Assembly: GCA_018222965.1 (NCBI GenBank)
Contig: JAAEZH010000003.1
Coordinates: 86,478-150,477 of the forward strand
DNA from: Bacteroidota bacterium
GTDB lineage: Bacteria > Bacteroidota > Bacteroidia > Chitinophagales > Saprospiraceae
Direction of reading: 5' to 3'
Length of the DNA stretch: 64,000 nucleotides
Positions within the stretch are counted from its first letter, which is position 1; each line of letters starts with the position of its first letter. Below, piece after piece: positions 1 to 64,000 of this stretch. The notes under the pieces are model-generated. The model searched no databases. It saw only the letters and a list, made by a program, of their open reading frames with translations, and was not told the origin of the DNA. Made by a program: the position numbers and the translations under genes.

Positions 1-368
1 AAAATATAACGATCAGAAAGTTTTACTTCACTAATGCTGAGTCTGCACGGAAAAAGGCGGCCGTTTTTATGACGGGCCGTAACTTCTCGTCCGATTCCAA
101 TGATGCGGGCTATTCCCGTATCCAGGTAGTTTTTGATGTACTGATCGTGGCTGCTTTTATCGGGCTCTGGCATGAGCATATTGACATTCTGCCCGATCAT
201 CTCTTCTTTTTGATAGCCAAATAACTGAAAAACAGCATCGTTGACATTTTCCATTATACCTCTTTCTGAGATAATGATGATGCCGTCTGTGGCGGTATCA
301 ATGACTGCTCTTAGCCGTAAGGCCAACTCTTCCAGATTGTTGCTCCCTTCTTTTTCCTGTTCTTCCAA
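1..368 (-). CDS. PAS-domain sensor protein, FixL-like (partial, runs off left edge)
   Basis: About 122 residues are visible, reading leftwards out of the window. An in-frame stop lies at 381-383, so the gene starts just inside it; TTG at 368 is the best available start because the PAS fold (VIDTATDGI at residue 22 onward) needs most of the sequence, and the first ATG would cut into it. A single PAS domain is seen. It carries the FixL-type stretch MPEPDKSSHDQYI followed by RIIGIGREV. His74 and Arg94 of this copy align with the haem-ligand His200 and the O2-contacting Arg220 of Bradyrhizobium FixL, with Ile89 at Ile215; FixL Arg206 is Asn here. Haem/O2 sensing is therefore plausible but inferred. 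The output domain is outside the window: histidine kinase, GGDEF and others are all possible. It diverges from the Usp gene. Confidence 0.75.
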   Translation of the reverse strand, partial: MEEQEKEGSNNLEELALRLRAVIDTATDGIIIISERGIMENVNDAVFQLFGYQKEEMIGQNVNMLMPEPDKSSHDQYIKNYLDTGIARIIGIGREVTARHKNGRLFPCRLSISEVKLSDRYI

Positions 369-452
369 AGCTGTTGATGGTTAAAATTTGAGGTGTTAAA
401 ATAGAAAATATTGGAGTTTTGCCGGTATCGATTTTGCGGATTCCCCTTCCCA

Positions 453-468
453 AGTGATAAAAGTCACA
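453..468. promoter_or_regulatory. CRP/FNR-family dyad in divergent intergenic region
   Basis: The sequence AGTGATAAAAGTCACA has the half-sites GTGA and TCAC separated by six bases, which is the usual architecture of Crp/Fnr-family operators. It lies about 100 bp upstream of the Usp gene and 85 bp upstream of the PAS gene. Binding by any regulator is inference; no Crp/Fnr gene is in the window. Confidence 0.45.
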
Positions 469-570
469 ATGTATCCTGAGAATGATCATGCCACAAACCT
501 GCAGAAAGCCTGATTTTGCAAAGGATTTAGAGCGTGACATAAAAATCCACTTTTCAGAATCAATTTGCCT

Positions 571-1641
571 ATGTTACCGTCGATCCAGGTTTTAGGAGTG
601 CGGGCTTATCATAAAACGGAGACCCTGAAGAAGCTTGTCGAACAAGCTTTAAAGGCCCTGCGTATTGATGTTCCGGTACAAATGGTGACTGGCCTCGAAG
701 ATATGGTCGAGGCAGGAATTACCGCCATTCCGGCCGTGATTATTGATGGACATGTCGTTATTCAGGGCGAAATCCCGACACAGGAGGAGGTCCTGCGAGT
801 GATGCGTGGTGTGCTTCGGTCACAAAAAATATTAGTACCTGTAGATTTTTCTGAGGCATCCCATATTGCATTGCGTTATGCCGAAGGGCTGGCTCGAAAA
901 TATTATCTCAATGTAAAAGTGCTGCATGTATATAATCCGGCTGTCAACATTCCGGAAACCATGATGCAGCAAAGTGCCACTGAGTGGCTCGACGGTTTAC
1001 ATGAAGATATGCGCAGTTTTATCGACCGGGAATCCCCCCTGGTAAATAGTCGAATGCAAACGCCTGAGGTGCCCACTGAATACGAAATTCGTTCGGGGCG
1101 TGTTGAGGCAGAGCTTCGCAGAGAATCCCGTTTGCCCGAGACTCGCCTTGTTATTATGGCCAACAGTGGGGACCACGACATCGGTAATCGATGGTTTGGG
1201 TCCACTGCCGTGAAGGTAGCCAGACAGGCTGATTGTCCGGTTTTGCTGGTACCGGTAGATTATTCTTTTTCCGGCTTTCGCCGAATAACGGTAGCCACGG
1301 ATCAATCGAAAGTCGCTGCCTGGCACAAAAAATTTGTCGATGGCATGATTAGCCCTGAAAACGGCAAAGTTGATTATGTGAATATTGAACTCAAAAAACC
1401 ACTGAATGCACCGGTTCTTTCTACGGAGGAAGTCACCGACAATTCGGTGGTTCAGCACTGGGCAGATACCGTAGAAGAAGGCCTGCTGAGTTATGCTTCC
1501 GAAACTGATTCGGATCTCATAGTGTTATTAGCACAGCATAGAAGAGGTTGGCAAGATCTTTTTCATCGTTCCTGTACCAGAGAATTAGCACGGAAATGTC
1601 CATTGCCTATACTGGTTGTGCCACCGGCACCAAAGCAATAG
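571..1641 (+). CDS. Thioredoxin-like/tandem universal stress protein fusion
   Basis: A 356-residue protein with three parts. Residues 1-80 resemble the small thioredoxin-fold (Thioredoxin_3) family: beta-alpha-beta, then AIPAVIIDG with the cis-Pro position, but the usual CxxC after the first strand is replaced by RAYHKT, so it should be redox-inactive. Residues about 88-230 and 235-354 are two UspA domains; the first begins KILVPVDFSEAS and ends with the DCPVLLVPV strand, and the second ends PLPILVVPP. Neither shows a perfect G-2x-G-9x-G(S/T) ATP loop, though NSGDHDIGNRWFGST is close. Cytoplasmic stress/redox signalling role inferred from the family. ATG at 571 is preferred to the in-frame TTG at 565. 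It diverges from the PAS sensor gene and is followed by a clear terminator. Confidence 0.85.
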   Translation: MLPSIQVLGVRAYHKTETLKKLVEQALKALRIDVPVQMVTGLEDMVEAGITAIPAVIIDGHVVIQGEIPTQEEVLRVMRGVLRSQKILVPVDFSEASHIALRYAEGLARKYYLNVKVLHVYNPAVNIPETMMQQSATEWLDGLHEDMRSFIDRESPLVNSRMQTPEVPTEYEIRSGRVEAELRRESRLPETRLVIMANSGDHDIGNRWFGSTAVKVARQADCPVLLVPVDYSFSGFRRITVATDQSKVAAWHKKFVDGMISPENGKVDYVNIELKKPLNAPVLSTEEVTDNSVVQHWADTVEEGLLSYASETDSDLIVLLAQHRRGWQDLFHRSCTRELARKCPLPILVVPPAPKQ

Positions 1642-1679
1642 CCACCTAATAATTGGCATTTTTTGACAGGCTTGTGATG

Positions 1680-1712
1680 ATCCGATTTCGAGTAAATCGG
1701 ATTTTATTTTTT
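1680..1712 (+). terminator. Rho-independent terminator after Usp fusion gene
   Basis: Nine-bp stem ATCCGATTT/AAATCGGAT (1680-1688 and 1694-1702), five-base loop, then a T-rich tract. It lies 38 bp after the stop codon. Confidence 0.8.
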
Positions 1713-1864
1713 ATCTTGTGGCCGTTCGGAGATCGTTAAACGTAAAGTATTATCCGGATCGGGTTCCGCAGGCGCTCTTGCCTACCGATCCAATTTTGTA
1801 ACTCCGTTCCCCTTTTTTCCCCAAAGCAAAAGTTGAACGTAGAAATATTATTAGTAAAGAGCTT

Positions 1865-2947
1865 ATGAAGCCAGCAGTTAAATTTTCGCGACCGGATGCG
1901 GAAGGTTTTTTCCGTACAATGATGAATCGTGTAAATGATTATTTCCGCGAAAGCGGCGTCAAAAAAACCGGCAACTGGAAAATGTACCTCAAAACGGCTG
2001 TAATGGTCCTGACGTACGTGACTCCTTTTATTCTCGTTTTGTTGCAAGTATTTCCAGATTGGGTAGCCATTATCTTGTATGCCCTGATGGCCTTTGGTAA
2101 AACAGGCATTGGTTTGGCTGTTATGCACGACGCCAATCACGGTTCTTACTCCACCAATAAAACAGTAAACAAGATCATGGCCCGTTCCATGGAAATAATT
2201 GGAGGAAGTTCCTTTACCTGGAATATCCAGCACAATATCATGCACCACTCCTATACCAATATCTATGGATTGGATGAAGATATTGATGACAAACCATTCC
2301 TTCGTCTTTCTCCGCACGGGAAATATAAAGCATATCACCGTTTTCAGCATATCTATGCCATGGTGCTTTATAGCATGGCAACCCTGAGTTGGTTGCTGTT
2401 TAAGGATTTCAAACAACTGGTACATTATAACCGTACCGGTCTGACTGAAAAAAGCGGGAGCAAGCCGACAAAAGAAACCCTCCGTATGCTGGGCTCAAAG
2501 GCATTGTATGTCTTGTGTCTGGTTGTTTTACCTCTTGCAATGGGAGTTGCCTGGTGGGCCGTACTTCTGGGCTTTCTGCTAATGCACCTGATTACAGGAT
2601 TTATTATCACCATCATTTTCCAATTGGCGCATGTTGTTGAAGGTCCCAGCCACCATACACCTGAAAAAACAGGTACTATGGAAAATACCTGGGCGATACA
2701 CCAGTTGATCACAACGGCTAATTTTGCCTGCCAAAACCGTTTTGTTACCTGGTTTACCGGCGGCCTGAATCACCAGATCGAACACCATTTGTTTCCTTCG
2801 ATCTGCCACATTCATTATCGAAAAATTTCCCGCATTGTGCGGCAAACAGCCAAGGAGTTTGGACTTCCATACCACGAATTTCCAAAGTTCCGCCTGGCAC
2901 TGATGTCTCATCTCGGTGTTTTACGAGAATTTGGGCAACCAGCGTAG
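1865..2947 (+). CDS. Membrane fatty acid desaturase (front-end/acyl-lipid type)
   Basis: A 360-residue integral membrane di-iron desaturase. The three histidine boxes are visible: HDANH (88-92), HNIMHH (123-128) and HQIEHH (303-308). The glutamine two residues before HH in the third box (HQIEHH) is the variant typical of front-end (delta-5/delta-6-like, linoleoyl-CoA desaturase) enzymes; no cytochrome b5 domain is fused, as usual in bacteria. Hydrophobic segments at about 45-85 and 205-250 fit the four-helix topology. The reaction inserts a cis double bond in membrane acyl chains using O2 and electrons from ferredoxin or cytochrome b5; regiospecificity cannot be told. It is 223 bp downstream of the Usp gene, separated by a terminator, so it has its own promoter. 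The oxygen requirement fits the FixL-like neighbour, but a shared regulon is inference. Confidence 0.92.
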   Translation: MKPAVKFSRPDAEGFFRTMMNRVNDYFRESGVKKTGNWKMYLKTAVMVLTYVTPFILVLLQVFPDWVAIILYALMAFGKTGIGLAVMHDANHGSYSTNKTVNKIMARSMEIIGGSSFTWNIQHNIMHHSYTNIYGLDEDIDDKPFLRLSPHGKYKAYHRFQHIYAMVLYSMATLSWLLFKDFKQLVHYNRTGLTEKSGSKPTKETLRMLGSKALYVLCLVVLPLAMGVAWWAVLLGFLLMHLITGFIITIIFQLAHVVEGPSHHTPEKTGTMENTWAIHQLITTANFACQNRFVTWFTGGLNHQIEHHLFPSICHIHYRKISRIVRQTAKEFGLPYHEFPKFRLALMSHLGVLREFGQPA

Positions 2948-2966
2948 AAGGTATCTTAAATGATGC

Positions 2967-3007
2967 AAACCCCAAATATCGGATTAGCTCCGGTGTTTGG
3001 GGTTTTT
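2967..3007 (+). terminator. Rho-independent terminator after desaturase gene
   Basis: Ten-bp perfect stem AAACCCCAAA/TTTGGGGTTT (2967-2976 and 2996-3005) followed by T residues, 19 bp after the stop. Confidence 0.85.
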
Positions 3008-3011
3008 ATGT

Positions 3012-3397
3012 GGTGAAATGGTGGAATGGTGTAGGGTTTATTTCGTTGGTTCCGTTCTTTCCGTTGATCCCGTTGATCCCGTTGATCCCGTTCTTTCCGT
3101 TGGTTCCGAGAAAACGTGGTACGTGCGACGTGGTACGAATAGTGTACTGGTGAAATGGTGTAGGGTGGAATGGTTCATTCCGTTGGTTCCGTTCTTCCCG
3201 TTGATCCCGTTCTTTCCGTTGGTTCCGAGAAAACGTGGTACGTGCGACGTGGTACGAATAGTGTACTGGTGAAATGGTGTAGGGTGGAATGGTTCATTCC
3301 GTTGGTTCCGTTCTTCCCGTTGATCCCGTTCTTTCCGTTGGTTCCGAGAAAACGTGGTACGTGCGACGTGGTACGAATAGTGTACTGGTGAAATGGT
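3012..3397. repeat. 119-bp tandem repeat array with internal 9-bp slippage
   Basis: Units begin with GGTGAAATGG at 3012, 3149, 3268 and 3387 (last one truncated). The second and third units are 119 bp and nearly identical; the first is 137 bp because the subunit CGTTGATCC is present three times instead of once (two extra 9-bp copies). Reading frames across the array are repeat artefacts. Related fragments (GTGTACTGGTGAAA and CGTTGGTTCCGTT in the same order) occur on the other strand near 28907-28949, and weaker ones near 36460 and 46197, so this belongs to a dispersed family. The stretch 3398-3622 up to ruvA holds no gene. Confidence 0.95.
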
Positions 3398-3622
3398 TGG
3401 TTCCTTTCATTCCGATTCATTCAAAATTCCCGATTCAGCATTATCCGGTGTAAATGTTAAATCCAAAAAATGCAATACGAATTGCAAATTTTATTGTGGA
3501 GGGGATGATCCGAAATTTCGATTGCAGCACATACCTGTTAACTCCCCGCCCTTTTTCGTACCTTCGCTGCTCATTTTCAGCGGGAGCCGTTGAGGCAGTA
3601 TCTGCGCGAAAAATATTGGAGT

Positions 3623-4213
3623 ATGATCCACTACATTCAGGGAAAAATCACCTACAAAAGTCCCACGTATTTAATTGTTGAAGCAGGCGGTATTGGGTAT
3701 AAGATCAATATTAGCCTGAATACCTATTCATCCGTTCAGGACAAGGAAGAATTGAGGATTCTTACCTATTACTACATCAAGGAAGATGTGCATAGCTTGT
3801 ATGGGTTTGCTTCAGAAGAAGAACGTACGTTGTTTGGGCTATTACTCTCTGTGTCAGGAGTCGGACCTTCTACGACGCAAACCATGTTATCGACTATGAA
3901 TCCGGAAGAAATACGGGCAGCGATAGTAGGTGAAAATGCCTCTGCCATACAGAAAGTGAAAGGTATTGGTGCAAAGACTGCCCAACGCATAATTATCGAC
4001 CTGAAAGACAAAATCCTCAAAGGAACGGATTCAATTCCCGATCTGGCCGCCTCCGGAAACAATACGATTCGGGAAGAGGCGTTATCTGCATTGTTAGCTC
4101 TGGGATTTTCCCGGGCGCATGTATTGCGAGCGCTAAATCAGGTGATGAAAAAGCATCCTGAGATACGGCAGGTGGAAGAGATGATAAAACTAGCCCTCCG
4201 CCAGCTTGCTTAA
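3623..4213 (+). CDS. ruvA: Holliday junction branch migration protein RuvA
   Basis: A 196-residue RuvA. It binds the four-way junction and loads RuvB during recombinational repair. The N-terminal OB fold starts MIHYIQGKITYKSP; two helix-hairpin-helix motifs follow (LLSVSGVGPSTTQTML near 75 and VKGIGAKTAQRIIIDL near 112); a flexible linker leads to the C-terminal RuvB-binding three-helix domain (EEALSALLALGFSRAHV, 153-196). ATG 3623 is chosen because RuvA families start with this strand; an upstream in-frame ATG at 3590 would add 11 unconserved residues. A TACCTTCG box at about 3560 could be its -7 element. It sits directly upstream of sprA, an arrangement conserved in Bacteroidota. Confidence 0.96.
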   Translation: MIHYIQGKITYKSPTYLIVEAGGIGYKINISLNTYSSVQDKEELRILTYYYIKEDVHSLYGFASEEERTLFGLLLSVSGVGPSTTQTMLSTMNPEEIRAAIVGENASAIQKVKGIGAKTAQRIIIDLKDKILKGTDSIPDLAASGNNTIREEALSALLALGFSRAHVLRALNQVMKKHPEIRQVEEMIKLALRQLA

Positions 4214-4430
4214 ACAAGAAGACACCTTTTTGATTTAGGACCGTCTTTAATAGTGTTAAATTAATTAGACGAAACAAAATCGACTAGCGAACAACGTTTT
4301 ACTATCCGGAATCAAAACCCATCCAAAGAGACAGTTGCCTGAAAAGGATGTCTCGGTTTAAAGCGCCAATTTTCGGTCGTGTTTCCCCAACCGGTTAGAA
4401 ATAGATTTTGTATCCATCGGAACTGATATT

Positions 4431-7400
4431 ATGAGCAAAAGTTCTCTACTACTGGTAGCCCTGCTAAGCCTAATTGGAATTTGTGCCCAGGCTTCTGATA
4501 GTTTCGGAGGCGCCAACCTAGGCGATCCCTATGACCAAAGTTGGGTCGTATCCACTGATACGATTCCACTGGAAGATCGTTACAACGACTTTGTGACCGA
4601 TCCCGGAGCGAATCCGTTCGACTTGCAGGATCCGGGTATCATCGAGCAAAGTGTAGAATACGATCCCGAAACAGGCACCTACCTGATCGAAGAACGCATC
4701 GGTGATGACTTTTACCGGATGCCTACCTACATGACTTTTGAGGAATACCTCGATTACAAAGCCCAACAGGAAGAACAAGCGTATTTCGGCCAACTTTCAG
4801 GTCTTGGGAGCGATGATATAGGTGCCAGTGGCCGGGTAGACCCCATGAAACGCATCGATGTAGATAATAGCCTCGTAGATCGATTGTTTGGAGGCACCGA
4901 TGTGGAGATTCGTCCGCAGGGTAACATCGACCTGACGTTCGGAGTCGATTATCAAAACGTAGAAAACCCAGCTCTTACAGAAAGACAAAGACGAAATGGT
5001 GGCTTCGATTTCGATATGGCCATACAGATGAATGTTGAAGGCCAAATTGGAGAAAAACTCAAACTCTCCACCAATTACAATACCCAGGCCACTTTCGATT
5101 TCGACAATCAGATAAAACTCAATTACGATACCGATGCCTTTAGTGAGGACGAGATCATCAAAAAGATCGAAGCCGGTAACGTAAGCCTCCCCCTACGAAA
5201 TTCCCTCATCCAGGGATCCCAAAGCCTCTTCGGTATCAAAACCGAATTGCAGTTTGGCCGCCTCTGGATTACTGCCATTGCTTCTCAGCAACGATCCGAA
5301 AATGAGCGACTGACAATCGAAGGTGGAAGCCAGGTCCAGGAATTTGAAGTAAAAGCCGATGAGTATGACGAAAACCGGCACTTCTTCCTCTCCCATTACA
5401 ACCGCGATGTGTTTGAATCTTCACTCGAAAATCTGCCACAAATCCGAGGCCTGTTTAAACTGCAAAAGGTAGAGGTCTGGATTACCAATGACCGAAACGA
5501 AAACGAAGAGATTAAAGATATCGTAGCGCTGGCCGACCTTGGTGAGCCGGAAAGAAATCGGATGACTACAGATAACCCGGGGCTGCAGCCACCTGTTATT
5601 CCGAAGTACCAGGATATCTACATGGAGAATGCCCTGCCGGATAACAACGCAAACCCCATTTTTCAAGAACTTTTTGACAACCCCCGGGCACGGAAATCCG
5701 ATCAGGTATCTTCCGTACTTAAAGGAGCACCTTTCAATTTCCAACAGTCAATCGACTTTGAAAAAGTTTCCTCCGCCCGTAAATTGAACCCCAACGAATT
5801 TACTTTCCACCCGCAACTTGGTTTTATCTCTATCAATGTGAATGTGCAGCCGGATCAGGTGCTGGGTGTAGCTTATCAATATTCCTACCGGGATAGTATC
5901 TATCAGGTAGGTCAGTTCTCAGACGATGTTCCAACAGCAGGAGACAGCCTCGCCGACTCACGCGTCCTTTTTGTCAAGATGCTGAAATCTACCACACAAC
6001 GAGTAGACGTTCCGGCCTGGGACCTGATGATGAAAAACGTGTACTCCATTGGAGCCTTCCAGGTAACTCAGCAGGATTTCCGACTGGATATCTTTTACGA
6101 AGATCCGGGTGCCGGACAAAAGCGATTTTTGCCCGATACCGATTTGAAAGGAATCCCCCTCCTAAACGTATTTAACCTCGATAACCTGAATACACAGGGA
6201 GATCCCCAACGAGACGGGGTGTTTGACTTTGTGCCCGGCGTGACGATCAATCCGAGCAACGGACGAATCATGTTCCCGGTACTGGAGCCTTTTGGTTCCT
6301 CGCTGGCCGGGCAGATTGAAAGTCCGCTCGATAGTGCCCGTTATGTCTATCAGCAACTATACGACTCGACCAAAACACGGGCCCGGGAAGCGGCTTATCT
6401 AAACCGATATGTGATCCGGGGTGAATACAAATCCAGCGTAAGCTCAGAAATTTCGCTGGGTGCTTTCAACCTGCCTCCGGGTTCTGTAAGGGTTTCTGCC
6501 GGCGGACAACAACTGACCGAAGGCGTCGACTACGAAATTGATTACAACATCGGACGGGTTAAAATCCTGAATGATGCCCTGCTGGCATCAGCGGTGCCCA
6601 TAAATATAGACTTTGAGGATAATACCATATTCGGCTTCCAGACCAAATCGATGATAGGAGTCAGGGGGGAATTCCGGTTTAATCCCAACTTTACAATCGG
6701 GGGTACCTACCTCCATCTTTTTGAGCGCCCATTTACACCAAAAGTAAATATCGGCGACGACCCGATCAATAACCGGATTTATGGACTGGATGTTAATTAT
6801 AGCACCGAAGCTCCATTCCTGACCCGAATGGTGGATGCCATTCCATTGATCGAAACCAAAGAAAAATCTACCTTCTCCGTACTGGCAGAAACTGCTTTCC
6901 TGAAGCCGGGGCACGCCCGGGCCATCAACGAAGACGATGATGAAGAAAATGGAGGAGTGGTTTACATCGACGACTTTGAAGGAAGTGTGAGTGCCATTCC
7001 GTTGCACTCCCAGCCAAACCGCTGGAAACTGGCCTCCGTGCCGCAAAACGACTTAAATAACAACAACCCGATGTTTCCGGAAGTGGAGGTCGAAAACTCG
7101 GTCGTTCCGGGAGTAAACCGGGCTTTGCTAAACTGGTATCGGATGGATCCGGGGGTTGGTGGACCAAACCAGAATAACCCCTATACGACACAGATTAGCT
7201 GGCAGGAGATTTTTGAAAATTTCTCCAATCAGAATGTTCCCCAGTTTGGAGGGGCCGGTGTCGACCCATTCTTAAATACAGTACCAGGTCTTAATCTGAG
7301 TTATTATCCGGATGAGCGCGGCCCTTACAACTTTGATCCGCCAAGTGGTACTGCCTTTTCTGCTGGTTTGAGTACCAACGGAGGTTTGTTGGAGCCGGAG

Positions 7401-10400
7401 ACTCGCTGGGCCGGTATCATGCGGGATATTACCACCAATGACTTTCAGGCAGCCAACGTGGAGTTTGTAGAATTCTGGTTGCTTTCTCCTTTCCTCGACA
7501 CCCTGGGAAATGCCTCCTCTAACCCAATGGATCATGAAGGAACAGTATATCTGGAACTGGGTAATATTTCCGAGGATATCCTTAAGGATGGCCGGAAGTT
7601 CTTTGAGAATGGTTTGCCGGGGCCAGAGACGATGGATCCCGAACAGACTTATGTTGAAACCCAGTGGGGGCGCGTACCTGTTGTTCAGCAAGTGACCAAC
7701 TCTTTCGATGCCAACCCGGATGTACGTCAACAACAGGATATCGGTTTTGATGGTTTGTCGGATGAAGAAGAAGAAATATTTTATTCTGACTGGCTGTCAC
7801 TGGTGCAGGGGCACGTAACCAATCCAGACAGGCTGGCCGAGATTTTGGCCGACCCATCCAACGATAACTACGTTTACTACAATGATGCAAACGTATATGG
7901 TCAAAATGACAATGCTTTAGTTCGTTACCGGGCATTTAACGGCTCGGAAGGTAATACTCCGGCTGCCTCTGAAGACAGCAACGTAAACACCTTCGGTTCC
8001 AACTTCCCGGATATTGAGGACCTTAACGATGATCGTACCACCAACGAAACAGAAGCTTATTTCCAATACCGGATTCCGATCGAGTTTGACGGCGATGACG
8101 GGATCGACCTGGGAAGTGAGTTTGTGGTGGAGCGTGTAGATGTAGAAGGCACCAATCGGGCCTGGTATCGATTTAAGGTGCCACTCGATTTGCCAGCTAC
8201 CCACCCCAACTTTAAGAAAGTAGGCGGTATTCAGGATTTCCGTTCAATCGGATTTATCCGGATGTATCTGAAAGACTTTAAAGATGAAACCCACCTGCGT
8301 TTTGCCCGTCTGGACCTGGTGCGTAACCAGTGGCGTCGGTATATTCTCCCGAGTGGGGCAACTGATATTGGTGGTCCACAGGAAGAAGGCGATGTGCTGT
8401 TTGATGTTTCTGATGTAAACATCGAGGAGAACGCCTCCAAGGAGCCCTTTAACTACGATCTGCCTCCGGGGATTACCAGGGAGCAGGCATTCGGTGTAAA
8501 CCAGCTGGCGCAGCAGAATGAGTCGGCCATGGTAATGAATGTTTGTAATCTGGGAGATGGAGATGAACGAGCCATTTACAAGCTTACTTCGCTGGATCTG
8601 CGTCTGTATGAAGGCTTAAAAATGTTTGTGCACGGAGAGCGGAAGCCAGATGACCCAAGCCTTCAAGATGGGGATCTGACGGTATTTATTCGGATCGGTT
8701 CCGACTTTTCCCGCAACTACTACGAATACGAAATGCCGCTGACCTTATCTGATCCGGATAATAGCCTTAATTATGGAGACCCCGGACACAATCGGATCGT
8801 TTGGCCGGTAGAAAACGATATGGAAGTCATGTTCCAGATTTTCAAAGATTTGAAAATCATGCGGAACAACGGAGGCATTGATCCGGGATCCATCTATCCG
8901 TTGAATGGATTCGAAGACCCTACCCGCCCGGGTTCGTTTGTACGTATTAAGGGTAATCCAAACCTCGGTGAGGTGAAAGGTGTGATGGTCGGTATTCGCA
9001 ACCCGAAAGACGACAACGCACCACACTGTGCAGAAGTTTGGGTTAACGAAATGCGCGTATTTGGCCTCGACGAACGAGGTGGTATGGCTGCATTGGCACG
9101 GGTAGATATGCAATTGGCCGATTTTGGTAATCTTTCCCTTGCGGGGAATTACAGTACGGTTGGATTTGGAGCCCTGGACCAGCAATTGATCGAGCGTAGC
9201 CGGGAAGAGATTCTGTCTCTTGATCTGGCTACAGATTTCCAATTGGGTAAATTCTTCCCGGAGCAGTGGAATCTTTCCATTCCGTTCTACTACCAGCTTT
9301 CGCAAGAAACGCGAACGCCCCAGTTTGACCCCTACGATCTTGACCTGACGCTCGATGAAAAACTCGAAGCAGCCGATGCTGCCAACAGGGATTCGATACG
9401 TACGATCGCGCAAGACGTGACGACCATAGAGAGTTTCAACTTTACCAACGTAAGAAAAGGCCGTTCGGCGCAAGCCACCGGAAAACCTATGCCCTGGAGT
9501 ATTGAAAACTTCAGCCTGTCTTACGCCCAATCAGAAATAAACCATCGGGATCCGATTATTGAAAGCGACAATTTGCGTACATACCGGGGAATTGTCGATT
9601 ACGGATATTCGCGGGGTGCCAAATACATCAAGCCATTCGACAAGATCGTCAAAGGCGGTGCCGCAAAGTATTTGAAGTTTCTCAAAGAGTTTAATTTCAA
9701 TCCGCTGCCAAACTCCTTTGGATTTAGCACGGTGATGGATCGTCAGATTTCAACCACCAGTTATCGCTTTACCGATGGAGATCCCCTGTACACGACCTTC
9801 TTTAACAAGCGGTGGACCTGGGATCGATCCTACAGCCTTACCTGGGATTTTGCCCGTTCGCTGAAGTTCAATTTTGACGCGATCAACACCGCGGTAATTG
9901 ATGAGCCGGAAGGTTTGATCGACAATGATGCCAAGCGGGCAGAAATTTGGGAACGCATCCAGGGCTTTGGTCGTAACAAATCCTATAACCACAATTTTGG
10001 CATCACCTACACCTTGCCGTTTAAGTACTTCCCGGGCCTCGACTTTATCAATGTGCGGGCAAATTACAATGCGGGATATTCCTGGACAGCTGCCGCACTC
10101 AATGTACAGTCGCTGGGTAATGTGATTCAAAACAATCAAAGCCGGTCACTCAACGGAGATCTGGACTTTGTGAAGCTCTACAATAAATCCAAGTTCCTGA
10201 AAAAGCTAAACGGCACCTCTCGTCCGTCACCAAGCCGGGGCGGATCTCGGGGAGGACGGCCTGGAGCAGATCAACCTGCAAGAGGCAATGACGACGATCG
10301 GGAAAGAGGCGATAAGGAGCCGGGCATTGCGGCTAAGTTGTTTATTCGTCCGCTGTTGATGATCCGTAAATTCCGGGGTACCTACTCAGAGACCTTTGGA

Positions 10401-11834
10401 ACGGTATTGCCGGGTTATCTGCCAGATACAGAATACCTGGGACTTACCGATCGCTTTACCAGCCCTGGCTGGCAATTTGTGGCCGGGCTGCAGCCGAATA
10501 TCCGTACGGAGGATTATTATACGGATCAGGACTTTTTATACAACAACTGGCAGTGGGTAACGGGAGATCTGTTGCTCAACCAGTCGGTGACACAGAATTA
10601 CACACAAGATATTGATGCGAGGCTGACCCTGGAGCCGTTTAACGACTTCCGGATAGAGTTGGATGCAACGCGTTCTTACTCGCGCTTTCATACAGAAGAC
10701 TTCCGTCGAAATGAGATTACGGTATCTGTAGAGGATCGCCTGCAGGAAGAATACGAGCACTTAAACGTTCGGGATTTTGGTAGCTACTCGATCACTTATT
10801 TTGCGATGAACACCCTGTTTTCCGATGATTTGATCGGCTTGTTCAACACCTTTGAAAACAACCGGGTTGTCATTGCCAACCGACTATCGGATGGTATGCA
10901 TGCCGATACTACCCAGGCTTTGGAGGGTTATCCTTCCAAATATGGCCGGGCGCAGCAAAGTGTTTTGATCCCGTCCTTCCTGGCGGCTTATACCGATCAG
11001 GATCCATCAACGGTAGAAGTGAATGAGGATTACACCGAAGTCTTGTTTAATACCCTGCCTGCTGTAAACTGGCAGGTGGATTATAGCGGTCTGGAAAAAC
11101 TGCCTTTGTTTAAGGAGATTTTCCAGCGATTCAGCATAGCGCATGGGTACCGATCCATGTTGACGGTAAATACCTACCAAACGGAATTGCTATTTGATCA
11201 GGATGCACCGGCTTCCGAAAACATCAACCCGAATACCCAGGATGTATATTCCCGTTTTGAGATTCCGGATATCACGATCAGTGAGAATTTCTCTCCGCTT
11301 ATTGGCGTGGATATGCGCTTACAGAATGACGTATCCCTGAATGTAGACTTCAAGAAATCGCGTAATCTGCAACTGAGCTTTATCGACAATGCTTTGAATG
11401 AAACCAAAGTCAGCGAGTACGTAATTGGTTTTGGGTGGAGATTGAGTAATGTGGATATTCCATTCCTGACAGGAAGCAAGCGTCGCCGTGGAAGGGGTAT
11501 TACCGATACGGATCTTTCACCTGCATCGGGTGCCGGACGTGGAGCACGTGGTCCGGGTCTAAACCAGCGGGAGCCACAACAGATGGATATCACCTTTGAT
11601 TTCTCCTTGCGGGATGATGTGACTTATCGCTATCTGCTGGATCAGAGTCAGGAGCCAATTCCAACGCGTGGTACGCGTTCGATCACGATCTCTCCGGCCG
11701 TTGAGTATCAGTTGAGCAAGCAGTTGGCGTTGCGTTTCTTTTTCGACTATCGCCGCACGGAGCCGAAGAGTACGCAGTCGTATCCGATCACCAATGTCAA
11801 CGGTGGTATAACAGTGCGCTTTATTTTACAATAA
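4431..11834 (+). CDS. sprA: SprA, type IX secretion system outer-membrane translocon
   Basis: A 2467-residue protein, close to the ~2400 residues of Flavobacterium SprA. SprA is the giant single-chain beta-barrel through which type IX cargo crosses the outer membrane, and it is needed for gliding in gliding species. Residues 1-22 are a signal peptide ending in CAQA. The body is rich in amphipathic strand segments with Asp/Asn/Tyr turns, and it ends in the strand NGGITVRFILQ with a terminal aromatic/hydrophobic pattern typical of barrels. Two Arg/Gly/Pro-rich insertions (about residues 1927-1965 and 2355-2380) are probably surface or periplasmic loops. The two sorting-domain proteins at 22769 and 52587 are likely clients. 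A 217-bp leader separates it from ruvA, so it may have its own promoter. A terminator follows. Confidence 0.96.
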   Translation: MSKSSLLLVALLSLIGICAQASDSFGGANLGDPYDQSWVVSTDTIPLEDRYNDFVTDPGANPFDLQDPGIIEQSVEYDPETGTYLIEERIGDDFYRMPTYMTFEEYLDYKAQQEEQAYFGQLSGLGSDDIGASGRVDPMKRIDVDNSLVDRLFGGTDVEIRPQGNIDLTFGVDYQNVENPALTERQRRNGGFDFDMAIQMNVEGQIGEKLKLSTNYNTQATFDFDNQIKLNYDTDAFSEDEIIKKIEAGNVSLPLRNSLIQGSQSLFGIKTELQFGRLWITAIASQQRSENERLTIEGGSQVQEFEVKADEYDENRHFFLSHYNRDVFESSLENLPQIRGLFKLQKVEVWITNDRNENEEIKDIVALADLGEPERNRMTTDNPGLQPPVIPKYQDIYMENALPDNNANPIFQELFDNPRARKSDQVSSVLKGAPFNFQQSIDFEKVSSARKLNPNEFTFHPQLGFISINVNVQPDQVLGVAYQYSYRDSIYQVGQFSDDVPTAGDSLADSRVLFVKMLKSTTQRVDVPAWDLMMKNVYSIGAFQVTQQDFRLDIFYEDPGAGQKRFLPDTDLKGIPLLNVFNLDNLNTQGDPQRDGVFDFVPGVTINPSNGRIMFPVLEPFGSSLAGQIESPLDSARYVYQQLYDSTKTRAREAAYLNRYVIRGEYKSSVSSEISLGAFNLPPGSVRVSAGGQQLTEGVDYEIDYNIGRVKILNDALLASAVPINIDFEDNTIFGFQTKSMIGVRGEFRFNPNFTIGGTYLHLFERPFTPKVNIGDDPINNRIYGLDVNYSTEAPFLTRMVDAIPLIETKEKSTFSVLAETAFLKPGHARAINEDDDEENGGVVYIDDFEGSVSAIPLHSQPNRWKLASVPQNDLNNNNPMFPEVEVENSVVPGVNRALLNWYRMDPGVGGPNQNNPYTTQISWQEIFENFSNQNVPQFGGAGVDPFLNTVPGLNLSYYPDERGPYNFDPPSGTAFSAGLSTNGGLLEPETRWAGIMRDITTNDFQAANVEFVEFWLLSPFLDTLGNASSNPMDHEGTVYLELGNISEDILKDGRKFFENGLPGPETMDPEQTYVETQWGRVPVVQQVTNSFDANPDVRQQQDIGFDGLSDEEEEIFYSDWLSLVQGHVTNPDRLAEILADPSNDNYVYYNDANVYGQNDNALVRYRAFNGSEGNTPAASEDSNVNTFGSNFPDIEDLNDDRTTNETEAYFQYRIPIEFDGDDGIDLGSEFVVERVDVEGTNRAWYRFKVPLDLPATHPNFKKVGGIQDFRSIGFIRMYLKDFKDETHLRFARLDLVRNQWRRYILPSGATDIGGPQEEGDVLFDVSDVNIEENASKEPFNYDLPPGITREQAFGVNQLAQQNESAMVMNVCNLGDGDERAIYKLTSLDLRLYEGLKMFVHGERKPDDPSLQDGDLTVFIRIGSDFSRNYYEYEMPLTLSDPDNSLNYGDPGHNRIVWPVENDMEVMFQIFKDLKIMRNNGGIDPGSIYPLNGFEDPTRPGSFVRIKGNPNLGEVKGVMVGIRNPKDDNAPHCAEVWVNEMRVFGLDERGGMAALARVDMQLADFGNLSLAGNYSTVGFGALDQQLIERSREEILSLDLATDFQLGKFFPEQWNLSIPFYYQLSQETRTPQFDPYDLDLTLDEKLEAADAANRDSIRTIAQDVTTIESFNFTNVRKGRSAQATGKPMPWSIENFSLSYAQSEINHRDPIIESDNLRTYRGIVDYGYSRGAKYIKPFDKIVKGGAAKYLKFLKEFNFNPLPNSFGFSTVMDRQISTTSYRFTDGDPLYTTFFNKRWTWDRSYSLTWDFARSLKFNFDAINTAVIDEPEGLIDNDAKRAEIWERIQGFGRNKSYNHNFGITYTLPFKYFPGLDFINVRANYNAGYSWTAAALNVQSLGNVIQNNQSRSLNGDLDFVKLYNKSKFLKKLNGTSRPSPSRGGSRGGRPGADQPARGNDDDRERGDKEPGIAAKLFIRPLLMIRKFRGTYSETFGTVLPGYLPDTEYLGLTDRFTSPGWQFVAGLQPNIRTEDYYTDQDFLYNNWQWVTGDLLLNQSVTQNYTQDIDARLTLEPFNDFRIELDATRSYSRFHTEDFRRNEITVSVEDRLQEEYEHLNVRDFGSYSITYFAMNTLFSDDLIGLFNTFENNRVVIANRLSDGMHADTTQALEGYPSKYGRAQQSVLIPSFLAAYTDQDPSTVEVNEDYTEVLFNTLPAVNWQVDYSGLEKLPLFKEIFQRFSIAHGYRSMLTVNTYQTELLFDQDAPASENINPNTQDVYSRFEIPDITISENFSPLIGVDMRLQNDVSLNVDFKKSRNLQLSFIDNALNETKVSEYVIGFGWRLSNVDIPFLTGSKRRRGRGITDTDLSPASGAGRGARGPGLNQREPQQMDITFDFSLRDDVTYRYLLDQSQEPIPTRGTRSITISPAVEYQLSKQLALRFFFDYRRTEPKSTQSYPITNVNGGITVRFILQ

Positions 11835-11836
11835 TT

Positions 11837-11850
11837 TTTGCCTTTCGGCG
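11837..11850. repeat. Iterated palindrome copy (TTCGGCGAA core)
   Basis: TTTGCCTTTCGGCGAA begins three bases after the sprA stop codon. The identical 16-mer context recurs after other stop codons near 34071 and 42045. Confidence 0.8.
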
Positions 11851-11858
11851 AATGGCGG

Positions 11859-11898
11859 ATCGGCTTCTCAGCATAGTGTTGGGAAGCCGATTCTTTTT
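11859..11898 (+). terminator. Rho-independent terminator after sprA
   Basis: Stem ATCGGCTTC/GAAGCCGAT (11859-11867 and 11883-11891) followed by TCTTTTTG. Confidence 0.75.
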
Positions 11899-11980
11899 GT
11901 GGGTTGTCAGTTTTTAGATTCCAGGTGTCAGTGGTGCTTTTGTCATTTCTCATTTGCCTTTTGGACCTAATGATTTTTAT

Positions 11981-11997
11981 GGCTTTCGCCGAAAGGC
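11981..11997. repeat. Iterated palindrome copy, two-sided form
   Basis: GGCTTTCGCCGAAAGGC, the extended form of the TTCGSCGAA element, lies in the sprA to kinase gap (11835-12409). That gap holds no gene, only this copy, the copy at 11842, two CCTGACAGG-type palindromes and the sprA terminator. Confidence 0.8.
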
Positions 11998-12025
11998 TTT
12001 ACAAAATTTGACTGCAGTGCATTTG

Positions 12026-12086
12026 GACCTGTCAGGTCGCCGACCCGTCAGGTTGCCGACCTGACGGGTTGCCGACCTGACAGGTC
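12026..12086. repeat. CCTGACAGG-type inverted repeat, 61 bp
   Basis: GACCTGTCAGGTC at the left end and GACCTGACAGGTC at the right end enclose further CCGTCAGGT/ACCTGACGG dyads, giving 26-bp arms that match at all but two positions. It can form a long cruciform or RNA hairpin. Confidence 0.85.
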
Positions 12087-12225
12087 GATGTTCAAAAGCC
12101 TCCATTTTCGATTAAACTTTGGCCAACAAGTGAAAGTTATAATTGATTGATTTTGATTCTATTAGGAGTTACTTTCGTGTTGTTTAAGTCGAAAATGCGC
12201 CTAAAATTTGGGGCATTCAGTTTAA

Positions 12226-12263
12226 TTTCAACCTGACAGGTTGGCCAACCTGTCAGGTTGAAA
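12226..12263. repeat. Perfect 38-bp palindrome of the CCTGACAGG family
   Basis: Arms of 19 bp run from TTTCAACCTGACAGG to CCTGTCAGGTTGAAA with no spacer (centre TTGGCCAA). It is 147 bp upstream of the histidine kinase. A single half-copy, AACCTGTCAGGTC, occurs at about 22569. Confidence 0.9.
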
Positions 12264-12319
12264 AAAGCGAGATTCTATTAAATCTTCGTTAAAACCCAAA
12301 TCCTGCCTGACTCTTTAGC

Positions 12320-12327
12320 TAACTTTG
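12320..12327 (+). promoter_or_regulatory. Candidate Bacteroidota -7 box for the RprX-like kinase
   Basis: TAACTTTG matches TAnnTTTG, 83 bp upstream of the ATG. No TTG is seen at the expected -33 spacing, so this is tentative. Confidence 0.35.
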
Positions 12328-12409
12328 TGTATTCATTATAAACAACTGGGTCAAAGCAGGTGAATCGCCGTATCTTCCGGCATGATCACCACTTTGCAGG
12401 AATCACGAT

Positions 12410-13939
12410 ATGAATAAGAAAGTAATCTGGATTATTATCGGACTGATGGCCGCTGCCATGATCGGAGTGGCCTGGCTTCAGGTCAACTGGATCCGCTTTT
12501 CCATTAATTTAAATGAGGAGCAGTTTGATAATAACGCCATGGCCGCCCTCAATAAGGTGGCAGAGCGCTTCGAATACGAAGAGCAATTGGAGTTTTACAA
12601 CTTCATGAGCAATGGATATGTGCGTTCCTACATGGAAAAAGAAATGCGTCAGCGGCTGCAGGATGGTGATCTCAATGTATCCATCTCCTTCGAGAACAGC
12701 GAACCTGCCGGAGACCTGGCTCTGAGTAAACAGGATCTGATAAACATTATTCTCACTGAAAATGATTGTAATTGCGCCGAGTGTAAAGACGAACGTGTTA
12801 AACGCTACGGCCGGGTAATGCAATTCAACCAGGGACTGGATTATACGGATATGGTAGATCGCTTACCAGACCTTGATCTGATCGAAAAATACATCCGGCA
12901 GGAGTTTGAAAACCACGGCATCAATATCGAGCATGAATACGGTGTATACTCCAAGCGCAAAAAGAGTATGGTCATTGCCAATGGGCATTATACTGTAGAA
13001 GATGACAATCCGCAAGTGATGATGGAGGGGTATAACAACCTTTACAACTCCAAATATTCGGTCAATCTGTTTCAGAACCAGAATGGCCAGACACCGGGAT
13101 TATTAATGGTCTATTTCCCCAGCCGCTCGAGTTATCTCTGGGCTTCCGTATGGCGTTCCTTGCTGGCGGCTATTATATTTACGGCCATCATTCTTTTCTG
13201 CTTTGCTTATACCGTACAGGTGATTTTCTTCCAGAAGAAAGTTGGTGAGATGAAAACGGATTTCATCAATAACATGACACATGAATTTAAAACGCCGATT
13301 GCTACGATTTCTCTGGCAGCCGATTCAATCACCTCTCCGATGATTTCGGGGAAACCCGATAAGGTGCAACGCTTTGCCGATATCATCAAGCAGGAAAATA
13401 AACGCATGAACAGCCAGGTGGAGAAAGTGCTTCAAATGGCACTGATTGATAAGCGTGATTTTGAGTTGAAGGTATCTGATGTGAATGTACATGAAGTGAT
13501 CGGTCAGGCAGTCGAAAACATTACGCTTCAGGTGGAAAAACGAGGCGGATATTGCCAAACAGAACTTAATGCAGAGCTGCCCGTTATACAGGCAGATTTG
13601 ACGCATATATCCAACATTATGAATAACTTATTGGATAATGCAAATAAATACTCACCGGAAAAGCCGGAAATTTCCGTACTTACACGCAATGTTCCGAACG
13701 GCGTAGAAGTTATTATAAGTGACAAGGGAGTTGGAATGACTAAAGAAGCCCGAAAACATATCTTTGATAAGTTTTATCGGGTACATACCGGCAACTTGCA
13801 TGATGTTAAGGGCTTTGGCCTCGGGCTGAGTTATGTCAAGGCAATGATGACCGCTCACAAAGGGCAAATTGACGTCAAAAGCGAGCTTGGTAAAGGCAGT
13901 ACTTTTATCCTGTTTTTTCCATTCCGGGTAGAATCCTAA
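12410..13939 (+). CDS. Sensor histidine kinase, RprX-like
   Basis: A 509-residue membrane kinase. TM1 is at about 4-26, a periplasmic sensor region follows to about 240, then TM2 (LLAAIIFTAIILFCFAYTVQVIF). The periplasmic part contains a small cysteine cluster, CNCAEC (about 122-127), which may bind metal or form a disulfide. The HisKA domain has MTHEFKTPIATIS with phospho-acceptor His291; the ATPase domain shows the N box (DNANKYS), G1 (DKGVGM), F box (FDKFYRV) and G2 (GFGLGLSYV). The pairing with an OmpR-type regulator 51 bp downstream matches RprX/RprY of Bacteroides; the signal is unknown. It is the first gene of a two-gene unit. Confidence 0.9.
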   Translation: MNKKVIWIIIGLMAAAMIGVAWLQVNWIRFSINLNEEQFDNNAMAALNKVAERFEYEEQLEFYNFMSNGYVRSYMEKEMRQRLQDGDLNVSISFENSEPAGDLALSKQDLINIILTENDCNCAECKDERVKRYGRVMQFNQGLDYTDMVDRLPDLDLIEKYIRQEFENHGINIEHEYGVYSKRKKSMVIANGHYTVEDDNPQVMMEGYNNLYNSKYSVNLFQNQNGQTPGLLMVYFPSRSSYLWASVWRSLLAAIIFTAIILFCFAYTVQVIFFQKKVGEMKTDFINNMTHEFKTPIATISLAADSITSPMISGKPDKVQRFADIIKQENKRMNSQVEKVLQMALIDKRDFELKVSDVNVHEVIGQAVENITLQVEKRGGYCQTELNAELPVIQADLTHISNIMNNLLDNANKYSPEKPEISVLTRNVPNGVEVIISDKGVGMTKEARKHIFDKFYRVHTGNLHDVKGFGLGLSYVKAMMTAHKGQIDVKSELGKGSTFILFFPFRVES

Positions 13940-13990
13940 TCCTTCTGCCTGACCCTATTTAAACCCACAACTGTTAGAAAAAACATTACC

Positions 13991-14719
13991 ATGTCTGAAA
14001 CGAATAACCGAATCCTCTTGGTTGAAGATGATCAAAATTTCGGGGACGTACTACGTTCTTACCTCGAGATGCACGACTACGATGTAACCTTGGCAACGGA
14101 TGGCGTTCAGGGCCTGGAATCCTACAAAAAAGGAGAATTCGATCTATGTATCTTCGATGTGATGATGCCAAAAATGGATGGCTTCTCCCTGGCTAAGGAG
14201 ATCCGCGAACAGGACACAACCATGCCGATTATCTTTCTGACTGCTAAAACGATGAAAGATGACGTATTACAAGGTTTCAAAATCGGTGCAGATGATTATA
14301 TCACCAAACCTTTTAACTCTGAAGAACTCCTCTACCGCATTCAGGCAATTCTGAAACGCAGTCAGTCGAAGGCCGACCCAAGAGAAGAAGTAAAAGAATT
14401 TGATATTGGGAAGTTCCATTTTAATTTCCCCCTCCGGATTCTGACTTATTCTCCCGGAGAACCAGATGAGTCTAAAGAAAAATTATCCCCCAAAGAAGCT
14501 CAGTTGCTTCGCATGTTTGCCATGTATATGAATGATGTGCTGCCTCGCTCGGTTGCGCTCACCAAGATTTGGGGGGAAGACAATTACTTTACTGCCAGAA
14601 GTATGGATGTTTTCGTAACCAAGCTTCGGAAATACCTGAAAAAGGATGAGAACATCGAAATCGTGAATATCCACGGAAACGGTTTCCAACTACTGGTGAA
14701 AAAAGAGCAGGAGAGCTAG
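13991..14719 (+). CDS. OmpR-family response regulator, RprY-like
   Basis: A 242-residue DNA-binding regulator. The receiver has the acidic pocket EDD (12-14), phospho-acceptor Asp56 in FDVMMPKMDG, switch Thr in FLTAK and Lys in TKPF. A winged-helix output domain (about 135-240) has the recognition region TARSMDVFVTKLRKYL. It should be phosphorylated by the kinase encoded just upstream and act as a transcription factor. RprY homologues are among the most conserved response regulators in Bacteroidota. A strong bidirectional terminator follows. Confidence 0.92.
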   Translation: MSETNNRILLVEDDQNFGDVLRSYLEMHDYDVTLATDGVQGLESYKKGEFDLCIFDVMMPKMDGFSLAKEIREQDTTMPIIFLTAKTMKDDVLQGFKIGADDYITKPFNSEELLYRIQAILKRSQSKADPREEVKEFDIGKFHFNFPLRILTYSPGEPDESKEKLSPKEAQLLRMFAMYMNDVLPRSVALTKIWGEDNYFTARSMDVFVTKLRKYLKKDENIEIVNIHGNGFQLLVKKEQES

Positions 14720-14738
14720 GAGAATGCTGAGCTGCAAT

Positions 14739-14774
14739 AAAAAAGCCCGTGCGATTCCTCGCACGGGCTTTTTC
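14739..14774. terminator. Bidirectional terminator between RprY-like gene and ftsH
   Basis: AAAAAGCCCGTGCG / CGCACGGGCTTTTT, a 14-bp stem with a six-base loop; A-run on the left and T-run on the right let it serve both convergent genes. It ends one base into an iterated palindrome. Confidence 0.92.
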
Positions 14775-14786
14775 TTTCGGCGAAAG
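14774..14786. repeat. Iterated palindrome copy between terminator and ftsH stop
   Basis: CTTTCGGCGAAAG, the symmetric 13-mer core, lies 11 bp past the ftsH stop codon (reading ftsH). Confidence 0.8.
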
Positions 14787-14796
14787 CCGCCAGAGG

Positions 14797-16863
14797 TTAA
14801 ATCTCTTCTTCCTCTTTTGGCTCAATGCTTTCGTTGTCAGTATCCGTTGAAGATCCATTATCACTGGAAGTACTATCAACATCAGGAGTTGCTGACTTTT
14901 GATGCGCGTGCTCTTCAGCAATAGCAGCAGCCTCAGCAACCTTGTCTTCGTAAATAAACGGACGCTTACCAATCAAACGCTCAACGTCTGATTTAAGGAG
15001 TACCTCTTTCTCAAGCAGGGCTTTGGCAAGTTGCTCCAATTCATCGCGATGTTCTGTGAGCAATTCTTTTGCCCGCTCGTATTGAGATTCTACAAGACGA
15101 CGCACTTCCTCATCAATCAAACTGGCCGTATCGTCAGAATAAGGCTTTTGGAATTGATCATTCTGCATGCCGTAGAAAGAAACCTGACCAACTCGTTCGT
15201 TCATACCGAAAACGGTGATCATACTATAGGCCATTTTGGTAACCTGGTCCAGGTCGCTTTGAGCACCCGTAGATACTTTGTCAAAAACGATGGATTCGGC
15301 AGCACGGCCTCCAAAGGTCATACACATGCGGTCAAGCAAAGCTTCTGTACGTGTGATGTACTCTTCCTTAGGCAGGTATTGCGCATAACCCAGGGTGCCA
15401 ATACCCCTTGGTACAATGGTCACCTTAACAAGGGGAGAGGCATGCTCCAGATACCAGCCACAAATTGCGTGACCCGCTTCGTGATAAGCGATGATCTCCT
15501 TCTCTTTCGGAGAAATGAGTTTATTCTTTTTCTCAAGTCCGCCAATTACCCGGTCGAGAGCATGGTTGAAGTCATCCATGTCGACAGCCTGTTTGTTTCG
15601 ACGGGCAGCTACAAGCGCAGCCTCGTTACAAACGTTGGCAATATCAGCTCCTGCAAAACCAGGAGTCATTTCTGACAAGGTGACCGGATCAATATCCGGA
15701 GCAGTCTTGATATGCTTTAAGTGTACTTTAAAGATGTCTTCCCGGCCTTTCAGGTCCGGACGGTCAATTCCGATCTGACGATCAAAACGGCCTGGACGAA
15801 GCAAAGCTGTGTCCAGTACATCCGGGCGGTTGGTGGCAGCCATCAGGATAACGCCTTTATCGGTAGAGAATCCATCCATTTCAACCAGCAACTGGTTGAG
15901 GGTGTTTTCCCGCTCATCATTGCCACCCTGAATGCTGTTGCGTCCGCGGGCACGGCCGATGGCGTCGATCTCATCGATAAAAACAATACAAGGTGCTTTC
16001 TCGCGTGCCTGACGGAACAAGTCCCGTACACGACTGGCACCTACCCCTACAAACATCTCCACAAAGTCGGAACCCGAAATCGAGAAGAAAGGCACGCCTG
16101 CTTCTCCGGCAACGGCTTTTGCGAGCAAGGTCTTACCAGTACCCGGAGGGCCCACCAGTAAAACACCTTTAGGGATCTTACCGCCCAGGGCGGTATATTT
16201 CTTTGGGTTTTTCAGAAAGTCAACTACTTCCATCACTTCCCCTTTGGCTTCGTCCAGGCCGGCAACATCCTGAAAAGTAACCGTCACCTTCGTGTTCTGG
16301 TCAAAGAGCGTTGCTTTGGATTTACCAATGTTGAAGATTTGCGATCCCGGTCCGCCTCCAGCACCACTCACGCGGCGCATGATAAAGATCCAGATGGCTA
16401 CGATGATAATGATGGGCAACACCCAACTCAGGATCGGGGCGAGCCAGTTTTGTTTTTCAACATACTGGGCGTATACCTGATTTTCAGCAGGTACAGAAGC
16501 ATTCAGCTCTTTCAGGTTTGAAGCAAAAACTTCGGAAGGGCCGGTGTTGAATACGTAATGCGGCCGCGTACCACTCATGTTGCTCTTGGCAGCATCATCA
16601 TACTCCGGCTTGGAAAGAGATTCTTCTTTCAGGTAAATGTGCGCATACTTTTCATTGATCACCTCCAGGCGGTCCACGTCACCCTGCCGAACCATTTCTG
16701 CAAACTGCGGAAACTTGATAGGGTCGTTGGAAACGCTGGAAATCTGATAGAAATTCAGCGCGATCAGGAAAAGGGCAATTATACCGTAGATCCAATAGGA
16801 ATTGAACTTCGGTCCGCCTGCCGGCTTTTTCCCGTCTTTATTAGGTTTCTTATTGTTTTCCAT
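14797..16863 (-). CDS. ftsH: ATP-dependent zinc metalloprotease FtsH
   Basis: A 688-residue AAA+ membrane protease that extracts and degrades membrane and regulatory proteins. TM1 at about 23-44, a periplasmic domain, TM2 at about 142-163. Walker A GPPGTGKT (238-245), Walker B VFIDEID (294-300), SRH with [21 protein letters not shown] split across 343-363, and the zinc-binding HEAGH at 461-465. The C-terminal 55 residues are an acidic, Ser/Asp-rich tail, longer than in E. coli and common in this phylum. Rbs context is weak, as is usual here. It is the second gene after rsfS (92 bp gap), probably from the promoter at 17454-17484. Confidence 0.97.
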
Positions 16864-16955
16864 TTTTTCTTATTAAGCTCGTGGAACACTATTCCACTTA
16901 GAAACGGCTGAAACGATAAATCGTTAAGACAATTAGACAAAATTGCTCTTACTTC

Positions 16956-17345
16956 CTACAAACTCTCGTATTCTGTAAAAGTTGCGTCACTCCAAAGGTC
17001 TTCTAATTGATAGAATTCCCGGGTTTCCCGGTAAAAGACATGCACTACGGTATGGAAGTAATCCACGCATATCCAATGTGCATTTTGCTGGCCTTCATGA
17101 TGAGAAGGAAGCTGATTAGCCTCCTTTTTCAAACGGCCATAAATATTGTCGGCAATAGCTTTTACCTGCGTGTTGGAGTCGCCTTCACATATGATGAAAT
17201 ACTCAGCCGGAGCCTCGGCAAGATCGCGAAGATCAAGTTTTACAATATTCTTTCCTTTTATATCCTGGATGCTGTCTATTATCAGATCGTTCAGGGATTC
17301 TGTTGTGACGGGTGATGAAACTTCCGTTTTAGTACTCAAAAGCAA
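16956..17345 (-). CDS. rsfS: Ribosome silencing factor RsfS
   Basis: A 129-residue RsfS (YbeB/Iojap) protein, which binds ribosomal protein uL14 and blocks subunit joining under poor nutrition. Recognised from LNDLIIDSIQDIKGKNIVKLDL at the start of the fold and the family's YFIICEGDSNTQVKAIADNI and WICVDYFHTVVHVFYRETREFYQLEDLW segments. It lies between ftsH and the divergent birA, a neighbourhood conserved across Bacteroidota. Confidence 0.95.
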   Translation of the reverse strand: MLLSTKTEVSSPVTTESLNDLIIDSIQDIKGKNIVKLDLRDLAEAPAEYFIICEGDSNTQVKAIADNIYGRLKKEANQLPSHHEGQQNAHWICVDYFHTVVHVFYRETREFYQLEDLWSDATFTEYESL

Positions 17346-17453
17346 TTATTTTTGTCAAATAAACGGATCGTAATCCTCAAAAAATACACGGCTTGGCGTG
17401 CATTCCTCTTATTATTAATTGAATTTCTGGTCAGCTGTTTAAACTTTTCCGGG

Positions 17454-17484
17454 CAAAGATAGATTGTATCCTCGTATACCCCAA
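17454..17484 (-). promoter_or_regulatory. Promoter for rsfS-ftsH (TTG-N20-TATCTTTG)
   Basis: On the minus strand TTG (17484-17482), a 20-base spacer and TATCTTTG (17461-17454) match the Bacteroidota sigma-ABfr consensus. It predicts a leader of about 100 nt before rsfS. Confidence 0.65.
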
Positions 17485-17599
17485 AGAAAGAGACCAGCTA
17501 AAAAAGCAACGAATTAAGGTGCAGGCAGGCTTGTAAGCCGCGAAAATCCGTGTAAAACCAGTAAATACAGGCTATAACAATTTACGAAAATTCTCCTAC

Positions 17600-18367
17600 T
17601 TGGCTAACAATAACACCCTTTTTATAGGAAAGGTTCTCCAGCGCTATTCGTCTCTGGTGTCAACCAATGCTACTGCTAAAGAATTACTATCAAAAAGCTC
17701 TCCAATCGAGGGAACTGTCATTTCTGCATCTTTTCAGACGGCCGGGAAAGGACAAATTGGCAGTAATTGGGAATCTGCCCCCGATTCCAACTTACTCCTG
17801 AGCATCATTCTCTATCCAAATATTGCGGCTTTTCAAACCTTCGAACTCAATATATTCCTCAGCCTGGCTGTCCGTAATTGGGCCCGGGAATGGATCCCCC
17901 AGCCCGTCGAGGTGAAATGGCCCAACGATATTATGGTCAATAACCAAAAACTGGCCGGACTCCTGATTCAAAATAGCTTTCAGGGGAGTAAATTGCAGTA
18001 TAGCATCCTCGGAATAGGGATAAATGTTAATCAAGCACAATTTGAAACTTATAACCCCCCGGCTACTTCTTTGCGTTTACTTGCCAATACGGAATTTGAC
18101 CTGGAAACGCTCGAACAATCCCTTTTTGCTTCCATTGAGCAGTATTATCTCAAACTCAAACAAGGGAAAATCAACCAATTGCGCACCGAATACCTCAGTC
18201 ACCTCTGGAATTTCAGACAAGCTGCTATCTTTCAGCCGGCAAATGGCAACCCCTTTCGGGGAATGATCAGTGGCATTGATAAACAGGGCAAACTCCTTAT
18301 TCAAACGGCAGACGAAGAACGCGCCTTTGGTATGAAAGAGGTGAAGCTTGTGAGAAATGAGAAATGA
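17600..18367 (+). CDS. birA: Biotin--[acetyl-CoA-carboxylase] ligase
   Basis: A 255-residue biotin protein ligase that attaches biotin to the carboxylase carrier protein. It lacks the N-terminal repressor HTH, so it should be enzyme only. Catalytic domain motifs: SLVSTNATAKELL (substrate Ser-Thr-Asn), QTAGKGQIGSNWES (the biotinyl-AMP loop; usual GRGRxGRxW, so the Arg residues are changed to Lys/Gln), VKWPNDIMVNNQKLAGLL with the catalytic Lys, and GIGINVN. The small C-terminal SH3-like domain starts near 215. No ATG precedes the conserved start, so TTG 17600 is used. Its stop codon falls inside a heptamer repeat. The accA gene of the client pathway is at 48856. Confidence 0.93.
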   Translation: MANNNTLFIGKVLQRYSSLVSTNATAKELLSKSSPIEGTVISASFQTAGKGQIGSNWESAPDSNLLLSIILYPNIAAFQTFELNIFLSLAVRNWAREWIPQPVEVKWPNDIMVNNQKLAGLLIQNSFQGSKLQYSILGIGINVNQAQFETYNPPATSLRLLANTEFDLETLEQSLFASIEQYYLKLKQGKINQLRTEYLSHLWNFRQAAIFQPANGNPFRGMISGIDKQGKLLIQTADEERAFGMKEVKLVRNEK

Positions 18368-18400
18368 GGAATGAGGAATGAGGAATGAGGAATGAGGAAT
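18352..18400. repeat. Heptamer microsatellite GAGRAAT x7 spanning the birA stop
   Basis: Two copies of GAGAAAT (18352-18365) then five of GAGGAAT (18366-18400). The birA stop TGA (18365-18367) is formed within the array. The rest of the 247-bp gap to cinA shows only degenerate AT-rich repeats (AATGTAAAAT-like) and a TGCCGAAGGCA hairpin near 18520. Confidence 0.9.
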
Positions 18401-18614
18401 GTAGAATTGAGAATGTAAAATGTAAAATTGGAATGTTGAACAGGTTGAAACAAACCAACTACCCAGCCTTTTTTTTCACACAGAGAAGGGGAGAATGGGC
18501 ATCTCAACCCTTACTGCCGAAGGCAGGAAGTTTCAACCGCGATCAGCAAAGAGGAGAGCTTTAGAGGCCGTGTTTTAAATTATCAGCGATCCTGTAACTA
18601 TACATCAAACGTAA

Positions 18615-19856
18615 ATGCTAACAAGAATAATCACCATAGGAGACGAAATTCTTATCGGACAAATCCTCGACACCAACGCCAATTGGATCGCCCGGGAAGT
18701 GCGGGAAACCGGAGGGCAGTTATTGGGTAAAACAACGGTTGGAGACGATGAGAAACAGATTCGACTGGCCATTGAGCGCGGATTTGAAGATGCAGAGGTA
18801 ATCCTGATGACCGGTGGACTGGGACCTACCAGAGATGATATAACCAAAAAAGCCATTGCCGATCACTTCGGAGTAGGCCTTGTATTTTCTCAGGAAACCC
18901 ACGCGCACATCGCCAAATTGTTTGAACGCTTTGGGCGCCCGATGCTGGAAGCGCACCGCCAGCAATGTTTTATGCCACAAAATGCTAAATTGCTAACCAA
19001 TAAAATGGGATCAGCACCAGGCATGTGGTTTGAGAAAGACGGGAAAGTACTGGTCTCTATGCCCGGAGTTCCCTACGAAATGAAACACCTCATGACGGAG
19101 AAGGTGCTGCCCAAACTCAAGCAATCTTTTCAGCCCAGAGGCATATCCTACCGCACGATACTCACCGCCGGAAAAGGAGAGACCCAGATCGCCGAAGCCG
19201 TTGAATCCTTTGAGGATAATTTACCCGAAGAGCTAAAGCTGGCTTACCTGCCCGGTTTAGCAAGGGTGCGCTTGCGCTTAACGGCCGTAAAAGGCGACCC
19301 CCAAAAGCAGGAGGCTTTACTCAAATCCAAAGGCGATGAGTTGATCGAGATTCTGGGAGAGGATGTATTTGGCGAAGATGATATCAGCCTGTCAGAAGCA
19401 CTGGGCAAATTACTGGTTGAACGTGGCCTGACAATGGGAACCGCAGAGAGCTGTACCGGAGGGTATCTGGCACATCTTATCACTTCCGTTCCCGGCGCTT
19501 CGCGCTACTACGAAGGAAGCTTCCTTACTTACAGCAACCGGCTCAAAGAACAGATATTAGGCGTAAGCCCAAAAACACTGGAAACCGTAGGAGCCGTCAG
19601 TGAAGAGACAGTAAGAGAAATGCTAAAAGGCCTTTTGAAAAACCTCGGTGTAGATGTGGGAGTAGCCATCTCCGGAATTATGGGACCCGGTGGCGGTACG
19701 GAGGAAAAGCCCGTTGGTACGGTTTGGATTGCATTCGGCGACAGCCAAAATCCACAAACCATAAAGCTCAGCCTGGGAAAAACAAGAGATAAAAATATCG
19801 AATACACCGCCATCAAAGCGCTCAATGAGTTGCGATTGTATTTGCTGAAACACTAA
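18615..19856 (+). CDS. cinA: CinA family nicotinamide-nucleotide amidase / ADP-ribose pyrophosphatase
   Basis: A 413-residue two-domain CinA. Residues 1-170 are the MoCF/COG1058 pyrophosphatase domain (TIGDEILIGQILDTNANW, then MTGGLGPTRDDITKKAIAD); residues about 255-410 are the CinA C-terminal deamidase domain, which turns NMN into nicotinate mononucleotide for NAD recycling (TAESCTGGYLAHLITSVPGAS with the catalytic Ser, and SGIMGPGGGTEEKPVGTVWIA). Length is standard. It stands alone, convergent with the regulator at 19871. Confidence 0.95.
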   Translation: MLTRIITIGDEILIGQILDTNANWIAREVRETGGQLLGKTTVGDDEKQIRLAIERGFEDAEVILMTGGLGPTRDDITKKAIADHFGVGLVFSQETHAHIAKLFERFGRPMLEAHRQQCFMPQNAKLLTNKMGSAPGMWFEKDGKVLVSMPGVPYEMKHLMTEKVLPKLKQSFQPRGISYRTILTAGKGETQIAEAVESFEDNLPEELKLAYLPGLARVRLRLTAVKGDPQKQEALLKSKGDELIEILGEDVFGEDDISLSEALGKLLVERGLTMGTAESCTGGYLAHLITSVPGASRYYEGSFLTYSNRLKEQILGVSPKTLETVGAVSEETVREMLKGLLKNLGVDVGVAISGIMGPGGGTEEKPVGTVWIAFGDSQNPQTIKLSLGKTRDKNIEYTAIKALNELRLYLLKH

Positions 19857-19870
19857 TCACTCAACTACCT

Positions 19871-20515
19871 TCAAATCAACTGCAACTCCAACGCCTTTAA
19901 TACCAGGCCTACCGAGTTGCGAACCCCAAATTTGCTGATGAGGTTTTTGCGATGGGTTTGGACGGTATTTGAGCTGATAAACAACTCCTGGCCAATTTCT
20001 TCCGTGGTCATTTCACGAGCAATCAGGCCAAGAACTTCTTTTTCCCTTCGGGTAAGTTTCGGCAAATATTGTTGTCGGACTTTGATGGTTGAACCCTGCC
20101 CGCTTAGATCGTCGAGGTAGTTCTGACGCACGATTTCTCCCAAATAGGTGCGTCCTTCATGGATCTTTCGGATGGCCACGGGCAATTCCTTCAAATCAGC
20201 TGCCTTGGATACGTAACCCGTAGCGCCGGCTTTGAATAAGCGTTTTACAATGCTGGTTTCGAGATGGGTCGAAAGTCCGATTATCTTTAATTGGTCGTTG
20301 ATTTTCAACAAGGCTTCACAACAACTAATGCCGTCCATGCCCGGTAAGCCAATATCCATGAGCACGACGTCTACGGCTGTTTTGGGAATGACTTCCAGGG
20401 CCTCCGTTCCCGAATGTACAATGCCCACACATTTCATGTCTTCCTGTCCGCCCAGGAAGTCGATCAATGCCTGTGCCAGAATCTTGTGGTCATCAACTAA
20501 AAATACCCGTATCAT
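19871..20515 (-). CDS. NarL/FixJ-type response regulator
   Basis: A 214-residue regulator: receiver with DD (8-9), phospho-acceptor Asp54 in LMDIGLPGMDG and Lys in YVSKA; C-terminal LuxR-type HTH (about 150-212) with LTRREKEVLGLIAREMTTEEIGQELFISSNTVQTHRKNLISKFG. It overlaps the kinase gene by four bases (ATGA), so the two are translationally coupled. The 20-bp dyad at 22699-22718, upstream of the kinase, is a candidate target. Confidence 0.93.
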   Translation of the reverse strand: MIRVFLVDDHKILAQALIDFLGGQEDMKCVGIVHSGTEALEVIPKTAVDVVLMDIGLPGMDGISCCEALLKINDQLKIIGLSTHLETSIVKRLFKAGATGYVSKAADLKELPVAIRKIHEGRTYLGEIVRQNYLDDLSGQGSTIKVRQQYLPKLTRREKEVLGLIAREMTTEEIGQELFISSNTVQTHRKNLISKFGVRNSVGLVLKALELQLI

Positions 20516-22425
20516 GCCTCTTCAATTGGAATGTTGATGTGAAAATGGGTGCCCTTTTTATTGCGCATTCGGATTTCTCCATGCAGGTATTCGATGCGGG
20601 ACCGAATACTTTTCAATCCCAAATTAGTGCTCTTTTCCCATACTTCGCCGGAAAGCCCCTTGCCGTTGTCTCGTATGTCAATGTGCAACGTGTTTCCGTC
20701 TTGTTTGCAATTTATTTCGACCTGCGTGGCTTCTGAGTGTTTAATGATGTTATTGACAAGTTCCTGGAAGATCCGGTAAGTCATAATGGACCGCTCTTTA
20801 GAATTTAATGCTTCCAGCGCTTCTGTTTGGGCTTTCGCCGAAATGCCCTTGCTTTTCAATAGTTGGATCAGATCTTCGATGGCTCCGCGTATGCCGGTCA
20901 GGCCGAAGGAAAGTGGGGTCATGTTGTGGCTGATCCGCCGCACTTCTTCGGATACCTGGCCCAGCATATTGTCGAGTTGGGCGTGATCGGATTGTATAGC
21001 CAGGACTTTAAGTCGAATGGCTGCCATCATGGAGCTGATGTTGTCGTGCAGATCCTGAGCGATGCGCCGCCGTTCTTCTTCCTGTCCTTCGAGGATGGAC
21101 TGCAGGGCAATGAGCTGGTTTTCTTTGCGCAAGCCCGCAATTTCCAATTCCTGATTTTGCGACTTTTGTCGAAGGAGGCTGGATTTGTACTTTTCGTTTT
21201 TATTGCGGAAGTAAAACAGGAGCAATCCGATACAAAGCAGGGCTGCAAGAGCAAGAGCAACTATCCAGGTTTTTCGGGTCTTTAACTTCTGGGCGGAGAG
21301 TTCTTCGTCTTTTTTTGCCAGCTGATATTTGGATTCAATATCCTGATATGCAGAATCCCTTTGCACCTCCATCAGACTGTCTGAAACGGCATGGTATTTC
21401 TTGAAATACTCCAGCGCTTTTCGGTAATCAGTTTGCTGTTCGAAGATCTGGTAAGCCGTATACCACCGGTCTTTTTGGGTCAGCAGGTCTTTGCTGAGTA
21501 AACCGGCTTCTGCTTCTTCAAAGTAAACAGCGGCCTTATCTGCCTGACCGAGTTGAAGGTAGTATTGCGCCAGCAGGATTTTCAGTTTGTACAGGTCTTT
21601 GTCTTCCGCTTCGGCATAGGAAGTGTTTAATTCTTCCAGAAGGTTTAGTGCTTTTTCCTTTTCTCCTTTTTGAGAGTAGACCTCTGCCAGTGCCATTTGA
21701 TTTTTGAAAATAAAATTGGGGTAATCCGTACCCATTTTATGGGCTTCTTCCATATAATAAATGGCGGAGTCCAGCTGCCCAAATTCTGCATAGACCAATC
21801 CCATGTTTCCATAGTTTTCGATCATGCCCGAATAATCGTACTGGAAGCTAAAGATCAAGTCAAGCCTTTCTTTTGCTTTTTGGTACTCGCCATTATAGAT
21901 GTATAGGTGGGCGAGCACACCATTGGATCGCAGGAAATTAAAGGTATCCTGTTGTGTCTGATAATAATCAATGGTTTTATGCTTTAAGCGGATAGCCTTT
22001 TCCTTTTTTCCCTGCTCAAAAAGAATGGTTGCGAGTCCATCCTCAAAAGCAGCCTGATCGTCTTTGGCATCCAGTTTAATGGCTGTTTCGATAGCTCGGC
22101 GGTAATCTGCTTCGGAGGCTTCCAGTCTGCCCTGGAGGTAATGGTAGAAAGCCCGATCGTAGAAGGCAAACATTTCCTGGCTTTCAATACCGCGGGTTCG
22201 GGCATAATCGGCTGCCCGGGTAGCCAGATTAATACTGAAGTTTAAGCTATCCGGATTGCCCATGACAATGTCGTACGACAAGTGGCGCATGGCTCGTACT
22301 ACCGAGGTGTCGTTGGGACTGGTGTCAATGACTTGCCTCAGCGAGTCGCGATCAAATTGAGCGCTGGTGATAGCTGTGGGGAGCAAAAAAAGCAATAGAA
22401 GGACTAATCGGGGCATAAGCTTCAT
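20512..22425 (-). CDS. TPR-containing sensor histidine kinase (HisKA_3)
   Basis: A 637-residue kinase. Residues 1-23 are a signal peptide (LLLLFLLPTAITSAQ); TPR repeats fill about 60-370 (for example AIYYMEEAHKMGTDYPN); a TM helix at about 388-411 (VALALAALLCIGLLLFYF); a coiled coil; then a HisKA_3 dimerisation domain with RRIAQDLHDNISS (phospho-acceptor His460) and an ATPase domain (DNGKGL). The periplasmic TPR sensor with a NarL-type partner is a very common Bacteroidota architecture whose ligands are mostly unknown. Divergent from the secreted protein at 22769. Confidence 0.92.
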   Translation of the reverse strand: MKLMPRLVLLLLFLLPTAITSAQFDRDSLRQVIDTSPNDTSVVRAMRHLSYDIVMGNPDSLNFSINLATRAADYARTRGIESQEMFAFYDRAFYHYLQGRLEASEADYRRAIETAIKLDAKDDQAAFEDGLATILFEQGKKEKAIRLKHKTIDYYQTQQDTFNFLRSNGVLAHLYIYNGEYQKAKERLDLIFSFQYDYSGMIENYGNMGLVYAEFGQLDSAIYYMEEAHKMGTDYPNFIFKNQMALAEVYSQKGEKEKALNLLEELNTSYAEAEDKDLYKLKILLAQYYLQLGQADKAAVYFEEAEAGLLSKDLLTQKDRWYTAYQIFEQQTDYRKALEYFKKYHAVSDSLMEVQRDSAYQDIESKYQLAKKDEELSAQKLKTRKTWIVALALAALLCIGLLLFYFRNKNEKYKSSLLRQKSQNQELEIAGLRKENQLIALQSILEGQEEERRRIAQDLHDNISSMMAAIRLKVLAIQSDHAQLDNMLGQVSEEVRRISHNMTPLSFGLTGIRGAIEDLIQLLKSKGISAKAQTEALEALNSKERSIMTYRIFQELVNNIIKHSEATQVEINCKQDGNTLHIDIRDNGKGLSGEVWEKSTNLGLKSIRSRIEYLHGEIRMRNKKGTHFHINIPIEEA

Positions 22426-22443
22426 TAAACAGGAAAGCCGCTC

Positions 22444-22457
22444 ATTCGGCGAAAGCC
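22444..22457. repeat. Iterated palindrome copy upstream of the TPR kinase
   Basis: ATTCGGCGAAAGCC, 19 bp before the kinase start codon (kinase strand). Confidence 0.75.
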
Positions 22458-22698
22458 TGATGAACAGTAAATTAAGTAGATGTAGGTAGCAAAAGATCCA
22501 ATTGCTTATAAAGCTCCTGAAAAAGTTTGTTTTTTCATATTCGTTCTGAAATTATTAAACGTTTACTTCAACCTGTCAGGTCCGGATTTTGAGGGCAAAA
22601 AACCACACAATCTACAAGGGGTTATACAGAGGGTATCTGATGCTAAAGGTAATTTGAGTAGGAGGACCGTACATCGCCCGATGAAGTGAGAACGTCAA

Positions 22699-22718
22699 AC
22701 TCACTGAAATCAGTGAGT
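22699..22718. promoter_or_regulatory. 20-bp dyad, candidate LuxR-type operator
   Basis: ACTCACTGAAATCAGTGAGT has perfect 9-bp arms around a two-base centre. It sits 50 bp upstream of the secreted protein start and in the gap (22426-22768) shared with the divergent TPR kinase/NarL regulator. Its size and symmetry fit a LuxR/NarL-type binding site. A TTTAAAGTTTG box (near a -7 element) lies 11 bp downstream. No other copy was seen in the window. Confidence 0.5.
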
Positions 22719-22768
22719 AACAGGATGCCCTTTAAAGTTTGTATCTTATTAACTAAAATTTATACCAA

Positions 22769-24328
22769 ATGAAAAATGCTATTCTTCTTTTTGTTTGTTT
22801 TATCACACCCGCTGTTCTGTTCTCTCAACCCGAATTTTTGAATGCCTGGAATTATGGCGGATCACTGATCGACCGCGGATTTGGGGTCCTTGAGGATCAG
22901 ACCGATAATACCTGGGTGATTGTTGGAGCCAGCCAGTCCGGTGATGGGGATCTGGATGGTAATGACGGAGATTGGGATGCCTGGATACTTAAAGTTGATT
23001 TTGACGGTGAAATTATTTGGAATAGAAGACTCGCTGGGAGCAATTCCGATATTGCGTATGACCTTATCCCCGCAGATGACGGGGGCTACCTGGTAGGCAT
23101 CACTTCCCATTCTGTTGACGGTGATTTTGCAAACGGGAATGCAGAGAGCACAGCCTGGTTGGTCAAATTCAATAATAATGGCGATACCGAGTGGATGAAA
23201 CCTTTTGGTGGTCCGGAAGCCGATTCTGTCCGGGATTTGGAGGTTTTGGCAGACGGAAACATCCTATTTGTTGGCGCATCCAATTCAGAGGTTGGTGATT
23301 TGCCCGGAAACGAGGGGCTTTCAGATGGTTGGGTTTGCCTGCTGGATCAGGAGGGTAATTTACTGGAAAGCAGAAATTATGGCGGCAGTCAAAATGATGG
23401 GATCCAGCAAGTATCCCAGGATGAAGAGGGGAATTTACTCCTGGTAGCAGAATCCTTTTCCAGTGATGGCGACCCGGGCATGAATTTTGGCGAATCTGAC
23501 TTGTGGATATTTAAAACAGATTTGAATGGAGAAATAATTTGGAGTCAGATTATCGGCGGGGAGAGCTATGAAGTCGGTCCTGCCTGTGCCGTCAACCCTT
23601 CGGGTATCAGTCCTGATTACGTAATTACCGGAAGTTCTAATTCCAATACGGGATTGTTTGCCGGGAATCAGGGGGGCTTTGATGCTTTTGCCATTCGGTT
23701 AAACAGTGATGGCAGCCTGGTTTGGTTTAGACAATACGGCGGGAGTGCCACGGATTATTTTGAATGGGTCTCTTTTCTTTCAAATCAGCGCCTACTTATG
23801 TGTGGATTTTCCTACTCCAACGACGGCGATCCTGGGGGGAACTATGGCGGTGCCGATGTTTGGGTTTTAAAAACATTAGAATCAGGGGCCATTACTACCT
23901 CTACAATCTACGGAGGGAGTAATAATGATTTCATAAGCGCAGCTTATTTTTCCGGAGATGCAGAAATGATTGCGGTAGGCGGTTCGGAATCAGGGGATGG
24001 TATTTTGTCTGGTAATTTTGGAGAAGATGATTTATTACTCTTTCATCTTCATCCTACCTTTAATGGCCTTTCGGCGAAAGCCAAACCGAACAAAACCCTT
24101 CTCACAACATCTCCCAATCCCACTTCAGGCTTTTTGCAACTTTCGTTGAATGGCGAAGTCTTTTCCGTGTCAGGAAGTTGTGCTATGTATGATCAACAAG
24201 GGCGTTTGGTATTGAGGGAAATATGTTCTGACGGTACCATTTCGGTAGCCAATCTTCCGGCCGGTATGTACACCGGACTTCTGACCACAGAAAAGAGAAT
24301 TTACCCCTTTCGTTTTGTGAAAGACTGA
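22769..24328 (+). CDS. Secreted seven-repeat beta-propeller protein with type IX sorting domain
   Basis: A 519-residue exported protein. Signal peptide 1-19 (LLFVCFITPAVLFSQ). Seven repeats of roughly 55-60 residues follow, each with a core like YGGSxND ... VVGxSxSxDGD..GNxG..DxWxLK.D..G...W; the DGD/GNxG turns look like calcium loops. Seven repeats suggest one closed seven-bladed propeller. Residues about 448-519 are a type A sorting domain (SPNPTSGFLQLS ... YDQQGRLV ... LPAGMYTGLL), which directs export through SprA and surface attachment. The linker GLSAKAKPN is encoded by an iterated palindrome. No catalytic residues recognised; possibly adhesion or polymer binding. Confidence 0.88.
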   Translation: MKNAILLFVCFITPAVLFSQPEFLNAWNYGGSLIDRGFGVLEDQTDNTWVIVGASQSGDGDLDGNDGDWDAWILKVDFDGEIIWNRRLAGSNSDIAYDLIPADDGGYLVGITSHSVDGDFANGNAESTAWLVKFNNNGDTEWMKPFGGPEADSVRDLEVLADGNILFVGASNSEVGDLPGNEGLSDGWVCLLDQEGNLLESRNYGGSQNDGIQQVSQDEEGNLLLVAESFSSDGDPGMNFGESDLWIFKTDLNGEIIWSQIIGGESYEVGPACAVNPSGISPDYVITGSSNSNTGLFAGNQGGFDAFAIRLNSDGSLVWFRQYGGSATDYFEWVSFLSNQRLLMCGFSYSNDGDPGGNYGGADVWVLKTLESGAITTSTIYGGSNNDFISAAYFSGDAEMIAVGGSESGDGILSGNFGEDDLLLFHLHPTFNGLSAKAKPNKTLLTTSPNPTSGFLQLSLNGEVFSVSGSCAMYDQQGRLVLREICSDGTISVANLPAGMYTGLLTTEKRIYPFRFVKD

Positions 24329-24390
24329 ACCAGCTGAGGACTTATCCCGTTTTGTGTGTAGACAATTACGCTTAGGTGACCAAATATCTT

Positions 24391-24419
24391 TTGGTTACCT
24401 GTAAAATCATGTACCTTTG
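24391..24419 (+). promoter_or_regulatory. Promoter for the E2 gene (TTG-N18-TACCTTTG)
   Basis: TTG at 24391-24393, 18-base spacer, TACCTTTG at 24412-24419: a full match to the Bacteroidota housekeeping consensus. It predicts a start near 24426, about 60 nt before the ATG. Confidence 0.75.
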
Positions 24420-24485
24420 TGGTTTTGAATTGCGGCATACATTGCCGGCACTATTCGGCCTTAACCAAATAAGCAATATTCCTCT

Positions 24486-25832
24486 ATGGCACAAGTGGAA
24501 CTGATCATGCCCAAAATGGGCGAAAGTATTATGGAAGCGACCATCCTGAAATGGGTAAAGCAGGTGGGCGATGACGTTGATGTGGATGAAACAATCCTCG
24601 AGATTGCAACCGATAAAGTAGACTCGGAAGTTCCCTCTCCGGTGAAAGGTAAGATCGCTGAAATTCTCTTCCAGGAGGATGACACGGTTGAGATTGGCAA
24701 AACCATTGCCCTTATTGCCACCGAAGGAGAAGAGGTGAGTCCAAGTCCAAGCCCGGCAGTAGAAGACAAAGCTGCAACAAACGGAGCAGAAAGCAACTCT
24801 AATGGCGTTGACAAAAAACCGGAACCTGTCGCTGAACCGGTTCTGGCTGGTGGTGGTGAGATTCCACGCAACGACGGCAGTGGACGGTTTTACTCACCGC
24901 TCGTTCGCAATATCGCTCAAACGGAAAACATTCCGCTCGAAGAACTGGCTGAATTGCCAGGTTCCGGCCAACATGGTCGCGTAACCAAAAAGGATATCCT
25001 CGCTTATGTTGAGGAACGCAAACAGGGGGGAGGTATCCAACAGAAAACCCCGGCTCCCGCTGTACAGCCAGCTGCTAAAGCGGCTCCGGCGACACCTGCA
25101 GCCAAAGGAATCAGCTCAGACGGCAATGTGGAGATCATCGAAATGGATCGGATGCGCAGGCTGATTGCCGATCACATGGTCAATTCCAAGCACACCTCTC
25201 CTCACGTTACTTCTTTCGTGGAAGTGGATGTAACCAATATCTTTAACTGGCGTCAGGGAGTTAAAAAAGAGTTCCAGGAAAAATTTGGTGAAAAGATCAC
25301 CTTTACGCCTATATTTATGGAAGCAGTGATCAAAGCGATGCACGACTACCCGATGATCAATGTATCGGTAGACGGCGACAAGATCATTCGCAAAAAGAAC
25401 ATTAACCTGGGTATGGCAGCTGCACTACCCAGCGGAAACCTGATTGTTCCGGTAATCAAAAATGCCGATCAATTTAATCTGCTCGGACTTACCAAGCAGG
25501 TAAATGATCTGGCAAACAGAGCTCGTGCCAATAAACTCAAGCCGGAAGAAATTCAGGACGGGACCTTCACCCTAACAAATGTGGGTACCTTCGGAAACGT
25601 GATGGGTACTCCGATTATTAATCAACCGCAGGTGGCTATCTTAGCCGTGGGTGCAATCCGGAAAAAACCGGCTGTGGTGGAAACAGAATATGGAGATCTG
25701 ATTGCTGTAAGGCATATGATGTTCCTCTCCCTATCGTATGACCACCGCGTGGTAGATGGATTCCTGGGAGGCTCTTTCCTACGCAGGGTTGGCGATTACC
25801 TGGAAGCATTCGATCCAAAGCGGTCGATCTAA
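24486..25832 (+). CDS. 2-oxo acid dehydrogenase E2 (dihydrolipoamide acyltransferase)
   Basis: A 448-residue E2 core enzyme that passes the acyl group from lipoate to CoA. One lipoyl domain (1-77, lipoyl Lys44 in EIATDKVDSEVP), a Glu/Asn-rich linker, a peripheral subunit-binding domain (about 136-172, SPLVRNIAQTENIPLEEL then GRVTKKDI), an Ala/Pro linker, and the catalytic domain (about 215-448) with SYDHRVVDG (His420, Asp424). The single lipoyl domain and DKVDSEVPSP context favour a branched-chain 2-oxoacid or mixed-specificity complex over PDH, but substrate cannot be fixed from sequence. No E1 or E3 gene is adjacent. Confidence 0.93.
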   Translation: MAQVELIMPKMGESIMEATILKWVKQVGDDVDVDETILEIATDKVDSEVPSPVKGKIAEILFQEDDTVEIGKTIALIATEGEEVSPSPSPAVEDKAATNGAESNSNGVDKKPEPVAEPVLAGGGEIPRNDGSGRFYSPLVRNIAQTENIPLEELAELPGSGQHGRVTKKDILAYVEERKQGGGIQQKTPAPAVQPAAKAAPATPAAKGISSDGNVEIIEMDRMRRLIADHMVNSKHTSPHVTSFVEVDVTNIFNWRQGVKKEFQEKFGEKITFTPIFMEAVIKAMHDYPMINVSVDGDKIIRKKNINLGMAAALPSGNLIVPVIKNADQFNLLGLTKQVNDLANRARANKLKPEEIQDGTFTLTNVGTFGNVMGTPIINQPQVAILAVGAIRKKPAVVETEYGDLIAVRHMMFLSLSYDHRVVDGFLGGSFLRRVGDYLEAFDPKRSI

Positions 25833-25852
25833 CAGGTACATACAGCCCGAGA

Positions 25853-28042
25853 ATGAAGAAGGGAAATTCTTTACTGAAATGCTTTTTGACAACGGCCATG
25901 TCGTTGTTCCTGTTCTGTGGTCTGGGCCTCGCTCAGCCTGACGAACGGGACATCAAACGAAAGGCCGATCGTCTTTTTGAGAGTGGCTTTTATCAGGAAG
26001 CCCTCAATACCTATATTAAGTACGAACCCAACGATCCGGGAGATGTCAATCTGAAAAAACAGATGGGCATCTGCCTGTATCACACCAATCAGTTGCGCGA
26101 AGCAACCCGGTATTTCGAATACATTGTCGATACAGAAGGGCAATCTGCAGATGAAGACGCAGTTTTTTACCTAGCCAGAACTTATCACCATTTGGGTCGG
26201 TGGACAGATGCTGTCAAACAGTACAAAGCTTTCCTTCGGAAAATAAACCAGTCTGATGACAGGCGGGATATGGTGAAAGACATGATCCTGCGTTGTGCGC
26301 ACGGTCTGCGACTTTCCGGCATGAAATCTCAGATCATTGTAGAGAACCTGGGCCCACAGGTGAATTCTCCAGGCGATGATTTCCGGCCGGTACAAAGTCC
26401 GAATTTCTCCGACAGACTCTATTTCTCTTCTTCCCGCCAAGACGCATTGGGCGGAAGAAGAAATGACGAAGGCCTGGAAGATCCCAATGGCAGCGTGCCG
26501 ACTGATATGTATTCCACTTCGGTGTATAATGGTGCCTGGACACAAGCAAATCCCTTAAGTTATCTGCTCAACAGTCCGCGATATGAAGTCGTACTTGACT
26601 TTGATGCCTCGGGAAAACGCCTCTATTACTTTAAAGGATTTACCCTTTACAGCGGAGAAATACTGGTTGATACTTTTAAAACAAGGGTAGAAGAAAAATC
26701 CCTGCACTCCGTCAACTTTCAGGGAGCTGTGCAATCTGAAAAAGGAGACGTAGAACCTTATTGGTACAATGATACCATCATGCTTTTTGCCAGTCGTCGG
26801 GAAGGCGGTTTTGGCGGATTGGATCTTTACATCTCTACTTTTAGGGACGGTGCCTGGGGGGATGCCGAAAACCTGGGGCCCAACATCAATACTCCCTATG
26901 ATGAGAACGCTCCGTTCTTGGGGAAAGATGGTCGAACCTTGTATTACAGTACCAACAACCCCAGTCAGAGTATGGGGGGATATGACATTATGCGTTCTTA
27001 TTACCTCGATCGCCCGGAAGAGTGGCGGGAGCCCGAAAACTTATATCAACCCATAAACTCACCCGGGGATGATTTGCATTTCCGGCTGAGTGATGACGGA
27101 TTGAAAGGGTATTTTTCCTCAGACCGTAAAACGGGACAGGGGGAGCGCGATATTTTCGGAGTTTATTTCAGGGAAGCTCGAAAAGAACAAACCCGTACTT
27201 CCGATCCGTTGGTTTTTAGTGAAGTACCTGCTTATAAAGCCAGTAGGGGAGACGGTGTGACAACCAACATTTCAGCAGGAGATTTCGAGGCTGGAGAGGT
27301 CAAACAGTATTATCTGGATCCTTTGTTTTACGAATCCAATGGGGAAGTATTAACAGCCAGAAACAACCGTAGTCTTCGTCTGCTGGGACAAATGCTAATC
27401 GAATATCCACAGTTGAGGCTGGTATTAACTTGCCATTCTGATAATACAGATCCGGAGAAATATGACCTTTTCTTTGGACTTAAAAGAGCAGAACAAATAG
27501 CCGATTATCTAATTGGCAACGGAGTGCCGGAGAGTAATGTGCTCATTAAGTCGGTGGGAAGTGCCTATCCGATGGCCAATAACGAAACAAACGGAAATCC
27601 GAATCCTGTCGGACAGAGACTGAATCGTCGGGTCGATTTTTTCGTTGTAAGCAGCCCCGAAGTGCCAGTTCGTCTGGAAATGCGTATTCCAAATGTAAGC
27701 GACATTATGGCCAACCCTGCCTATAACTTTTACCAGGGTTCCGTAAAAGGCTTATCTTATAAGGTACAGATTAGTGCCCAACGGCAAATGTACCAGGGCG
27801 ATGCCTTGCTGCGATATCCCCATGCCATGGTTGAAAAAGAACCCGGTTCGGATATTTATCAGTATACTGTGGGGCTATATCAAACATTTAATTCTGTTGA
27901 ACAGCTGCGAAAAGATCTGGAGTCCAATGGGTTTCTTGACGCTTTTATCGTACCTTATATCAATGGAGTCCGGGTGTCCCCTGCTGATGTCCGGAATTAC
28001 ACCAACGCTTATCCCGATCTGGAAAACTATTCCAACAGATAA
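25853..28042 (+). CDS. PorE-like TPR/PD40/OmpA outer-membrane protein with SPOR-like C terminus
   Basis: A 729-residue exported protein. Signal peptide 1-26 (ending GLGLA); TPR segment about 33-140; PD40/WD40-like propeller repeats about 180-430 (LYFSSSRQDALGG, MLFASRREGGFGG, LYYSTNNPSQSMGG, GYFSSDRKTGQGERD); OmpA peptidoglycan-binding domain about 490-600 (LTCHSDNTDP ... LKRAEQIADYL ... NRRVDFFV); and a C-terminal segment about 634-720 (YKVQISAQ ... YTVGLYQTFNSVEQLRKDL) that looks like a SPOR fold. TPR-propeller-OmpA order is that of PorE, which tethers the type IX machinery to the cell wall; the SPOR-like end is extra. The gene starts 20 bp after the E2 gene, so co-transcription is likely. 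Role in secretion is inference. Confidence 0.82.
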   Translation: MKKGNSLLKCFLTTAMSLFLFCGLGLAQPDERDIKRKADRLFESGFYQEALNTYIKYEPNDPGDVNLKKQMGICLYHTNQLREATRYFEYIVDTEGQSADEDAVFYLARTYHHLGRWTDAVKQYKAFLRKINQSDDRRDMVKDMILRCAHGLRLSGMKSQIIVENLGPQVNSPGDDFRPVQSPNFSDRLYFSSSRQDALGGRRNDEGLEDPNGSVPTDMYSTSVYNGAWTQANPLSYLLNSPRYEVVLDFDASGKRLYYFKGFTLYSGEILVDTFKTRVEEKSLHSVNFQGAVQSEKGDVEPYWYNDTIMLFASRREGGFGGLDLYISTFRDGAWGDAENLGPNINTPYDENAPFLGKDGRTLYYSTNNPSQSMGGYDIMRSYYLDRPEEWREPENLYQPINSPGDDLHFRLSDDGLKGYFSSDRKTGQGERDIFGVYFREARKEQTRTSDPLVFSEVPAYKASRGDGVTTNISAGDFEAGEVKQYYLDPLFYESNGEVLTARNNRSLRLLGQMLIEYPQLRLVLTCHSDNTDPEKYDLFFGLKRAEQIADYLIGNGVPESNVLIKSVGSAYPMANNETNGNPNPVGQRLNRRVDFFVVSSPEVPVRLEMRIPNVSDIMANPAYNFYQGSVKGLSYKVQISAQRQMYQGDALLRYPHAMVEKEPGSDIYQYTVGLYQTFNSVEQLRKDLESNGFLDAFIVPYINGVRVSPADVRNYTNAYPDLENYSNR

Positions 28043-28074
28043 CCGGATTACTGGTAGGCGACAGCAAGATACTT

Positions 28075-28632
28075 ATGGGAAACAAGAGAGTTAGTTATTT
28101 GAAAGAAGGTATCAAGAACATTAAAACGGTTGGTACTATTACCCGCAGTTCCAGATTCTTGTGTAGAAACATGGTCAAGCAGATTGATTTCAGCCAGGTT
28201 GATCATATTGTGGAATTAGGCGCCGGGGATGGTGTGATTACGCATCATATCCTCAAACAAATGAAGCCCGATGCCAAGCTCTTCGCTTTTGAGCTCCTTT
28301 CAAATATGGCTGATGATCTCCGAAAAATTGATGATGACCGCCTCATTATCATTGAAGATTCCGCTGAAAAACTGATTATGTATATGGAAAAACATGGCGT
28401 CAAAGAAGTGGATGCCATTATTTCCGCACTTCCTTTTGTAGCCTTCCCGGATGATCTGGCTTATAAGATCGTTAACCAGTGTAAGCATGTCATGAAAAAA
28501 GGCGGCCGCTATGTACAGGTTCACTACTCCCTCCTCGCCAAAAAAATCTACGAGAATATCTTTGGCAATGTAAATATCAGCTTTGTACCGCTAAATGTCC
28601 CTCCTGCTTTTGTGCTGGTGAGTGAGAAATAG
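28075..28632 (+). CDS. SAM-dependent methyltransferase, phospholipid N-methyltransferase-like
   Basis: A 185-residue class I methyltransferase. N-terminal segment NIKTVGTITRSSRFLCRNM resembles the PmtA/KsgA-like lead-in; motif I is IVELGAGDGVITHHIL, motif II around FAFELL, and motif IV is IISALPFVAFP, close to the SSLPLLNFP of bacterial phosphatidylethanolamine N-methyltransferases. Substrate (phospholipid or otherwise) is inferred. It follows the OmpA-family gene by 32 bp and is probably the last gene of the unit. Confidence 0.78.
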   Translation: MGNKRVSYLKEGIKNIKTVGTITRSSRFLCRNMVKQIDFSQVDHIVELGAGDGVITHHILKQMKPDAKLFAFELLSNMADDLRKIDDDRLIIIEDSAEKLIMYMEKHGVKEVDAIISALPFVAFPDDLAYKIVNQCKHVMKKGGRYVQVHYSLLAKKIYENIFGNVNISFVPLNVPPAFVLVSEK

Positions 28633-29069
28633 AACCAAAGGTTTTAATGTTGAATTAAGAATTGATAATTATTAATTCTTAGGGTTTAATTTTTAATTGA
28701 ACGGAAATCGGTGAGTGTGTATCGGGAAGCGTTCAGCGTTTATCGGGAAACCCGTCATTTCAGGAATAGAAAAACCCCGCTAAACGATCCCCGTTCAACG
28801 AACGTTTAACGCAACAAAGTCGATGCGACCTCAACCATCCGCCGAAGCTCGCCAGAGCGCAGGCGGATTCTCAACCCTGCCCGCTTTAGCCGGGCAGTCC
28901 AACGGAACCAACGATTTCCCCTTTCACCAGTACACAATTACCCGCTCCGCCAAAATCCACAGTTTTGCTATCTTAGTGTCATTCTGCCATTAAGTAAGCA
29001 GCTTTATGGCTCCCCAATCAACCTTCTAAGACAAGGAAAACTTCTATTACATTATTTCAAGTTCGCAAC
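28633..29069. repeat. Gene-free gap with a mosaic of dispersed repeat fragments
   Basis: No gene is seen. From left: AATTAAGAATT-type AT repeats; CGTTTATCGGGAA and CGTTTAACG motifs; a hairpin CCGCCGAAGCTCGCCAGAGC/GGCGG (28848-28875) that resembles the terminator hairpin at 42733; a GCCCGCTTTAGCCGGGC hairpin (28884-28900); and, on the minus strand, the two words of the 119-bp array (28907-28949). The TATCTTAG at about 28970 may be a degenerate -7 box for the next gene. Confidence 0.7.
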
Positions 29070-32000
29070 ATGAGAATACCTCAAATGCTGCTGATCCTTG
29101 CAGTGATTTTTGCCAGCTGCAACGGGTCAGACAATACGTCCTCGATTGAACGTGCCCACTCCCCATTTGTATTTAGATCGGTACTCGACGGTCAGCCTAG
29201 AATGATAACGCTGGCCCTAAATGATGATCTTTGGGTTTCTTACAGCGCCGAGAAAGGCGGCCTGTACAAAGCCTGGAAAGGCGGAGTTAATTTTGATGGA
29301 GCCGTTTATACAACGGTTCATGGTCCTCAACCTTCCAGCCTGGGTGATTCCTGGTTTGAAAGCGCCAGCCTTAGCCCCTGGAGCTTTAGCAGGAACGGAA
29401 CAGCCGAAGAAACGACCCTTCAATATAAAGGACACAAACTGGATAAAGGACAAGCCTGGTTGCACTATCAATTGAACACTACAGCAGGCGAGCAAATCGA
29501 CATTTGGGAACGCCCGGAATATATCGTTTCCAGTGAAGGACTTACCGGATTGGAGCGCACTTTTAAAACCAGTAATGTGCCAGAAGGCGGAGAAGTTGCC
29601 CTGGCCATAAACCTCAGCTCCGTTGCGCTGGAGACCAATATTTCGACCGACGGAAACTGGAGTATTACAGAGTCTGTTTCGCGCGAAGCAAAAGGTTTGA
29701 AAGCGATGGACATTGACGGAAGTCTGATCCTCAATCCAAACGGAGAAACAAACTTCACCTCTTATTTTACTTCCAAACCACTTATTGAGAATCCAAACAA
29801 GGTGGAAGGTGCTGAAGGAGAATCCGAGCGCCCGATCGGATACAGACTCATTGCCCGTAATGACTGTAAATCCTGCCACAACACCTATGTGGCTACAGTC
29901 GGTCCCGCCTATGTGGACGTAGCCGAAAAATACCGCAATACCCCTGAAAATGTTGCGACACTGGTCAATAAAGTCCGCAAAGGAGGATCGGGTGTCTGGG
30001 GCGAAGCCGCTATGAATGCGCATGAAGATGTGCCGGAAACGGATGTACGGTTTATGGTAGAGTACATTATGAGCCTCGATAGTCTAAGCGAAGCGAAGCT
30101 CGCGGCAATCGAAGCGGAGCCCTCGCCGGAAGATCTGGAATATGTAGTGCCGGATTCAATGGGAGCAGATAATATGTTCCCCGGTGCCATTTTCAAAGCC
30201 TATGCTTATGAGCGGAAAGTTGTGGTGCTGGCCGACTTACAGCCGGTTCCGGAAAAGCCTGTTTATGCCGGCATCGTACCCTCCGTACATGCGGAAGGCG
30301 AAGACCTGGCTGGTACACCCGATAACTTTGTAGTGTTTGCAGAAGGATACCTCAATATCCCTAAAGACAATAATTACCTCTTCCGATTGATCAGTGATGA
30401 TGGTTCCAGAATGTTGATCGGTGATCAGGAAATCATTAATAATGACGGTCTGCACGGAGCAGATGCGGTGGATGGCGAAATTGCATTGGCAAAAGGCTAC
30501 CATCCCTTCCGGGTGGAATATTTCAATCACCAGGGAGGGAAAATGTTCTCCCTGCAATGGAAATCATTCGATTCTGGAGCTTTCGAAGTCGTACCGCCAA
30601 CGGTGATCAACCATCATGCTAACCAGCAGTCTGGAGTCGACCTGGCACCATTGGCTGACAATCGCAGAATTCCAGGTGATGGCAGCCCGCTGTTGGAAGT
30701 ACATCCTAGTTATGACCTCAGCCAGGCTCGTCCGGATGATTTTTATCCGAAGGTGGCTGGCATGGACTTTCTCTCAGACGGTCGAATGGTCATCAGTACC
30801 TGGGATGCTGCCGGTACCGTATACCTTCTGGAAGGAGTGGAATCCGGCGATCCGGCGCAGATAAAGGTGAAGCAAATTGCGGAAGGATTGGCCGAACCCC
30901 TGGGCCTTCGCGTGGTAGATGATGAAATCTACGTCCTCCAAAAACAAGAGTTGACGCATTTGATCGACCACAACGGTGATGAAATTACAGACGAATATGA
31001 AACCCTGAGCAATAACTGGAAAGTATCGGCCAACTTCCACGAATTCTGTTTTGGATTGGCTTACAAAGACGACCACTTCTATGCCGCAACGGCGATTGCT
31101 ATCCTGCCTGGAGGTGCCAGTGCTCAACCACAGATTCCGGATCGGGGTAAAGCCATGCGTATTTCCAAAGAAGACGGCAGTGTGGAATTTGTGGCTCACG
31201 GTCTCCGAACGCCGAATGGGGTAGGAATTGGAAAAGATGGCGAGATATTCATTGCAGATAATCAGGGCGACTGGCTACCTGCCAGTAAGATTGTTCATGT
31301 ACGGGATGGCGCTTTCTTTGGTTCCAGGGCTGTTGATCCAATCGGTACAGCAGAACTGGAAATGGATCCGCCGGTTGTCTGGTTGCCACAGGATGAGATC
31401 GGCAATTCACCCAGTACCCCTTCCTACCTCAATGACGGGCCTTATGCCGGTCAGATGATCCACGGCGAAGTAACACACGGTGGTGTGAAACGGGTATTCG
31501 TGGAAAAAGTAAACGGAGCGTATCAGGGGTGTGTGTTCCGGTTTATCCAGGGACTGGAAGCCGGCGTAAATCGCCTTGAGTGGGGCCCCGATGGGGCACT
31601 CTATATCGGTGGTATTGGTTCTACCGGAAACTGGAGACAGAATGGAAAAGAGTGGTATGGGCTTCAGCGCCTGAAATACAATGAGGAATCTACCTTTGAG
31701 ATGCTGGCTGTGCGTGCAATGTCAGACGGTATGGAGATCGAGCTTACCGAAGCCCTGCCGGTAGGTACCGGATGGGATCCGGCTGAATACGATATTCGCC
31801 AGTGGTATTACCTGCCGACAGAAAATTACGGCGGACCAAAAATGGATGAGGAACGCTTGAATATCCTTTCGGTGAATATTTCCGAGGATCGGAAAAAGAT
31901 TTTCCTCGAACTCGAAGGAATGAAAGAGGAGCACCTGATTTATGTGCATCTGCCCAGCTCCTGGATTAGCGATCAGGGTAGTGAGATGTGGGCTACAGAA

Positions 32001-32747
32001 GCGTGGTATACCCTCAACAGCATTCCGGAAGGAAAACCAGGGATGAAAGTAACTCCCCCACCTGCCACACCGGCGAATATGCTTTCCGACGCAGAAAAAG
32101 CGGAAGGTTGGCAATTGCTTTTCAATGGAGAAAACTTCGATGGCTGGCACCGTTATGGCGGAGGCGAGATCGGAGCAAACTGGAAGGTGATGAACGGCAC
32201 CATGACGCTGACCACTAACCCTAAATCCGGTGGTGGCTGGGAAGTCAAAGATGGTGGCAATGTCGTTACCGACGGAGAATATGAGAATTTCGAACTGCGC
32301 ATGGAATGGAAAATCCAGCCTTGCGGAAATTCCGGCATCATTTACTGTGTAAACGAAGATGAAAAATTCTCCGAGCCCTGGATGACAGGCATGGAAATGC
32401 AAGTGCTGGACAATACCTGCCATCCGGACGCTAAGATTGAAAAACACCGGGCTGCTGACCTTTACGATCTGATTGCCTGTGAATATGAAGCCGTTCTGCC
32501 TGCTGGCAGCTGGAATAAAGTTCGACTAATCAAACGAGGCCCACATGTAGAGCATTGGCTCAATGGCCGAAAATTAGTGGAATACGAAATGGCAACTCCG
32601 GAGTGGGAGAAAATGCTGACAAATAGTAAGTGGAAGGACTACCCCGATTTCGGACAGTATCTGAAAGGGCATATAGCGCTTCAGGATCACAGTGATCAGG
32701 TCTGGTTCCGCAACATTAAGATTAAGCCCTTAGATGAAGAAATGTAA
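29070..32747 (+). CDS. Multidomain lipoprotein: cytochrome c + PA14 + sorbosone dehydrogenase-like + 3-keto-disaccharide hydrolase
   Basis: A 1225-residue exported lipoprotein (lipobox FASC, Cys17). Order: an N-terminal beta-rich domain (about 30-250); a monohaem cytochrome c domain with CKSCH (266-270) and a candidate axial Met in AAMNAH (315); PA14-like domain (about 370-515, ISDDGSRMLIGDQEI); a glucose/sorbosone dehydrogenase-like propeller (about 535-890, AGMDFLSDGRMVISTWD, HGLRTPNGVGIGKDGEIFIADNQGDW); a short domain; and a DUF1080/3-keto-disaccharide hydrolase jelly-roll (about 1005-1225, GWQLLFNGENFDGW ... NSGIIYCV). Expected to oxidise and/or cleave sugars outside the inner membrane, with electrons leaving by the haem; the precise reaction is inference. 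It heads a cluster with a carrier, Gfo/Idh oxidoreductase and isomerase. Confidence 0.88.
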   Translation: MRIPQMLLILAVIFASCNGSDNTSSIERAHSPFVFRSVLDGQPRMITLALNDDLWVSYSAEKGGLYKAWKGGVNFDGAVYTTVHGPQPSSLGDSWFESASLSPWSFSRNGTAEETTLQYKGHKLDKGQAWLHYQLNTTAGEQIDIWERPEYIVSSEGLTGLERTFKTSNVPEGGEVALAINLSSVALETNISTDGNWSITESVSREAKGLKAMDIDGSLILNPNGETNFTSYFTSKPLIENPNKVEGAEGESERPIGYRLIARNDCKSCHNTYVATVGPAYVDVAEKYRNTPENVATLVNKVRKGGSGVWGEAAMNAHEDVPETDVRFMVEYIMSLDSLSEAKLAAIEAEPSPEDLEYVVPDSMGADNMFPGAIFKAYAYERKVVVLADLQPVPEKPVYAGIVPSVHAEGEDLAGTPDNFVVFAEGYLNIPKDNNYLFRLISDDGSRMLIGDQEIINNDGLHGADAVDGEIALAKGYHPFRVEYFNHQGGKMFSLQWKSFDSGAFEVVPPTVINHHANQQSGVDLAPLADNRRIPGDGSPLLEVHPSYDLSQARPDDFYPKVAGMDFLSDGRMVISTWDAAGTVYLLEGVESGDPAQIKVKQIAEGLAEPLGLRVVDDEIYVLQKQELTHLIDHNGDEITDEYETLSNNWKVSANFHEFCFGLAYKDDHFYAATAIAILPGGASAQPQIPDRGKAMRISKEDGSVEFVAHGLRTPNGVGIGKDGEIFIADNQGDWLPASKIVHVRDGAFFGSRAVDPIGTAELEMDPPVVWLPQDEIGNSPSTPSYLNDGPYAGQMIHGEVTHGGVKRVFVEKVNGAYQGCVFRFIQGLEAGVNRLEWGPDGALYIGGIGSTGNWRQNGKEWYGLQRLKYNEESTFEMLAVRAMSDGMEIELTEALPVGTGWDPAEYDIRQWYYLPTENYGGPKMDEERLNILSVNISEDRKKIFLELEGMKEEHLIYVHLPSSWISDQGSEMWATEAWYTLNSIPEGKPGMKVTPPPATPANMLSDAEKAEGWQLLFNGENFDGWHRYGGGEIGANWKVMNGTMTLTTNPKSGGGWEVKDGGNVVTDGEYENFELRMEWKIQPCGNSGIIYCVNEDEKFSEPWMTGMEMQVLDNTCHPDAKIEKHRAADLYDLIACEYEAVLPAGSWNKVRLIKRGPHVEHWLNGRKLVEYEMATPEWEKMLTNSKWKDYPDFGQYLKGHIALQDHSDQVWFRNIKIKPLDEEM

Positions 32748-32827
32748 GCAACGGCTTAAATCCTTTTATACCCAAAGCAAGTAGTTTGGGATATAATATT
32801 TGTCCACTTACGTGAAATTTCTATCTA

Positions 32828-34060
32828 ATGAAAACAACTGTAAGAGTTCAGCTTTCGCTGATGATGTTTCTGGAATTCTTTATCTGGGGCGCCTGGTTTG
32901 TTACCCTGGGTACCTTTCTGGGTAATAATCTGGGAGCTAATGGCGGCCAGATTGGTCAGGCTTTTTCCACACAGTCGTGGGGAGCCATTGTTGCTCCTTT
33001 CATCATTGGCTTGATTGCTGATCGTTTTTTCAATGCCGAACGCATCCTGGGGGTACTCCATTTAATCGGTGCGCTTCTGATGTATCTCATGGCAAAGGCC
33101 GGCGATTTCTCGGCCTTTTACCCGCTTGTTTTGGGTTATATGATTGCATATATGCCAACGCTGGCTCTGGTAAACTCTGTTTCCTTTAATCAAATGACTG
33201 ACCCGGCAAAGGAGTTCTCCCCCATACGCGTTTGGGGTACGATAGGATGGATCGTTGCCGGTCTGGCTATCAGCTATGCATTTAGTTGGGATTCGGCGAA
33301 AGCCATAGAAGGTGGAGCCTTGCAAAACACTTTTATGATGGCTTCCATAGCTTCTCTGGTGTTGGGCTTGTTTAGTTTTCTGTTGCCCAAAACACCACCC
33401 AAAGTAGAGAAGGGGGAGAAAGTTAAAATTGCAGATATTCTGGGGTTGGAAGCACTCAAGTTGCTCAATAACAGAAACTTCCTGATCTTCTTTCTGGCTT
33501 CTGTTTTGATTTGTATTCCGCTGGCTTTTTACTATCAAAATGCCAATCCGTTTCTTGCCGATATCGGAATGGCTAATCCGACTGGTAAGATGACCATCGG
33601 ACAAGCCTCTGAGGTGATTTTCATGCTTTTGCTGCCGATCTTCCTGAAGCGTTATGGCATCAAACTAACTTTGTTGGTAGGCATGGCTGCCTGGGCTTTG
33701 CGCTATATTCTCTTCGCTTACGGGGATGTGGGCGAAATGTCGTTTATGCTGATCATTGGGATTGCCCTGCACGGCATTTGCTACGACTTCTTCTTCGTTT
33801 CCGGACAGATCTACACAGACTCTAAGGCCGGCCCGAAAATCAAAAGTGCTGCACAAGGGCTCATCACATTAGCCACCTATGGGGTAGGGATGCTGATCGG
33901 GTTTTGGGTAGCAGGCAATATCGTCGACAGCAATTTGCTGGCAGATGAAAGTACAAACTGGAAAAATGTCTGGATTTTCCCGGCCATTTTTGCGGTAGCC
34001 GTATTTGTAATTTTTGGCCTGTTCTTTAAGAATGAAAAGATAGAAGTAAAGGATTTATAG
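32828..34060 (+). CDS. MFS transporter, nucleoside:H+ symporter (NupG)-like
   Basis: A 410-residue inner-membrane carrier with about 12 helices. The opening VQLSLMMFLEFFIWGAWFVTLGTFL and the TDPAKEFSPIRVWGTIGWIVAG segment are typical of the NupG/XapB-type branch that is common in Bacteroidota sugar loci. It starts 80 bp after the multidomain lipoprotein. In this setting uptake of a released or oxidised sugar is more likely than nucleoside uptake; that is inference. An iterated palindrome is embedded in frame (33291-33305) and encodes part of the loop WDSAKAIEGG. Confidence 0.88.
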   Translation: MKTTVRVQLSLMMFLEFFIWGAWFVTLGTFLGNNLGANGGQIGQAFSTQSWGAIVAPFIIGLIADRFFNAERILGVLHLIGALLMYLMAKAGDFSAFYPLVLGYMIAYMPTLALVNSVSFNQMTDPAKEFSPIRVWGTIGWIVAGLAISYAFSWDSAKAIEGGALQNTFMMASIASLVLGLFSFLLPKTPPKVEKGEKVKIADILGLEALKLLNNRNFLIFFLASVLICIPLAFYYQNANPFLADIGMANPTGKMTIGQASEVIFMLLLPIFLKRYGIKLTLLVGMAAWALRYILFAYGDVGEMSFMLIIGIALHGICYDFFFVSGQIYTDSKAGPKIKSAAQGLITLATYGVGMLIGFWVAGNIVDSNLLADESTNWKNVWIFPAIFAVAVFVIFGLFFKNEKIEVKDL

Positions 34061-34072
34061 GCTTTGTTTTTT

Positions 34073-34086
34073 GCCTTTCGGCGAAT
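34073..34086. repeat. Iterated palindrome copy after the MFS gene
   Basis: TTTGCCTTTCGGCGAA begins 11 bases after the stop codon, abutting the GACATGTCATGTC inverted repeat. Confidence 0.8.
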
Positions 34087-34143
34087 TACCCGACATGTCA
34101 TGTCACTCGACATGTCATGTCAAGTGACATGTCATGTCGGGTA
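34087..34143. repeat. Inverted repeat built from three GACATGTCATGTC units
   Basis: Arms 34087-34107 and 34123-34143 match at 20 of 21 positions; a third copy of the unit fills the loop (34108-34121). It lies between the carrier and oxidoreductase genes and could attenuate or process the transcript; no T-run follows, so it is not a standard terminator. Confidence 0.85.
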
Positions 34144-34163
34144 TATAAACTCAGATATTTTTT

Positions 34164-35315
34164 ATGAAACGAAAAATCCGCATGGGTATGGTTGGTGGTG
34201 GCCGAGGCGCCTTTATTGGTGCTGTTCACCGGATGGCTGCTGCTATAGACGGACAAATTGAATTGGTTTGCGGCGCATTCAGCAGCAGCCCGGAGAAATC
34301 CAAATTATCCGGAGCTGATCTGTATTTGCCACCAGACCGCTGCTACGGCACATTCAGTGAGATGTTTGAAAAGGAAGCCGCGCTTCCGGAGGGCGAGCGC
34401 ATGGATTTTGTCTCTATCGTTACGCCCAATCACATGCATTATCCGCCGGCAAAAGAAGCACTGGAACATGGTTTTCACGTGGTGTGCGATAAACCGCTCA
34501 GTTTCTCGATGGAGCAGGCCAGAGACCTGGTAGTGCAGGTGGATGAATCCGGATTGTTATTTGCCCTGACCCATAATTACACTGGTTATCCAATGGTCAA
34601 ACAGGCGAAAGCCATGATCAGAAACGGTAAACTTGGAGAGATCCGCCGGGTGATGGTGGAATACCCGCAAGGCTGGTTGTCTACAAATCTGGAAGAGAGT
34701 GACAATCAACAAGCTTCCTGGCGTACCGACCCTTCTAAATCAGGAGTGGCCGGAGCCATGGGCGACATCGGGACACATGCTGAAAACCTGGCAGAATACA
34801 TCACCGGCTTACAGATCAAAGAGTTATGTGCCGACCTGAATACCTTTGTGCCGGGACGACGCCTGGATGATGATGGTAGTATTTTATTGCGTTTCGATAA
34901 TGGAGCCAGAGGCGTACTTACCGCTTCCCAGGTAGCTGCCGGGGAGGAGAACAATCTTAGAATTCGCGTTTACGGAACCCTGGGCGGTTTTGACTGGAGT
35001 CAACAGGAACCCAATACCCTGCTGGTTCGTTGGCTGGACCGGCCTGCAGAATTGATGCGTGCCGGGGTAGGTTCGATGGATCCCGCAGCAGAAGCCGCTA
35101 TGCGAATTCCTGCCGGCCATCCTGAAGGCTATTTGGAAGCTTTCGCGAATATTTATAAAAATGTAGCTTACTGCATCCAGGCGCGGCTTGCGGGTGAGAA
35201 ACCCGACCCGATCTATGAGGACTTCCCGAGTGTTCGGGATGGTTTGCGCGGTATGCAGTTTATTGAAAAAGTAGTGCAATCCGGGAAGCAGGGAGCCGCC
35301 TGGGTGAAATTATAA
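34164..35315 (+). CDS. Gfo/Idh/MocA family NAD(P)-dependent oxidoreductase
   Basis: A 383-residue oxidoreductase. Rossmann start IRMGMVGGGRGAFIGAVHRMA (GGGxGxxIG), the family's Cys-Asp-Lys-Pro motif (VVCDKPLSFS, the EKP equivalent), and a C-terminal alpha/beta domain with GDIGTHAENLAEYI. No Tat signal is present, so it is cytoplasmic. Members reduce or oxidise sugar carbonyl/hydroxyl groups and act in 3-keto sugar and inositol pathways. It is 8 bp ahead of the isomerase gene, so the two are co-translated. Confidence 0.92.
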   Translation: MKRKIRMGMVGGGRGAFIGAVHRMAAAIDGQIELVCGAFSSSPEKSKLSGADLYLPPDRCYGTFSEMFEKEAALPEGERMDFVSIVTPNHMHYPPAKEALEHGFHVVCDKPLSFSMEQARDLVVQVDESGLLFALTHNYTGYPMVKQAKAMIRNGKLGEIRRVMVEYPQGWLSTNLEESDNQQASWRTDPSKSGVAGAMGDIGTHAENLAEYITGLQIKELCADLNTFVPGRRLDDDGSILLRFDNGARGVLTASQVAAGEENNLRIRVYGTLGGFDWSQQEPNTLLVRWLDRPAELMRAGVGSMDPAAEAAMRIPAGHPEGYLEAFANIYKNVAYCIQARLAGEKPDPIYEDFPSVRDGLRGMQFIEKVVQSGKQGAAWVKL

Positions 35316-35322
35316 TTGGTTT

Positions 35323-36375
35323 ATGAAGAGCATTAAAGGTCCGGCCATATTTCTGGCCCAATTCATGGGAGAGGAAGCTCCCTTTAATACACTTGAAAAT
35401 ATTTGCAAATGGGCAGCAGATCTTGGATATAAAGGGGTGCAAATCCCTACCTGGGAATCTCGCCTGATCGACCTCCAGAAGGCAGCCGAAAGCAAAACTT
35501 ATGCAGAGGAGTTAAAAGGAAAAGTCGGCCAGTTTGGCCTGGAGATTACCGAGCTTTCCACGCATTTGCAAGGTCAACTGGTTGCTGTAAATCCGGCCTA
35601 TGATCTGATGTTTGACTCCTTCGCTCCCGAAGCGGTCCGAAATAATCCCAAAGCGCGCACGGAATGGGCCGTGCAACAACTCAAATGGGCCGCTAAGGCC
35701 AGTCGAAATTTAGGAATTGATGTACATGCCTCCTTTTCCGGGGCATTGCTGTGGCATACGGTTTACCCCTGGCCCCAACGGCCGCAGGGACTGGTGGAGA
35801 CGGGTTTCAAGGCACTCGCCGATCGCTGGCTGCCCATCCTAAATGCTTTTGAAGATTCGGGGGTTGATGTTTGTTATGAAATCCATCCCGGAGAGGATAT
35901 CCACGACGGCATTACCTATGAAATGTTTTTAGAAGCAACGGGCAATCACCCGCGTGCCAAAATCCTGTACGACCCCAGTCACTATGTTTTGCAACAGTTG
36001 GATTATCTGGCTTTCATCGACATCTATCACGAGCACATCCGTATGTTTCATGTTAAGGATGCCGAATTTAATCCCACTGGTCGCAGTGGTGTGTATGGCG
36101 GCTACCAGCCCTGGGTAGATCGTCCGGGCAGGTTTCGTTCGCTGGGGGACGGGCAGGTTGACTTCAAATCCATTTTTAGCAAGCTGAGCCAATATGGTTT
36201 CGATGGTTGGGCCGTGCTGGAATGGGAGTGTTGCATCAAATCACCTGAGCAGGGAGCCAGGGAAGGTGCCCCCTTCATTGCTGACCACATCATTGAAGTC
36301 ACCGAAAAAGCTTTTGATGATTTTGCCGGCACCGAACCCGACGAGGATTTGAATCGGAAGATTATCGGGGGGTAG
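35323..36375 (+). CDS. Sugar phosphate isomerase/epimerase (xylose isomerase-like TIM barrel)
   Basis: A 350-residue AP-endonuclease-2/IolE-type TIM barrel. Metal-site residues are visible on successive strands: CYEIHPGEDIHDG (Glu, His), LYDPSHYVLQQLDY (Asp, His), MFHVKDAEF (His, Asp) and AVLEWEC (Glu). Such enzymes isomerise or epimerise keto sugars with a divalent metal. The usual partner in Bacteroidota is a Gfo/Idh oxidoreductase, as here. Probably the last gene of the sugar locus; the gap to 36530 contains only AT-rich repeats (ATTAAAAATT) and a CGTTTAATGCGTTT motif. Confidence 0.9.
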   Translation: MKSIKGPAIFLAQFMGEEAPFNTLENICKWAADLGYKGVQIPTWESRLIDLQKAAESKTYAEELKGKVGQFGLEITELSTHLQGQLVAVNPAYDLMFDSFAPEAVRNNPKARTEWAVQQLKWAAKASRNLGIDVHASFSGALLWHTVYPWPQRPQGLVETGFKALADRWLPILNAFEDSGVDVCYEIHPGEDIHDGITYEMFLEATGNHPRAKILYDPSHYVLQQLDYLAFIDIYHEHIRMFHVKDAEFNPTGRSGVYGGYQPWVDRPGRFRSLGDGQVDFKSIFSKLSQYGFDGWAVLEWECCIKSPEQGAREGAPFIADHIIEVTEKAFDDFAGTEPDEDLNRKIIGG

Positions 36376-36529
36376 TGGATGGATCGTTTAATGCGTTTGA
36401 TACGTTTTAAAGATTTAATACGGTATCGCCCATGTCAGTCTGTGCCTTTCAGGTGGATTGGTGAAGAGTGAAAGGGTGTTCCGTTGGTTTGGCTGAATTA
36501 AAAATTAAAAATTCAGCATTAAAAATTAT

Positions 36530-37381
36530 CTAAGATCCATTCACCTTCCGGTAGGGAGGTTTGATCGTCAGCTCCTCCAGAACGGAGCCGGGAATTGCAA
36601 GCTCTTTCAATTCGGAATAAGGGATACTAAATCGAATCTCGCCATCGGCGTAAGAGGCAATTTCATAAGTACCGAATGTGAAAGTCAATCCTTCGGGCAG
36701 AAGCGCGTATATATTGGGCAGGTAAAATTGATCTTCCGGAAAGCTGAAACCTGCCTGTTGGTTGATGCTTCCCGTATCGCGCAGATGCATGCTGCGGCGG
36801 AAATATTGCTCTCCCAATGTCCAAAGCGAATCCATGTTTGCTTTGGAAATCAGATCCGACAATTCAAAACTAGTCCCGTTGGAACAATTGAAGTGCCAGT
36901 AATCGGTATTGTAATTTCCGTGAGCGCCGCCGGTGAAAAAATATTCCTGAAAAGCAAAGGTCAGTACACGTGGATCGTTGAGCCCGAGATTTAAATGACC
37001 TTCGTAAAACCAGCCGGGCTCCTCATCCATGAATTCAAAGTCAGACTCCACATAATCGTGGTACTCATTGAGGAAGCTGTCCAGCTTAGCCTGTAAGGAC
37101 GTCGTATCACCTTGTAAGCGAAGAAGAATGCTGCGGTTGATGCGTTTGCGTACTTCATCCGGGACACCGCCTGTGATTAAAACATAATCAAATTCGGCTC
37201 TGGTGCAGGTATAATCTTTGGGATCCTCGCAATCGTTGTAGGTACGCAGCAAATGCCTGGACATATACGACAGCGTATCTGCAGCCGTCATGGTTTCAGG
37301 GCTTGCCGTTTCCGCTTTCGGCGTTTCGGCGCAAGCCGTAAATAAAACAATATACCCTATTAACAGTACCAGGTTTTTCAT
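36530..37381 (-). CDS. DUF3298/DUF4163-type lipoprotein
   Basis: A 283-residue predicted lipoprotein: MKNLVLLIGYIVLFTAC gives a lipobox (FTAC, Cys17). The upstream in-frame ATG at 37474 would bury this signal, so 37381 is used. The N-terminal part holds a small Cys pair (NDCEDPKDYTC); the C-terminal part has FTGGAHGNYNTDYWHFNCSNG and EGLTFTFGTYEIASYADGEIRFSIPYSEL, the marks of the DUF4163 + DUF3298 unit also found in RsiV and PdaC-like proteins. Envelope location; function unknown (lysozyme or glycan binding in some relatives). Divergent from the TonB receptor. Confidence 0.8.
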   Translation of the reverse strand: MKNLVLLIGYIVLFTACAETPKAETASPETMTAADTLSYMSRHLLRTYNDCEDPKDYTCTRAEFDYVLITGGVPDEVRKRINRSILLRLQGDTTSLQAKLDSFLNEYHDYVESDFEFMDEEPGWFYEGHLNLGLNDPRVLTFAFQEYFFTGGAHGNYNTDYWHFNCSNGTSFELSDLISKANMDSLWTLGEQYFRRSMHLRDTGSINQQAGFSFPEDQFYLPNIYALLPEGLTFTFGTYEIASYADGEIRFSIPYSELKELAIPGSVLEELTIKPPYRKVNGS

Positions 37382-37432
37382 GGGGTCGGAATCTTCCGGA
37401 ATCGGTTTGGCAATAGCTTTTAAAATTGACCG

Positions 37433-37499
37433 CAAAGATACGCATTTAAAGTATGCGAGAGTATATTCTCTCAAATACCAGGATATGATTTTATCTTCG
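37433..37499. promoter_or_regulatory. Divergent promoter region with two dyads
   Basis: On the minus strand TATCTTTG (37440-37433) is a consensus -7 box for the lipoprotein; on the plus strand TATCTTCG (37492-37499) is a near match for the TonB receptor gene. Between them lie CGCATTTAAAGTATGCG (37441-37457) and GAGAGTATATTCTC (37457-37470), possible operators. Confidence 0.45.
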
Positions 37500-37543
37500 C
37501 ATCCAATAAAGCGACCATGACCTTATTAAGCATAAAATCACAC

Positions 37544-39943
37544 ATGAAAAGAATACTCCATTCAGGTGCCGGCCTACTGCTTTTGTTCATTTGTATGCCC
37601 TTTTTAACAATCGCACAGGAACTGCCGGATTACCCAACACAGGTAGTGCGTGGAAGCATAACCAATAATCAGACCCGGGAAGTAGAATCAGATGTGGTGA
37701 TTGAGTTGGTTTTGGAATCTGATACCTTGCAGACTGTTTCAGATGTTTTGGGTCGATTCCGCTTCGAAGAAGTACCCGTTGGAAGATGTCATATCTGGTT
37801 TACGAAGCTGGGGCTTGCCAAAAAGCAGATATCAGAATTATATATTCAGTCCGGCAAAGAAATGGTGCTGGAGGTACTCATGGTTCCCCAACCATCAGAA
37901 CTTCAACTGATAACTATTTCTGTAGACTCCCTAATGCTGGTAGAACCAGTTGCTCCGGGATTTGCGATAACGCCCGAAATGGTTAAGCGTTTTCCTTCAA
38001 ACTTTTTCGATCCGGGCCGTTTCGTCACCCACTTTCCCGGAGTGATCAACGACAATGACCAGGGAAACAGCATTTCTGTGCGAGGTACTTCGCCCGCCTT
38101 TTTTAAATGGAGATTGGAGGAAATTGAAATCGTAAATCCAAACCATACCTCCAATGCCGGCACCTTTGGAGACCGATCCACACCCGGTGCAGGAGGCGTA
38201 AACATGCTTTCAACGGAAGCGACCGCTTTTTCCCGATTATACAGAGGCCTTGACACCGATGTGCGCTTCAGCAATACACTGGGTGGTATACTGGATATGA
38301 ATATCCGCCACGGCAACGATGAGAAGTTTGAAAAGATGGTTCGCGTTGGATTGCTGGGGTTGGAGGCTGCTGTCGAAGGTCCGATTAGCAGCGAAAGCGA
38401 TGACAGCTATCTGGTACATTACCGGTATAGCTTTACCGGATTACTTGGCGCACTGGGGGTAGATTTTGGCGGCGAGGATATCCGTTTTCAGGATCTGAAT
38501 TTCAACCTGAATATGCCCACCAACCGCTTTGGCAATTTCTCCCTTTTTGGCGTTGGAGGAACCAGTGCCAATTATTTTACCGGAGATCCAACGGCTACCG
38601 AGACACCCCTCGAAAAGGATTATCAAAACATCGATTTTCGGTCCCGCACTGGAATTTTGGGGCTGAAGCATGTGAGTAAATTTGGTACTTCCGGAGCCTG
38701 GAATACGCGAGTCGGAATTTCGGCTTTGGGATCTGAGCGCAACGCCTCGACCCCTGCTGATACACTCACTACCCTGTTTTTTGATGCAGACACCCTGGCG
38801 ACCCGCAAGTTGTTTGCCAGTTCGAATATTACCTGGACGGATCAGGATGATGACTTCTTTAAGGTAGGACTAAGTTATTTGCAAAGAGCGAGCTCAGGCG
38901 TTTCTGAGATTGATCGATTGCGAGATGATTCTCCCGTTTATCAGTTGCGTTCCTCCTATGTTGAGCAGTTGAATTTGTTGCGTGCCTTTGGCGAGTGGAC
39001 AAAAACCTTTGGTACTCAATGGGAGTGTATGCTTGGCTTTAACATAGCTTACTTTGCAGAAGGCCAGGAGTTTAATCCGGAACTACGATTGTACGTTGAT
39101 TACAAAACGAAAGATGGTAAACACCGCTGGAAGGCCGGATACCAGGCATTCTCGCAGCTCCCGCCTGCTGTGGCATCAGCTGTATTCGGCGAAAGCCCGC
39201 AAGAACAAGCCTTTTTCTCCTTGATGAAGTCCGAATCCATTTCGCTAAATTATTATTTGCAGCTGCCCAATGCCAACCAGTTCTTTGCCAGCGCCTATCA
39301 CAATTTATACTACAATCTGCCTCAATCGGTGGATCCGAAATTCGGTTTCTCGGCATTCAATCAACTGGAAGCATACCGGGTTTCATCTAGTACGGTGAAC
39401 GATGAGGGCGAAGGCCGCACCTTTGGTTTGGAAGCCGGATTGAGTAAGAATATTTTCTTCGAAAACTGGTATTATCTGGTTTCCGGAAGTGTTTTTCGCT
39501 CATATTATACCAATGCCAAGGGCACAGAATTCCCGTCTCAGTTTGATCGCAAGTTCAGCTTCACCGGTACGCTTGGCCGCGAGTGGACCAAAGAGTTGGG
39601 CGATGCCCGTACCAGAACACTGGGTGTATCCATCCGTCCGATCTTAACGGGGGGCTTGCGTATCGCTCCTATTGATGAATCAGCTTCAGCCGCCAGCGGG
39701 ATTACCATCTTTGATTATTCGGATGGTTATACGGATAATTTGCCGGCCTATTTCCGCACGGATTTTCAGGTGAATGCAACCTGGAATAAACCGGGGGTTA
39801 GCCAGCGATTATCTCTGGCAATTCAGAATGTGACCAATCAGCAAAATATTGCCTTCTATTATTACGATCAAATACAGGGAGAAGTAGTGGCGAGGTATCA
39901 ATTGGGGCTGGTACCCGTATTGAGTTATCGTTTATCTTTTTAA
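37544..39943 (+). CDS. TonB-dependent outer-membrane receptor
   Basis: A 799-residue outer-membrane receptor. Signal peptide from MKRILHSGAGLLLLFIC to TIAQ; carboxypeptidase-regulatory-like domain at about 30-110 (GSITNNQTREVESDVVIEL ... GRFRFEEVPVG); plug with SVRGTSPAFFKWRLEEIEI; then the 22-strand barrel ending VPVLSYRLSF. No SusD partner is nearby, so it is not a typical PUL pair; the substrate is unknown. An alternative start at 37517 adds nine residues ahead of the signal. The next three genes follow with gaps of 10, 3 and 1 bp, so they form one operon. An iterated palindrome copy is in frame at 39185-39197 (VFGESPQ). Confidence 0.9.
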   Translation: MKRILHSGAGLLLLFICMPFLTIAQELPDYPTQVVRGSITNNQTREVESDVVIELVLESDTLQTVSDVLGRFRFEEVPVGRCHIWFTKLGLAKKQISELYIQSGKEMVLEVLMVPQPSELQLITISVDSLMLVEPVAPGFAITPEMVKRFPSNFFDPGRFVTHFPGVINDNDQGNSISVRGTSPAFFKWRLEEIEIVNPNHTSNAGTFGDRSTPGAGGVNMLSTEATAFSRLYRGLDTDVRFSNTLGGILDMNIRHGNDEKFEKMVRVGLLGLEAAVEGPISSESDDSYLVHYRYSFTGLLGALGVDFGGEDIRFQDLNFNLNMPTNRFGNFSLFGVGGTSANYFTGDPTATETPLEKDYQNIDFRSRTGILGLKHVSKFGTSGAWNTRVGISALGSERNASTPADTLTTLFFDADTLATRKLFASSNITWTDQDDDFFKVGLSYLQRASSGVSEIDRLRDDSPVYQLRSSYVEQLNLLRAFGEWTKTFGTQWECMLGFNIAYFAEGQEFNPELRLYVDYKTKDGKHRWKAGYQAFSQLPPAVASAVFGESPQEQAFFSLMKSESISLNYYLQLPNANQFFASAYHNLYYNLPQSVDPKFGFSAFNQLEAYRVSSSTVNDEGEGRTFGLEAGLSKNIFFENWYYLVSGSVFRSYYTNAKGTEFPSQFDRKFSFTGTLGREWTKELGDARTRTLGVSIRPILTGGLRIAPIDESASAASGITIFDYSDGYTDNLPAYFRTDFQVNATWNKPGVSQRLSLAIQNVTNQQNIAFYYYDQIQGEVVARYQLGLVPVLSYRLSF

Positions 39944-39953
39944 ACAAGCCAAC

Positions 39954-40352
39954 ATGAAGAGGATTCCATCTGTTATATGCATGATACTCTTTCTGTTGTT
40001 TGCCATGGTGCAATGGAACGATCCGGATCCTGTTTTATGGGTAGGATTCTATTTATTTGTATCCATTGTCTGCGGGTTGTTTGTTTTTGGAAAGCCGATT
40101 AAAGGTCCGGTACTGATCGGTTTGATTGTTTCTCTCTTATGGATGGGAAATACATTGAGCGGATTCCTGGATTGGGTCCGGTCCGGACAACATTCAATCA
40201 TCGAGCAAATGAAAGCCGACAGTCCGGAAATTGAAGTGGCCAGAGAATTTTTTGGCCTTTGCCTGGCTTTCCTCTGTTTGTTATACCATTACTTCATTAT
40301 TCACCGAAAGGGGAAAGAAAAAGAGTTGATTCTGGATAATCGAAATAAATAG
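39954..40352 (+). CDS. TMEM220-like membrane protein
   Basis: A 132-residue protein with about four hydrophobic segments (ICMILFLLFAMVQWND, VLWVGFYLFVSIVCGLFVF, VLIGLIVSLLWMGN, FFGLCLAFLCLLYHYFI). The NDPDPVLWV motif after TM1 is the mark of the transmembrane-220 family, found in bacteria and animals; function is unknown. It lies 10 bp after the TonB receptor and 3 bp before the protease gene. Confidence 0.8.
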   Translation: MKRIPSVICMILFLLFAMVQWNDPDPVLWVGFYLFVSIVCGLFVFGKPIKGPVLIGLIVSLLWMGNTLSGFLDWVRSGQHSIIEQMKADSPEIEVAREFFGLCLAFLCLLYHYFIIHRKGKEKELILDNRNK

Positions 40353-40355
40353 AAA

Positions 40356-41516
40356 ATGAAAAGCTTCCTACGAACCATCCTGGCTGTTTTACTCCTGGCT
40401 GCAGGTTTTTTTGGTGGTGTCGCCTGGAAAAACAGCAAAGCAGATACTACACAGTTAAACGAAGGGACCGTAGCTACAGACACCGAAACGGTTAGCGATC
40501 CGGCAAGCCCGCCGGTCAATCCGCCTTCAGAACTGCCTTCCGGGCTGACGGAAGAGGAACGTTCTACCATCCAGTTATTTGAGGCTTCCAGCGAATCAGT
40601 TGCCTTTATCAATACGACCAATTTGCGGCGGGATTATTTCAACCGCAATGTAATGGAAACGCCACGCGGTTCCGGTTCTGGATTTGTTTGGGATATGGAT
40701 GGGCATGTGGTCACCAATTACCATGTTATTCAAGGAGCTGACCGCGCTACGGTAACACTGTCTAACGGGGCTGTATATCAAGCCTCACTGGTAGGTGAAG
40801 CCCCGGAAAAAGACCTGGCGGTCCTTAAGATCGATGCGCCTGCTTCTGAATTGCGTCCCATTCCAAGGGGCGAAAGTCAAAATCTCCGCGTTGGCCAGAC
40901 CGTTTTGGCGATAGGCAATCCCTTCGGACTGGACCAGACCCTTACCACAGGAATAATAAGTGCTCTCGGCAGGGAGATTGAATCGGTGGCTGGCATTCCT
41001 ATTCGGGATGTGATTCAAACGGATGCAGCCATCAATCCGGGAAACTCAGGTGGGCCGCTTCTTAATTCCAGAGGCGACCTTATCGGTGTGAATACGGCCA
41101 TTATTAGTCCTTCGGGGGCTTACGCCGGAATAGGCTTTTCGATTCCGGTAGACGAAGTGAAATGGGTGGTACCGGATCTCATCAACCACGGCCGATTGCT
41201 GCGTCCACGTTTGGGTGTTGAGCTTGCCAATCCTCAAATCATGCAACGACTGGGGATTCGGGAAGGAGCGCTGGTGATTGATGTAGTGCCAAACAGTTCG
41301 GCTGAGGCAGCAGGTGTACGTCCGACGGGCCGGTACAATAACGGATCCATTCGGCTGGGAGATTTGATCCTTCGATTGGGTGAGTACGCCGTAAATGCCA
41401 ACAGCGACCTGGTGTTAGCCCTGGAGCAATACAATCCGGGAGACACCATTGAGTTGGTTGTTCAGCGAGAAGGAGAGGAGGTGACCATTCCTATCACCTT
41501 AGGAGAAGCGCAGTAA
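40356..41516 (+). CDS. HtrA/DegP-like serine protease with one PDZ domain
   Basis: A 386-residue periplasmic protease, anchored or exported by the N-terminal segment FLRTILAVLLLAAGFFGGVAW. A Thr/Pro-rich linker (30-65) precedes the trypsin fold with catalytic His123 (TNYHVI), Asp153 (EKDLAVLKI) and Ser231 (NPGNSGGP). One PDZ domain (about 285-385) with LGVELA as carboxylate loop region. This is the DegS/HhoA layout with a single PDZ. It should act in envelope protein quality control or regulated proteolysis. Operon with the TonB receptor; the HEAT gene starts 1 bp after its stop. Confidence 0.94.
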   Translation: MKSFLRTILAVLLLAAGFFGGVAWKNSKADTTQLNEGTVATDTETVSDPASPPVNPPSELPSGLTEEERSTIQLFEASSESVAFINTTNLRRDYFNRNVMETPRGSGSGFVWDMDGHVVTNYHVIQGADRATVTLSNGAVYQASLVGEAPEKDLAVLKIDAPASELRPIPRGESQNLRVGQTVLAIGNPFGLDQTLTTGIISALGREIESVAGIPIRDVIQTDAAINPGNSGGPLLNSRGDLIGVNTAIISPSGAYAGIGFSIPVDEVKWVVPDLINHGRLLRPRLGVELANPQIMQRLGIREGALVIDVVPNSSAEAAGVRPTGRYNNGSIRLGDLILRLGEYAVNANSDLVLALEQYNPGDTIELVVQREGEEVTIPITLGEAQ

Positions 41517-41517
41517 T

Positions 41518-42039
41518 ATGGATCTACGGGAGGAGCTCATGCGAGAGCATTCAAAAGCCCAGGCTCTAAAGTTGGCCGCTTGGATCGGAACAGATTCGGA
41601 ACGATTCGCAGAATTGATGCGTTTGTTTTTCGGAGATGAGTACCGGGTTACGCAACGAGCGGCCTGGGTAGTCAGCCATTGTGCAGATGAACATCCGGAG
41701 CTCGTAAAGCCCTGGCACGAAAAACTGATTGGTGTCATTGATTCAGACAATCATGTGGCTGTGCGCCGAAATGCCGTTCGAGTGCTGGTCGATCAGGAGT
41801 TGCCGGAATCCCTCTGGGGAGAGGTAGTTGACAAATGCATGGCCTGTGTAGCCGATCCAAATGAAGCAGTTGCAGTGCGCAGATACAGCATGGAAGTCGT
41901 TTGGAATATTTGCCAGAAGATTCCGGAGTTGGCGCAGGAGTTGCGGATCATCCTGGAAGACAATGTGGAATACGGCACAGCCGGATTCAAAAGCTACGGC
42001 AGGAAGCTGCTAAAGGCCATGAATAAGAGAGGATGGTAG
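41518..42039 (+). CDS. HEAT-repeat protein
   Basis: A 173-residue cytoplasmic all-helical protein. Helical pairs with HEAT-like spacing are visible (RVTQRAAWVVSHCADEHPEL, VAVRRNAVRVLVDQELPESL, EAVAVRRYSMEVVWNICQKIP). No catalytic residues; probably a protein-binding scaffold. It closes the TonB-TMEM220-HtrA operon and is followed by an iterated palindrome. Confidence 0.8.
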   Translation: MDLREELMREHSKAQALKLAAWIGTDSERFAELMRLFFGDEYRVTQRAAWVVSHCADEHPELVKPWHEKLIGVIDSDNHVAVRRNAVRVLVDQELPESLWGEVVDKCMACVADPNEAVAVRRYSMEVVWNICQKIPELAQELRIILEDNVEYGTAGFKSYGRKLLKAMNKRGW

Positions 42040-42046
42040 GTTGATT

Positions 42047-42060
42047 TGCCTTTCGGCGAA
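42047..42060. repeat. Iterated palindrome copy after the HEAT gene
   Basis: TTTGCCTTTCGGCGAA begins six bases after the stop codon and is followed by a run of T; GCC-TTTC-GGC plus the T-run may work as a weak terminator here. Confidence 0.8.
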
Positions 42061-42175
42061 TTTTTTTTCAGTGGATTCGGATTTCTAAAATTTTGATCTA
42101 CAATCAGTTAGAGTAGTGGTATTAGGTTGATAAAGGCAGTTTTACAATTTCTTCAAAAAAATCTGCTGTTTAGTT

Positions 42176-42206
42176 TTGCAAAATTGATTGAAGGAATTTA
42201 CCTTTG
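42176..42206 (+). promoter_or_regulatory. Promoter for tRNA-Asp (TTG-N20-TACCTTTG)
   Basis: TTG 42176-42178, 20-base spacer, TACCTTTG 42199-42206; start predicted near 42213, about 33 nt before the mature tRNA. Confidence 0.7.
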
Positions 42207-42245
42207 CCTCGCTCTTCGATCAAAGGGTTGAAGAATTAAGAATTT

Positions 42246-42319
42246 GGTCTGGTAGTTCAGTTGGTTAGAATGCCGGCCTGTCACGCCGGAGGTCGCGGGT
42301 TCGAGTCCCGTCCAGACCG
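42246..42319 (+). tRNA. tRNA-Asp (anticodon GTC)
   Basis: A 74-nt cloverleaf: acceptor stem GGTCTGG/CCAGACC with discriminator G, D arm with GTTAG, anticodon stem CCGGC/GCCGG around loop CTGTCAC, TpsiC arm with GGTTCGAGTCC. CCA is not encoded (the next bases are CAA). Its last 15 bases, counting the base after the discriminator, are repeated 407 bp downstream. Confidence 0.97.
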
Positions 42320-42324
42320 CAAGA

Positions 42325-42353
42325 AAGCCTCTCTGTTTACAGAGGGGCTTTTT
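42325..42353 (+). terminator. Terminator after tRNA-Asp
   Basis: AAGCCTCTCTG / CAGAGGGGCTT stem with a GTTTA-type loop, followed by TTT. Confidence 0.8.
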
Positions 42354-42379
42354 GCGTTTATGGTGTAAAAGAAAAGGAA

Positions 42380-42685
42380 ATGGAGGGGAATTGGTATGTG
42401 TATGTGCTGTATTCTGAGAAGTTGCAAATGTTTTACAAAGGTCAAACCAGAGATCTAGCGGAACGGTTAAGGTATCACAACGAAGGTCTTGAGCGCTTTA
42501 CGCGACATGGAGTACCCTGGCGATTGATTTGGTTTACTCTTAAACCAAATCGAGGAGAAGCCTTAATATTGGAGAATAAGTTGAAGAATTTGAGTCGACA
42601 GCGTTTAGCTCGATTCATATTAAAGTATAGGTCGGGGTTGAGCCCTGACGAGCTTGCTTTCGTAAGCAAGCTGTCAGGATGCTGA
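42380..42685 (+). CDS. GIY-YIG nuclease-family protein (tRNA-linked)
   Basis: A 101-residue single-domain GIY-YIG protein of the UvrC-N/YhbQ-like (URI) type. The signature appears as WYVYVLYSEKLQMFYKGQT (VYVLY and YKG for GIY and YIG), followed by the conserved Arg in DLAERLRYHNEG and the metal-binding Glu in LILENKLK. Residues 93-101 are encoded by the hairpin region. Enclosed between tRNA-Asp and a copy of the tRNA 3' end, which suggests it is the homing or transposing gene of a minimal element. Endonuclease activity is inferred from the family. Confidence 0.85.
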   Translation: MEGNWYVYVLYSEKLQMFYKGQTRDLAERLRYHNEGLERFTRHGVPWRLIWFTLKPNRGEALILENKLKNLSRQRLARFILKYRSGLSPDELAFVSKLSGC

Positions 42686-42732
42686 CAACGAGCCGAAGGC
42701 TGTTCGTCAGCATCCCGTCCAGACCGCCTCCA

Positions 42733-42769
42733 CCCGCCGGAGCTCACAAGAGCGAAGGCGGGTTTTTTA
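42733..42769 (+). terminator. Terminator after the GIY-YIG cassette
   Basis: CCCGCC (42733-42738) / GGCGGG (42757-42762) followed by TTTTTT. The hairpin sequence, including AGCTC and AGAGCG in the loop region, resembles the element at 28848-28875. Confidence 0.75.
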
Positions 42770-43083
42770 TTTGTATCTTATCCCCTTTGAGATGTTTCAT
42801 TCTACGGGCTACGGCGGCCAATGACCGCCCCGTTTTGTAGCATCAAAATCTTTCCCGTCCACTTCACCAATACTGACTAAGATTTCCTAACACGAAAATT
42901 AGTACAGTAATGACTTCAGAATTCACTTTTGTTAAAGTAAGAGAGCAAATCTAAATTACCTTTTTATGGTGGCATCTTTTTGACTCATACTGCGTTAAAA
43001 AGCCTCGCCGATGCTTAGGCATCGCCTACGTTTTTTGCCTTGTCTGATCCAAAAATCTGCTCAACCAAAAAAGCAACCTAAAT
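42770..43083. other. Gene-free gap before the second GIY-YIG gene
   Basis: No gene seen. It holds a hairpin GATGCTTAGGCATC (43011-43024) between near-repeated words GCGTTAAAAAGCC and ACGTTTTTTGCC, and a GGCGG-CCAATGA-CCGCC hairpin near 42813. Confidence 0.5.
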
Positions 43084-43311
43084 ATGCTCTCTTCCTACGT
43101 TCTTTTTTGCAATGATCGCAAGCTTTACACCGGTTGTACGCGTAGTCTTTCGGATCGATTGGATCGCCATCGCAGAGGATCTGTTCCCGCCACTAAAAAT
43201 CGAAGACCGGTAGAACTCGCTGCTTGCTTTGGATTTCCAAATGTGTATAAAACATTTGAGTTTGAAAAATACCTGAAAACCGGATCAGGACGTGCCTTCC
43301 AACACGTATAA
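43084..43311 (+). CDS. Small GIY-YIG nuclease-family protein
   Basis: A 75-residue GIY-YIG domain: SSYVLFCNDRKLYTGCTRSLSDRLDRHRRG (motif positions YVL and YTG, catalytic-type Arg in LSDRLDRH) and a metal-type Glu in FEFEKYLKTGSGRAF. It is the short form of about 75-85 residues that is common in Bacteroidota. It differs clearly from the copy at 42380. No flanking tRNA repeat was found for this one. Confidence 0.78.
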   Translation: MLSSYVLFCNDRKLYTGCTRSLSDRLDRHRRGSVPATKNRRPVELAACFGFPNVYKTFEFEKYLKTGSGRAFQHV

Positions 43312-43343
43312 AACGCCTTAAACGTAATACGCCTAAAACGATA

Positions 43344-44279
43344 TCAAAACACCCGATACCATTGCACGGTCGGAATCGGTACAGGCACAAACTCTTCATT
43401 GGCATAAATACCGGTAAAACCAAACTGAAACGCATTCCCTGTAGAAATGTGCCAACGAAGACCGGGAATGAGAATCCCGATCATAGGACGCTTTCGCTCT
43501 ACCTCGACAAATTCTTCCATGCCTGTTTCGGGATTGTATTGCAATTCTTGCTCAAGCGTGGTTTTACCAGGCAACATAAGGAAGGAGTCAAACACCAGGC
43601 TCAATCTTGGGCCTACCTTGGCCATGCCGGCTACATTTGTGAGTGCACGTCCCTGAAACTCCCCTTCTACCCAAATTCCACCATACCCGCCGGAGAAGGC
43701 AATATTGCTTTTCCGGGACCCGAATGAAAAGGTGGCGTAAGGCAAAATGCCTCCATAATCGGGAAAAGCCCAGGTACCGGAACCAGCCAGAAAACCAACA
43801 GCCATCTGACTCTTTTCTCCCAGCTGCATACTGTATTTTGCAGTTGCAACAACCGGAACACCCACCCAGGAAGACATAACTCCCATGCCGAAATTATCGG
43901 CCACGCCAAATTGAAAATCGGGCCCAAATAAGTTCCATTGAATGTAGTGCTCGCCTTTTTTTACCGGTAGCCCATTGGTGGTAAGAAAGTAACGCGTGGC
44001 AAACTTGTCCTCCCCAATGTACTTCCCTTCCGCATTGTAATCCTTACTGGTAATGGCCTGCCTTTCTTCAATCTCATATTGCGGAATGTACAGCTCCCGG
44101 CCCTCAGCCGTTCTAAATAATACTTCCCGGTTATCCTCTTCGATGATGGTCCCGATAAACTCCAATCCGTTGGCCGTTACAATGCGGTAGGTCTGCACAT
44201 CCGGAATTGAATCCGAAACTTCCTGTGCGTACAGGTTGGAACCAATCAGAATGGCTAAAATGAAAATTAGATTTCTCAT
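43344..44279 (-). CDS. Secreted hypothetical protein, probable outer-membrane beta-barrel
   Basis: A 311-residue protein with signal peptide MRNLIFILAILIGSNLYA. Residues 30-70 look like a small SH3-like strand domain (YRIVTANGLEFIGTIIEEDNREVLFRT), a type seen in Bacteroidota lipoproteins; residues about 105-311 are alternating amphipathic strands (FQFGVADNFGMGVMSSWVGVPV ... FSGGYGGIWVEGEF) ending in WYRVF, where the terminal Phe is typical of outer-membrane barrels. Family name not recognised. It stands alone. Confidence 0.7.
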   Translation of the reverse strand: MRNLIFILAILIGSNLYAQEVSDSIPDVQTYRIVTANGLEFIGTIIEEDNREVLFRTAEGRELYIPQYEIEERQAITSKDYNAEGKYIGEDKFATRYFLTTNGLPVKKGEHYIQWNLFGPDFQFGVADNFGMGVMSSWVGVPVVATAKYSMQLGEKSQMAVGFLAGSGTWAFPDYGGILPYATFSFGSRKSNIAFSGGYGGIWVEGEFQGRALTNVAGMAKVGPRLSLVFDSFLMLPGKTTLEQELQYNPETGMEEFVEVERKRPMIGILIPGLRWHISTGNAFQFGFTGIYANEEFVPVPIPTVQWYRVF

Positions 44280-44448
44280 AATACAGGTTCTTAAGGTGAA
44301 AGAGGTACGCAGAGCCAGGAAGTTGATTGTCTAAATATAAAACACTTGCCTCGGAAGCTTAGTTCTTTTTAGCCCCCATAACAAACAAAATGGATCTCAG
44401 AATCAGCAGCGTTCCTGCCCTGAAAAGTTTTACCATGGACATGTACAC

Positions 44449-45729
44449 TTATCCCTCAGCGCAAGAAAAGGCCATAGATTTTAATTCCTGTTCTGCATTT
44501 GAAATTCCATACCTGGTTGCCACTATTCTCCAATCTTTTACAGCCGTTTTAACCTCTTCAATAATTTTGATGGCTCGATCTTCTTTCAGTCGAAAGTAAG
44601 GACAGACTTCTAATGCAAGCCTTAAGTCAAGTGCATTATCCTCCTCAGAAATATTCAATTTTAAACCAGTACCGGTTTCAACCGGATTGATATCATAAGC
44701 GGGTGAAAGAATCCACCCCCTGTTGGTCAGAATAAACCCATGATTGCGTAAATGGTCATCCGTATTCGCTACGCAAATACTAAATACAATTCGCCTCCAA
44801 AGTTGTTCCAGGTCTTCATTAACTTTCGCCCCATGGGTAGTGATAAATTCTACCAGTTCCAAATAGCTGACCCCCTCACTATGATCTTCTCCATCTACAT
44901 GCCCTAACAAGGTCATTGCTGAAGCAAAATGGATACGCTCTCCATTCTCTGTACGATCAAATCGTTTGGTTAGAAACGTATGCTTATTGGTTGTAAACTT
45001 TTTTGCCTGAGCTTCTGCCATGTTTACCCCGGCAGCAATAGCCAGTTCATAAGTAACAATTTCCCACCCTCCAACATCAGATTGATCGTTTTTACTCGGG
45101 AATTTTGCAATCCATAAATGATCATTGTTGTTCAATACACTGGCTTTTGGACGTGCACCACCCAGGGAAGAACCAGACGCAACCAAAATATTCAACCACT
45201 TCATGTATTCAGGATCATTGATCACATCATCATCTTCCAGGCGTAAACTAATTTGTTCCAATTGCCGAATAGATGTCCAGGGTGGACTGGCCATTGCTTT
45301 ATTATCATTTAGAAAAGCGCCATCTAAATCCAGTTTAAATCGCAATCCTCCCATACGGTGTCCATCGTAAACACCCAACAGGTAATCTGTTTCAAATAAA
45401 TTATTTTGTGGCCGCCCTTCCCCTCTGGCTAAAGCTGCTTCTCTTCTTCGCATCAGAATACGCCCCCATCTGTCCGGAGATGAATCCAAAAATATCCCGA
45501 AATTACGTTTGTCCTGATCATTTAAGTACTGCATTCCTGTATACAATCGTAAGTCCGGATCGAGCAATTGAGCTTGTCCGGATTGCAACCAGCCATTATC
45601 ATATTCAAACGAAAAGATCTCCTTTCCTCGTAAAAGTTCAGCATGCAGCACACCCATGTGTACGGGGCCATTCAACCCGTGCCAATCTGCATAGACATAC
45701 ACTTTTCTTCTTTTATCAGCCTTGGCCAT
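44449..45729 (-). CDS. HipA-family serine/threonine kinase toxin
   Basis: A 426-residue HipA-like kinase, close to the 440 of E. coli HipA. N-terminal couple_hipA domain (about 8-100), then the kinase core: the Gly/Ser-rich loop SSLGGARPKA (187-196), IAKFPSK (ATP Lys), catalytic NTDDHLRNHGF (322-332) and metal-site PAYDINP (344-349). E. coli HipA phosphorylates glutamyl-tRNA synthetase and causes dormancy; the target here is unknown. The antitoxin gene ends 3 bp upstream of its ATG. Confidence 0.92.
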   Translation of the reverse strand: MAKADKRRKVYVYADWHGLNGPVHMGVLHAELLRGKEIFSFEYDNGWLQSGQAQLLDPDLRLYTGMQYLNDQDKRNFGIFLDSSPDRWGRILMRRREAALARGEGRPQNNLFETDYLLGVYDGHRMGGLRFKLDLDGAFLNDNKAMASPPWTSIRQLEQISLRLEDDDVINDPEYMKWLNILVASGSSLGGARPKASVLNNNDHLWIAKFPSKNDQSDVGGWEIVTYELAIAAGVNMAEAQAKKFTTNKHTFLTKRFDRTENGERIHFASAMTLLGHVDGEDHSEGVSYLELVEFITTHGAKVNEDLEQLWRRIVFSICVANTDDHLRNHGFILTNRGWILSPAYDINPVETGTGLKLNISEEDNALDLRLALEVCPYFRLKEDRAIKIIEEVKTAVKDWRIVATRYGISNAEQELKSMAFSCAEG

Positions 45730-45732
45730 GGG

Positions 45733-46047
45733 TTATTTTTTTTTCGGAGCTCGTTCTTTCGTAATCAAATTTGCGTCCTGTATTTTTCTTCCTAATTCAT
45801 CATCCCGGGCAACCAATAATAGGTCCTTTTCAAGTCCGAGTACAACAAGTACTTGCAGATACAGTCCTATACTTACACTTTCTGACCCTTTCTCAATAGA
45901 AAGTAATGTAGGTCGGCTAATATTTGCCCGTTCAGATACTTGGGCAGTGCTAAATTTTCTCCTTAACCGGGCAAGCTTGATATTCTCTCCCAATTCTTTT
46001 AATAACTTCTTATGTTTCGGTAGTAAAATTGGTTTTTTACGTCCCAT
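45733..46047 (-). CDS. HipB-like XRE-family antitoxin
   Basis: A 104-residue helix-turn-helix repressor with a five-helix XRE fold (ELGENIKLARLRRKFSTAQVSERANISRPTLLSIEKG, about 18-53), longer than the usual HipB. The basic C-terminal tail (KERAPKKK) may contact the toxin or DNA. It should neutralise HipA and repress its own promoter through the dyads at 46051-46089. Confidence 0.9.
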   Translation of the reverse strand: MGRKKPILLPKHKKLLKELGENIKLARLRRKFSTAQVSERANISRPTLLSIEKGSESVSIGLYLQVLVVLGLEKDLLLVARDDELGRKIQDANLITKERAPKKK

Positions 46048-46050
46048 AAT

Positions 46051-46089
46051 GTAAATTTATTTTTACAAATATACGGATTTTTGTAAAAA
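46051..46089 (-). promoter_or_regulatory. Candidate HipB operator and -7 box
   Basis: TTTTTACAAA (46060-46069) and TTTGTAAAAA (46080-46089) are perfect 10-bp inverted arms with a 10-bp spacer. The overlapping GTAAATTTATTTTTAC (46051-46066) is a second dyad with the same half-site. CAAATATA (TATATTTG on the gene strand) sits inside the left arm as a -7 box, so occupancy would block transcription. Confidence 0.6.
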
Positions 46090-46123
46090 GTATTTGTTGT
46101 TATCAGAAAGGGGTGGAGTTTTT

Positions 46124-46179
46124 AGAGGATAGAGGATAGAGGATAGAGGATAGAGGATAGAGGATAGAGGATAGAGGAT
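46124..46179. repeat. Heptamer microsatellite AGAGGAT x8
   Basis: Eight perfect copies of AGAGGAT (56 bp) about 35 bp beyond the hipB operator. Confidence 0.95.
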
Positions 46180-46260
46180 AGATCGTACTACGTCCAGCGT
46201 AACACGGACCAACGAAATACCGATTACAAAATTTTGAAAAGCGGACGAGCCTGTAATTTC

Positions 46261-46288
46261 GCATAAAACGCATAAAACGCATAAAAAC
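46261..46288. repeat. Nonamer repeat GCATAAAAC x3
   Basis: Two exact copies and one with an extra A, immediately upstream of the next gene (start 46303). Similar GCGTTTAA-type words recur at 36385, 43315 and 54005. Confidence 0.85.
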
Positions 46289-46302
46289 GTAAATTTGCCC
46301 CC

Positions 46303-46665
46303 ATGAGCGATAGAATGAAATTCAAAATGCTGGAAGGGGAGCTCTTGCCCTATGTAAAAGTACTGGGCAAAGCCGCAGATACCGTTTTGGATCAGGATGT
46401 ATCCGAATACCCGATCTTCGTAGCGCATCAGCATACAGTAGATATTGGTCTGCCTCTGGTTGACCGGGAAAAAACAAAAGGCAACTGGTCCCTAAATGTC
46501 TCCACCCTCGAAGAATTTGTAACCAAGCAAATTATCGAGCCGGATAAGATCGAAGGCTTTAAAGGGGTCTACAAGGATCCAACCGAATACGTTTGCCTCT
46601 TTGTGCTCAGCGAATTAGGCGCTACTTTTATTTTCCTTCCACGCACTTCCGTAAAAGATAATTAG
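46303..46665 (+). CDS. Conserved hypothetical protein upstream of rfbA
   Basis: A 120-residue soluble protein with no signal peptide or TM helix. Mixed alpha/beta composition; [27 protein letters not shown] and [27 protein letters not shown] look like a compact single domain. I recognise the pattern as a conserved Bacteroidota hypothetical but cannot name a function. Its stop is 2 bp before the rfbA start, so the two are co-translated. Confidence 0.8.
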
Positions 46666-46667
46666 AT

Positions 46668-47528
46668 ATGAAGGGCATCATTTTAGCAGGCGGACTGGGT
46701 ACGCGTTTGTACCCGCTTACACTGGCAGTGAGTAAACAACTCATGCCGGTTTACGACAAACCCATGATCTACTATCCCCTGTCCACGCTTATGTCGGCAG
46801 GTATCCGGGATATTCTGATCATCTCCACCCCGCACGACCTCCCCAAATTTGAAAAGCTGCTGGGCGATGGCTCCGGTATAGGCTGCAACTTTTCCTATAT
46901 CCCGCAGTACGAACCCAACGGACTGGCACAGGCTTTCGTGTTGGGTGCAGATTTTATCGGTAAGGACAGCGCAGCCCTTGTTTTGGGCGATAATATCTTC
47001 TATGGCTCGGCTATGGAAAATGCACTTTCCAATATGGCAGATCCCGATGGTGGACTGGTATTCGCCTATCCGGTAGCAGATCCGGAGCGCTATGGGGTGG
47101 TGGAGTTTGACAAAGATCTAAATGCGCTATCCATCGAGGAGAAACCAGTCAAACCCAAGTCTAAATACGCCGTTCCCGGATTGTATTTCTACGGAAACGA
47201 TGTGGTTGAAGTTGCCCGCAATCTCAAACCCAGTGCCCGGGGAGAATACGAGATCACTGATGTCAATAAACATTACCTGAAAGAAGGAAGGCTCAAAGTT
47301 TCTGTGCTGAGCCGGGGTACCGCCTGGCTGGATACCGGAACGCACGATTCGCTTATCGCCGCCGGTCAGTTTATTCAGGTAATTGAAGAGCGGCAGGGAC
47401 TCAAAATCGGATGTATTGAAGAGATCGCCTGGCAAATGGGCTTTATCGACGATGCACAGCTCCACAAATTGGGACAGAAATACATCAAAAGCGGATATGG
47501 AGAATATTTGCTTGACCTGTTGAAGTAA
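46668..47528 (+). CDS. rfbA: Glucose-1-phosphate thymidylyltransferase
   Basis: A 286-residue RmlA: makes dTDP-glucose from glucose-1-phosphate and dTTP, the first step to dTDP-rhamnose and other surface sugars. Motifs: [11 protein letters not shown] (nucleotide loop), [25 protein letters not shown] (metal Asp), [21 protein letters not shown] and [13 protein letters not shown]. The other rml genes are not adjacent. Confidence 0.96.
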
Positions 47529-47586
47529 GTGTTTTTTCTGCCTGTAAATGGGGGAGTGCTCCTTTTCGCCTCCGGCGAAAGTCGTC

Positions 47587-47757
47587 GGGGGAGTTCTCTG
47601 CCTGCGGCAGAAAAGGGGAGTTGCTCGTCTCCTCCGGAGCCTCGCGGGGAGAGAGACTTTATACTCTTGAGATTATGACTACTATTTCTGCTCACCCAGG
47701 GGTGAGCATAGGAGCAGGCGAGCAACTCCCCTGGCTTGCCAACGGGAACTCTCCCCT
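47587..47757. repeat. Nested inverted repeat element, about 170 bp
   Basis: GGGGAGTTGCTCG (47615-47627) pairs perfectly with CGAGCAACTCCCC (47719-47731). Outside it GGGGGAGTTCTC and GGGAACTCTCCCC pair imperfectly, and inside it GCTCACCC/GGGTGAGC forms a hairpin (47692-47709). No gene is seen in the gap 47529-47888. Confidence 0.75.
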
Positions 47758-47804
47758 GACGAAATAGGCTTTTAGCTGATTTGTCAGGACAGGCCCCAAA
47801 AAAA

Positions 47805-47820
47805 TTCGCCGAAAGGCGAA
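47805..47820. repeat. Iterated palindrome copy, hairpin form
   Basis: TTCGCC-GAAA-GGCGAA, a hairpin variant of the element, 68 bp upstream of the Usp gene. Confidence 0.75.
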
Positions 47821-47888
47821 TAAATCTACTCCCCATTGTCCCAATTCACGTACAGGATTTTTATTGCAAATTCCTTACCTTACAGAGT

Positions 47889-48719
47889 ATGAAAAGGATA
47901 CTTGTTCCGGTCGATTTTTCCGATGCTGCCCGCAGAGCGCTCCACTTTGCCAAAGACCTATGCAAACGGCTCGATGGCGAATTAGAGGTTGCCTTTTTTT
48001 ACCATCCTCACTTTGATGCAGCTGACCCTAACCGGCTTTCGCCGAATACCGAACTACAGAAAATCCATCGCGAACAGATGGACAAACTGATGAAAAAGGA
48101 AAACCTGCCCCCTTCTTCCGGGAATGTCCTCATGGGCTTTCCCGGCGATTCTCTGGTAGAGTTGAGCAAGGGAAAAGAGGTCGACCTGATTATCATGGGA
48201 GCCCGCGGCGAGCACGGAGCACTGGATAAATTGTTTGGTACGGTGTCCAGTCATGTGAGCCTTCACGCGCATTGTCCGGTACTCATTATCCCGGAAGATG
48301 CTCCGGAGATGAAAGACATCAACCGCATTGTGTACGGTCTTGAATTTCCCTACGCCGATGAGCCCAGCGTCCGAAAGATCGCTAAGCTGGCCCGGAATCT
48401 GCAGGCAGATTTGCATTTTGTGCATATAGTCGAAGAAGACAGAAGCATTACAGACGAGGAGCTGAAGGAAATGTATGATGGTATTTTTGAGACCATCACA
48501 GAAAATCAGCATTTTCACCTGGTAACAGTGATTGGCGACGAAGAAATACTGGAGGGACTGGAAGAGTATGCCAAAGATAATGCCGGCGATCTGCTGGTGT
48601 TGGTCGCCCGCGAACGCAGCTGGTGGCAACGGTTACTTTTTCCAAATCGCACCAGAAAACTTGCTCTGGAAACCGACCTGCCATTGCTGGTGTTGCATTC
48701 AAGTGATAAAGCGAATTAG
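47889..48719 (+). CDS. Tandem universal stress protein
   Basis: A 276-residue protein with two UspA domains (about 1-140 and 145-272). The first has MKRILVPVDFSDAARRALHFA and a good ATP-loop pattern, GARGEHGALDKLFGTVSSHVSLHAHCPVLII; the second is degenerate but ends PLLVLHSS. ATG 47889 is used because the fold starts there; an upstream in-frame start would add 36 residues read through an iterated palindrome. Cytoplasmic stress protein; trigger unknown. A copy of the iterated palindrome is also inside the gene (48030-48045). Confidence 0.9.
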   Translation: MKRILVPVDFSDAARRALHFAKDLCKRLDGELEVAFFYHPHFDAADPNRLSPNTELQKIHREQMDKLMKKENLPPSSGNVLMGFPGDSLVELSKGKEVDLIIMGARGEHGALDKLFGTVSSHVSLHAHCPVLIIPEDAPEMKDINRIVYGLEFPYADEPSVRKIAKLARNLQADLHFVHIVEEDRSITDEELKEMYDGIFETITENQHFHLVTVIGDEEILEGLEEYAKDNAGDLLVLVARERSWWQRLLFPNRTRKLALETDLPLLVLHSSDKAN

Positions 48720-48770
48720 TCAGGAGAAAAGAAAAAGTCTAAAAAATCCTGATTGTCCCGCACCGTTTCT

Positions 48771-48849
48771 TAATTTTGTAGCCCGAAAATGGAAAGCCGA
48801 AGAATGAAAACAAGCATTCAACTAACTTTGGCAGCCCTAAAAAAAGGAG
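48771..48849 (+). promoter_or_regulatory. accA leader: -7 box and unusually strong ribosome-binding site
   Basis: TAATTTTG (48771-48778) matches TAnnTTTG; AAGGAG (48844-48849) lies six bases before the accA ATG. A clear Shine-Dalgarno is rare in this window, so high translation is likely. Confidence 0.5.
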
Positions 48850-48855
48850 ACATAT

Positions 48856-49836
48856 ATGGTATTCCTGGATTTTGAAAAACCGCTGGAAAGCCTTTATCAC
48901 CAGCTGGAAAAGATACAGCAGGTAGGCGAAGAAGGCGTGCTGGATGTGGAACCGATGATCAAGGAACTGGAGACGAAGATCCGCAACACCAGAAAAGATA
49001 TTTACAGCAATCTGACCGGCTGGCAGAAAGTACAACTTTCGCGCCACCCGGAGCGTCCTTATACTTTGTACTACATCAACCAGATGTGCCGCAAATTCAT
49101 TGAATTGCATGGCGATCGGTATTATGCAGATGACAAAGCCATCGTTGGTGGCATTGGCAATCTGGATGGAATGAATGTTGTAATCATCGGACAACAAAAA
49201 GGGGTTAATACCAAGATGCGGCAGTTCCGCAATTTCGGTATGGCAAACCCGGAAGGCTACCGCAAAGCACTTCGGCTGATGAAAATGGCCGAACGTTTTA
49301 ATATGCCGGTTGTTTGTCTGATCGATACGCCCGGTGCTTTCCCCGGATTAGAAGCCGAAGAACGCGGACAGGCAGAAGCCATTGCCCGCAACCTCTTCGA
49401 AATGGCTCAATTGCGTGTACCTATCGTGTGTACCGTTATTGGCGAAGGAGCTTCCGGCGGAGCTATTGGAATTGGACTGGGAGACCGGGTTTATATGTTG
49501 GAAAATACCTGGTATTCTGTGATCTCTCCAGAGTCCTGCTCTTCTATTCTTTGGCGGAACTGGGACAATAAAGAGCTGGCAGCAGAAGCCTTGAAACTGA
49601 CTGCAGAACACATGTTCGAATTTGGTCTGATCGATGATATTATCAAAGAACCCCTCGGCGGTGCACATACCGCTCCGGAGGATATGGCCAAAGCACTGAA
49701 GCGGCATATTAAGAAAGCAATCCAGGAGTTGCAGGAAATGGATCCCGATGAGCGTATCGAAGCCCGGATCGATAAATATTCCCAAATGGGGCACTACGAG
49801 CGGGCTGGTGAAAAAGTGGAAGATAAGCCGGAATAG
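48856..49836 (+). CDS. accA: Acetyl-CoA carboxylase carboxyltransferase subunit alpha
   Basis: A 326-residue AccA. With AccD it moves CO2 from carboxybiotin to acetyl-CoA, making malonyl-CoA. Motifs: [77 protein letters not shown] (split here over two strands) and [22 protein letters not shown]. Standard length. Stands with its own leader. Confidence 0.97.
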
Positions 49837-49887
49837 GACAGGCCCTGGCCTTTTCTTGCCGGAATGCTTTGACCAAGTCTGAATTTT

Positions 49888-50436
49888 ATGAGCCTGGTTC
49901 AAAAACTGAAGAGCTGGTTGTTTGCACGCAAAATGCGGCAGGCACAACTGGCAAATAAAACCAAGCACCTCTCCGTTAATTTTGATTCCGCGAAAACCAT
50001 TGGATTAATTTTCGAGGGTACAAATCTGGAACAACGGGAGCAGGTACTTGCCTTTGCATCTCAACTGAAAAAGGAGGGAAAAAAAGTACGTATGTTGGCC
50101 TTTATGGATAATAAGGTCGATAATTCGGGACATGCGTTTAAGAACTTTAATCGCAATGATCTCGATTTTTCCCTATGCCCCAAATCAGATGAAGCCAAAA
50201 ATTTTATCGGGACCCCCCTGGATTTGTTGATCAACCTGTCCATGAAATCTATTGAGCCTCTGGCTTATGTACTCGCTTCCGCGAATGCCCGTTTTCGGGT
50301 GGGACCCTATGATCCGGAAGCAAATTATTATGAGCTGATGATCGACCTTTCTAAAGGGAAAAAACTCAGCGACTATATCAAGCAGGTAGAAGTCTACCTC
50401 AACAAGATGCAATCTACGCATGAAGCAGCAGTTTAG
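49888..50436 (+). CDS. DUF6913-like conserved protein
   Basis: A 182-residue soluble protein. Basic N-terminal helix (LVQKLKSWLFARKMRQAQ), then a Rossmann-like alternating fold (KTIGLIFEGTNLEQREQVLAFASQLKKEGKKVRMLAF ... DLLINLSMKSIEPLAYVLASANARFRVGPYD). I recognise it as the Bacteroidota family usually placed directly before dapA; function unknown. Its last 17 bp overlap the dapA start in another frame, so translation of the pair is coupled. Confidence 0.78.
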   Translation: MSLVQKLKSWLFARKMRQAQLANKTKHLSVNFDSAKTIGLIFEGTNLEQREQVLAFASQLKKEGKKVRMLAFMDNKVDNSGHAFKNFNRNDLDFSLCPKSDEAKNFIGTPLDLLINLSMKSIEPLAYVLASANARFRVGPYDPEANYYELMIDLSKGKKLSDYIKQVEVYLNKMQSTHEAAV

Positions 50437-51319
50437 AGGAACAGGAGTAGCCCTGGTTACCCCTTTCGGAGCGGATGGTGCCATCGATTTTGATGCACTG
50501 GAACGCGTCATCAATCACGTGATAGATGGCGGTGTCGATTTTTTGGTTTCCCTGGGAACTACCGGAGAAGCCGTAACGCTTACTTCCAAAGAAGTTCGGG
50601 AAGTGCTTGACTTTACCATTAAGATTAATAACGGACGAAAGCCCATCGTAGCCGGTTGCTTCGGCTGGAATGATACGAATGCACTGGTGGAAAAGATTAA
50701 AAACTTCAAGTTTGATGGCATCGATGCCATCATGTCTGCCAGTCCCTCTTACAACAAACCAACACAGGAAGGGATTTATCAGCATTATATGGCTGTCGCC
50801 GAAGTTTCTCCCCTGCCGGTCATCATCTATAATGTACCCGGCCGCACCTGTTCTAATGTGGAAGCAGAAACGATTCTTCGCCTGGCAAGAGATGGAAAAG
50901 GCAAGTTTATTGCTGTGAAAGAAGCTTCCGGAGACATGGCTCAGGGAGAAGCGATCCTCAAGGACCGCCCCGAAGGATTTCTGGTGCTATCCGGCGATGA
51001 CCCAACAGCCCTGCCACTAATCAGCCTCGGCGCTGATGGAGGCATTTCAGTTATTTCCAACGCACTGCCGGATCTCTTTTCAGGTATGATTAAAGCCGGA
51101 CTGAACAATGACTGGAAGCGGGCTCGTCAACTGGCGTACCTGCTACACGACCTCAATCCACCACTTTACGAAGAAGGGAATCCGGCCGGAGTTAAGGCCC
51201 TCATGGAGCTTTTGGGTATTTGCCAACGCGGCGTTCGCTTGCCACTCACCCCTTGTAGCAAAGCCTTGTATCAGGTACTTCAGAAAGAGCTGGAAAAGCT
51301 AAACGTCAAGACGAATTAG
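50420..51319 (+). CDS. dapA: 4-hydroxy-tetrahydrodipicolinate synthase
   Basis: A 299-residue TIM-barrel aldolase that condenses pyruvate with aspartate semialdehyde on the way to lysine and diaminopimelate. Visible: GTTGEA (45-50, Thr proton relay), Tyr137 in IIYNVPGRT, Schiff-base Lys167 in IAVKEASGD, and GDDPTALP. Standard length. Its stop shares TTAG with the stop of the convergent gene. Confidence 0.97.
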   Translation: MKQQFRGTGVALVTPFGADGAIDFDALERVINHVIDGGVDFLVSLGTTGEAVTLTSKEVREVLDFTIKINNGRKPIVAGCFGWNDTNALVEKIKNFKFDGIDAIMSASPSYNKPTQEGIYQHYMAVAEVSPLPVIIYNVPGRTCSNVEAETILRLARDGKGKFIAVKEASGDMAQGEAILKDRPEGFLVLSGDDPTALPLISLGADGGISVISNALPDLFSGMIKAGLNNDWKRARQLAYLLHDLNPPLYEEGNPAGVKALMELLGICQRGVRLPLTPCSKALYQVLQKELEKLNVKTN

Positions 51320-52548
51320 TCTTCATCTTCTCTTGAAAATACCCGATCCCAGTATCTTTTCCAGAAGGCACCAAAATCATCGACAGGCGGGCCATTTTCA
51401 CTTTCCCGGGCTTCCCATATTTCATCTTCTGTCAGTATCTCAAAGCCAAATACAAAGTCGGATTGATTTTCCATGGAGCCATTCATGGTGCCGAAACGGA
51501 GGTCGTAATACATCAGGTTTCCTGTTGTACTATCCCGGAACAAGGTGTAGTAATCATTCGAAAACCAGGTGAGTATGCTGATATCCCGATCTTCCTGATG
51601 TCCCTCCAGATAATGGTGCCTTTTAGGCACCTCCTGTATGTCTAAAAAAGCTTTTTGATCATCGTAAAAGGAGTACATGGCATAGTAGTAACTGCTGTCT
51701 CCCTCGGCCAGTCCGTTCCATAGAATGTTATTAAGGATGGTCGGACTCGTCATGTATCGTTCATAAGTAATTCCATTCGCGGCAAGCGAATTTTCAAAAA
51801 TGTGGTCAACCCGGACTTTATTATAGAATGTCAAAAGTAGATAGGCAGAACTAAGCCCGATAGCCGTCCAGTTAAGCAGCCTTCTCCAACGATTCTGGCG
51901 ACGCAGGAAAAGCACAATTAGCAGAAGAACTAAAAATGGAAGGGTATAAATCGGATCCGCAACGGAGATATTATTGAAGGCAACCCGGTAATCCCAGAAT
52001 GGCTGAAATAATTGGGTCCCATAGGTCGTACAGGAATCCAGCAGGGGATGCGTGAATATGGACCAAAAGAATAAGCTGGTCCAGTTAGCGCGGGTGGTGT
52101 GTACCTCTCTTGATTCTTTTCTCCAGAAGAAACGCCAAAACAGGATCCCCAGGATTACGGAAATGCCCATGCTCCAGATAAATGTGGTGGCGTTGAAACC
52201 ACCTCCGCCAGAAGCTCCAATGGCATTGATTAACCCGACAAGTATTAGTAGCCAGAAGAGCGTGTTTCCCACTTTCCAGCCTTTTTTTCGATACAAGCCG
52301 CTGGAATAGAGCCGATGAACCAGCCATCCAAAGAGGAGAGGGGCTAAAAAGGCAAAAAAGAGCGAGTGGGTAATACCTCGGTGAAAAGCCAGAGCCGTAA
52401 TATCATCGGCCACAAAATTGGCAAAGACATCCAGGTCCGGAATGGTCCCACCTATAGCCCCCCAGAACATGGCCCGGTTGCCGATTTTTTTACCGAGCAC
52501 GGCCTCACCACAGGCGGCTCCAAGGGTTAATTGTGTTAGTGAATCCAT
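51316..52548 (-). CDS. YdjM-type membrane metal-dependent hydrolase
   Basis: A 410-residue inner-membrane protein of the YdjM/YfhO-like (LexA-binding, DUF457) family. Start MDSLTQLTLGAACGEAVLG; GTIPDLDV, HRGITHSL and HPLLDSCTTYGTQL carry the His/Asp residues thought to bind metal. Six or so hydrophobic segments between 55 and 250; a soluble C-terminal part (about 260-410) rich in Tyr/Asp. Substrate unknown. Convergent with dapA (4-bp overlap) and divergent from the type IX cargo gene. Confidence 0.88.
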   Translation of the reverse strand: MDSLTQLTLGAACGEAVLGKKIGNRAMFWGAIGGTIPDLDVFANFVADDITALAFHRGITHSLFFAFLAPLLFGWLVHRLYSSGLYRKKGWKVGNTLFWLLILVGLINAIGASGGGGFNATTFIWSMGISVILGILFWRFFWRKESREVHTTRANWTSLFFWSIFTHPLLDSCTTYGTQLFQPFWDYRVAFNNISVADPIYTLPFLVLLLIVLFLRRQNRWRRLLNWTAIGLSSAYLLLTFYNKVRVDHIFENSLAANGITYERYMTSPTILNNILWNGLAEGDSSYYYAMYSFYDDQKAFLDIQEVPKRHHYLEGHQEDRDISILTWFSNDYYTLFRDSTTGNLMYYDLRFGTMNGSMENQSDFVFGFEILTEDEIWEARESENGPPVDDFGAFWKRYWDRVFSREDED

Positions 52549-52586
52549 ATTAAATCCAGACCATTTAGCGCTATCATTAGCCGAAC

Positions 52587-53990
52587 ATGGCTATTTTTCG
52601 TAAATTGAGAGAGATACATCAATTGATACCCTTTTCGAGACCAGTCAACTACATTCAGAATAATACACCCAGTATAAGAGAACAGCCAGTCCTTTTGAAG
52701 AATCTGAAGATTGGCGTATCCCTGATTGCCCAACCTACAGTAAACGGCGATCTTTCAGATCCGGAATATTCGCAGGTAGCGGTAAAACAAAATGCCAATA
52801 TGGGCTTCGGTCCGGATATTGATGTCACAGAGATCGTGTATCATTCTGACGCCACCAATAAAATTCTATATGTTGGTGTTTTAGGTCGACTAAACAATGC
52901 CAGCAACGACGGTATTGGTTTAATGCTAAACCTCACAACAGGCAATGCTCCCATCGGGATACCGGCTTGCAATCCGCTTGGATGGGCATTGGACCTTTTC
53001 GGCAATACCCCGGGACATTATATGTCTGCCAATGGAGGAGCCAATCCATTTTTTGCTGATTTTGAGGTCGATCTGCTTTTTGCCCTTAACCCCGGAGTAA
53101 GTGCTACCAATTGCTACTTGGATTTCACCTCTACAATCGGAGGACTTCCGGTTTCTGCTTATTTGGGCGACTGTGGGCAAGCCGGAACCCCTCAAAGTGT
53201 TATCGAACCAAATACCGGTTTAGCCATAGATTTTGCGTTCCAAAACGGAGGCGGTAATAATGGATTTGAGATGGCTATTGATTATAGCGCTACTCCCTTT
53301 ATGCCGGAAGATATGGAGGCATTTGCGTTTGTGGTCAGTGCCACTGCTTTCTTTTCAGATGTAACCGTACCCGGAAACATCACTACGGGCAATCCAGGGT
53401 TTGGGGTGGATTTTTGTGCCCTGACTACCAGCGGACCATTCCACAGCGGCATTGTCCCCGTGCCGGTTGAACTCATTTATTTTGAGGGAGAGGATAAGTC
53501 AAATGCTGTTGATTTGTATTGGGCAACAGCCCAGGAATACAATAGCGCTTACTTTGAGGTACAACGCAGCCGGGACTCAGAAGACTGGGAAACCATTGGT
53601 AAATTGGAAGCTGCCGGGGAATCTCAGCAGCGGATCAATTACCAGTTTACGGATACCAATCCGCATTTTGATCAGTCCTATTATCGACTGAAGCAAATAG
53701 ACCTGGATGGTACAGCGGCTTATTCAGACTTGATCTCCATTCGCCGAAAGGCAAAACCCGCTATGGCTATATTGTATCCAAATCCGGTCCAGGAAGAAGT
53801 TTTTGTGGAACTGGAAGCACCGGCACTGATTCAGGTATTTGATGCTTCCGGACGGGTAATTCGAGTGAAAAAAGCGGGAGCAGGTGTTTCTTCGCTTTCG
53901 CTGAATGGATGGAATCCCGGGATGTACTGGGTGCAGGCGGTTTCCGAAACGGGCGTTCAGGTATTGCGGGAGATCATGGTGGTTGAATAG
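52587..53990 (+). CDS. Type IX sorting-domain protein, signal peptide apparently damaged
   Basis: The longest frame gives 467 residues. The body (about 48-285) resembles secreted beta-sandwich proteins beginning PTVNGDLSDPEYSQVA (a CBM9-like opening); about 290-380 is an Ig/fibronectin-like segment with LYWATAQEYNSAYFEVQRSRD, typical before sorting domains; 385-467 is a type A sorting domain (ILYPNPVQEEVFVEL ... NPGMYWVQAV). The N terminus is odd: the first 36 residues are not hydrophobic, and a TTG start at 52695 would give MKNLKIGVSLIAQ, a signal peptide with only a seven-residue core. A deletion in the signal is likely. An iterated palindrome encodes the linker IRRKAKPAM before the sorting domain. 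Confidence 0.8.
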   Translation: MAIFRKLREIHQLIPFSRPVNYIQNNTPSIREQPVLLKNLKIGVSLIAQPTVNGDLSDPEYSQVAVKQNANMGFGPDIDVTEIVYHSDATNKILYVGVLGRLNNASNDGIGLMLNLTTGNAPIGIPACNPLGWALDLFGNTPGHYMSANGGANPFFADFEVDLLFALNPGVSATNCYLDFTSTIGGLPVSAYLGDCGQAGTPQSVIEPNTGLAIDFAFQNGGGNNGFEMAIDYSATPFMPEDMEAFAFVVSATAFFSDVTVPGNITTGNPGFGVDFCALTTSGPFHSGIVPVPVELIYFEGEDKSNAVDLYWATAQEYNSAYFEVQRSRDSEDWETIGKLEAAGESQQRINYQFTDTNPHFDQSYYRLKQIDLDGTAAYSDLISIRRKAKPAMAILYPNPVQEEVFVELEAPALIQVFDASGRVIRVKKAGAGVSSLSLNGWNPGMYWVQAVSETGVQVLREIMVVE

Positions 53991-54034
53991 ATTCCGTTTT
54001 AAGCGTTTTACTCGTTTAATGCGTTTCAAACGTG

Positions 54035-54071
54035 AAAAAGGGTAATCGGATCATCTCCGATTACCCCTTTT
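54035..54071. terminator. Bidirectional terminator
   Basis: AAAAAGGGTAATCGGA / TCCGATTACCCCTTTTTT around a five-base loop, serving the convergent cargo gene (plus) and FadL-like gene (minus). A GCGTTTAATGCGTTT-like word precedes it. Confidence 0.9.
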
Positions 54072-54096
54072 TTATTGGTCCTTGAACTGATTGATT

Positions 54097-55566
54097 TTAG
54101 AACTTAAACCCGAAGGTCAGGACAAATTTTTGGCGTACGTAGTCTGTGGTAACAGATTGTTTATTGTCACCAGCAACGATATACGGTACATAGGTTTCTC
54201 CGTACTGCGTATTGTGGTAAGCCAGATCCATAAAAAAGTTTCTTTCACGGATACCGATGCCACCACTCAAAGAGCGGCCGTTGGAGAATGAATCATTGGC
54301 ATAAGGGGATCCCAAAAGCCCGTAACCGAGGCGCAGACGCAGGATGTTAATGGCCAGTTCTCCTCCCAGGCGTACATTCAGCGCAGAGGTGTAATTGTCC
54401 TCAATTTGCTGATTGATCAATTGCTCGTATTCCTTGTCTTCCAGGTTGGTTAAGTTGCTGTTGAAATTGAAGGCAGCGGAGGAATAATCCACCCATTCTA
54501 CTTCAGCAGACAGGAAACCCAGTTTCCCAAACATAAAGGAAGCACCTCCATTTACCCGCCAGGGGGTCTTCAGGCGGTATTCAAAGAGGCCGCTGGGAGA
54601 TTCGGATTCAAAAGGCCCTTGCTCAAAGTCATAGGTGATGTTGCTGTCAAACTGATCTTCCAGGCTGTAAGAAGTAGGGGTGTGTACGGAGGCACCAACT
54701 CTAAAGGCCTGAATCGGACGGTAAATGAAACCCATTTTCAGATTGATACCGGTACCACTGGTTTTGAGGTATTCATTGTAAATAAGTTCCTTAAAACTGT
54801 CGTTGGTGTCATCCTCGTCGGATTCAACATACTCCTTGGTCTCTTCGTAACTAACGATTGGCAGCCCAAGGGAGGCACCGACCATCAGTTTATCTTCATA
54901 GCTCCCGGCAAATGCAAACAAAATCTCGTTGATGGCTCCATCGGTACGTACAATCTGTGCTTTATCCACTATTTCATCAGAAGCGAAATCGTTGGCATAT
55001 AGGGTTTCATCTGCAAATGGATTGTAGATGGCACCGGCATCATAGGCCGGCCCTGCTTCAAAATCATCCAGTTCGCCCGGGGTGAATCCGTCTGCTAATT
55101 CAATCCATCGATCTGTAATAGACCCTACAGACTGCCCGGCGTAAAAGTTGTTGGTATAGAAGTCTGCGATTCGATTCAATCCAAGTCCGAAGTTGGCTGT
55201 TTTCCAGTTTGACCCACCGGATGGGCGGTTGGCAAAGACCACTCCAATGTTGGAGAAATGGAATTTTGTATCGCTTTCCGCGAAAGTTAAATTATCAGCT
55301 GAGCCCTTGAGGGTTGATTCGGTTAAGTTGGCACTTACGCCCGGTGAGAAAGTAAACTCAGAACGGCGGAAGGCAGCCAATCCGGCCGGGTTAGTACTCA
55401 AAACAGAAAAATCAGCACCCAGAGAATTGATGGCACCATTTATACCCATTGTTCGAGCAGTACCTCCGATTTCAAAAGTTGAAAAGCGCAAGGCGTCGGA
55501 AGGGAGCTGCGCCAGGAGGCCGCTGCTAAAGAACAGGAAAGCAATGACGTTATATATTGTTTTCAT
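54097..55566 (-). CDS. OmpP1/FadL-family outer-membrane transporter
   Basis: A 489-residue outer-membrane barrel. Signal peptide MKTIYNVIAFLFFSSGLLA; the start at 55566 is preferred to 55590 because it opens with the signal. LRFSTFEIGGTARTMGINGAINSLGADFSVLSTNPAGLA is the FadL/TodX hatch region (NPA motif), and the C-terminal strand ends KFVLTFGFKF with a terminal Phe. Carries hydrophobic compounds in characterised relatives; substrate unknown here. Confidence 0.9.
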   Translation of the reverse strand: MKTIYNVIAFLFFSSGLLAQLPSDALRFSTFEIGGTARTMGINGAINSLGADFSVLSTNPAGLAAFRRSEFTFSPGVSANLTESTLKGSADNLTFAESDTKFHFSNIGVVFANRPSGGSNWKTANFGLGLNRIADFYTNNFYAGQSVGSITDRWIELADGFTPGELDDFEAGPAYDAGAIYNPFADETLYANDFASDEIVDKAQIVRTDGAINEILFAFAGSYEDKLMVGASLGLPIVSYEETKEYVESDEDDTNDSFKELIYNEYLKTSGTGINLKMGFIYRPIQAFRVGASVHTPTSYSLEDQFDSNITYDFEQGPFESESPSGLFEYRLKTPWRVNGGASFMFGKLGFLSAEVEWVDYSSAAFNFNSNLTNLEDKEYEQLINQQIEDNYTSALNVRLGGELAINILRLRLGYGLLGSPYANDSFSNGRSLSGGIGIRERNFFMDLAYHNTQYGETYVPYIVAGDNKQSVTTDYVRQKFVLTFGFKF

Positions 55567-55590
55567 GTGTTTATTTTTTATTTCAGACAA

Positions 55591-55633
55591 TAAAAAAGTG
55601 GGTGGAAAGATTGCTTATCGTCCACCCACTTTT
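55591..55633 (-). terminator. Terminator after the low-complexity gene
   Basis: On the minus strand AAAAGTGGGTGGA (55633-55621) pairs with TCCACCCACTTTT (55606-55594), followed by TTA and T residues: a 13-bp perfect stem. Confidence 0.85.
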
Positions 55634-55735
55634 AGAAGTGATTTTTATCTTACTTACAAGCCTCGATCCAGGTTGGAAATCGGGCTGAACCAGATAAGCC
55701 ACAATCACTTCACTGATTCTACACAAGGATCGCTA

Positions 55736-57109
55736 TTAATCTTCGTTGCCTCGTCGACTCCGGTTTCCAGAAGAAGACCGACTGCGGCTATTGGAAGATG
55801 AACTACGAGCTCCGGAGCTTCTGCTGCTTCCACTGCTGCTGCGTGCACCGCTTGAGCGACTGCTTCCGCTACTGCTGCGTGCTCCGCTGGAGCGGCTGCT
55901 GGAAGAGCGGCTGGAACGGACACTGCCTCCACCACCACCATTCGAACGGGTGTTCGGACGGGTTGATGGTCGTGTACTTCTGCTAGGAGCATTTCCACGA
56001 TTCGGGCTCGTTGAAGGCGAAGGTCTCGTGCTTCGACTTGGAGGATTACTGCGATCCGGACGCGTACTTGGTCTTGTACTCGGGCGTGTATCCCGGTCAG
56101 GACGTGTACTTGGACGCGTACTCGGATTGGTATTCCGGTCAGGTCTTGTACTTGGCCGTGTTGAAGGACGGTCGTTTTGATCTGTACGAGTCGAAGGACG
56201 TGTAGCCGGACGTTCGGTGCGATCAGGTACCGGGCGAGTAGCCGGGCGTTCTGTGCGATCCGGTGTCGGACGTGTATTTACGGCTGCACGCGTGGTGTTG
56301 CGATCCGCCTGAACGGAAGGTCTTTCGCTACGTACCGGAGGTGCAGCTGTTTCCCGTTCCGTTTGGGTATTAGGCCGTACCGGACGTCCGTCTGTACCTG
56401 CTTGCTGCTGATCGCGAACTCCAGAGGTTGAAAGTCCCGGACGAACTGTTTCGCGGGCTTCTTTACTGGAGCCGTTTCTGCGCGCACCATAGTAATTATT
56501 ATTAATGTTGGTTACGTTGGTATAGGTATACCCATTACCCCATGAAGGCGGACAGTAGTAATTGTTGTAATAGTTTGGTCCGTACCAGGGATCGTTATAA
56601 TACCCCCAGCTGTTCCAGGAATTCCAACGATTATAGCGGTTATATCCCCATGGGCTCCATGGGTTGTATCCCCAGCTGTTCCAGGAATTCCATCGATTGA
56701 AACGGTTCCAACGACGGTAGTTTCGGTAAGACCAGTAATCATCGTAGATAAGCACTGTAACTCCTGGCGACCAGAATGGATCGTAGAAGTAGGTATCTAC
56801 ATAACAAGGATCAAAGTATCCAAATCCTACATAAGGACGGTGGAAACGTCGAATCCGGGAAGAGTACTGATACTCATGACCATAGTTGTCATAGCCATAA
56901 TCCGCATCGTCATAATAGTAATCATCATTTGTGTCTTCGTAGGCATAATCATTGCCTGCATCATCCTCGTAGTAGTCATTGCTGTACTCATACGTATCAT
57001 CCGTAGCCGGATCATAGTATAAGTCGTCATACTGAGCGAGTGCCGGTGACACAGCCCAGGCGGCAAAGAAAATTGCCGCAAAGACGGGGAGGAAACCTTT
57101 ATTTTTCAT
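55736..57109 (-). CDS. Secreted low-complexity protein with acidic Tyr/Asp and basic Arg/Ser/Pro halves
   Basis: A 457-residue exported protein, signal peptide 1-25 (FAAIFFAAWAVSPALA). Residues 26-85 are Asp/Tyr/Glu-rich (YDDLYYDPATDDTYEYSNDYY); 86-205 are Trp/Asn/Tyr/Arg-rich with a duplicated NRWNSWNSWGY block; 215-457 are very basic, with repeated RPSTRPDR units (about 315-375) and four SGARSSSGSSR-type units near the end (about 415-450). No known fold in the C-terminal half. The charge split suggests self-association or binding of acidic polysaccharide; unrecognised family. Alternate-frame reading across the repeats is an artefact. Confidence 0.75.
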   Translation of the reverse strand: MKNKGFLPVFAAIFFAAWAVSPALAQYDDLYYDPATDDTYEYSNDYYEDDAGNDYAYEDTNDDYYYDDADYGYDNYGHEYQYSSRIRRFHRPYVGFGYFDPCYVDTYFYDPFWSPGVTVLIYDDYWSYRNYRRWNRFNRWNSWNSWGYNPWSPWGYNRYNRWNSWNSWGYYNDPWYGPNYYNNYYCPPSWGNGYTYTNVTNINNNYYGARRNGSSKEARETVRPGLSTSGVRDQQQAGTDGRPVRPNTQTERETAAPPVRSERPSVQADRNTTRAAVNTRPTPDRTERPATRPVPDRTERPATRPSTRTDQNDRPSTRPSTRPDRNTNPSTRPSTRPDRDTRPSTRPSTRPDRSNPPSRSTRPSPSTSPNRGNAPSRSTRPSTRPNTRSNGGGGGSVRSSRSSSSRSSGARSSSGSSRSSGARSSSGSSRSSGARSSSSNSRSRSSSGNRSRRGNED

Positions 57110-57441
57110 ATTGCGATCTTTTTGTAGTAATTACCGCGACTCTCTTACAAGTTGCAGTAACGAATTTATTACTTTTGAGCCGATTTTACTGTTAAGGCCG
57201 AATTAAAGTACATTTTACAAAGTGTTAAATGCTTGTTTTTCGGGCTTTTTTGCCCTTTTTACAGGCTTTTGACCCCCAAAAGTTTTAAAAGTTTAGCACA
57301 GAAAATCGGGGTTTGGAACTATCAAACCTTTCTACTGGTTAAAACAAATATTTGCCGGTTAACGTTCATTTGGGTTTGACCGGTATCTGATAAGCTGTCA
57401 GTTCGAATCGAGGCAGCGTCAAAAACATTCAAGAAATAGAC
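57110..57441. other. Divergent gap between low-complexity gene and proS
   Basis: No gene. AT-rich; the left half carries the promoter region of the minus-strand gene (CAAAGTG and TTTACAAAGTGTTAAATG near 57215). No clear terminator or riboswitch was seen. Confidence 0.5.
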
Positions 57442-58908
57442 ATGGCGAAGGCGATCACAGAGCGTTCGGTCGATTACTCTCAGTGGTATATCGACATTGT
57501 AAAAAAAGCGGGTATGGCAGATAATTCTGCTGTGCGCGGTTGTATGGTAATTAAGCCTCATGGCTTTGCGATTTGGGAAAACATGCGCGACCAACTGGAC
57601 CGCATGTTTAAGGAAACCGGGCACGTAAATGCCTATTTCCCGCTTTTTATCCCAAAAAGCTTTCTGAGTCGCGAGGCGCAACATGTGGAAGGCTTTGCCA
57701 AAGAGTGTGCTGTGATCACACACCACCGGCTGATGAACGATCCCGACGGCAACGGAGTCGTGGTAGATCCGTCTGCCAAACTGGAGGAAGAACTGATTGT
57801 AAGACCTACTTCAGAGACCATCATTTGGAATACGTATAAGGATTGGATCAAATCCTATCGGGATTTACCTTTATTGATCAACCAATGGGCCAATGTGGTT
57901 CGTTGGGAAATGCGTACCCGTTTGTTTCTGCGTACCGCGGAGTTCCTCTGGCAGGAAGGGCATACCGCGCACGCCACCCGCCAGGAAGCCATAGAGGAGA
58001 CCCTGCGGATGCAACAGGTTTATGCGACCTTTGCCGAAGAATATATGGCTATGCCTGTTATTCAAGGAGTCAAGACGGCTAATGAGCGTTTTGCCGGCGC
58101 TGAAGACACTTATACCATTGAGGCTTTGATGCAGGATGGGAAAGCATTGCAGGCTGGTACGTCTCACTTCCTCGGACAGAATTTCGCGAAAGCTTTTGAT
58201 GTGAAATTCCTCAACGAAAATAATAAGGAAGAACTTGTATGGGCAACTTCCTGGGGGGTATCCACCCGACTAATTGGGGGATTGATTATGACCCACTCCG
58301 ATGATGACGGTCTGGTGTTGCCTCCAAAATTGGCTCCTACTCAGGTAGTCATTGTTCCAATCCCTAAGCCTAAACCAGAGATTGGAGAGGTCGTTGAGAA
58401 AGTGATGCGCGAACTGCGAGCGCGTGGTATTACGGTCAAATATGACGACGATACCAAAAACCGTCCGGGCTTTAAATTTGCCGAGCACGAGCTACAGGGA
58501 GTACCTGTTCGTTTGGGTATCGGTATGCGCGACCTGGAAAAAGGAGTGATCGAGGTAGCTCGCCGCGATACGAAGGAAAAGACATCTGTTTTGATGGATG
58601 GCGTCGTGGACTATGTAGAAAAACTGCTGGGCGACATTCAGAAAAATCTATTCCAGCGGGCACTTGATTTCCGCAAAGAACGCACGACCCGCGTAGACGA
58701 TTTTGATACGTTTAAGGAAGTACTGGAAGAAAAGGGAGGCTTTATTGAGGCTCACTGGGATGGTACTACGGAGACCGAGAAAAAGATCAAAGAGCTTACC
58801 AAGGCTTCGATTCGCTGTATCCCCAACAACAATGAAAAAGAGGCCGGTAAATGTATTCTTACCGGGGAGCCTTCCAAAGAGCGGGTGATATTCGCGAAAG
58901 CGTATTAA
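57442..58908 (+). CDS. proS: Prolyl-tRNA synthetase (archaeal/eukaryal-type, short form)
   Basis: A 488-residue class II synthetase charging tRNA-Pro. It is the ProS type 3 form: no editing (INS) insertion between motifs 2 and 3 and a C-terminal extension (CIPNN ... [20 protein letters not shown]) as in archaea, eukaryotes and many Bacteroidota. Motif 1 near [16 protein letters not shown], motif 2 in [26 protein letters not shown], motif 3 in [15 protein letters not shown]. The terminal Tyr is typical of this type. Its stop overlaps that of the convergent transporter gene. Confidence 0.96.
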
Positions 58909-59666
58909 GCCGGAAAAAAGAACAGTTTTAATAGAGCAAGACTGACCATAAGCACCAGCAACCTGTGGGCCCAGATGTTGGCCCCGGGATGCCTGGATGC
59001 CACTTCGGCAGTGAGCCAGCCTCCGGCAAATTGTCCGATGGCCATGATCAGGCCGATTTTCCAATCCAGCATGCCATGCCAGGCAAAGATTAAGATGACG
59101 ATAAAGGTATAGATGCCAACCACCAGCAGCTTAACGGCATTGGATTCGGTGAGGCTGAATCGGGCGATTAGAACCATTGCTGCCAGGAAAAAGATGCCCA
59201 TCCCCATTTGAATGAAGCCACCATAGAAGCCTATTGCCAGAAACAGGGGCGTGCTGAGCAGAAGGGGCATTTTCTTATCCAGCTCGGTTTCGATCAGCCA
59301 GCGTTTTGGGCGAATGAGGATGACGAATAGCATCACCACCATTAGGTAGCTAAAGATCTTGCGGAACTGTTCGTTGCTGATCTGTGTGGCTATCAGGACC
59401 CCAAAAACAGCTCCTATGACTGTAAGAAGGATATAATAGCGGGTTCTTTTAAAAGGAAGTTTGCCATTTCGGGCAAAGGACCAGGCACCAATGCTTGTTT
59501 GAGCAAAGACCCCTATCCGGTTGGTACCATTAGCGAGATTGCCGGGGAGACCCAATATTTCTGTCAGGATAGTCAGGGTGATGGCAGATCCATTTCCCGC
59601 AAGGGTGTTAATGCATCCGGCAATAAACCCGCCTACAATCGCAATCGCATAATGCCACCACTCCAT
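58905..59666 (-). CDS. TauE/SafE-family sulfite/anion exporter-like membrane protein
   Basis: A 253-residue protein with about eight helices and the family's repeat opening [23 protein letters not shown] and [16 protein letters not shown]. Transports sulfonates or sulfite in studied relatives; substrate here unknown. It begins directly after the epimerase stop codon with no spacer, so the two are co-transcribed. Confidence 0.9.
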
Positions 59667-60080
59667 TTATTCTTCCTCTAAGATGCTTTGACAGAGTTCG
59701 ACCAGCACCCCATTGGCAGATTTGGGGTGAATGAAGCATACCAGTTTGTTATCCGCCCCTTTTTTAGGCTGTTCGTTTAGGAGTCGAAAGCCCGCTTCTT
59801 CGAGCCGCTTCATCTCTTCCAGGATGTTGTCTGTTTCGAAAGCTACGTGGTGGATGCCTTCGCCTTTTTTCTCAATAAAGCGGGCGATAGCACTGGCAGG
59901 ATCGGTTGCTTCCAGCAATTCGATCTTAGAATCTCCTGTTTGAAAAAAGGAGGTTGTGACGTGTTCGGATTCGACAGCTTCTTCCTTATAAGGACCAACG
60001 CCCAGTAATTTAGTATACAGGGCGTTGGCTTCTTTCAGGTCTTTAACTGCGATCCCGAGATGTTCGAGACGTTTGATCAT
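59667..60080 (-). CDS. mce: Methylmalonyl-CoA epimerase
   Basis: A 137-residue VOC-fold protein interconverting (R)- and (S)-methylmalonyl-CoA in propionate/branched-chain metabolism. Paired beta-alpha-beta-beta-beta modules; metal residues visible in EHLGIAV (His), HHVAFE (His) and VLVELCQ (Glu). Standard length. It follows the S41 protease gene by five bases. Confidence 0.94.
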   Translation of the reverse strand: MIKRLEHLGIAVKDLKEANALYTKLLGVGPYKEEAVESEHVTTSFFQTGDSKIELLEATDPASAIARFIEKKGEGIHHVAFETDNILEEMKRLEEAGFRLLNEQPKKGADNKLVCFIHPKSANGVLVELCQSILEEE

Positions 60081-60085
60081 TCCTT

Positions 60086-61735
60086 TTAATTGGTTTGGGT
60101 AAGCAGCTTGTTATAAGCTTCCTGATTGCCGATCAATTTAACGGCCTCGGCTACTTCCTCGTCATTGCGAATGCCTATTTGCAGGCGGCCTTTTTGATAA
60201 GCATAACGGGAAGCAATTTCTTTTTCAATCAGGTTGATGATGACATCGCGACTGTCTTCCAATTCTGTTTTTTTGGCCTGATCAATAGCATTTGCAAGTG
60301 CGCTGATTTGAGCTTGTAATTGATAGTCTTCCTCTTCGGCGCTCTTTCTGAGTTCGGCCAGGTGTTTCTCACTTTCCGTTTCAAAGGAAAAGTTTTGGTC
60401 TTCGAGGAAACCCAGGAATCCGTTCCAATTGGCAAAATGAAACTGGGCGATGTCCTGAATCGAATCGTGCTCCAGCGTGTATTGAGTTGCAAAATGGAAA
60501 ATCATATGCTGATCGATCAAGGCCTGGATGATCTCGCGATCAGTTTCTACTGCAATTTGCTTGTCCGGATGAACTCCTCCTCCGTCGAGGACCTGGCGGC
60601 CATTGCGGGTCTGGAAAGTAGCTCTTTCATTATCTGGAATATCCATGGGCTCCCCATCCACGTAGCGGATGCTTTGAATGCAGCGGCCACTTGGAATATA
60701 GTATTTGGCGGTTGTCAGTTTTACTCTGGAATTGTAGCCCACATCGCGGGTATTTTGTACGAGCCCCTTTCCATAGGAACGCTGTCCCATCAGCACACCA
60801 CGGTCTAAGTCCTGCATTACGCCGGAAACAATTTCTGAAGCCGAAGCAGAGCGATCATTGATGAGTACAACCAACGGAATTTCTGTATCCAGGGGTTGGT
60901 TGAGGGTTTTGAAGCTGCGATCCCAGTCTTTGACTTTTCCTTTGGTGGTAACAACAACCTCCCCTTTCGGAATGAAAATATTAGAGATGTTTACGGCTTC
61001 ATTCAGCAAACCGCCCGGATTGCCGCGCAGGTCAAAAATAACGCCTTTCATCTCCGGATTCCGGGCTTTCAATGCTCGGAAAGCATCGGCGACTTCCTTG
61101 CCGGAATTGCGATAGAAAGCCGTCAGTGCTATATACCCCACTTCATTGTCTACCATACCGTAGTAGGGTACACTTGGAATGCTAACCTGATCCCGGGTCA
61201 GGGTAATCTTGAGTTCTTTTTTCTCCCCGGGACGCTTTACGGTCAGATCGATGGTGGTACCCGGATATCCTTTGAGAATTTCATTCAATTCATCAGCGGT
61301 TTTGTTGCGGGCAGATTTGCCATCTACTTCTACGATTTGATCCCCGGCTTTCAATCCGGCTTTATCTGCCGGCGAATCGCGATGCGGTTCCATAAGTGTG
61401 GGAAACTCGTTGATGGTTTCCAGTTTGGCACCAATGCCATTGTAGCGTCCTTCGGTGATGTACCGAAAGGCTTCGATTTCAGACTCAGAGATGTAGTTGG
61501 TATAGGGATCGAGCGACTCCAGCATAGCATCAATACCTGTACGCATCAGGGTAGAAGGGTCGAGTTGATCCACGTAATACGTATTGATCTCCTTGTACAT
61601 ATTAGTGAAGATCTCAATGTTCTTACTGATCTCGAAGTAGTCGTTATTGTCGGTGCGAACCGTCGTAGATATAGTGAGGAAAGCCAGGGCTCCAAGGGCC
61701 GGGATTCTCCAGTTTTTCAAATTTCGGATGATCAT
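60086..61735 (-). CDS. C-terminal processing peptidase (S41 family)
   Basis: A 549-residue exported Ser/Lys protease. N-terminal hydrophobic segment 10-26; helical region; PDZ domain (about 95-180, SPADKAGLKAGDQIVEVDG); S41 core with FDLRGNPGGLLNEAV, nucleophile Ser298 in NDRSASASEI and Lys323 in RSYGKGLVQ; and a C-terminal helical extension (about 430-549). Processes or degrades periplasmic proteins from their C termini. First gene of a unit with mce and the TauE-like gene. Confidence 0.94.
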   Translation of the reverse strand: MIIRNLKNWRIPALGALAFLTISTTVRTDNNDYFEISKNIEIFTNMYKEINTYYVDQLDPSTLMRTGIDAMLESLDPYTNYISESEIEAFRYITEGRYNGIGAKLETINEFPTLMEPHRDSPADKAGLKAGDQIVEVDGKSARNKTADELNEILKGYPGTTIDLTVKRPGEKKELKITLTRDQVSIPSVPYYGMVDNEVGYIALTAFYRNSGKEVADAFRALKARNPEMKGVIFDLRGNPGGLLNEAVNISNIFIPKGEVVVTTKGKVKDWDRSFKTLNQPLDTEIPLVVLINDRSASASEIVSGVMQDLDRGVLMGQRSYGKGLVQNTRDVGYNSRVKLTTAKYYIPSGRCIQSIRYVDGEPMDIPDNERATFQTRNGRQVLDGGGVHPDKQIAVETDREIIQALIDQHMIFHFATQYTLEHDSIQDIAQFHFANWNGFLGFLEDQNFSFETESEKHLAELRKSAEEEDYQLQAQISALANAIDQAKKTELEDSRDVIINLIEKEIASRYAYQKGRLQIGIRNDEEVAEAVKLIGNQEAYNKLLTQTN

Positions 61736-61835
61736 GGCAAATAAATTTTTGCTCGAATAAAAGAGGGCATCGGTGTATAAAACCAGATTCCAAAGATAAT
61801 AGTATTTCCTGGCACCAAAACAGGGTGAATGGTGT

Positions 61836-62600
61836 CTAGCTTGACAAAAAGCTTTCCACCAGTGTTTTTAGCTCTTTTGGCTTTTCGGCATGCACCCAGT
61901 GCCCGGCATTTTCTACGGTTTCCAGGCGGGCATTAGGGAAGAATGTTCGAATATTGTCGAGGTCTTTGTCCTCGATGTAATTGGATTTGCTTCCGCGAAT
62001 AAAGAGCGTTTCTCCTTCAAATGGCTGCTCAAAATGAATGTTATCGAGTATATCGGGATAATGTTGGTGGATAACGGGTAAATTCATTTTCCAATTATAG
62101 CCCCCGTCCTTACTTCTTGTCAGATTCTTGAGTAAGAACTGTCGGATCCCTTTTTCAGGAATGCGTTTTTGGAGTGCTTCGTCAGCTTCATCCCGATTAT
62201 TAATGCTCGCCGGATCCAGATCGAGCAGGGCTTCAAATATGGTTTGATGGCCTCCCTCGTATTTTCGGGGAGCGATATCGACGATGATGAGTTTATCTAC
62301 CATGTCCGGGTTGCTGGTTGCAAACTGCATGGCTGTTTTACCGCCCATTGAATGGCCTAAAATATGCGAATGGTGTATCCAGTTATTCTCCATAAACTCC
62401 CGGAGGTCGGAAGCCATCAGGGAGTAATTTAGTTCTGGTAATTGGGGAGATCTTCCGTGATTGCGTTGGTCAACGAGGTAAATACTGAAGTGATCTGCCC
62501 AGGCTTTTCCAAGGGTTTGCCAATTATCGAGTGTTCCAAACAATCCGTGCAGGATGACCATTGGATCACCCTGTCCGAAAGTTTTAAAATTTAGATCCAT
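61836..62600 (-). CDS. Alpha/beta hydrolase (YbfF-like esterase)
   Basis: A 254-residue cytoplasmic hydrolase. MVILHGLFGTLDNWQTLGKAWADHF is the oxyanion-hole start of the YbfF family; nucleophile Ser84 in GHSMGGKTAMQ; catalytic His in VENAGHWVHAEKP near the end. Acyl-CoA/carboxyl esterase activity is known for E. coli YbfF. It overlaps the upstream SDR gene by one base (TAATG), so translation is coupled. Confidence 0.93.
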   Translation of the reverse strand: MDLNFKTFGQGDPMVILHGLFGTLDNWQTLGKAWADHFSIYLVDQRNHGRSPQLPELNYSLMASDLREFMENNWIHHSHILGHSMGGKTAMQFATSNPDMVDKLIIVDIAPRKYEGGHQTIFEALLDLDPASINNRDEADEALQKRIPEKGIRQFLLKNLTRSKDGGYNWKMNLPVIHQHYPDILDNIHFEQPFEGETLFIRGSKSNYIEDKDLDNIRTFFPNARLETVENAGHWVHAEKPKELKTLVESFLSS

Positions 62601-63385
62601 TATAACGATTTGGTTCTTCCGCCATCAACAGGCAGGTTGATCCCGGAAACATAAGCGGCTGCCGGCGATGCCAGGAAGGCGATTGCTGCTCCGACTTCTT
62701 CGGGTTTGGCAAATCGTCCCAGCGGAATAGCAGAAGTCATTTTGTTGACAACCTGTTCTTCGGTCTGGCCGGATTTTTTTGCTTTATTTTCGATGATCTC
62801 CTGGAGCCGGTCGGTACCGGTAGCTCCGGGTAAAACATTATTGACTGTGATTCCAAAAGCGCCGAGTTCGTTGGCCATGGTTTTTGACCAGTTGGCAACA
62901 GCTCCGCGCACGGTATTAGAAACACCTAAACCGTCAAGAGGTTGTTTTACAGAAGTGGATATAACATTTATAATACGGCCATAACCACTCTTTTTCATGC
63001 CATCCATAACGGCTATAACCAGGAGGTGATTGCAGATAAGATGGTTGTTGAATGCGGCGACAAATTCTTCGGTCTTCGCCGAATGGACAGGGCCTGCCGG
63101 TGGTCCGCCCGTGTTATTGATCAGAATATGGATGACCTTGGTAGCTGTTAATCCCCGAACCTTTCGTCTGAGGTCATCGGGATTTGAAAAGTCGGCTTGC
63201 AGGTAATCGTGTTTCTGTCCTTTTGAGCGATCCAGATCTGATCGGGCTTCGAGGAGTCCGGAGACATTTCTTGCTACCAAAGTTACATTCGCGCCAAGCA
63301 TTGCCAGTTCGGTGGCTGCTGCTTTTCCAATACCGCGGCTACTGCCGCAAACGAGGGCGTTCATGCCCGTCAAGTCCATATTCAT
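62600..63385 (-). CDS. Short-chain dehydrogenase/reductase family protein with altered active site
   Basis: A 261-residue SDR: GSSRGIGKAAATEL cofactor loop near 13, INNTGGPPAGP in place of NNAG, and C-terminal VSGINLPVDGGRTKSL. The canonical YxxxK is absent: the aligned stretch is GVSNTVRGAVANW, giving Ser and Arg at those positions, while the upstream Ser in INVISTSV is kept. Such a variant is a known divergent SDR subgroup; its reaction is uncertain. Coupled to the hydrolase gene; divergent from the 3-hydroxyanthranilate dioxygenase, so a link to kynurenine metabolism is possible but unproven. Confidence 0.88.
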   Translation of the reverse strand: MNMDLTGMNALVCGSSRGIGKAAATELAMLGANVTLVARNVSGLLEARSDLDRSKGQKHDYLQADFSNPDDLRRKVRGLTATKVIHILINNTGGPPAGPVHSAKTEEFVAAFNNHLICNHLLVIAVMDGMKKSGYGRIINVISTSVKQPLDGLGVSNTVRGAVANWSKTMANELGAFGITVNNVLPGATGTDRLQEIIENKAKKSGQTEEQVVNKMTSAIPLGRFAKPEEVGAAIAFLASPAAAYVSGINLPVDGGRTKSL

Positions 63386-63498
63386 AGGTACTTCACTTTT
63401 TTATCTCGCTAACTTAAGATATTTTTAGCGATACGGCTTTAATACGAAGCCTTAGTCAATGTAAACCAGGCGTTTTTTTGAGGAAATTTAGATATTTC

Positions 63499-63514
63499 CG
63501 CTTTCGCGAAAGCG
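63499..63514. repeat. Perfect 16-bp palindrome CGCTTTCGCGAAAGCG
   Basis: Located 32 bp before the dioxygenase start in the divergent promoter region. Related to, but distinct from, the TTCGSCGAA element; partial forms (TTTCGCGAAAG-like) occur at 1945, 35145, 55278, 58175 and 58890. Confidence 0.85.
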
Positions 63515-63545
63515 AATATAAAACGCGATAAAAATCTCCAATCTT

Positions 63546-64000
63546 ATGGGTATTGCCAAACCTTTTAATTTACAAAAGTGGATCGACGATAATCGTCATT
63601 TGTTGAAGCCGCCTGTTGGGAATAAACAGGTGTATTTCGAAAACGAGGATTACATCGTTATGATAGTTGGCGGACCGAATGGCCGTAAAGACTATCACTT
63701 TGAGGACGGGGAGGAGTTGTTTTATCAGATAGAAGGAGATATCACCCTCAAGATTATCAATGAAGACGGTACTCCGGAAGATATTCAGATCAGGGAAGGG
63801 GATATGTTTTTGTTGCCTCCCCGGATTCCGCACTCTCCACAGCGTCCGGCTAATACAGTTGGTCTGGTGGTAGAGCGTTACAGAAATCCCGGTGAAGAAG
63901 ACAAGTTGATGTGGTTTTGCGAAAATTGCAACAACAAATTGCACGAAGACACCTTTGAGATGAAAGATATCGTTAACCAGTTGCCGGTCGTGATGAAAAA
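63546..64000 (+). CDS. 3-hydroxyanthranilate 3,4-dioxygenase (partial, runs off right edge)
   Basis: The first 151 residues of a cupin dioxygenase that opens 3-hydroxyanthranilate to the semialdehyde leading to quinolinate and NAD (kynurenine pathway). The iron ligands of the family are in place: His51 and Glu57 in YHFEDGEELF, His96 in PPRIPHSPQR. The bacterial rubredoxin-like zinc site has begun (CENCNNKLHE, Cys125 and Cys128). About 25-30 residues are missing. Confidence 0.95.
   Translation, partial: MGIAKPFNLQKWIDDNRHLLKPPVGNKQVYFENEDYIVMIVGGPNGRKDYHFEDGEELFYQIEGDITLKIINEDGTPEDIQIREGDMFLLPPRIPHSPQRPANTVGLVVERYRNPGEEDKLMWFCENCNNKLHEDTFEMKDIVNQLPVVMK

Follow-up and report, generated by a model that had tools for sequence, protein, structure and literature searches.

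Integrase-type islands at tRNA genes insert within the tRNA, restore its 3' end, and repeat its tail, and REP palindromes go with RAYT Y1 transposases. Phages are already known to have free-standing GIY-YIG homing enzymes close to tRNA genes. According to the SegB passages of one report, this GIY-YIG enzyme of phage T6 cuts DNA in vitro at positions that include sites within phage tRNA genes, is needed for tandem tRNA-segB repeats, and has an enriched motif, RAWTSGAAC, at 23 of 83 cut sites (PMC13096335). The reverse complement of the motif as given there, GTTCSAWTY, is, in our own reading, a conserved word of the tRNA T loop. The segB gene itself lies between two tRNA genes, and its target is described in an older review as a tRNA intergenic region (PMC2988022). 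The 2006 survey of GIY-YIG proteins, in its account of the Slx1 cluster, describes a stand-alone minimal domain with mostly vertical descent and few exceptions (PMC1564403), and Slx1 is introduced elsewhere as an enzyme that cuts branched DNA (PMC6902002). In the Tsy transposons, as summarized in their description, a tyrosine recombinase is joined by a GIY-YIG nuclease, which helps but can be dispensed with (PMC10293859).

Among the open-access full-text matches listed, none describes units on bacterial chromosomes that interrupt a tRNA gene, close the broken end with a hairpin, and make the tRNA whole again. We consider it probable that this is a minimal mobile element which inserts inside a tRNA gene, leaves one complete tRNA, and spreads most likely by nuclease-stimulated homing. 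As with SegB of T4 and T6, in the passages cited above, a GIY-YIG enzyme adjoins tRNA genes of many isotypes and tandem repeats are formed, but the units described here are chromosomal, occur in Bacteroidota and Patescibacteria, encode a bare Slx1-type domain, and combine a split, hairpin-bearing tRNA with a restored one. They share with integrase-type islands the insertion inside a tRNA gene, the restored 3' end, and the tail in direct repeat, but they carry no recombinase, mostly measure less than 0.5 kb, occur also in a mirror form that restores the 5' end, and bear a hairpin where the tRNA is broken. Group I introns of tRNA genes are likewise selfish DNA within a tRNA that uses nuclease-encoded homing, as outlined in the relevant part of PMC3984707, but here the Rfam scan found no intron, and the tRNA is complete at the DNA level and requires no splicing.

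The stretch of DNA analyzed (the window; 64 kb) comes from a genome of 5.48 Mb in 105 contigs (G000). The only tRNA called by ARAGORN in the window is tRNA-Asp(gtc) at positions 42246 to 42320 of the plus strand (Rfam RF00005, 72 bits), which forms the inner border of the unit in what we call the upstream arrangement. Its last 15 nt, TCCCGTCCAGACCGC, have exactly two exact copies in the window, at 42306 and 42713, 407 bp apart, as the initial annotation had reported; with up to two mismatches allowed, shuffled sequences average 0.10 matches, and none of 100 shuffles contained two. The exact word match at 42713 to 42727 (plus strand) is the outer tRNA half. Directly 3' of the intact tRNA lies terminator A, a hairpin with a T-run (42322 to 42353, plus strand; sequence, and a fold of 42321 to 42380 at -20.9 kcal/mol), and beyond it a stand-alone GIY-YIG nuclease gene of the Slx1/UPF0213 type encoding 101 aa (42380 to 42685, plus strand; PF01541, 6.9e-15, residues 4 to 74). 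This is indeed, as first described, the single ORF between the two tail copies, and no other Pfam family was matched there. Its 3' end overlaps a hairpin-remodeled tRNA-like copy (42630 to 42725, plus strand), in which a GGTC/GACC stem closes three arms at 42634 to 42645, 42646 to 42676, and 42677 to 42715; the fold of 42629 to 42727 (-52.8 kcal/mol) gives an acceptor-like stem closing three arms, with two long hairpins. Beyond the 15 nt, the repeat comprises a 36-nt stretch at 72% match and an inverted repeat at 42677 to 42715. The element had been described as ending in a copy of the tRNA 3' end; the tail is indeed exact over 15 nt, but the copy is more than a tail, namely, a hairpin-remodeled tRNA. 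A second hairpin with a T-run, terminator B (42732 to 42769, plus strand; fold and sequence), is unlike terminator A, which is expected if one of the two arrived with the insert; under an insertion model, terminator B is probably the original terminator of the tRNA gene.

Farther downstream, a diverged second GIY-YIG ORF of 75 aa (43084 to 43311, plus strand; PF01541, 1.9e-9) is present, and its surroundings (42730 to 43600) gave no match of at least 13 nt to 229 tRNAs. A palindrome lies near this ORF, around 43008 to 43028, and a HipA_C protein encoded on the minus strand (44449 to 45729) adjoins the unit. The Pfam scan of the 17 window ORFs between 32.8 and 52.5 kb, both GIY-YIG ORFs included, found no recombinase or transposase, in line with the earlier statement that an integrase is absent. 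The Rfam scan of 41.0 to 44.5 kb returned the tRNA and one sRNA match far under its gathering score, with no intron and hence no catalytic intron RNA interrupting the tRNA at this locus.

The 101-aa protein consists of a GIY-YIG domain only (Pfam), lacking the C-terminal NUMODs of the I-TevI-like cluster. It matches PDB 1zg2, a UPF0213 protein, in sequence (1.7e-6), and its solved relatives are UPF0213 proteins. An AlphaFold2 model of the 80-residue domain built from 40 sequences (pLDDT 95.4) gave 1zg2 as its best Foldseek match, followed by Slx1 chains, with UvrC and I-TevI weaker, and Y7, S11, Y18, G20, R28, H32, T40, and E64 are invariant across 40 relatives. Fold and catalytic residues thus place the protein in the Slx1/UPF0213 GIY-YIG family, and it resembles the YhbQ-type members in both structure and sequence, 1zg2 being the best match; the difference is that the survey of 2006, in its treatment of this cluster, gives no link to tRNA genes or mobility (PMC1564403). 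The protein is also a nuclease of the homing superfamily (PF01541) standing outside any intron or intein, as free-standing homing enzymes do. The best named relatives of the window gene are from Saprospiraceae and other Bacteroidota records, so that its host probably belongs to the Bacteroidota as well. Among pairs with intact domains and at least 62% identity, 18 yielded a dN/dS ratio, at 0.03 to 0.53 (0.04 to 0.53 in the 11 with dS below 1.5), the remaining listed pairs being saturated. By these ratios, purifying selection maintains the gene for its protein.

The initial annotation proposed a search for the same arrangement at other tRNA genes, and this search was productive, with a second unit at tRNA-Met of the host genome itself and 27 anticodon types occupied across 194 distinct small GIY-YIG genes (all fetched loci; E below 1e-12, at least 60 matched residues). 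All but one of these genes (193 of 194) are from Bacteroidota, the other being from a Peribacteria genome (L042). A same-strand tRNA gene lies within 260 bp of 124 of the 194, upstream in 94 and downstream in 30, and an opposite-strand tRNA within the same distance was found for none; of the rest, 32 are in arrays, 8 are farther off, 5 are at contig edges, and 25 are without a tRNA. ARAGORN at times calls the hairpin copy a tRNA, as with a "Glu" in L059 that is a Val copy. Profile A1, made from 40 proteins, matched 94 of 148 evenly drawn Bacteroidota genomes at an E value of at most 1e-7; counts from this profile favor tRNA-associated members, from which it was mostly built. A sample drawn by Pfam family alone is free of that bias. 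GIY-YIG genes were found by this family search in all 40 genomes searched, G000 included (among frames of less than 200 aa, G025:C114 and G030:C123 were left out), and 26 of 47 distinct small genes from 22 relatives, G000 excluded, had a same-strand tRNA within 260 bp. None of 11 long-frame GIY-YIG loci (464 to 672 aa, taken to be of the UvrC/Cho type; L001, L004, L022, L026 to L028, and L030 to L034) had a tRNA within 1.5 kb. The pattern extends to Patescibacteria, the phylum to which the Peribacteria genome belongs, where 42 of 59 genomes had a match and the nearest tRNA lay within 260 bp on the same strand for 25 of 39 genes and on the opposite strand for none (39 loci: ten from one genome, G187, and the best match of each of 29 others). 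Phages and plasmids are represented by three matching records each, all of them below 60% identity.

The copy on the far side of the gene is polarized. When the intact tRNA is upstream, the far-side copy retains the tRNA 3' end (exact over at least 12 nt in 57 of 93 elements) and not the inner 5' end (2 of 93); when the intact tRNA is downstream, it retains the 5' end (20 of 29) and not the inner 3' end (1 of 29). The expected end was thus found for 77 of 122 elements with the cognate tRNA, versus 1 of 2,440 control comparisons with tRNAs of other amino acids; two of the 124 elements, with short flanks, were left out, and 36 of the 122 have no outer copy of at least 10 nt. Gapped alignment (108 of 122 retained, with scores of at least 14) gave the same result: the upstream type kept the 3' end in 72 of 80 and the 5' end in 4 of 80, and the downstream type kept the 5' end in 25 of 28 and the 3' end in 1 of 28. 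In Patescibacteria, outer ends matched in 12 of 25 cases and inner ends in none. A bare 3' tail as the sole copied sequence was therefore ruled out: what is copied resembles a tRNA, and 5' ends are retained in the mirror form. The original description of a footprint of insertion at a tRNA 3' end accordingly holds for the duplicated tail of the window unit but does not cover the mirror form, with its copy of the 5' half.

Many outer copies are short halves, and much of the extra sequence within the copies is self-complementary. In 19 of 61 upstream-type copies, extra sequence of at least 10 nt sits in the T loop, no more than one base away from C56|R57; 18 others have it at another point of the T arm, and 16 have it in the anticodon arm. 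Among downstream-type copies, it lies in the D loop in 14 of 29. The first of these positions falls in the T loop, the region of the SegB word. Thirteen 22-nt inserts, selected as one recurring double-hairpin type, are paired in 95.2% of cells and covary at 0.381 versus 0.080 when shuffled, with none of 500 shuffles as high. Of 73 outer copies, 69 lack either the anticodon loop or the T-loop word, in the downstream type partly because the copy is short.

Palindromes are also dispersed through the host genome of the window. CCCGATAGCTATCGGG, with the pattern CCCGA..TCGGG, has 126 forward matches in G000 versus 33 for the reversed control (for example, L147 7420; L148 9923; L152 6717; L158 4875 and 5316; and L164 9972), also fills the tRNA-Met copy at C95, and, across the stretches retrieved for the palindrome search, has five copies no more than 500 bp from a tRNA gene. 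The likeness to REP/RAYT systems consists of short dispersed palindromes, one of them in the tRNA copy beside a nuclease gene of G000, but a GIY-YIG protein stands in place of the Y1 transposase, and the units are tied to tRNA copies. A RAYT-like partnership with the dispersed palindromes was set aside because the wider pattern is tied to tRNA. At L021 (743 to 2416), a GIY-YIG gene without a tRNA lies between repeats that carry TCATCCCGAACTTGTTTCGGGATC palindromes, with a spacing of about 175 bp among four of the repeats; perhaps these repeats are a different kind of partner. At L152 (6600 to 6760), a 5' part of tRNA-Cys with a palindrome lies just upstream of an intact tRNA-Cys with no nuclease gene seen, as a solo scar.

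Empty alleles of the tRNA-Asp site, proposed as a check at the outset, were common. Among 32 genomes, G000 included, the locus is occupied in five (G000, G003, G007, G010, and G011), empty over at least 600 bp downstream in 23, and undecided at contig ends in four. In the one other genome of the genus of G000, the tRNA-Asp tail starts a contig, with no GIY-YIG gene in the next 5 kb. At tRNA-Ser(gga), an empty allele (G055) and an occupied one (G050) are 98.7% identical over 1,457 bp, ending at the last base of the tRNA, and the intact tRNA-Ser is identical in the two. The insertion boundaries that were to be defined from an empty site were thus obtained exactly on the left; beyond the tRNA, the right flanks of these two genomes gave no match, and a right boundary was not obtained from this pair. 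Occupied and empty alleles of the same site were found for tRNA-Asp, tRNA-Ser, and tRNA-Gly. Both of the observations on which the initial reading had been staked, empty alleles and copies at other tRNA genes, therefore exist.

At the tRNA-Gly(gcc) site of G065 and G077, the left flank, tRNA, terminator, and right flank are unbroken, and the site is empty. In their congener G093, the promoter stretch shared with them (102 nt identical in all, of which the final 26 are native tRNA) runs into a hairpin. After another 7.3 kb comes a remnant tRNA copy containing a hairpin-like stretch; it is joined to the native tRNA-Gly 3' end (a single mismatch over its final 16 nt), which is followed by an identical native terminator and then by the right flank common to G065 and G077, at 92%. 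Within the 7.3 kb are a Gly-lineage GIY-YIG gene, a gap of 99 N, a complete tRNA-Gly, and four cargo genes (L356, 1766 to 8275), which encode a LytTR response regulator, a histidine kinase, an ABC ATPase, and an ABC permease that carries an M1 peptidase domain. This complete tRNA-Gly differs at 7 positions from the native tRNA, which is unchanged in G065, G077, G104, G108, and G139, and no other tRNA-Gly(gcc) of G093 is listed among the 40 of 68 first-look candidates that were scored. The native gene is thus split here, and the complete copy most likely arrived with the insert. Given the 99-N gap and the cargo, the insert may represent more than one event, and G093 is the only one of the compared cases in which the complete tRNA is a different allele. 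Between congeners, a tRNA inverted relative to otherwise shared flanks was also observed, for tRNA-Ala (L280 versus L175) and for tRNA-Gly (L358 versus L357).

Units also occur in tandem. In 34 arrays of at least two GIY-YIG genes, the window pair included, an intact tRNA is present at one end only in 27 (the 5' end in 20 and the 3' end in 7); five others have no intact tRNA (two of them at contig edges), and two have a tRNA between one unit on each side. Examples are eight units of about 364 bp at L205 and three 317-bp units at L252 that look identical. Such arrays are the expected outcome if a break at the one intact tRNA is repaired from a sister copy.

The nuclease lineages follow the tRNA. 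On a rough FastTree phylogeny of about 80 residues with 124 labeled genes, compared with 200 label shuffles, the anticodon required 67 changes (shuffles at least 92, mean 99.7) and the amino acid 43 (at least 82, mean 88.6), whereas the genome required 109, about as many as shuffled labels (mean 110.6, lowest 106). Host family clustered less strongly than tRNA identity (71 changes; shuffles at least 83, mean 91.5), and the side of the tRNA clustered too (17 changes; shuffles at least 22). Of the 124 genes, 63 share the anticodon with their closest relative outside their own genome, versus 5% expected; where that relative belongs to another family, 25 of 76 do so (about 5% expected over all). 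With strong clustering by tRNA and none by genome, the tree gives few hints that units move from one tRNA gene to another in the same genome; each nuclease lineage largely keeps its tRNA, passing between genomes or persisting there. The tie of a lineage to one target is not absolute. The closest named relatives of the window gene (44 to 47% identical) adjoin tRNA-His, so the window gene is an exception, and one that fits a jump. Part of the pattern is vertical, as indicated by the clustering of host families and by units kept with both flanks between congeners (e.g., L175/L188 and L040/L038). Across 12 tests of tRNA regions, lineages of the upstream type track the two acceptor strands (z = -3.5 and -3.7) and those of the downstream type track the D arm (z = -3.0). 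The T arm, which had been predicted as the recognized region for upstream-type lineages, is not tracked (z = -0.6) and was rejected as such.

Sequence comparison documents insertion into tRNA genes as well as filled and empty sites, polarized repeats, nuclease lineages specific to a tRNA, purifying selection, and arrays. The initial annotation had raised nuclease-driven homing as an alternative to integration by a tyrosine recombinase, and homing is the better supported of the two because the lineage follows the tRNA, the repeats are polarized as a cut inside the tRNA predicts, and a native tRNA has been split. In the mechanism that we propose, the Slx1-type nuclease would break or nick the matching tRNA gene in an unoccupied chromosome, and the broken halves would recombine with the tRNA sequences that border the donor copy. 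Repair would then copy in the gene, the hairpin, and a tRNA part or a whole tRNA that completes a tRNA. If a tRNA is written as T5-T3, a donor with T5 and T3 borders could insert either T3-gene-hairpin or hairpin-gene-T5, and either order would yield one complete tRNA, with an outer half left next to the hairpin. The results would be the two observed forms, namely, intact tRNA, terminator, GIY-YIG gene, hairpin, and outer 3' half, as in the window, and its mirror, outer 5' half, hairpin, GIY-YIG gene, and intact tRNA. The hairpins of the outer copy would disrupt it as a tRNA and perhaps also as a target, which would protect it, and a cut at the remaining intact tRNA repaired from a sister copy would produce tandem arrays. 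Cleavage by the nuclease, the position of the cut, and transfer between cells are presumed throughout this scheme.

Several points do not fit simple homing easily. The unchanged tRNA-Ser of a carrier implies that a nuclease cutting the intact gene would also cut its carrier, though phage SegB cuts the tRNA genes of its own phage and makes similar tandem arrays. Also against simple homing are the T arm, untracked by lineage; the 9-nt T-loop word, retained in 21 of 54 upstream-type outer copies; and the SegB-type word GTTCSAWTY, matched by only 34 of the 73 intact tRNAs that have an outer copy. A bare domain of about 80 residues from the Slx1 group would weigh against homing as well, by analogy with Slx1 as a cutter of branched DNA.

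One alternative is passive homologous exchange, in which incoming DNA would recombine through RecA at the border tRNA sequences and the nuclease would not be the driver but would serve some other purpose, for instance to cut cruciforms or hairpins that belong to the unit. The Slx1 fold, the hairpins with covarying stems, the units kept with shared flanks in some genera (L175/L188 and L040/L038), and the clustering of host families on the nuclease tree all agree with it. However, purifying selection and lineages that track the tRNA across families (25 of 76 versus about 5%) exceed the needs of a passenger, and we regard passive exchange as unlikely, though it is the most serious competitor of nuclease-driven homing.

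A tyrosine recombinase acting in trans at tRNA sites, with the GIY-YIG gene as cargo or accessory, is less likely again. A direct repeat of the tRNA 3' end, as found here, is the usual footprint of an integrase, and the Tsy transposons are a precedent for such a pairing, as the GIY-YIG nuclease in their description stands beside a tyrosine recombinase (PMC10293859). Against this reading, the lineages of the GIY-YIG gene itself track tRNA identity, the mirror form duplicates the 5' end of the tRNA instead, and no recombinase is present among the 17 window ORFs or the four cargo genes of G093.

A system acting on RNA, in which the nuclease cuts the tRNA or its precursor and the hairpin copy serves as a decoy or processing signal in the manner of a toxin-antitoxin pair, would also explain why the nuclease lineage tracks tRNA identity, and it could draw on the tRNA-like fold of the window copy and the paired hairpins elsewhere. 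We consider it very improbable, since a native tRNA interrupted by an insert, a complete tRNA of different sequence, and units in tandem all require events at the DNA level, since many outer copies are short halves, and since the superfamily members known from the 2006 survey, as far as its relevant sections go, cut DNA (PMC1564403). The last alternative, that ordinary tRNA duplicates in tandem decayed and a GIY-YIG gene merely happens to lie beside them, would suit the facts that tRNA genes do duplicate and that some GIY-YIG matches hold stop codons, but with tRNA association in 26 of 47 small versus 0 of 11 long-frame GIY-YIG genes, a polarity of 77 of 122 versus 1 of 2,440, and the pattern repeated in a second phylum, its probability is negligible, and we hold it refuted by the polarity of the repeats and the split native tRNA-Gly.

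Returning to nuclease-stimulated homing, we lean toward the view, with somewhat less assurance than for the element as such, that these units form an undescribed mobile class in at least two phyla, whose members interrupt tRNA genes in the T loop, the anticodon arm, or the D loop, leave a hairpin as a mark in the broken copy, and bring along either the missing half or a whole replacement tRNA. We know of no established role for small stand-alone GIY-YIG genes, which are common, with matches in 94 of 148 Bacteroidota and 42 of 59 Patescibacteria genomes. More than half of the small GIY-YIG genes examined would gain a single reading, that of a tRNA-targeting selfish element. If this is true, the units would account for tRNA pseudo-copies, for hairpins, and perhaps for contig breaks beside tRNA genes, and they would be among the smallest natural homing units. 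They would also provide a route for tRNA genes between species, and an essential bacterial tRNA gene could be replaced by an imported one, as G093 suggests.
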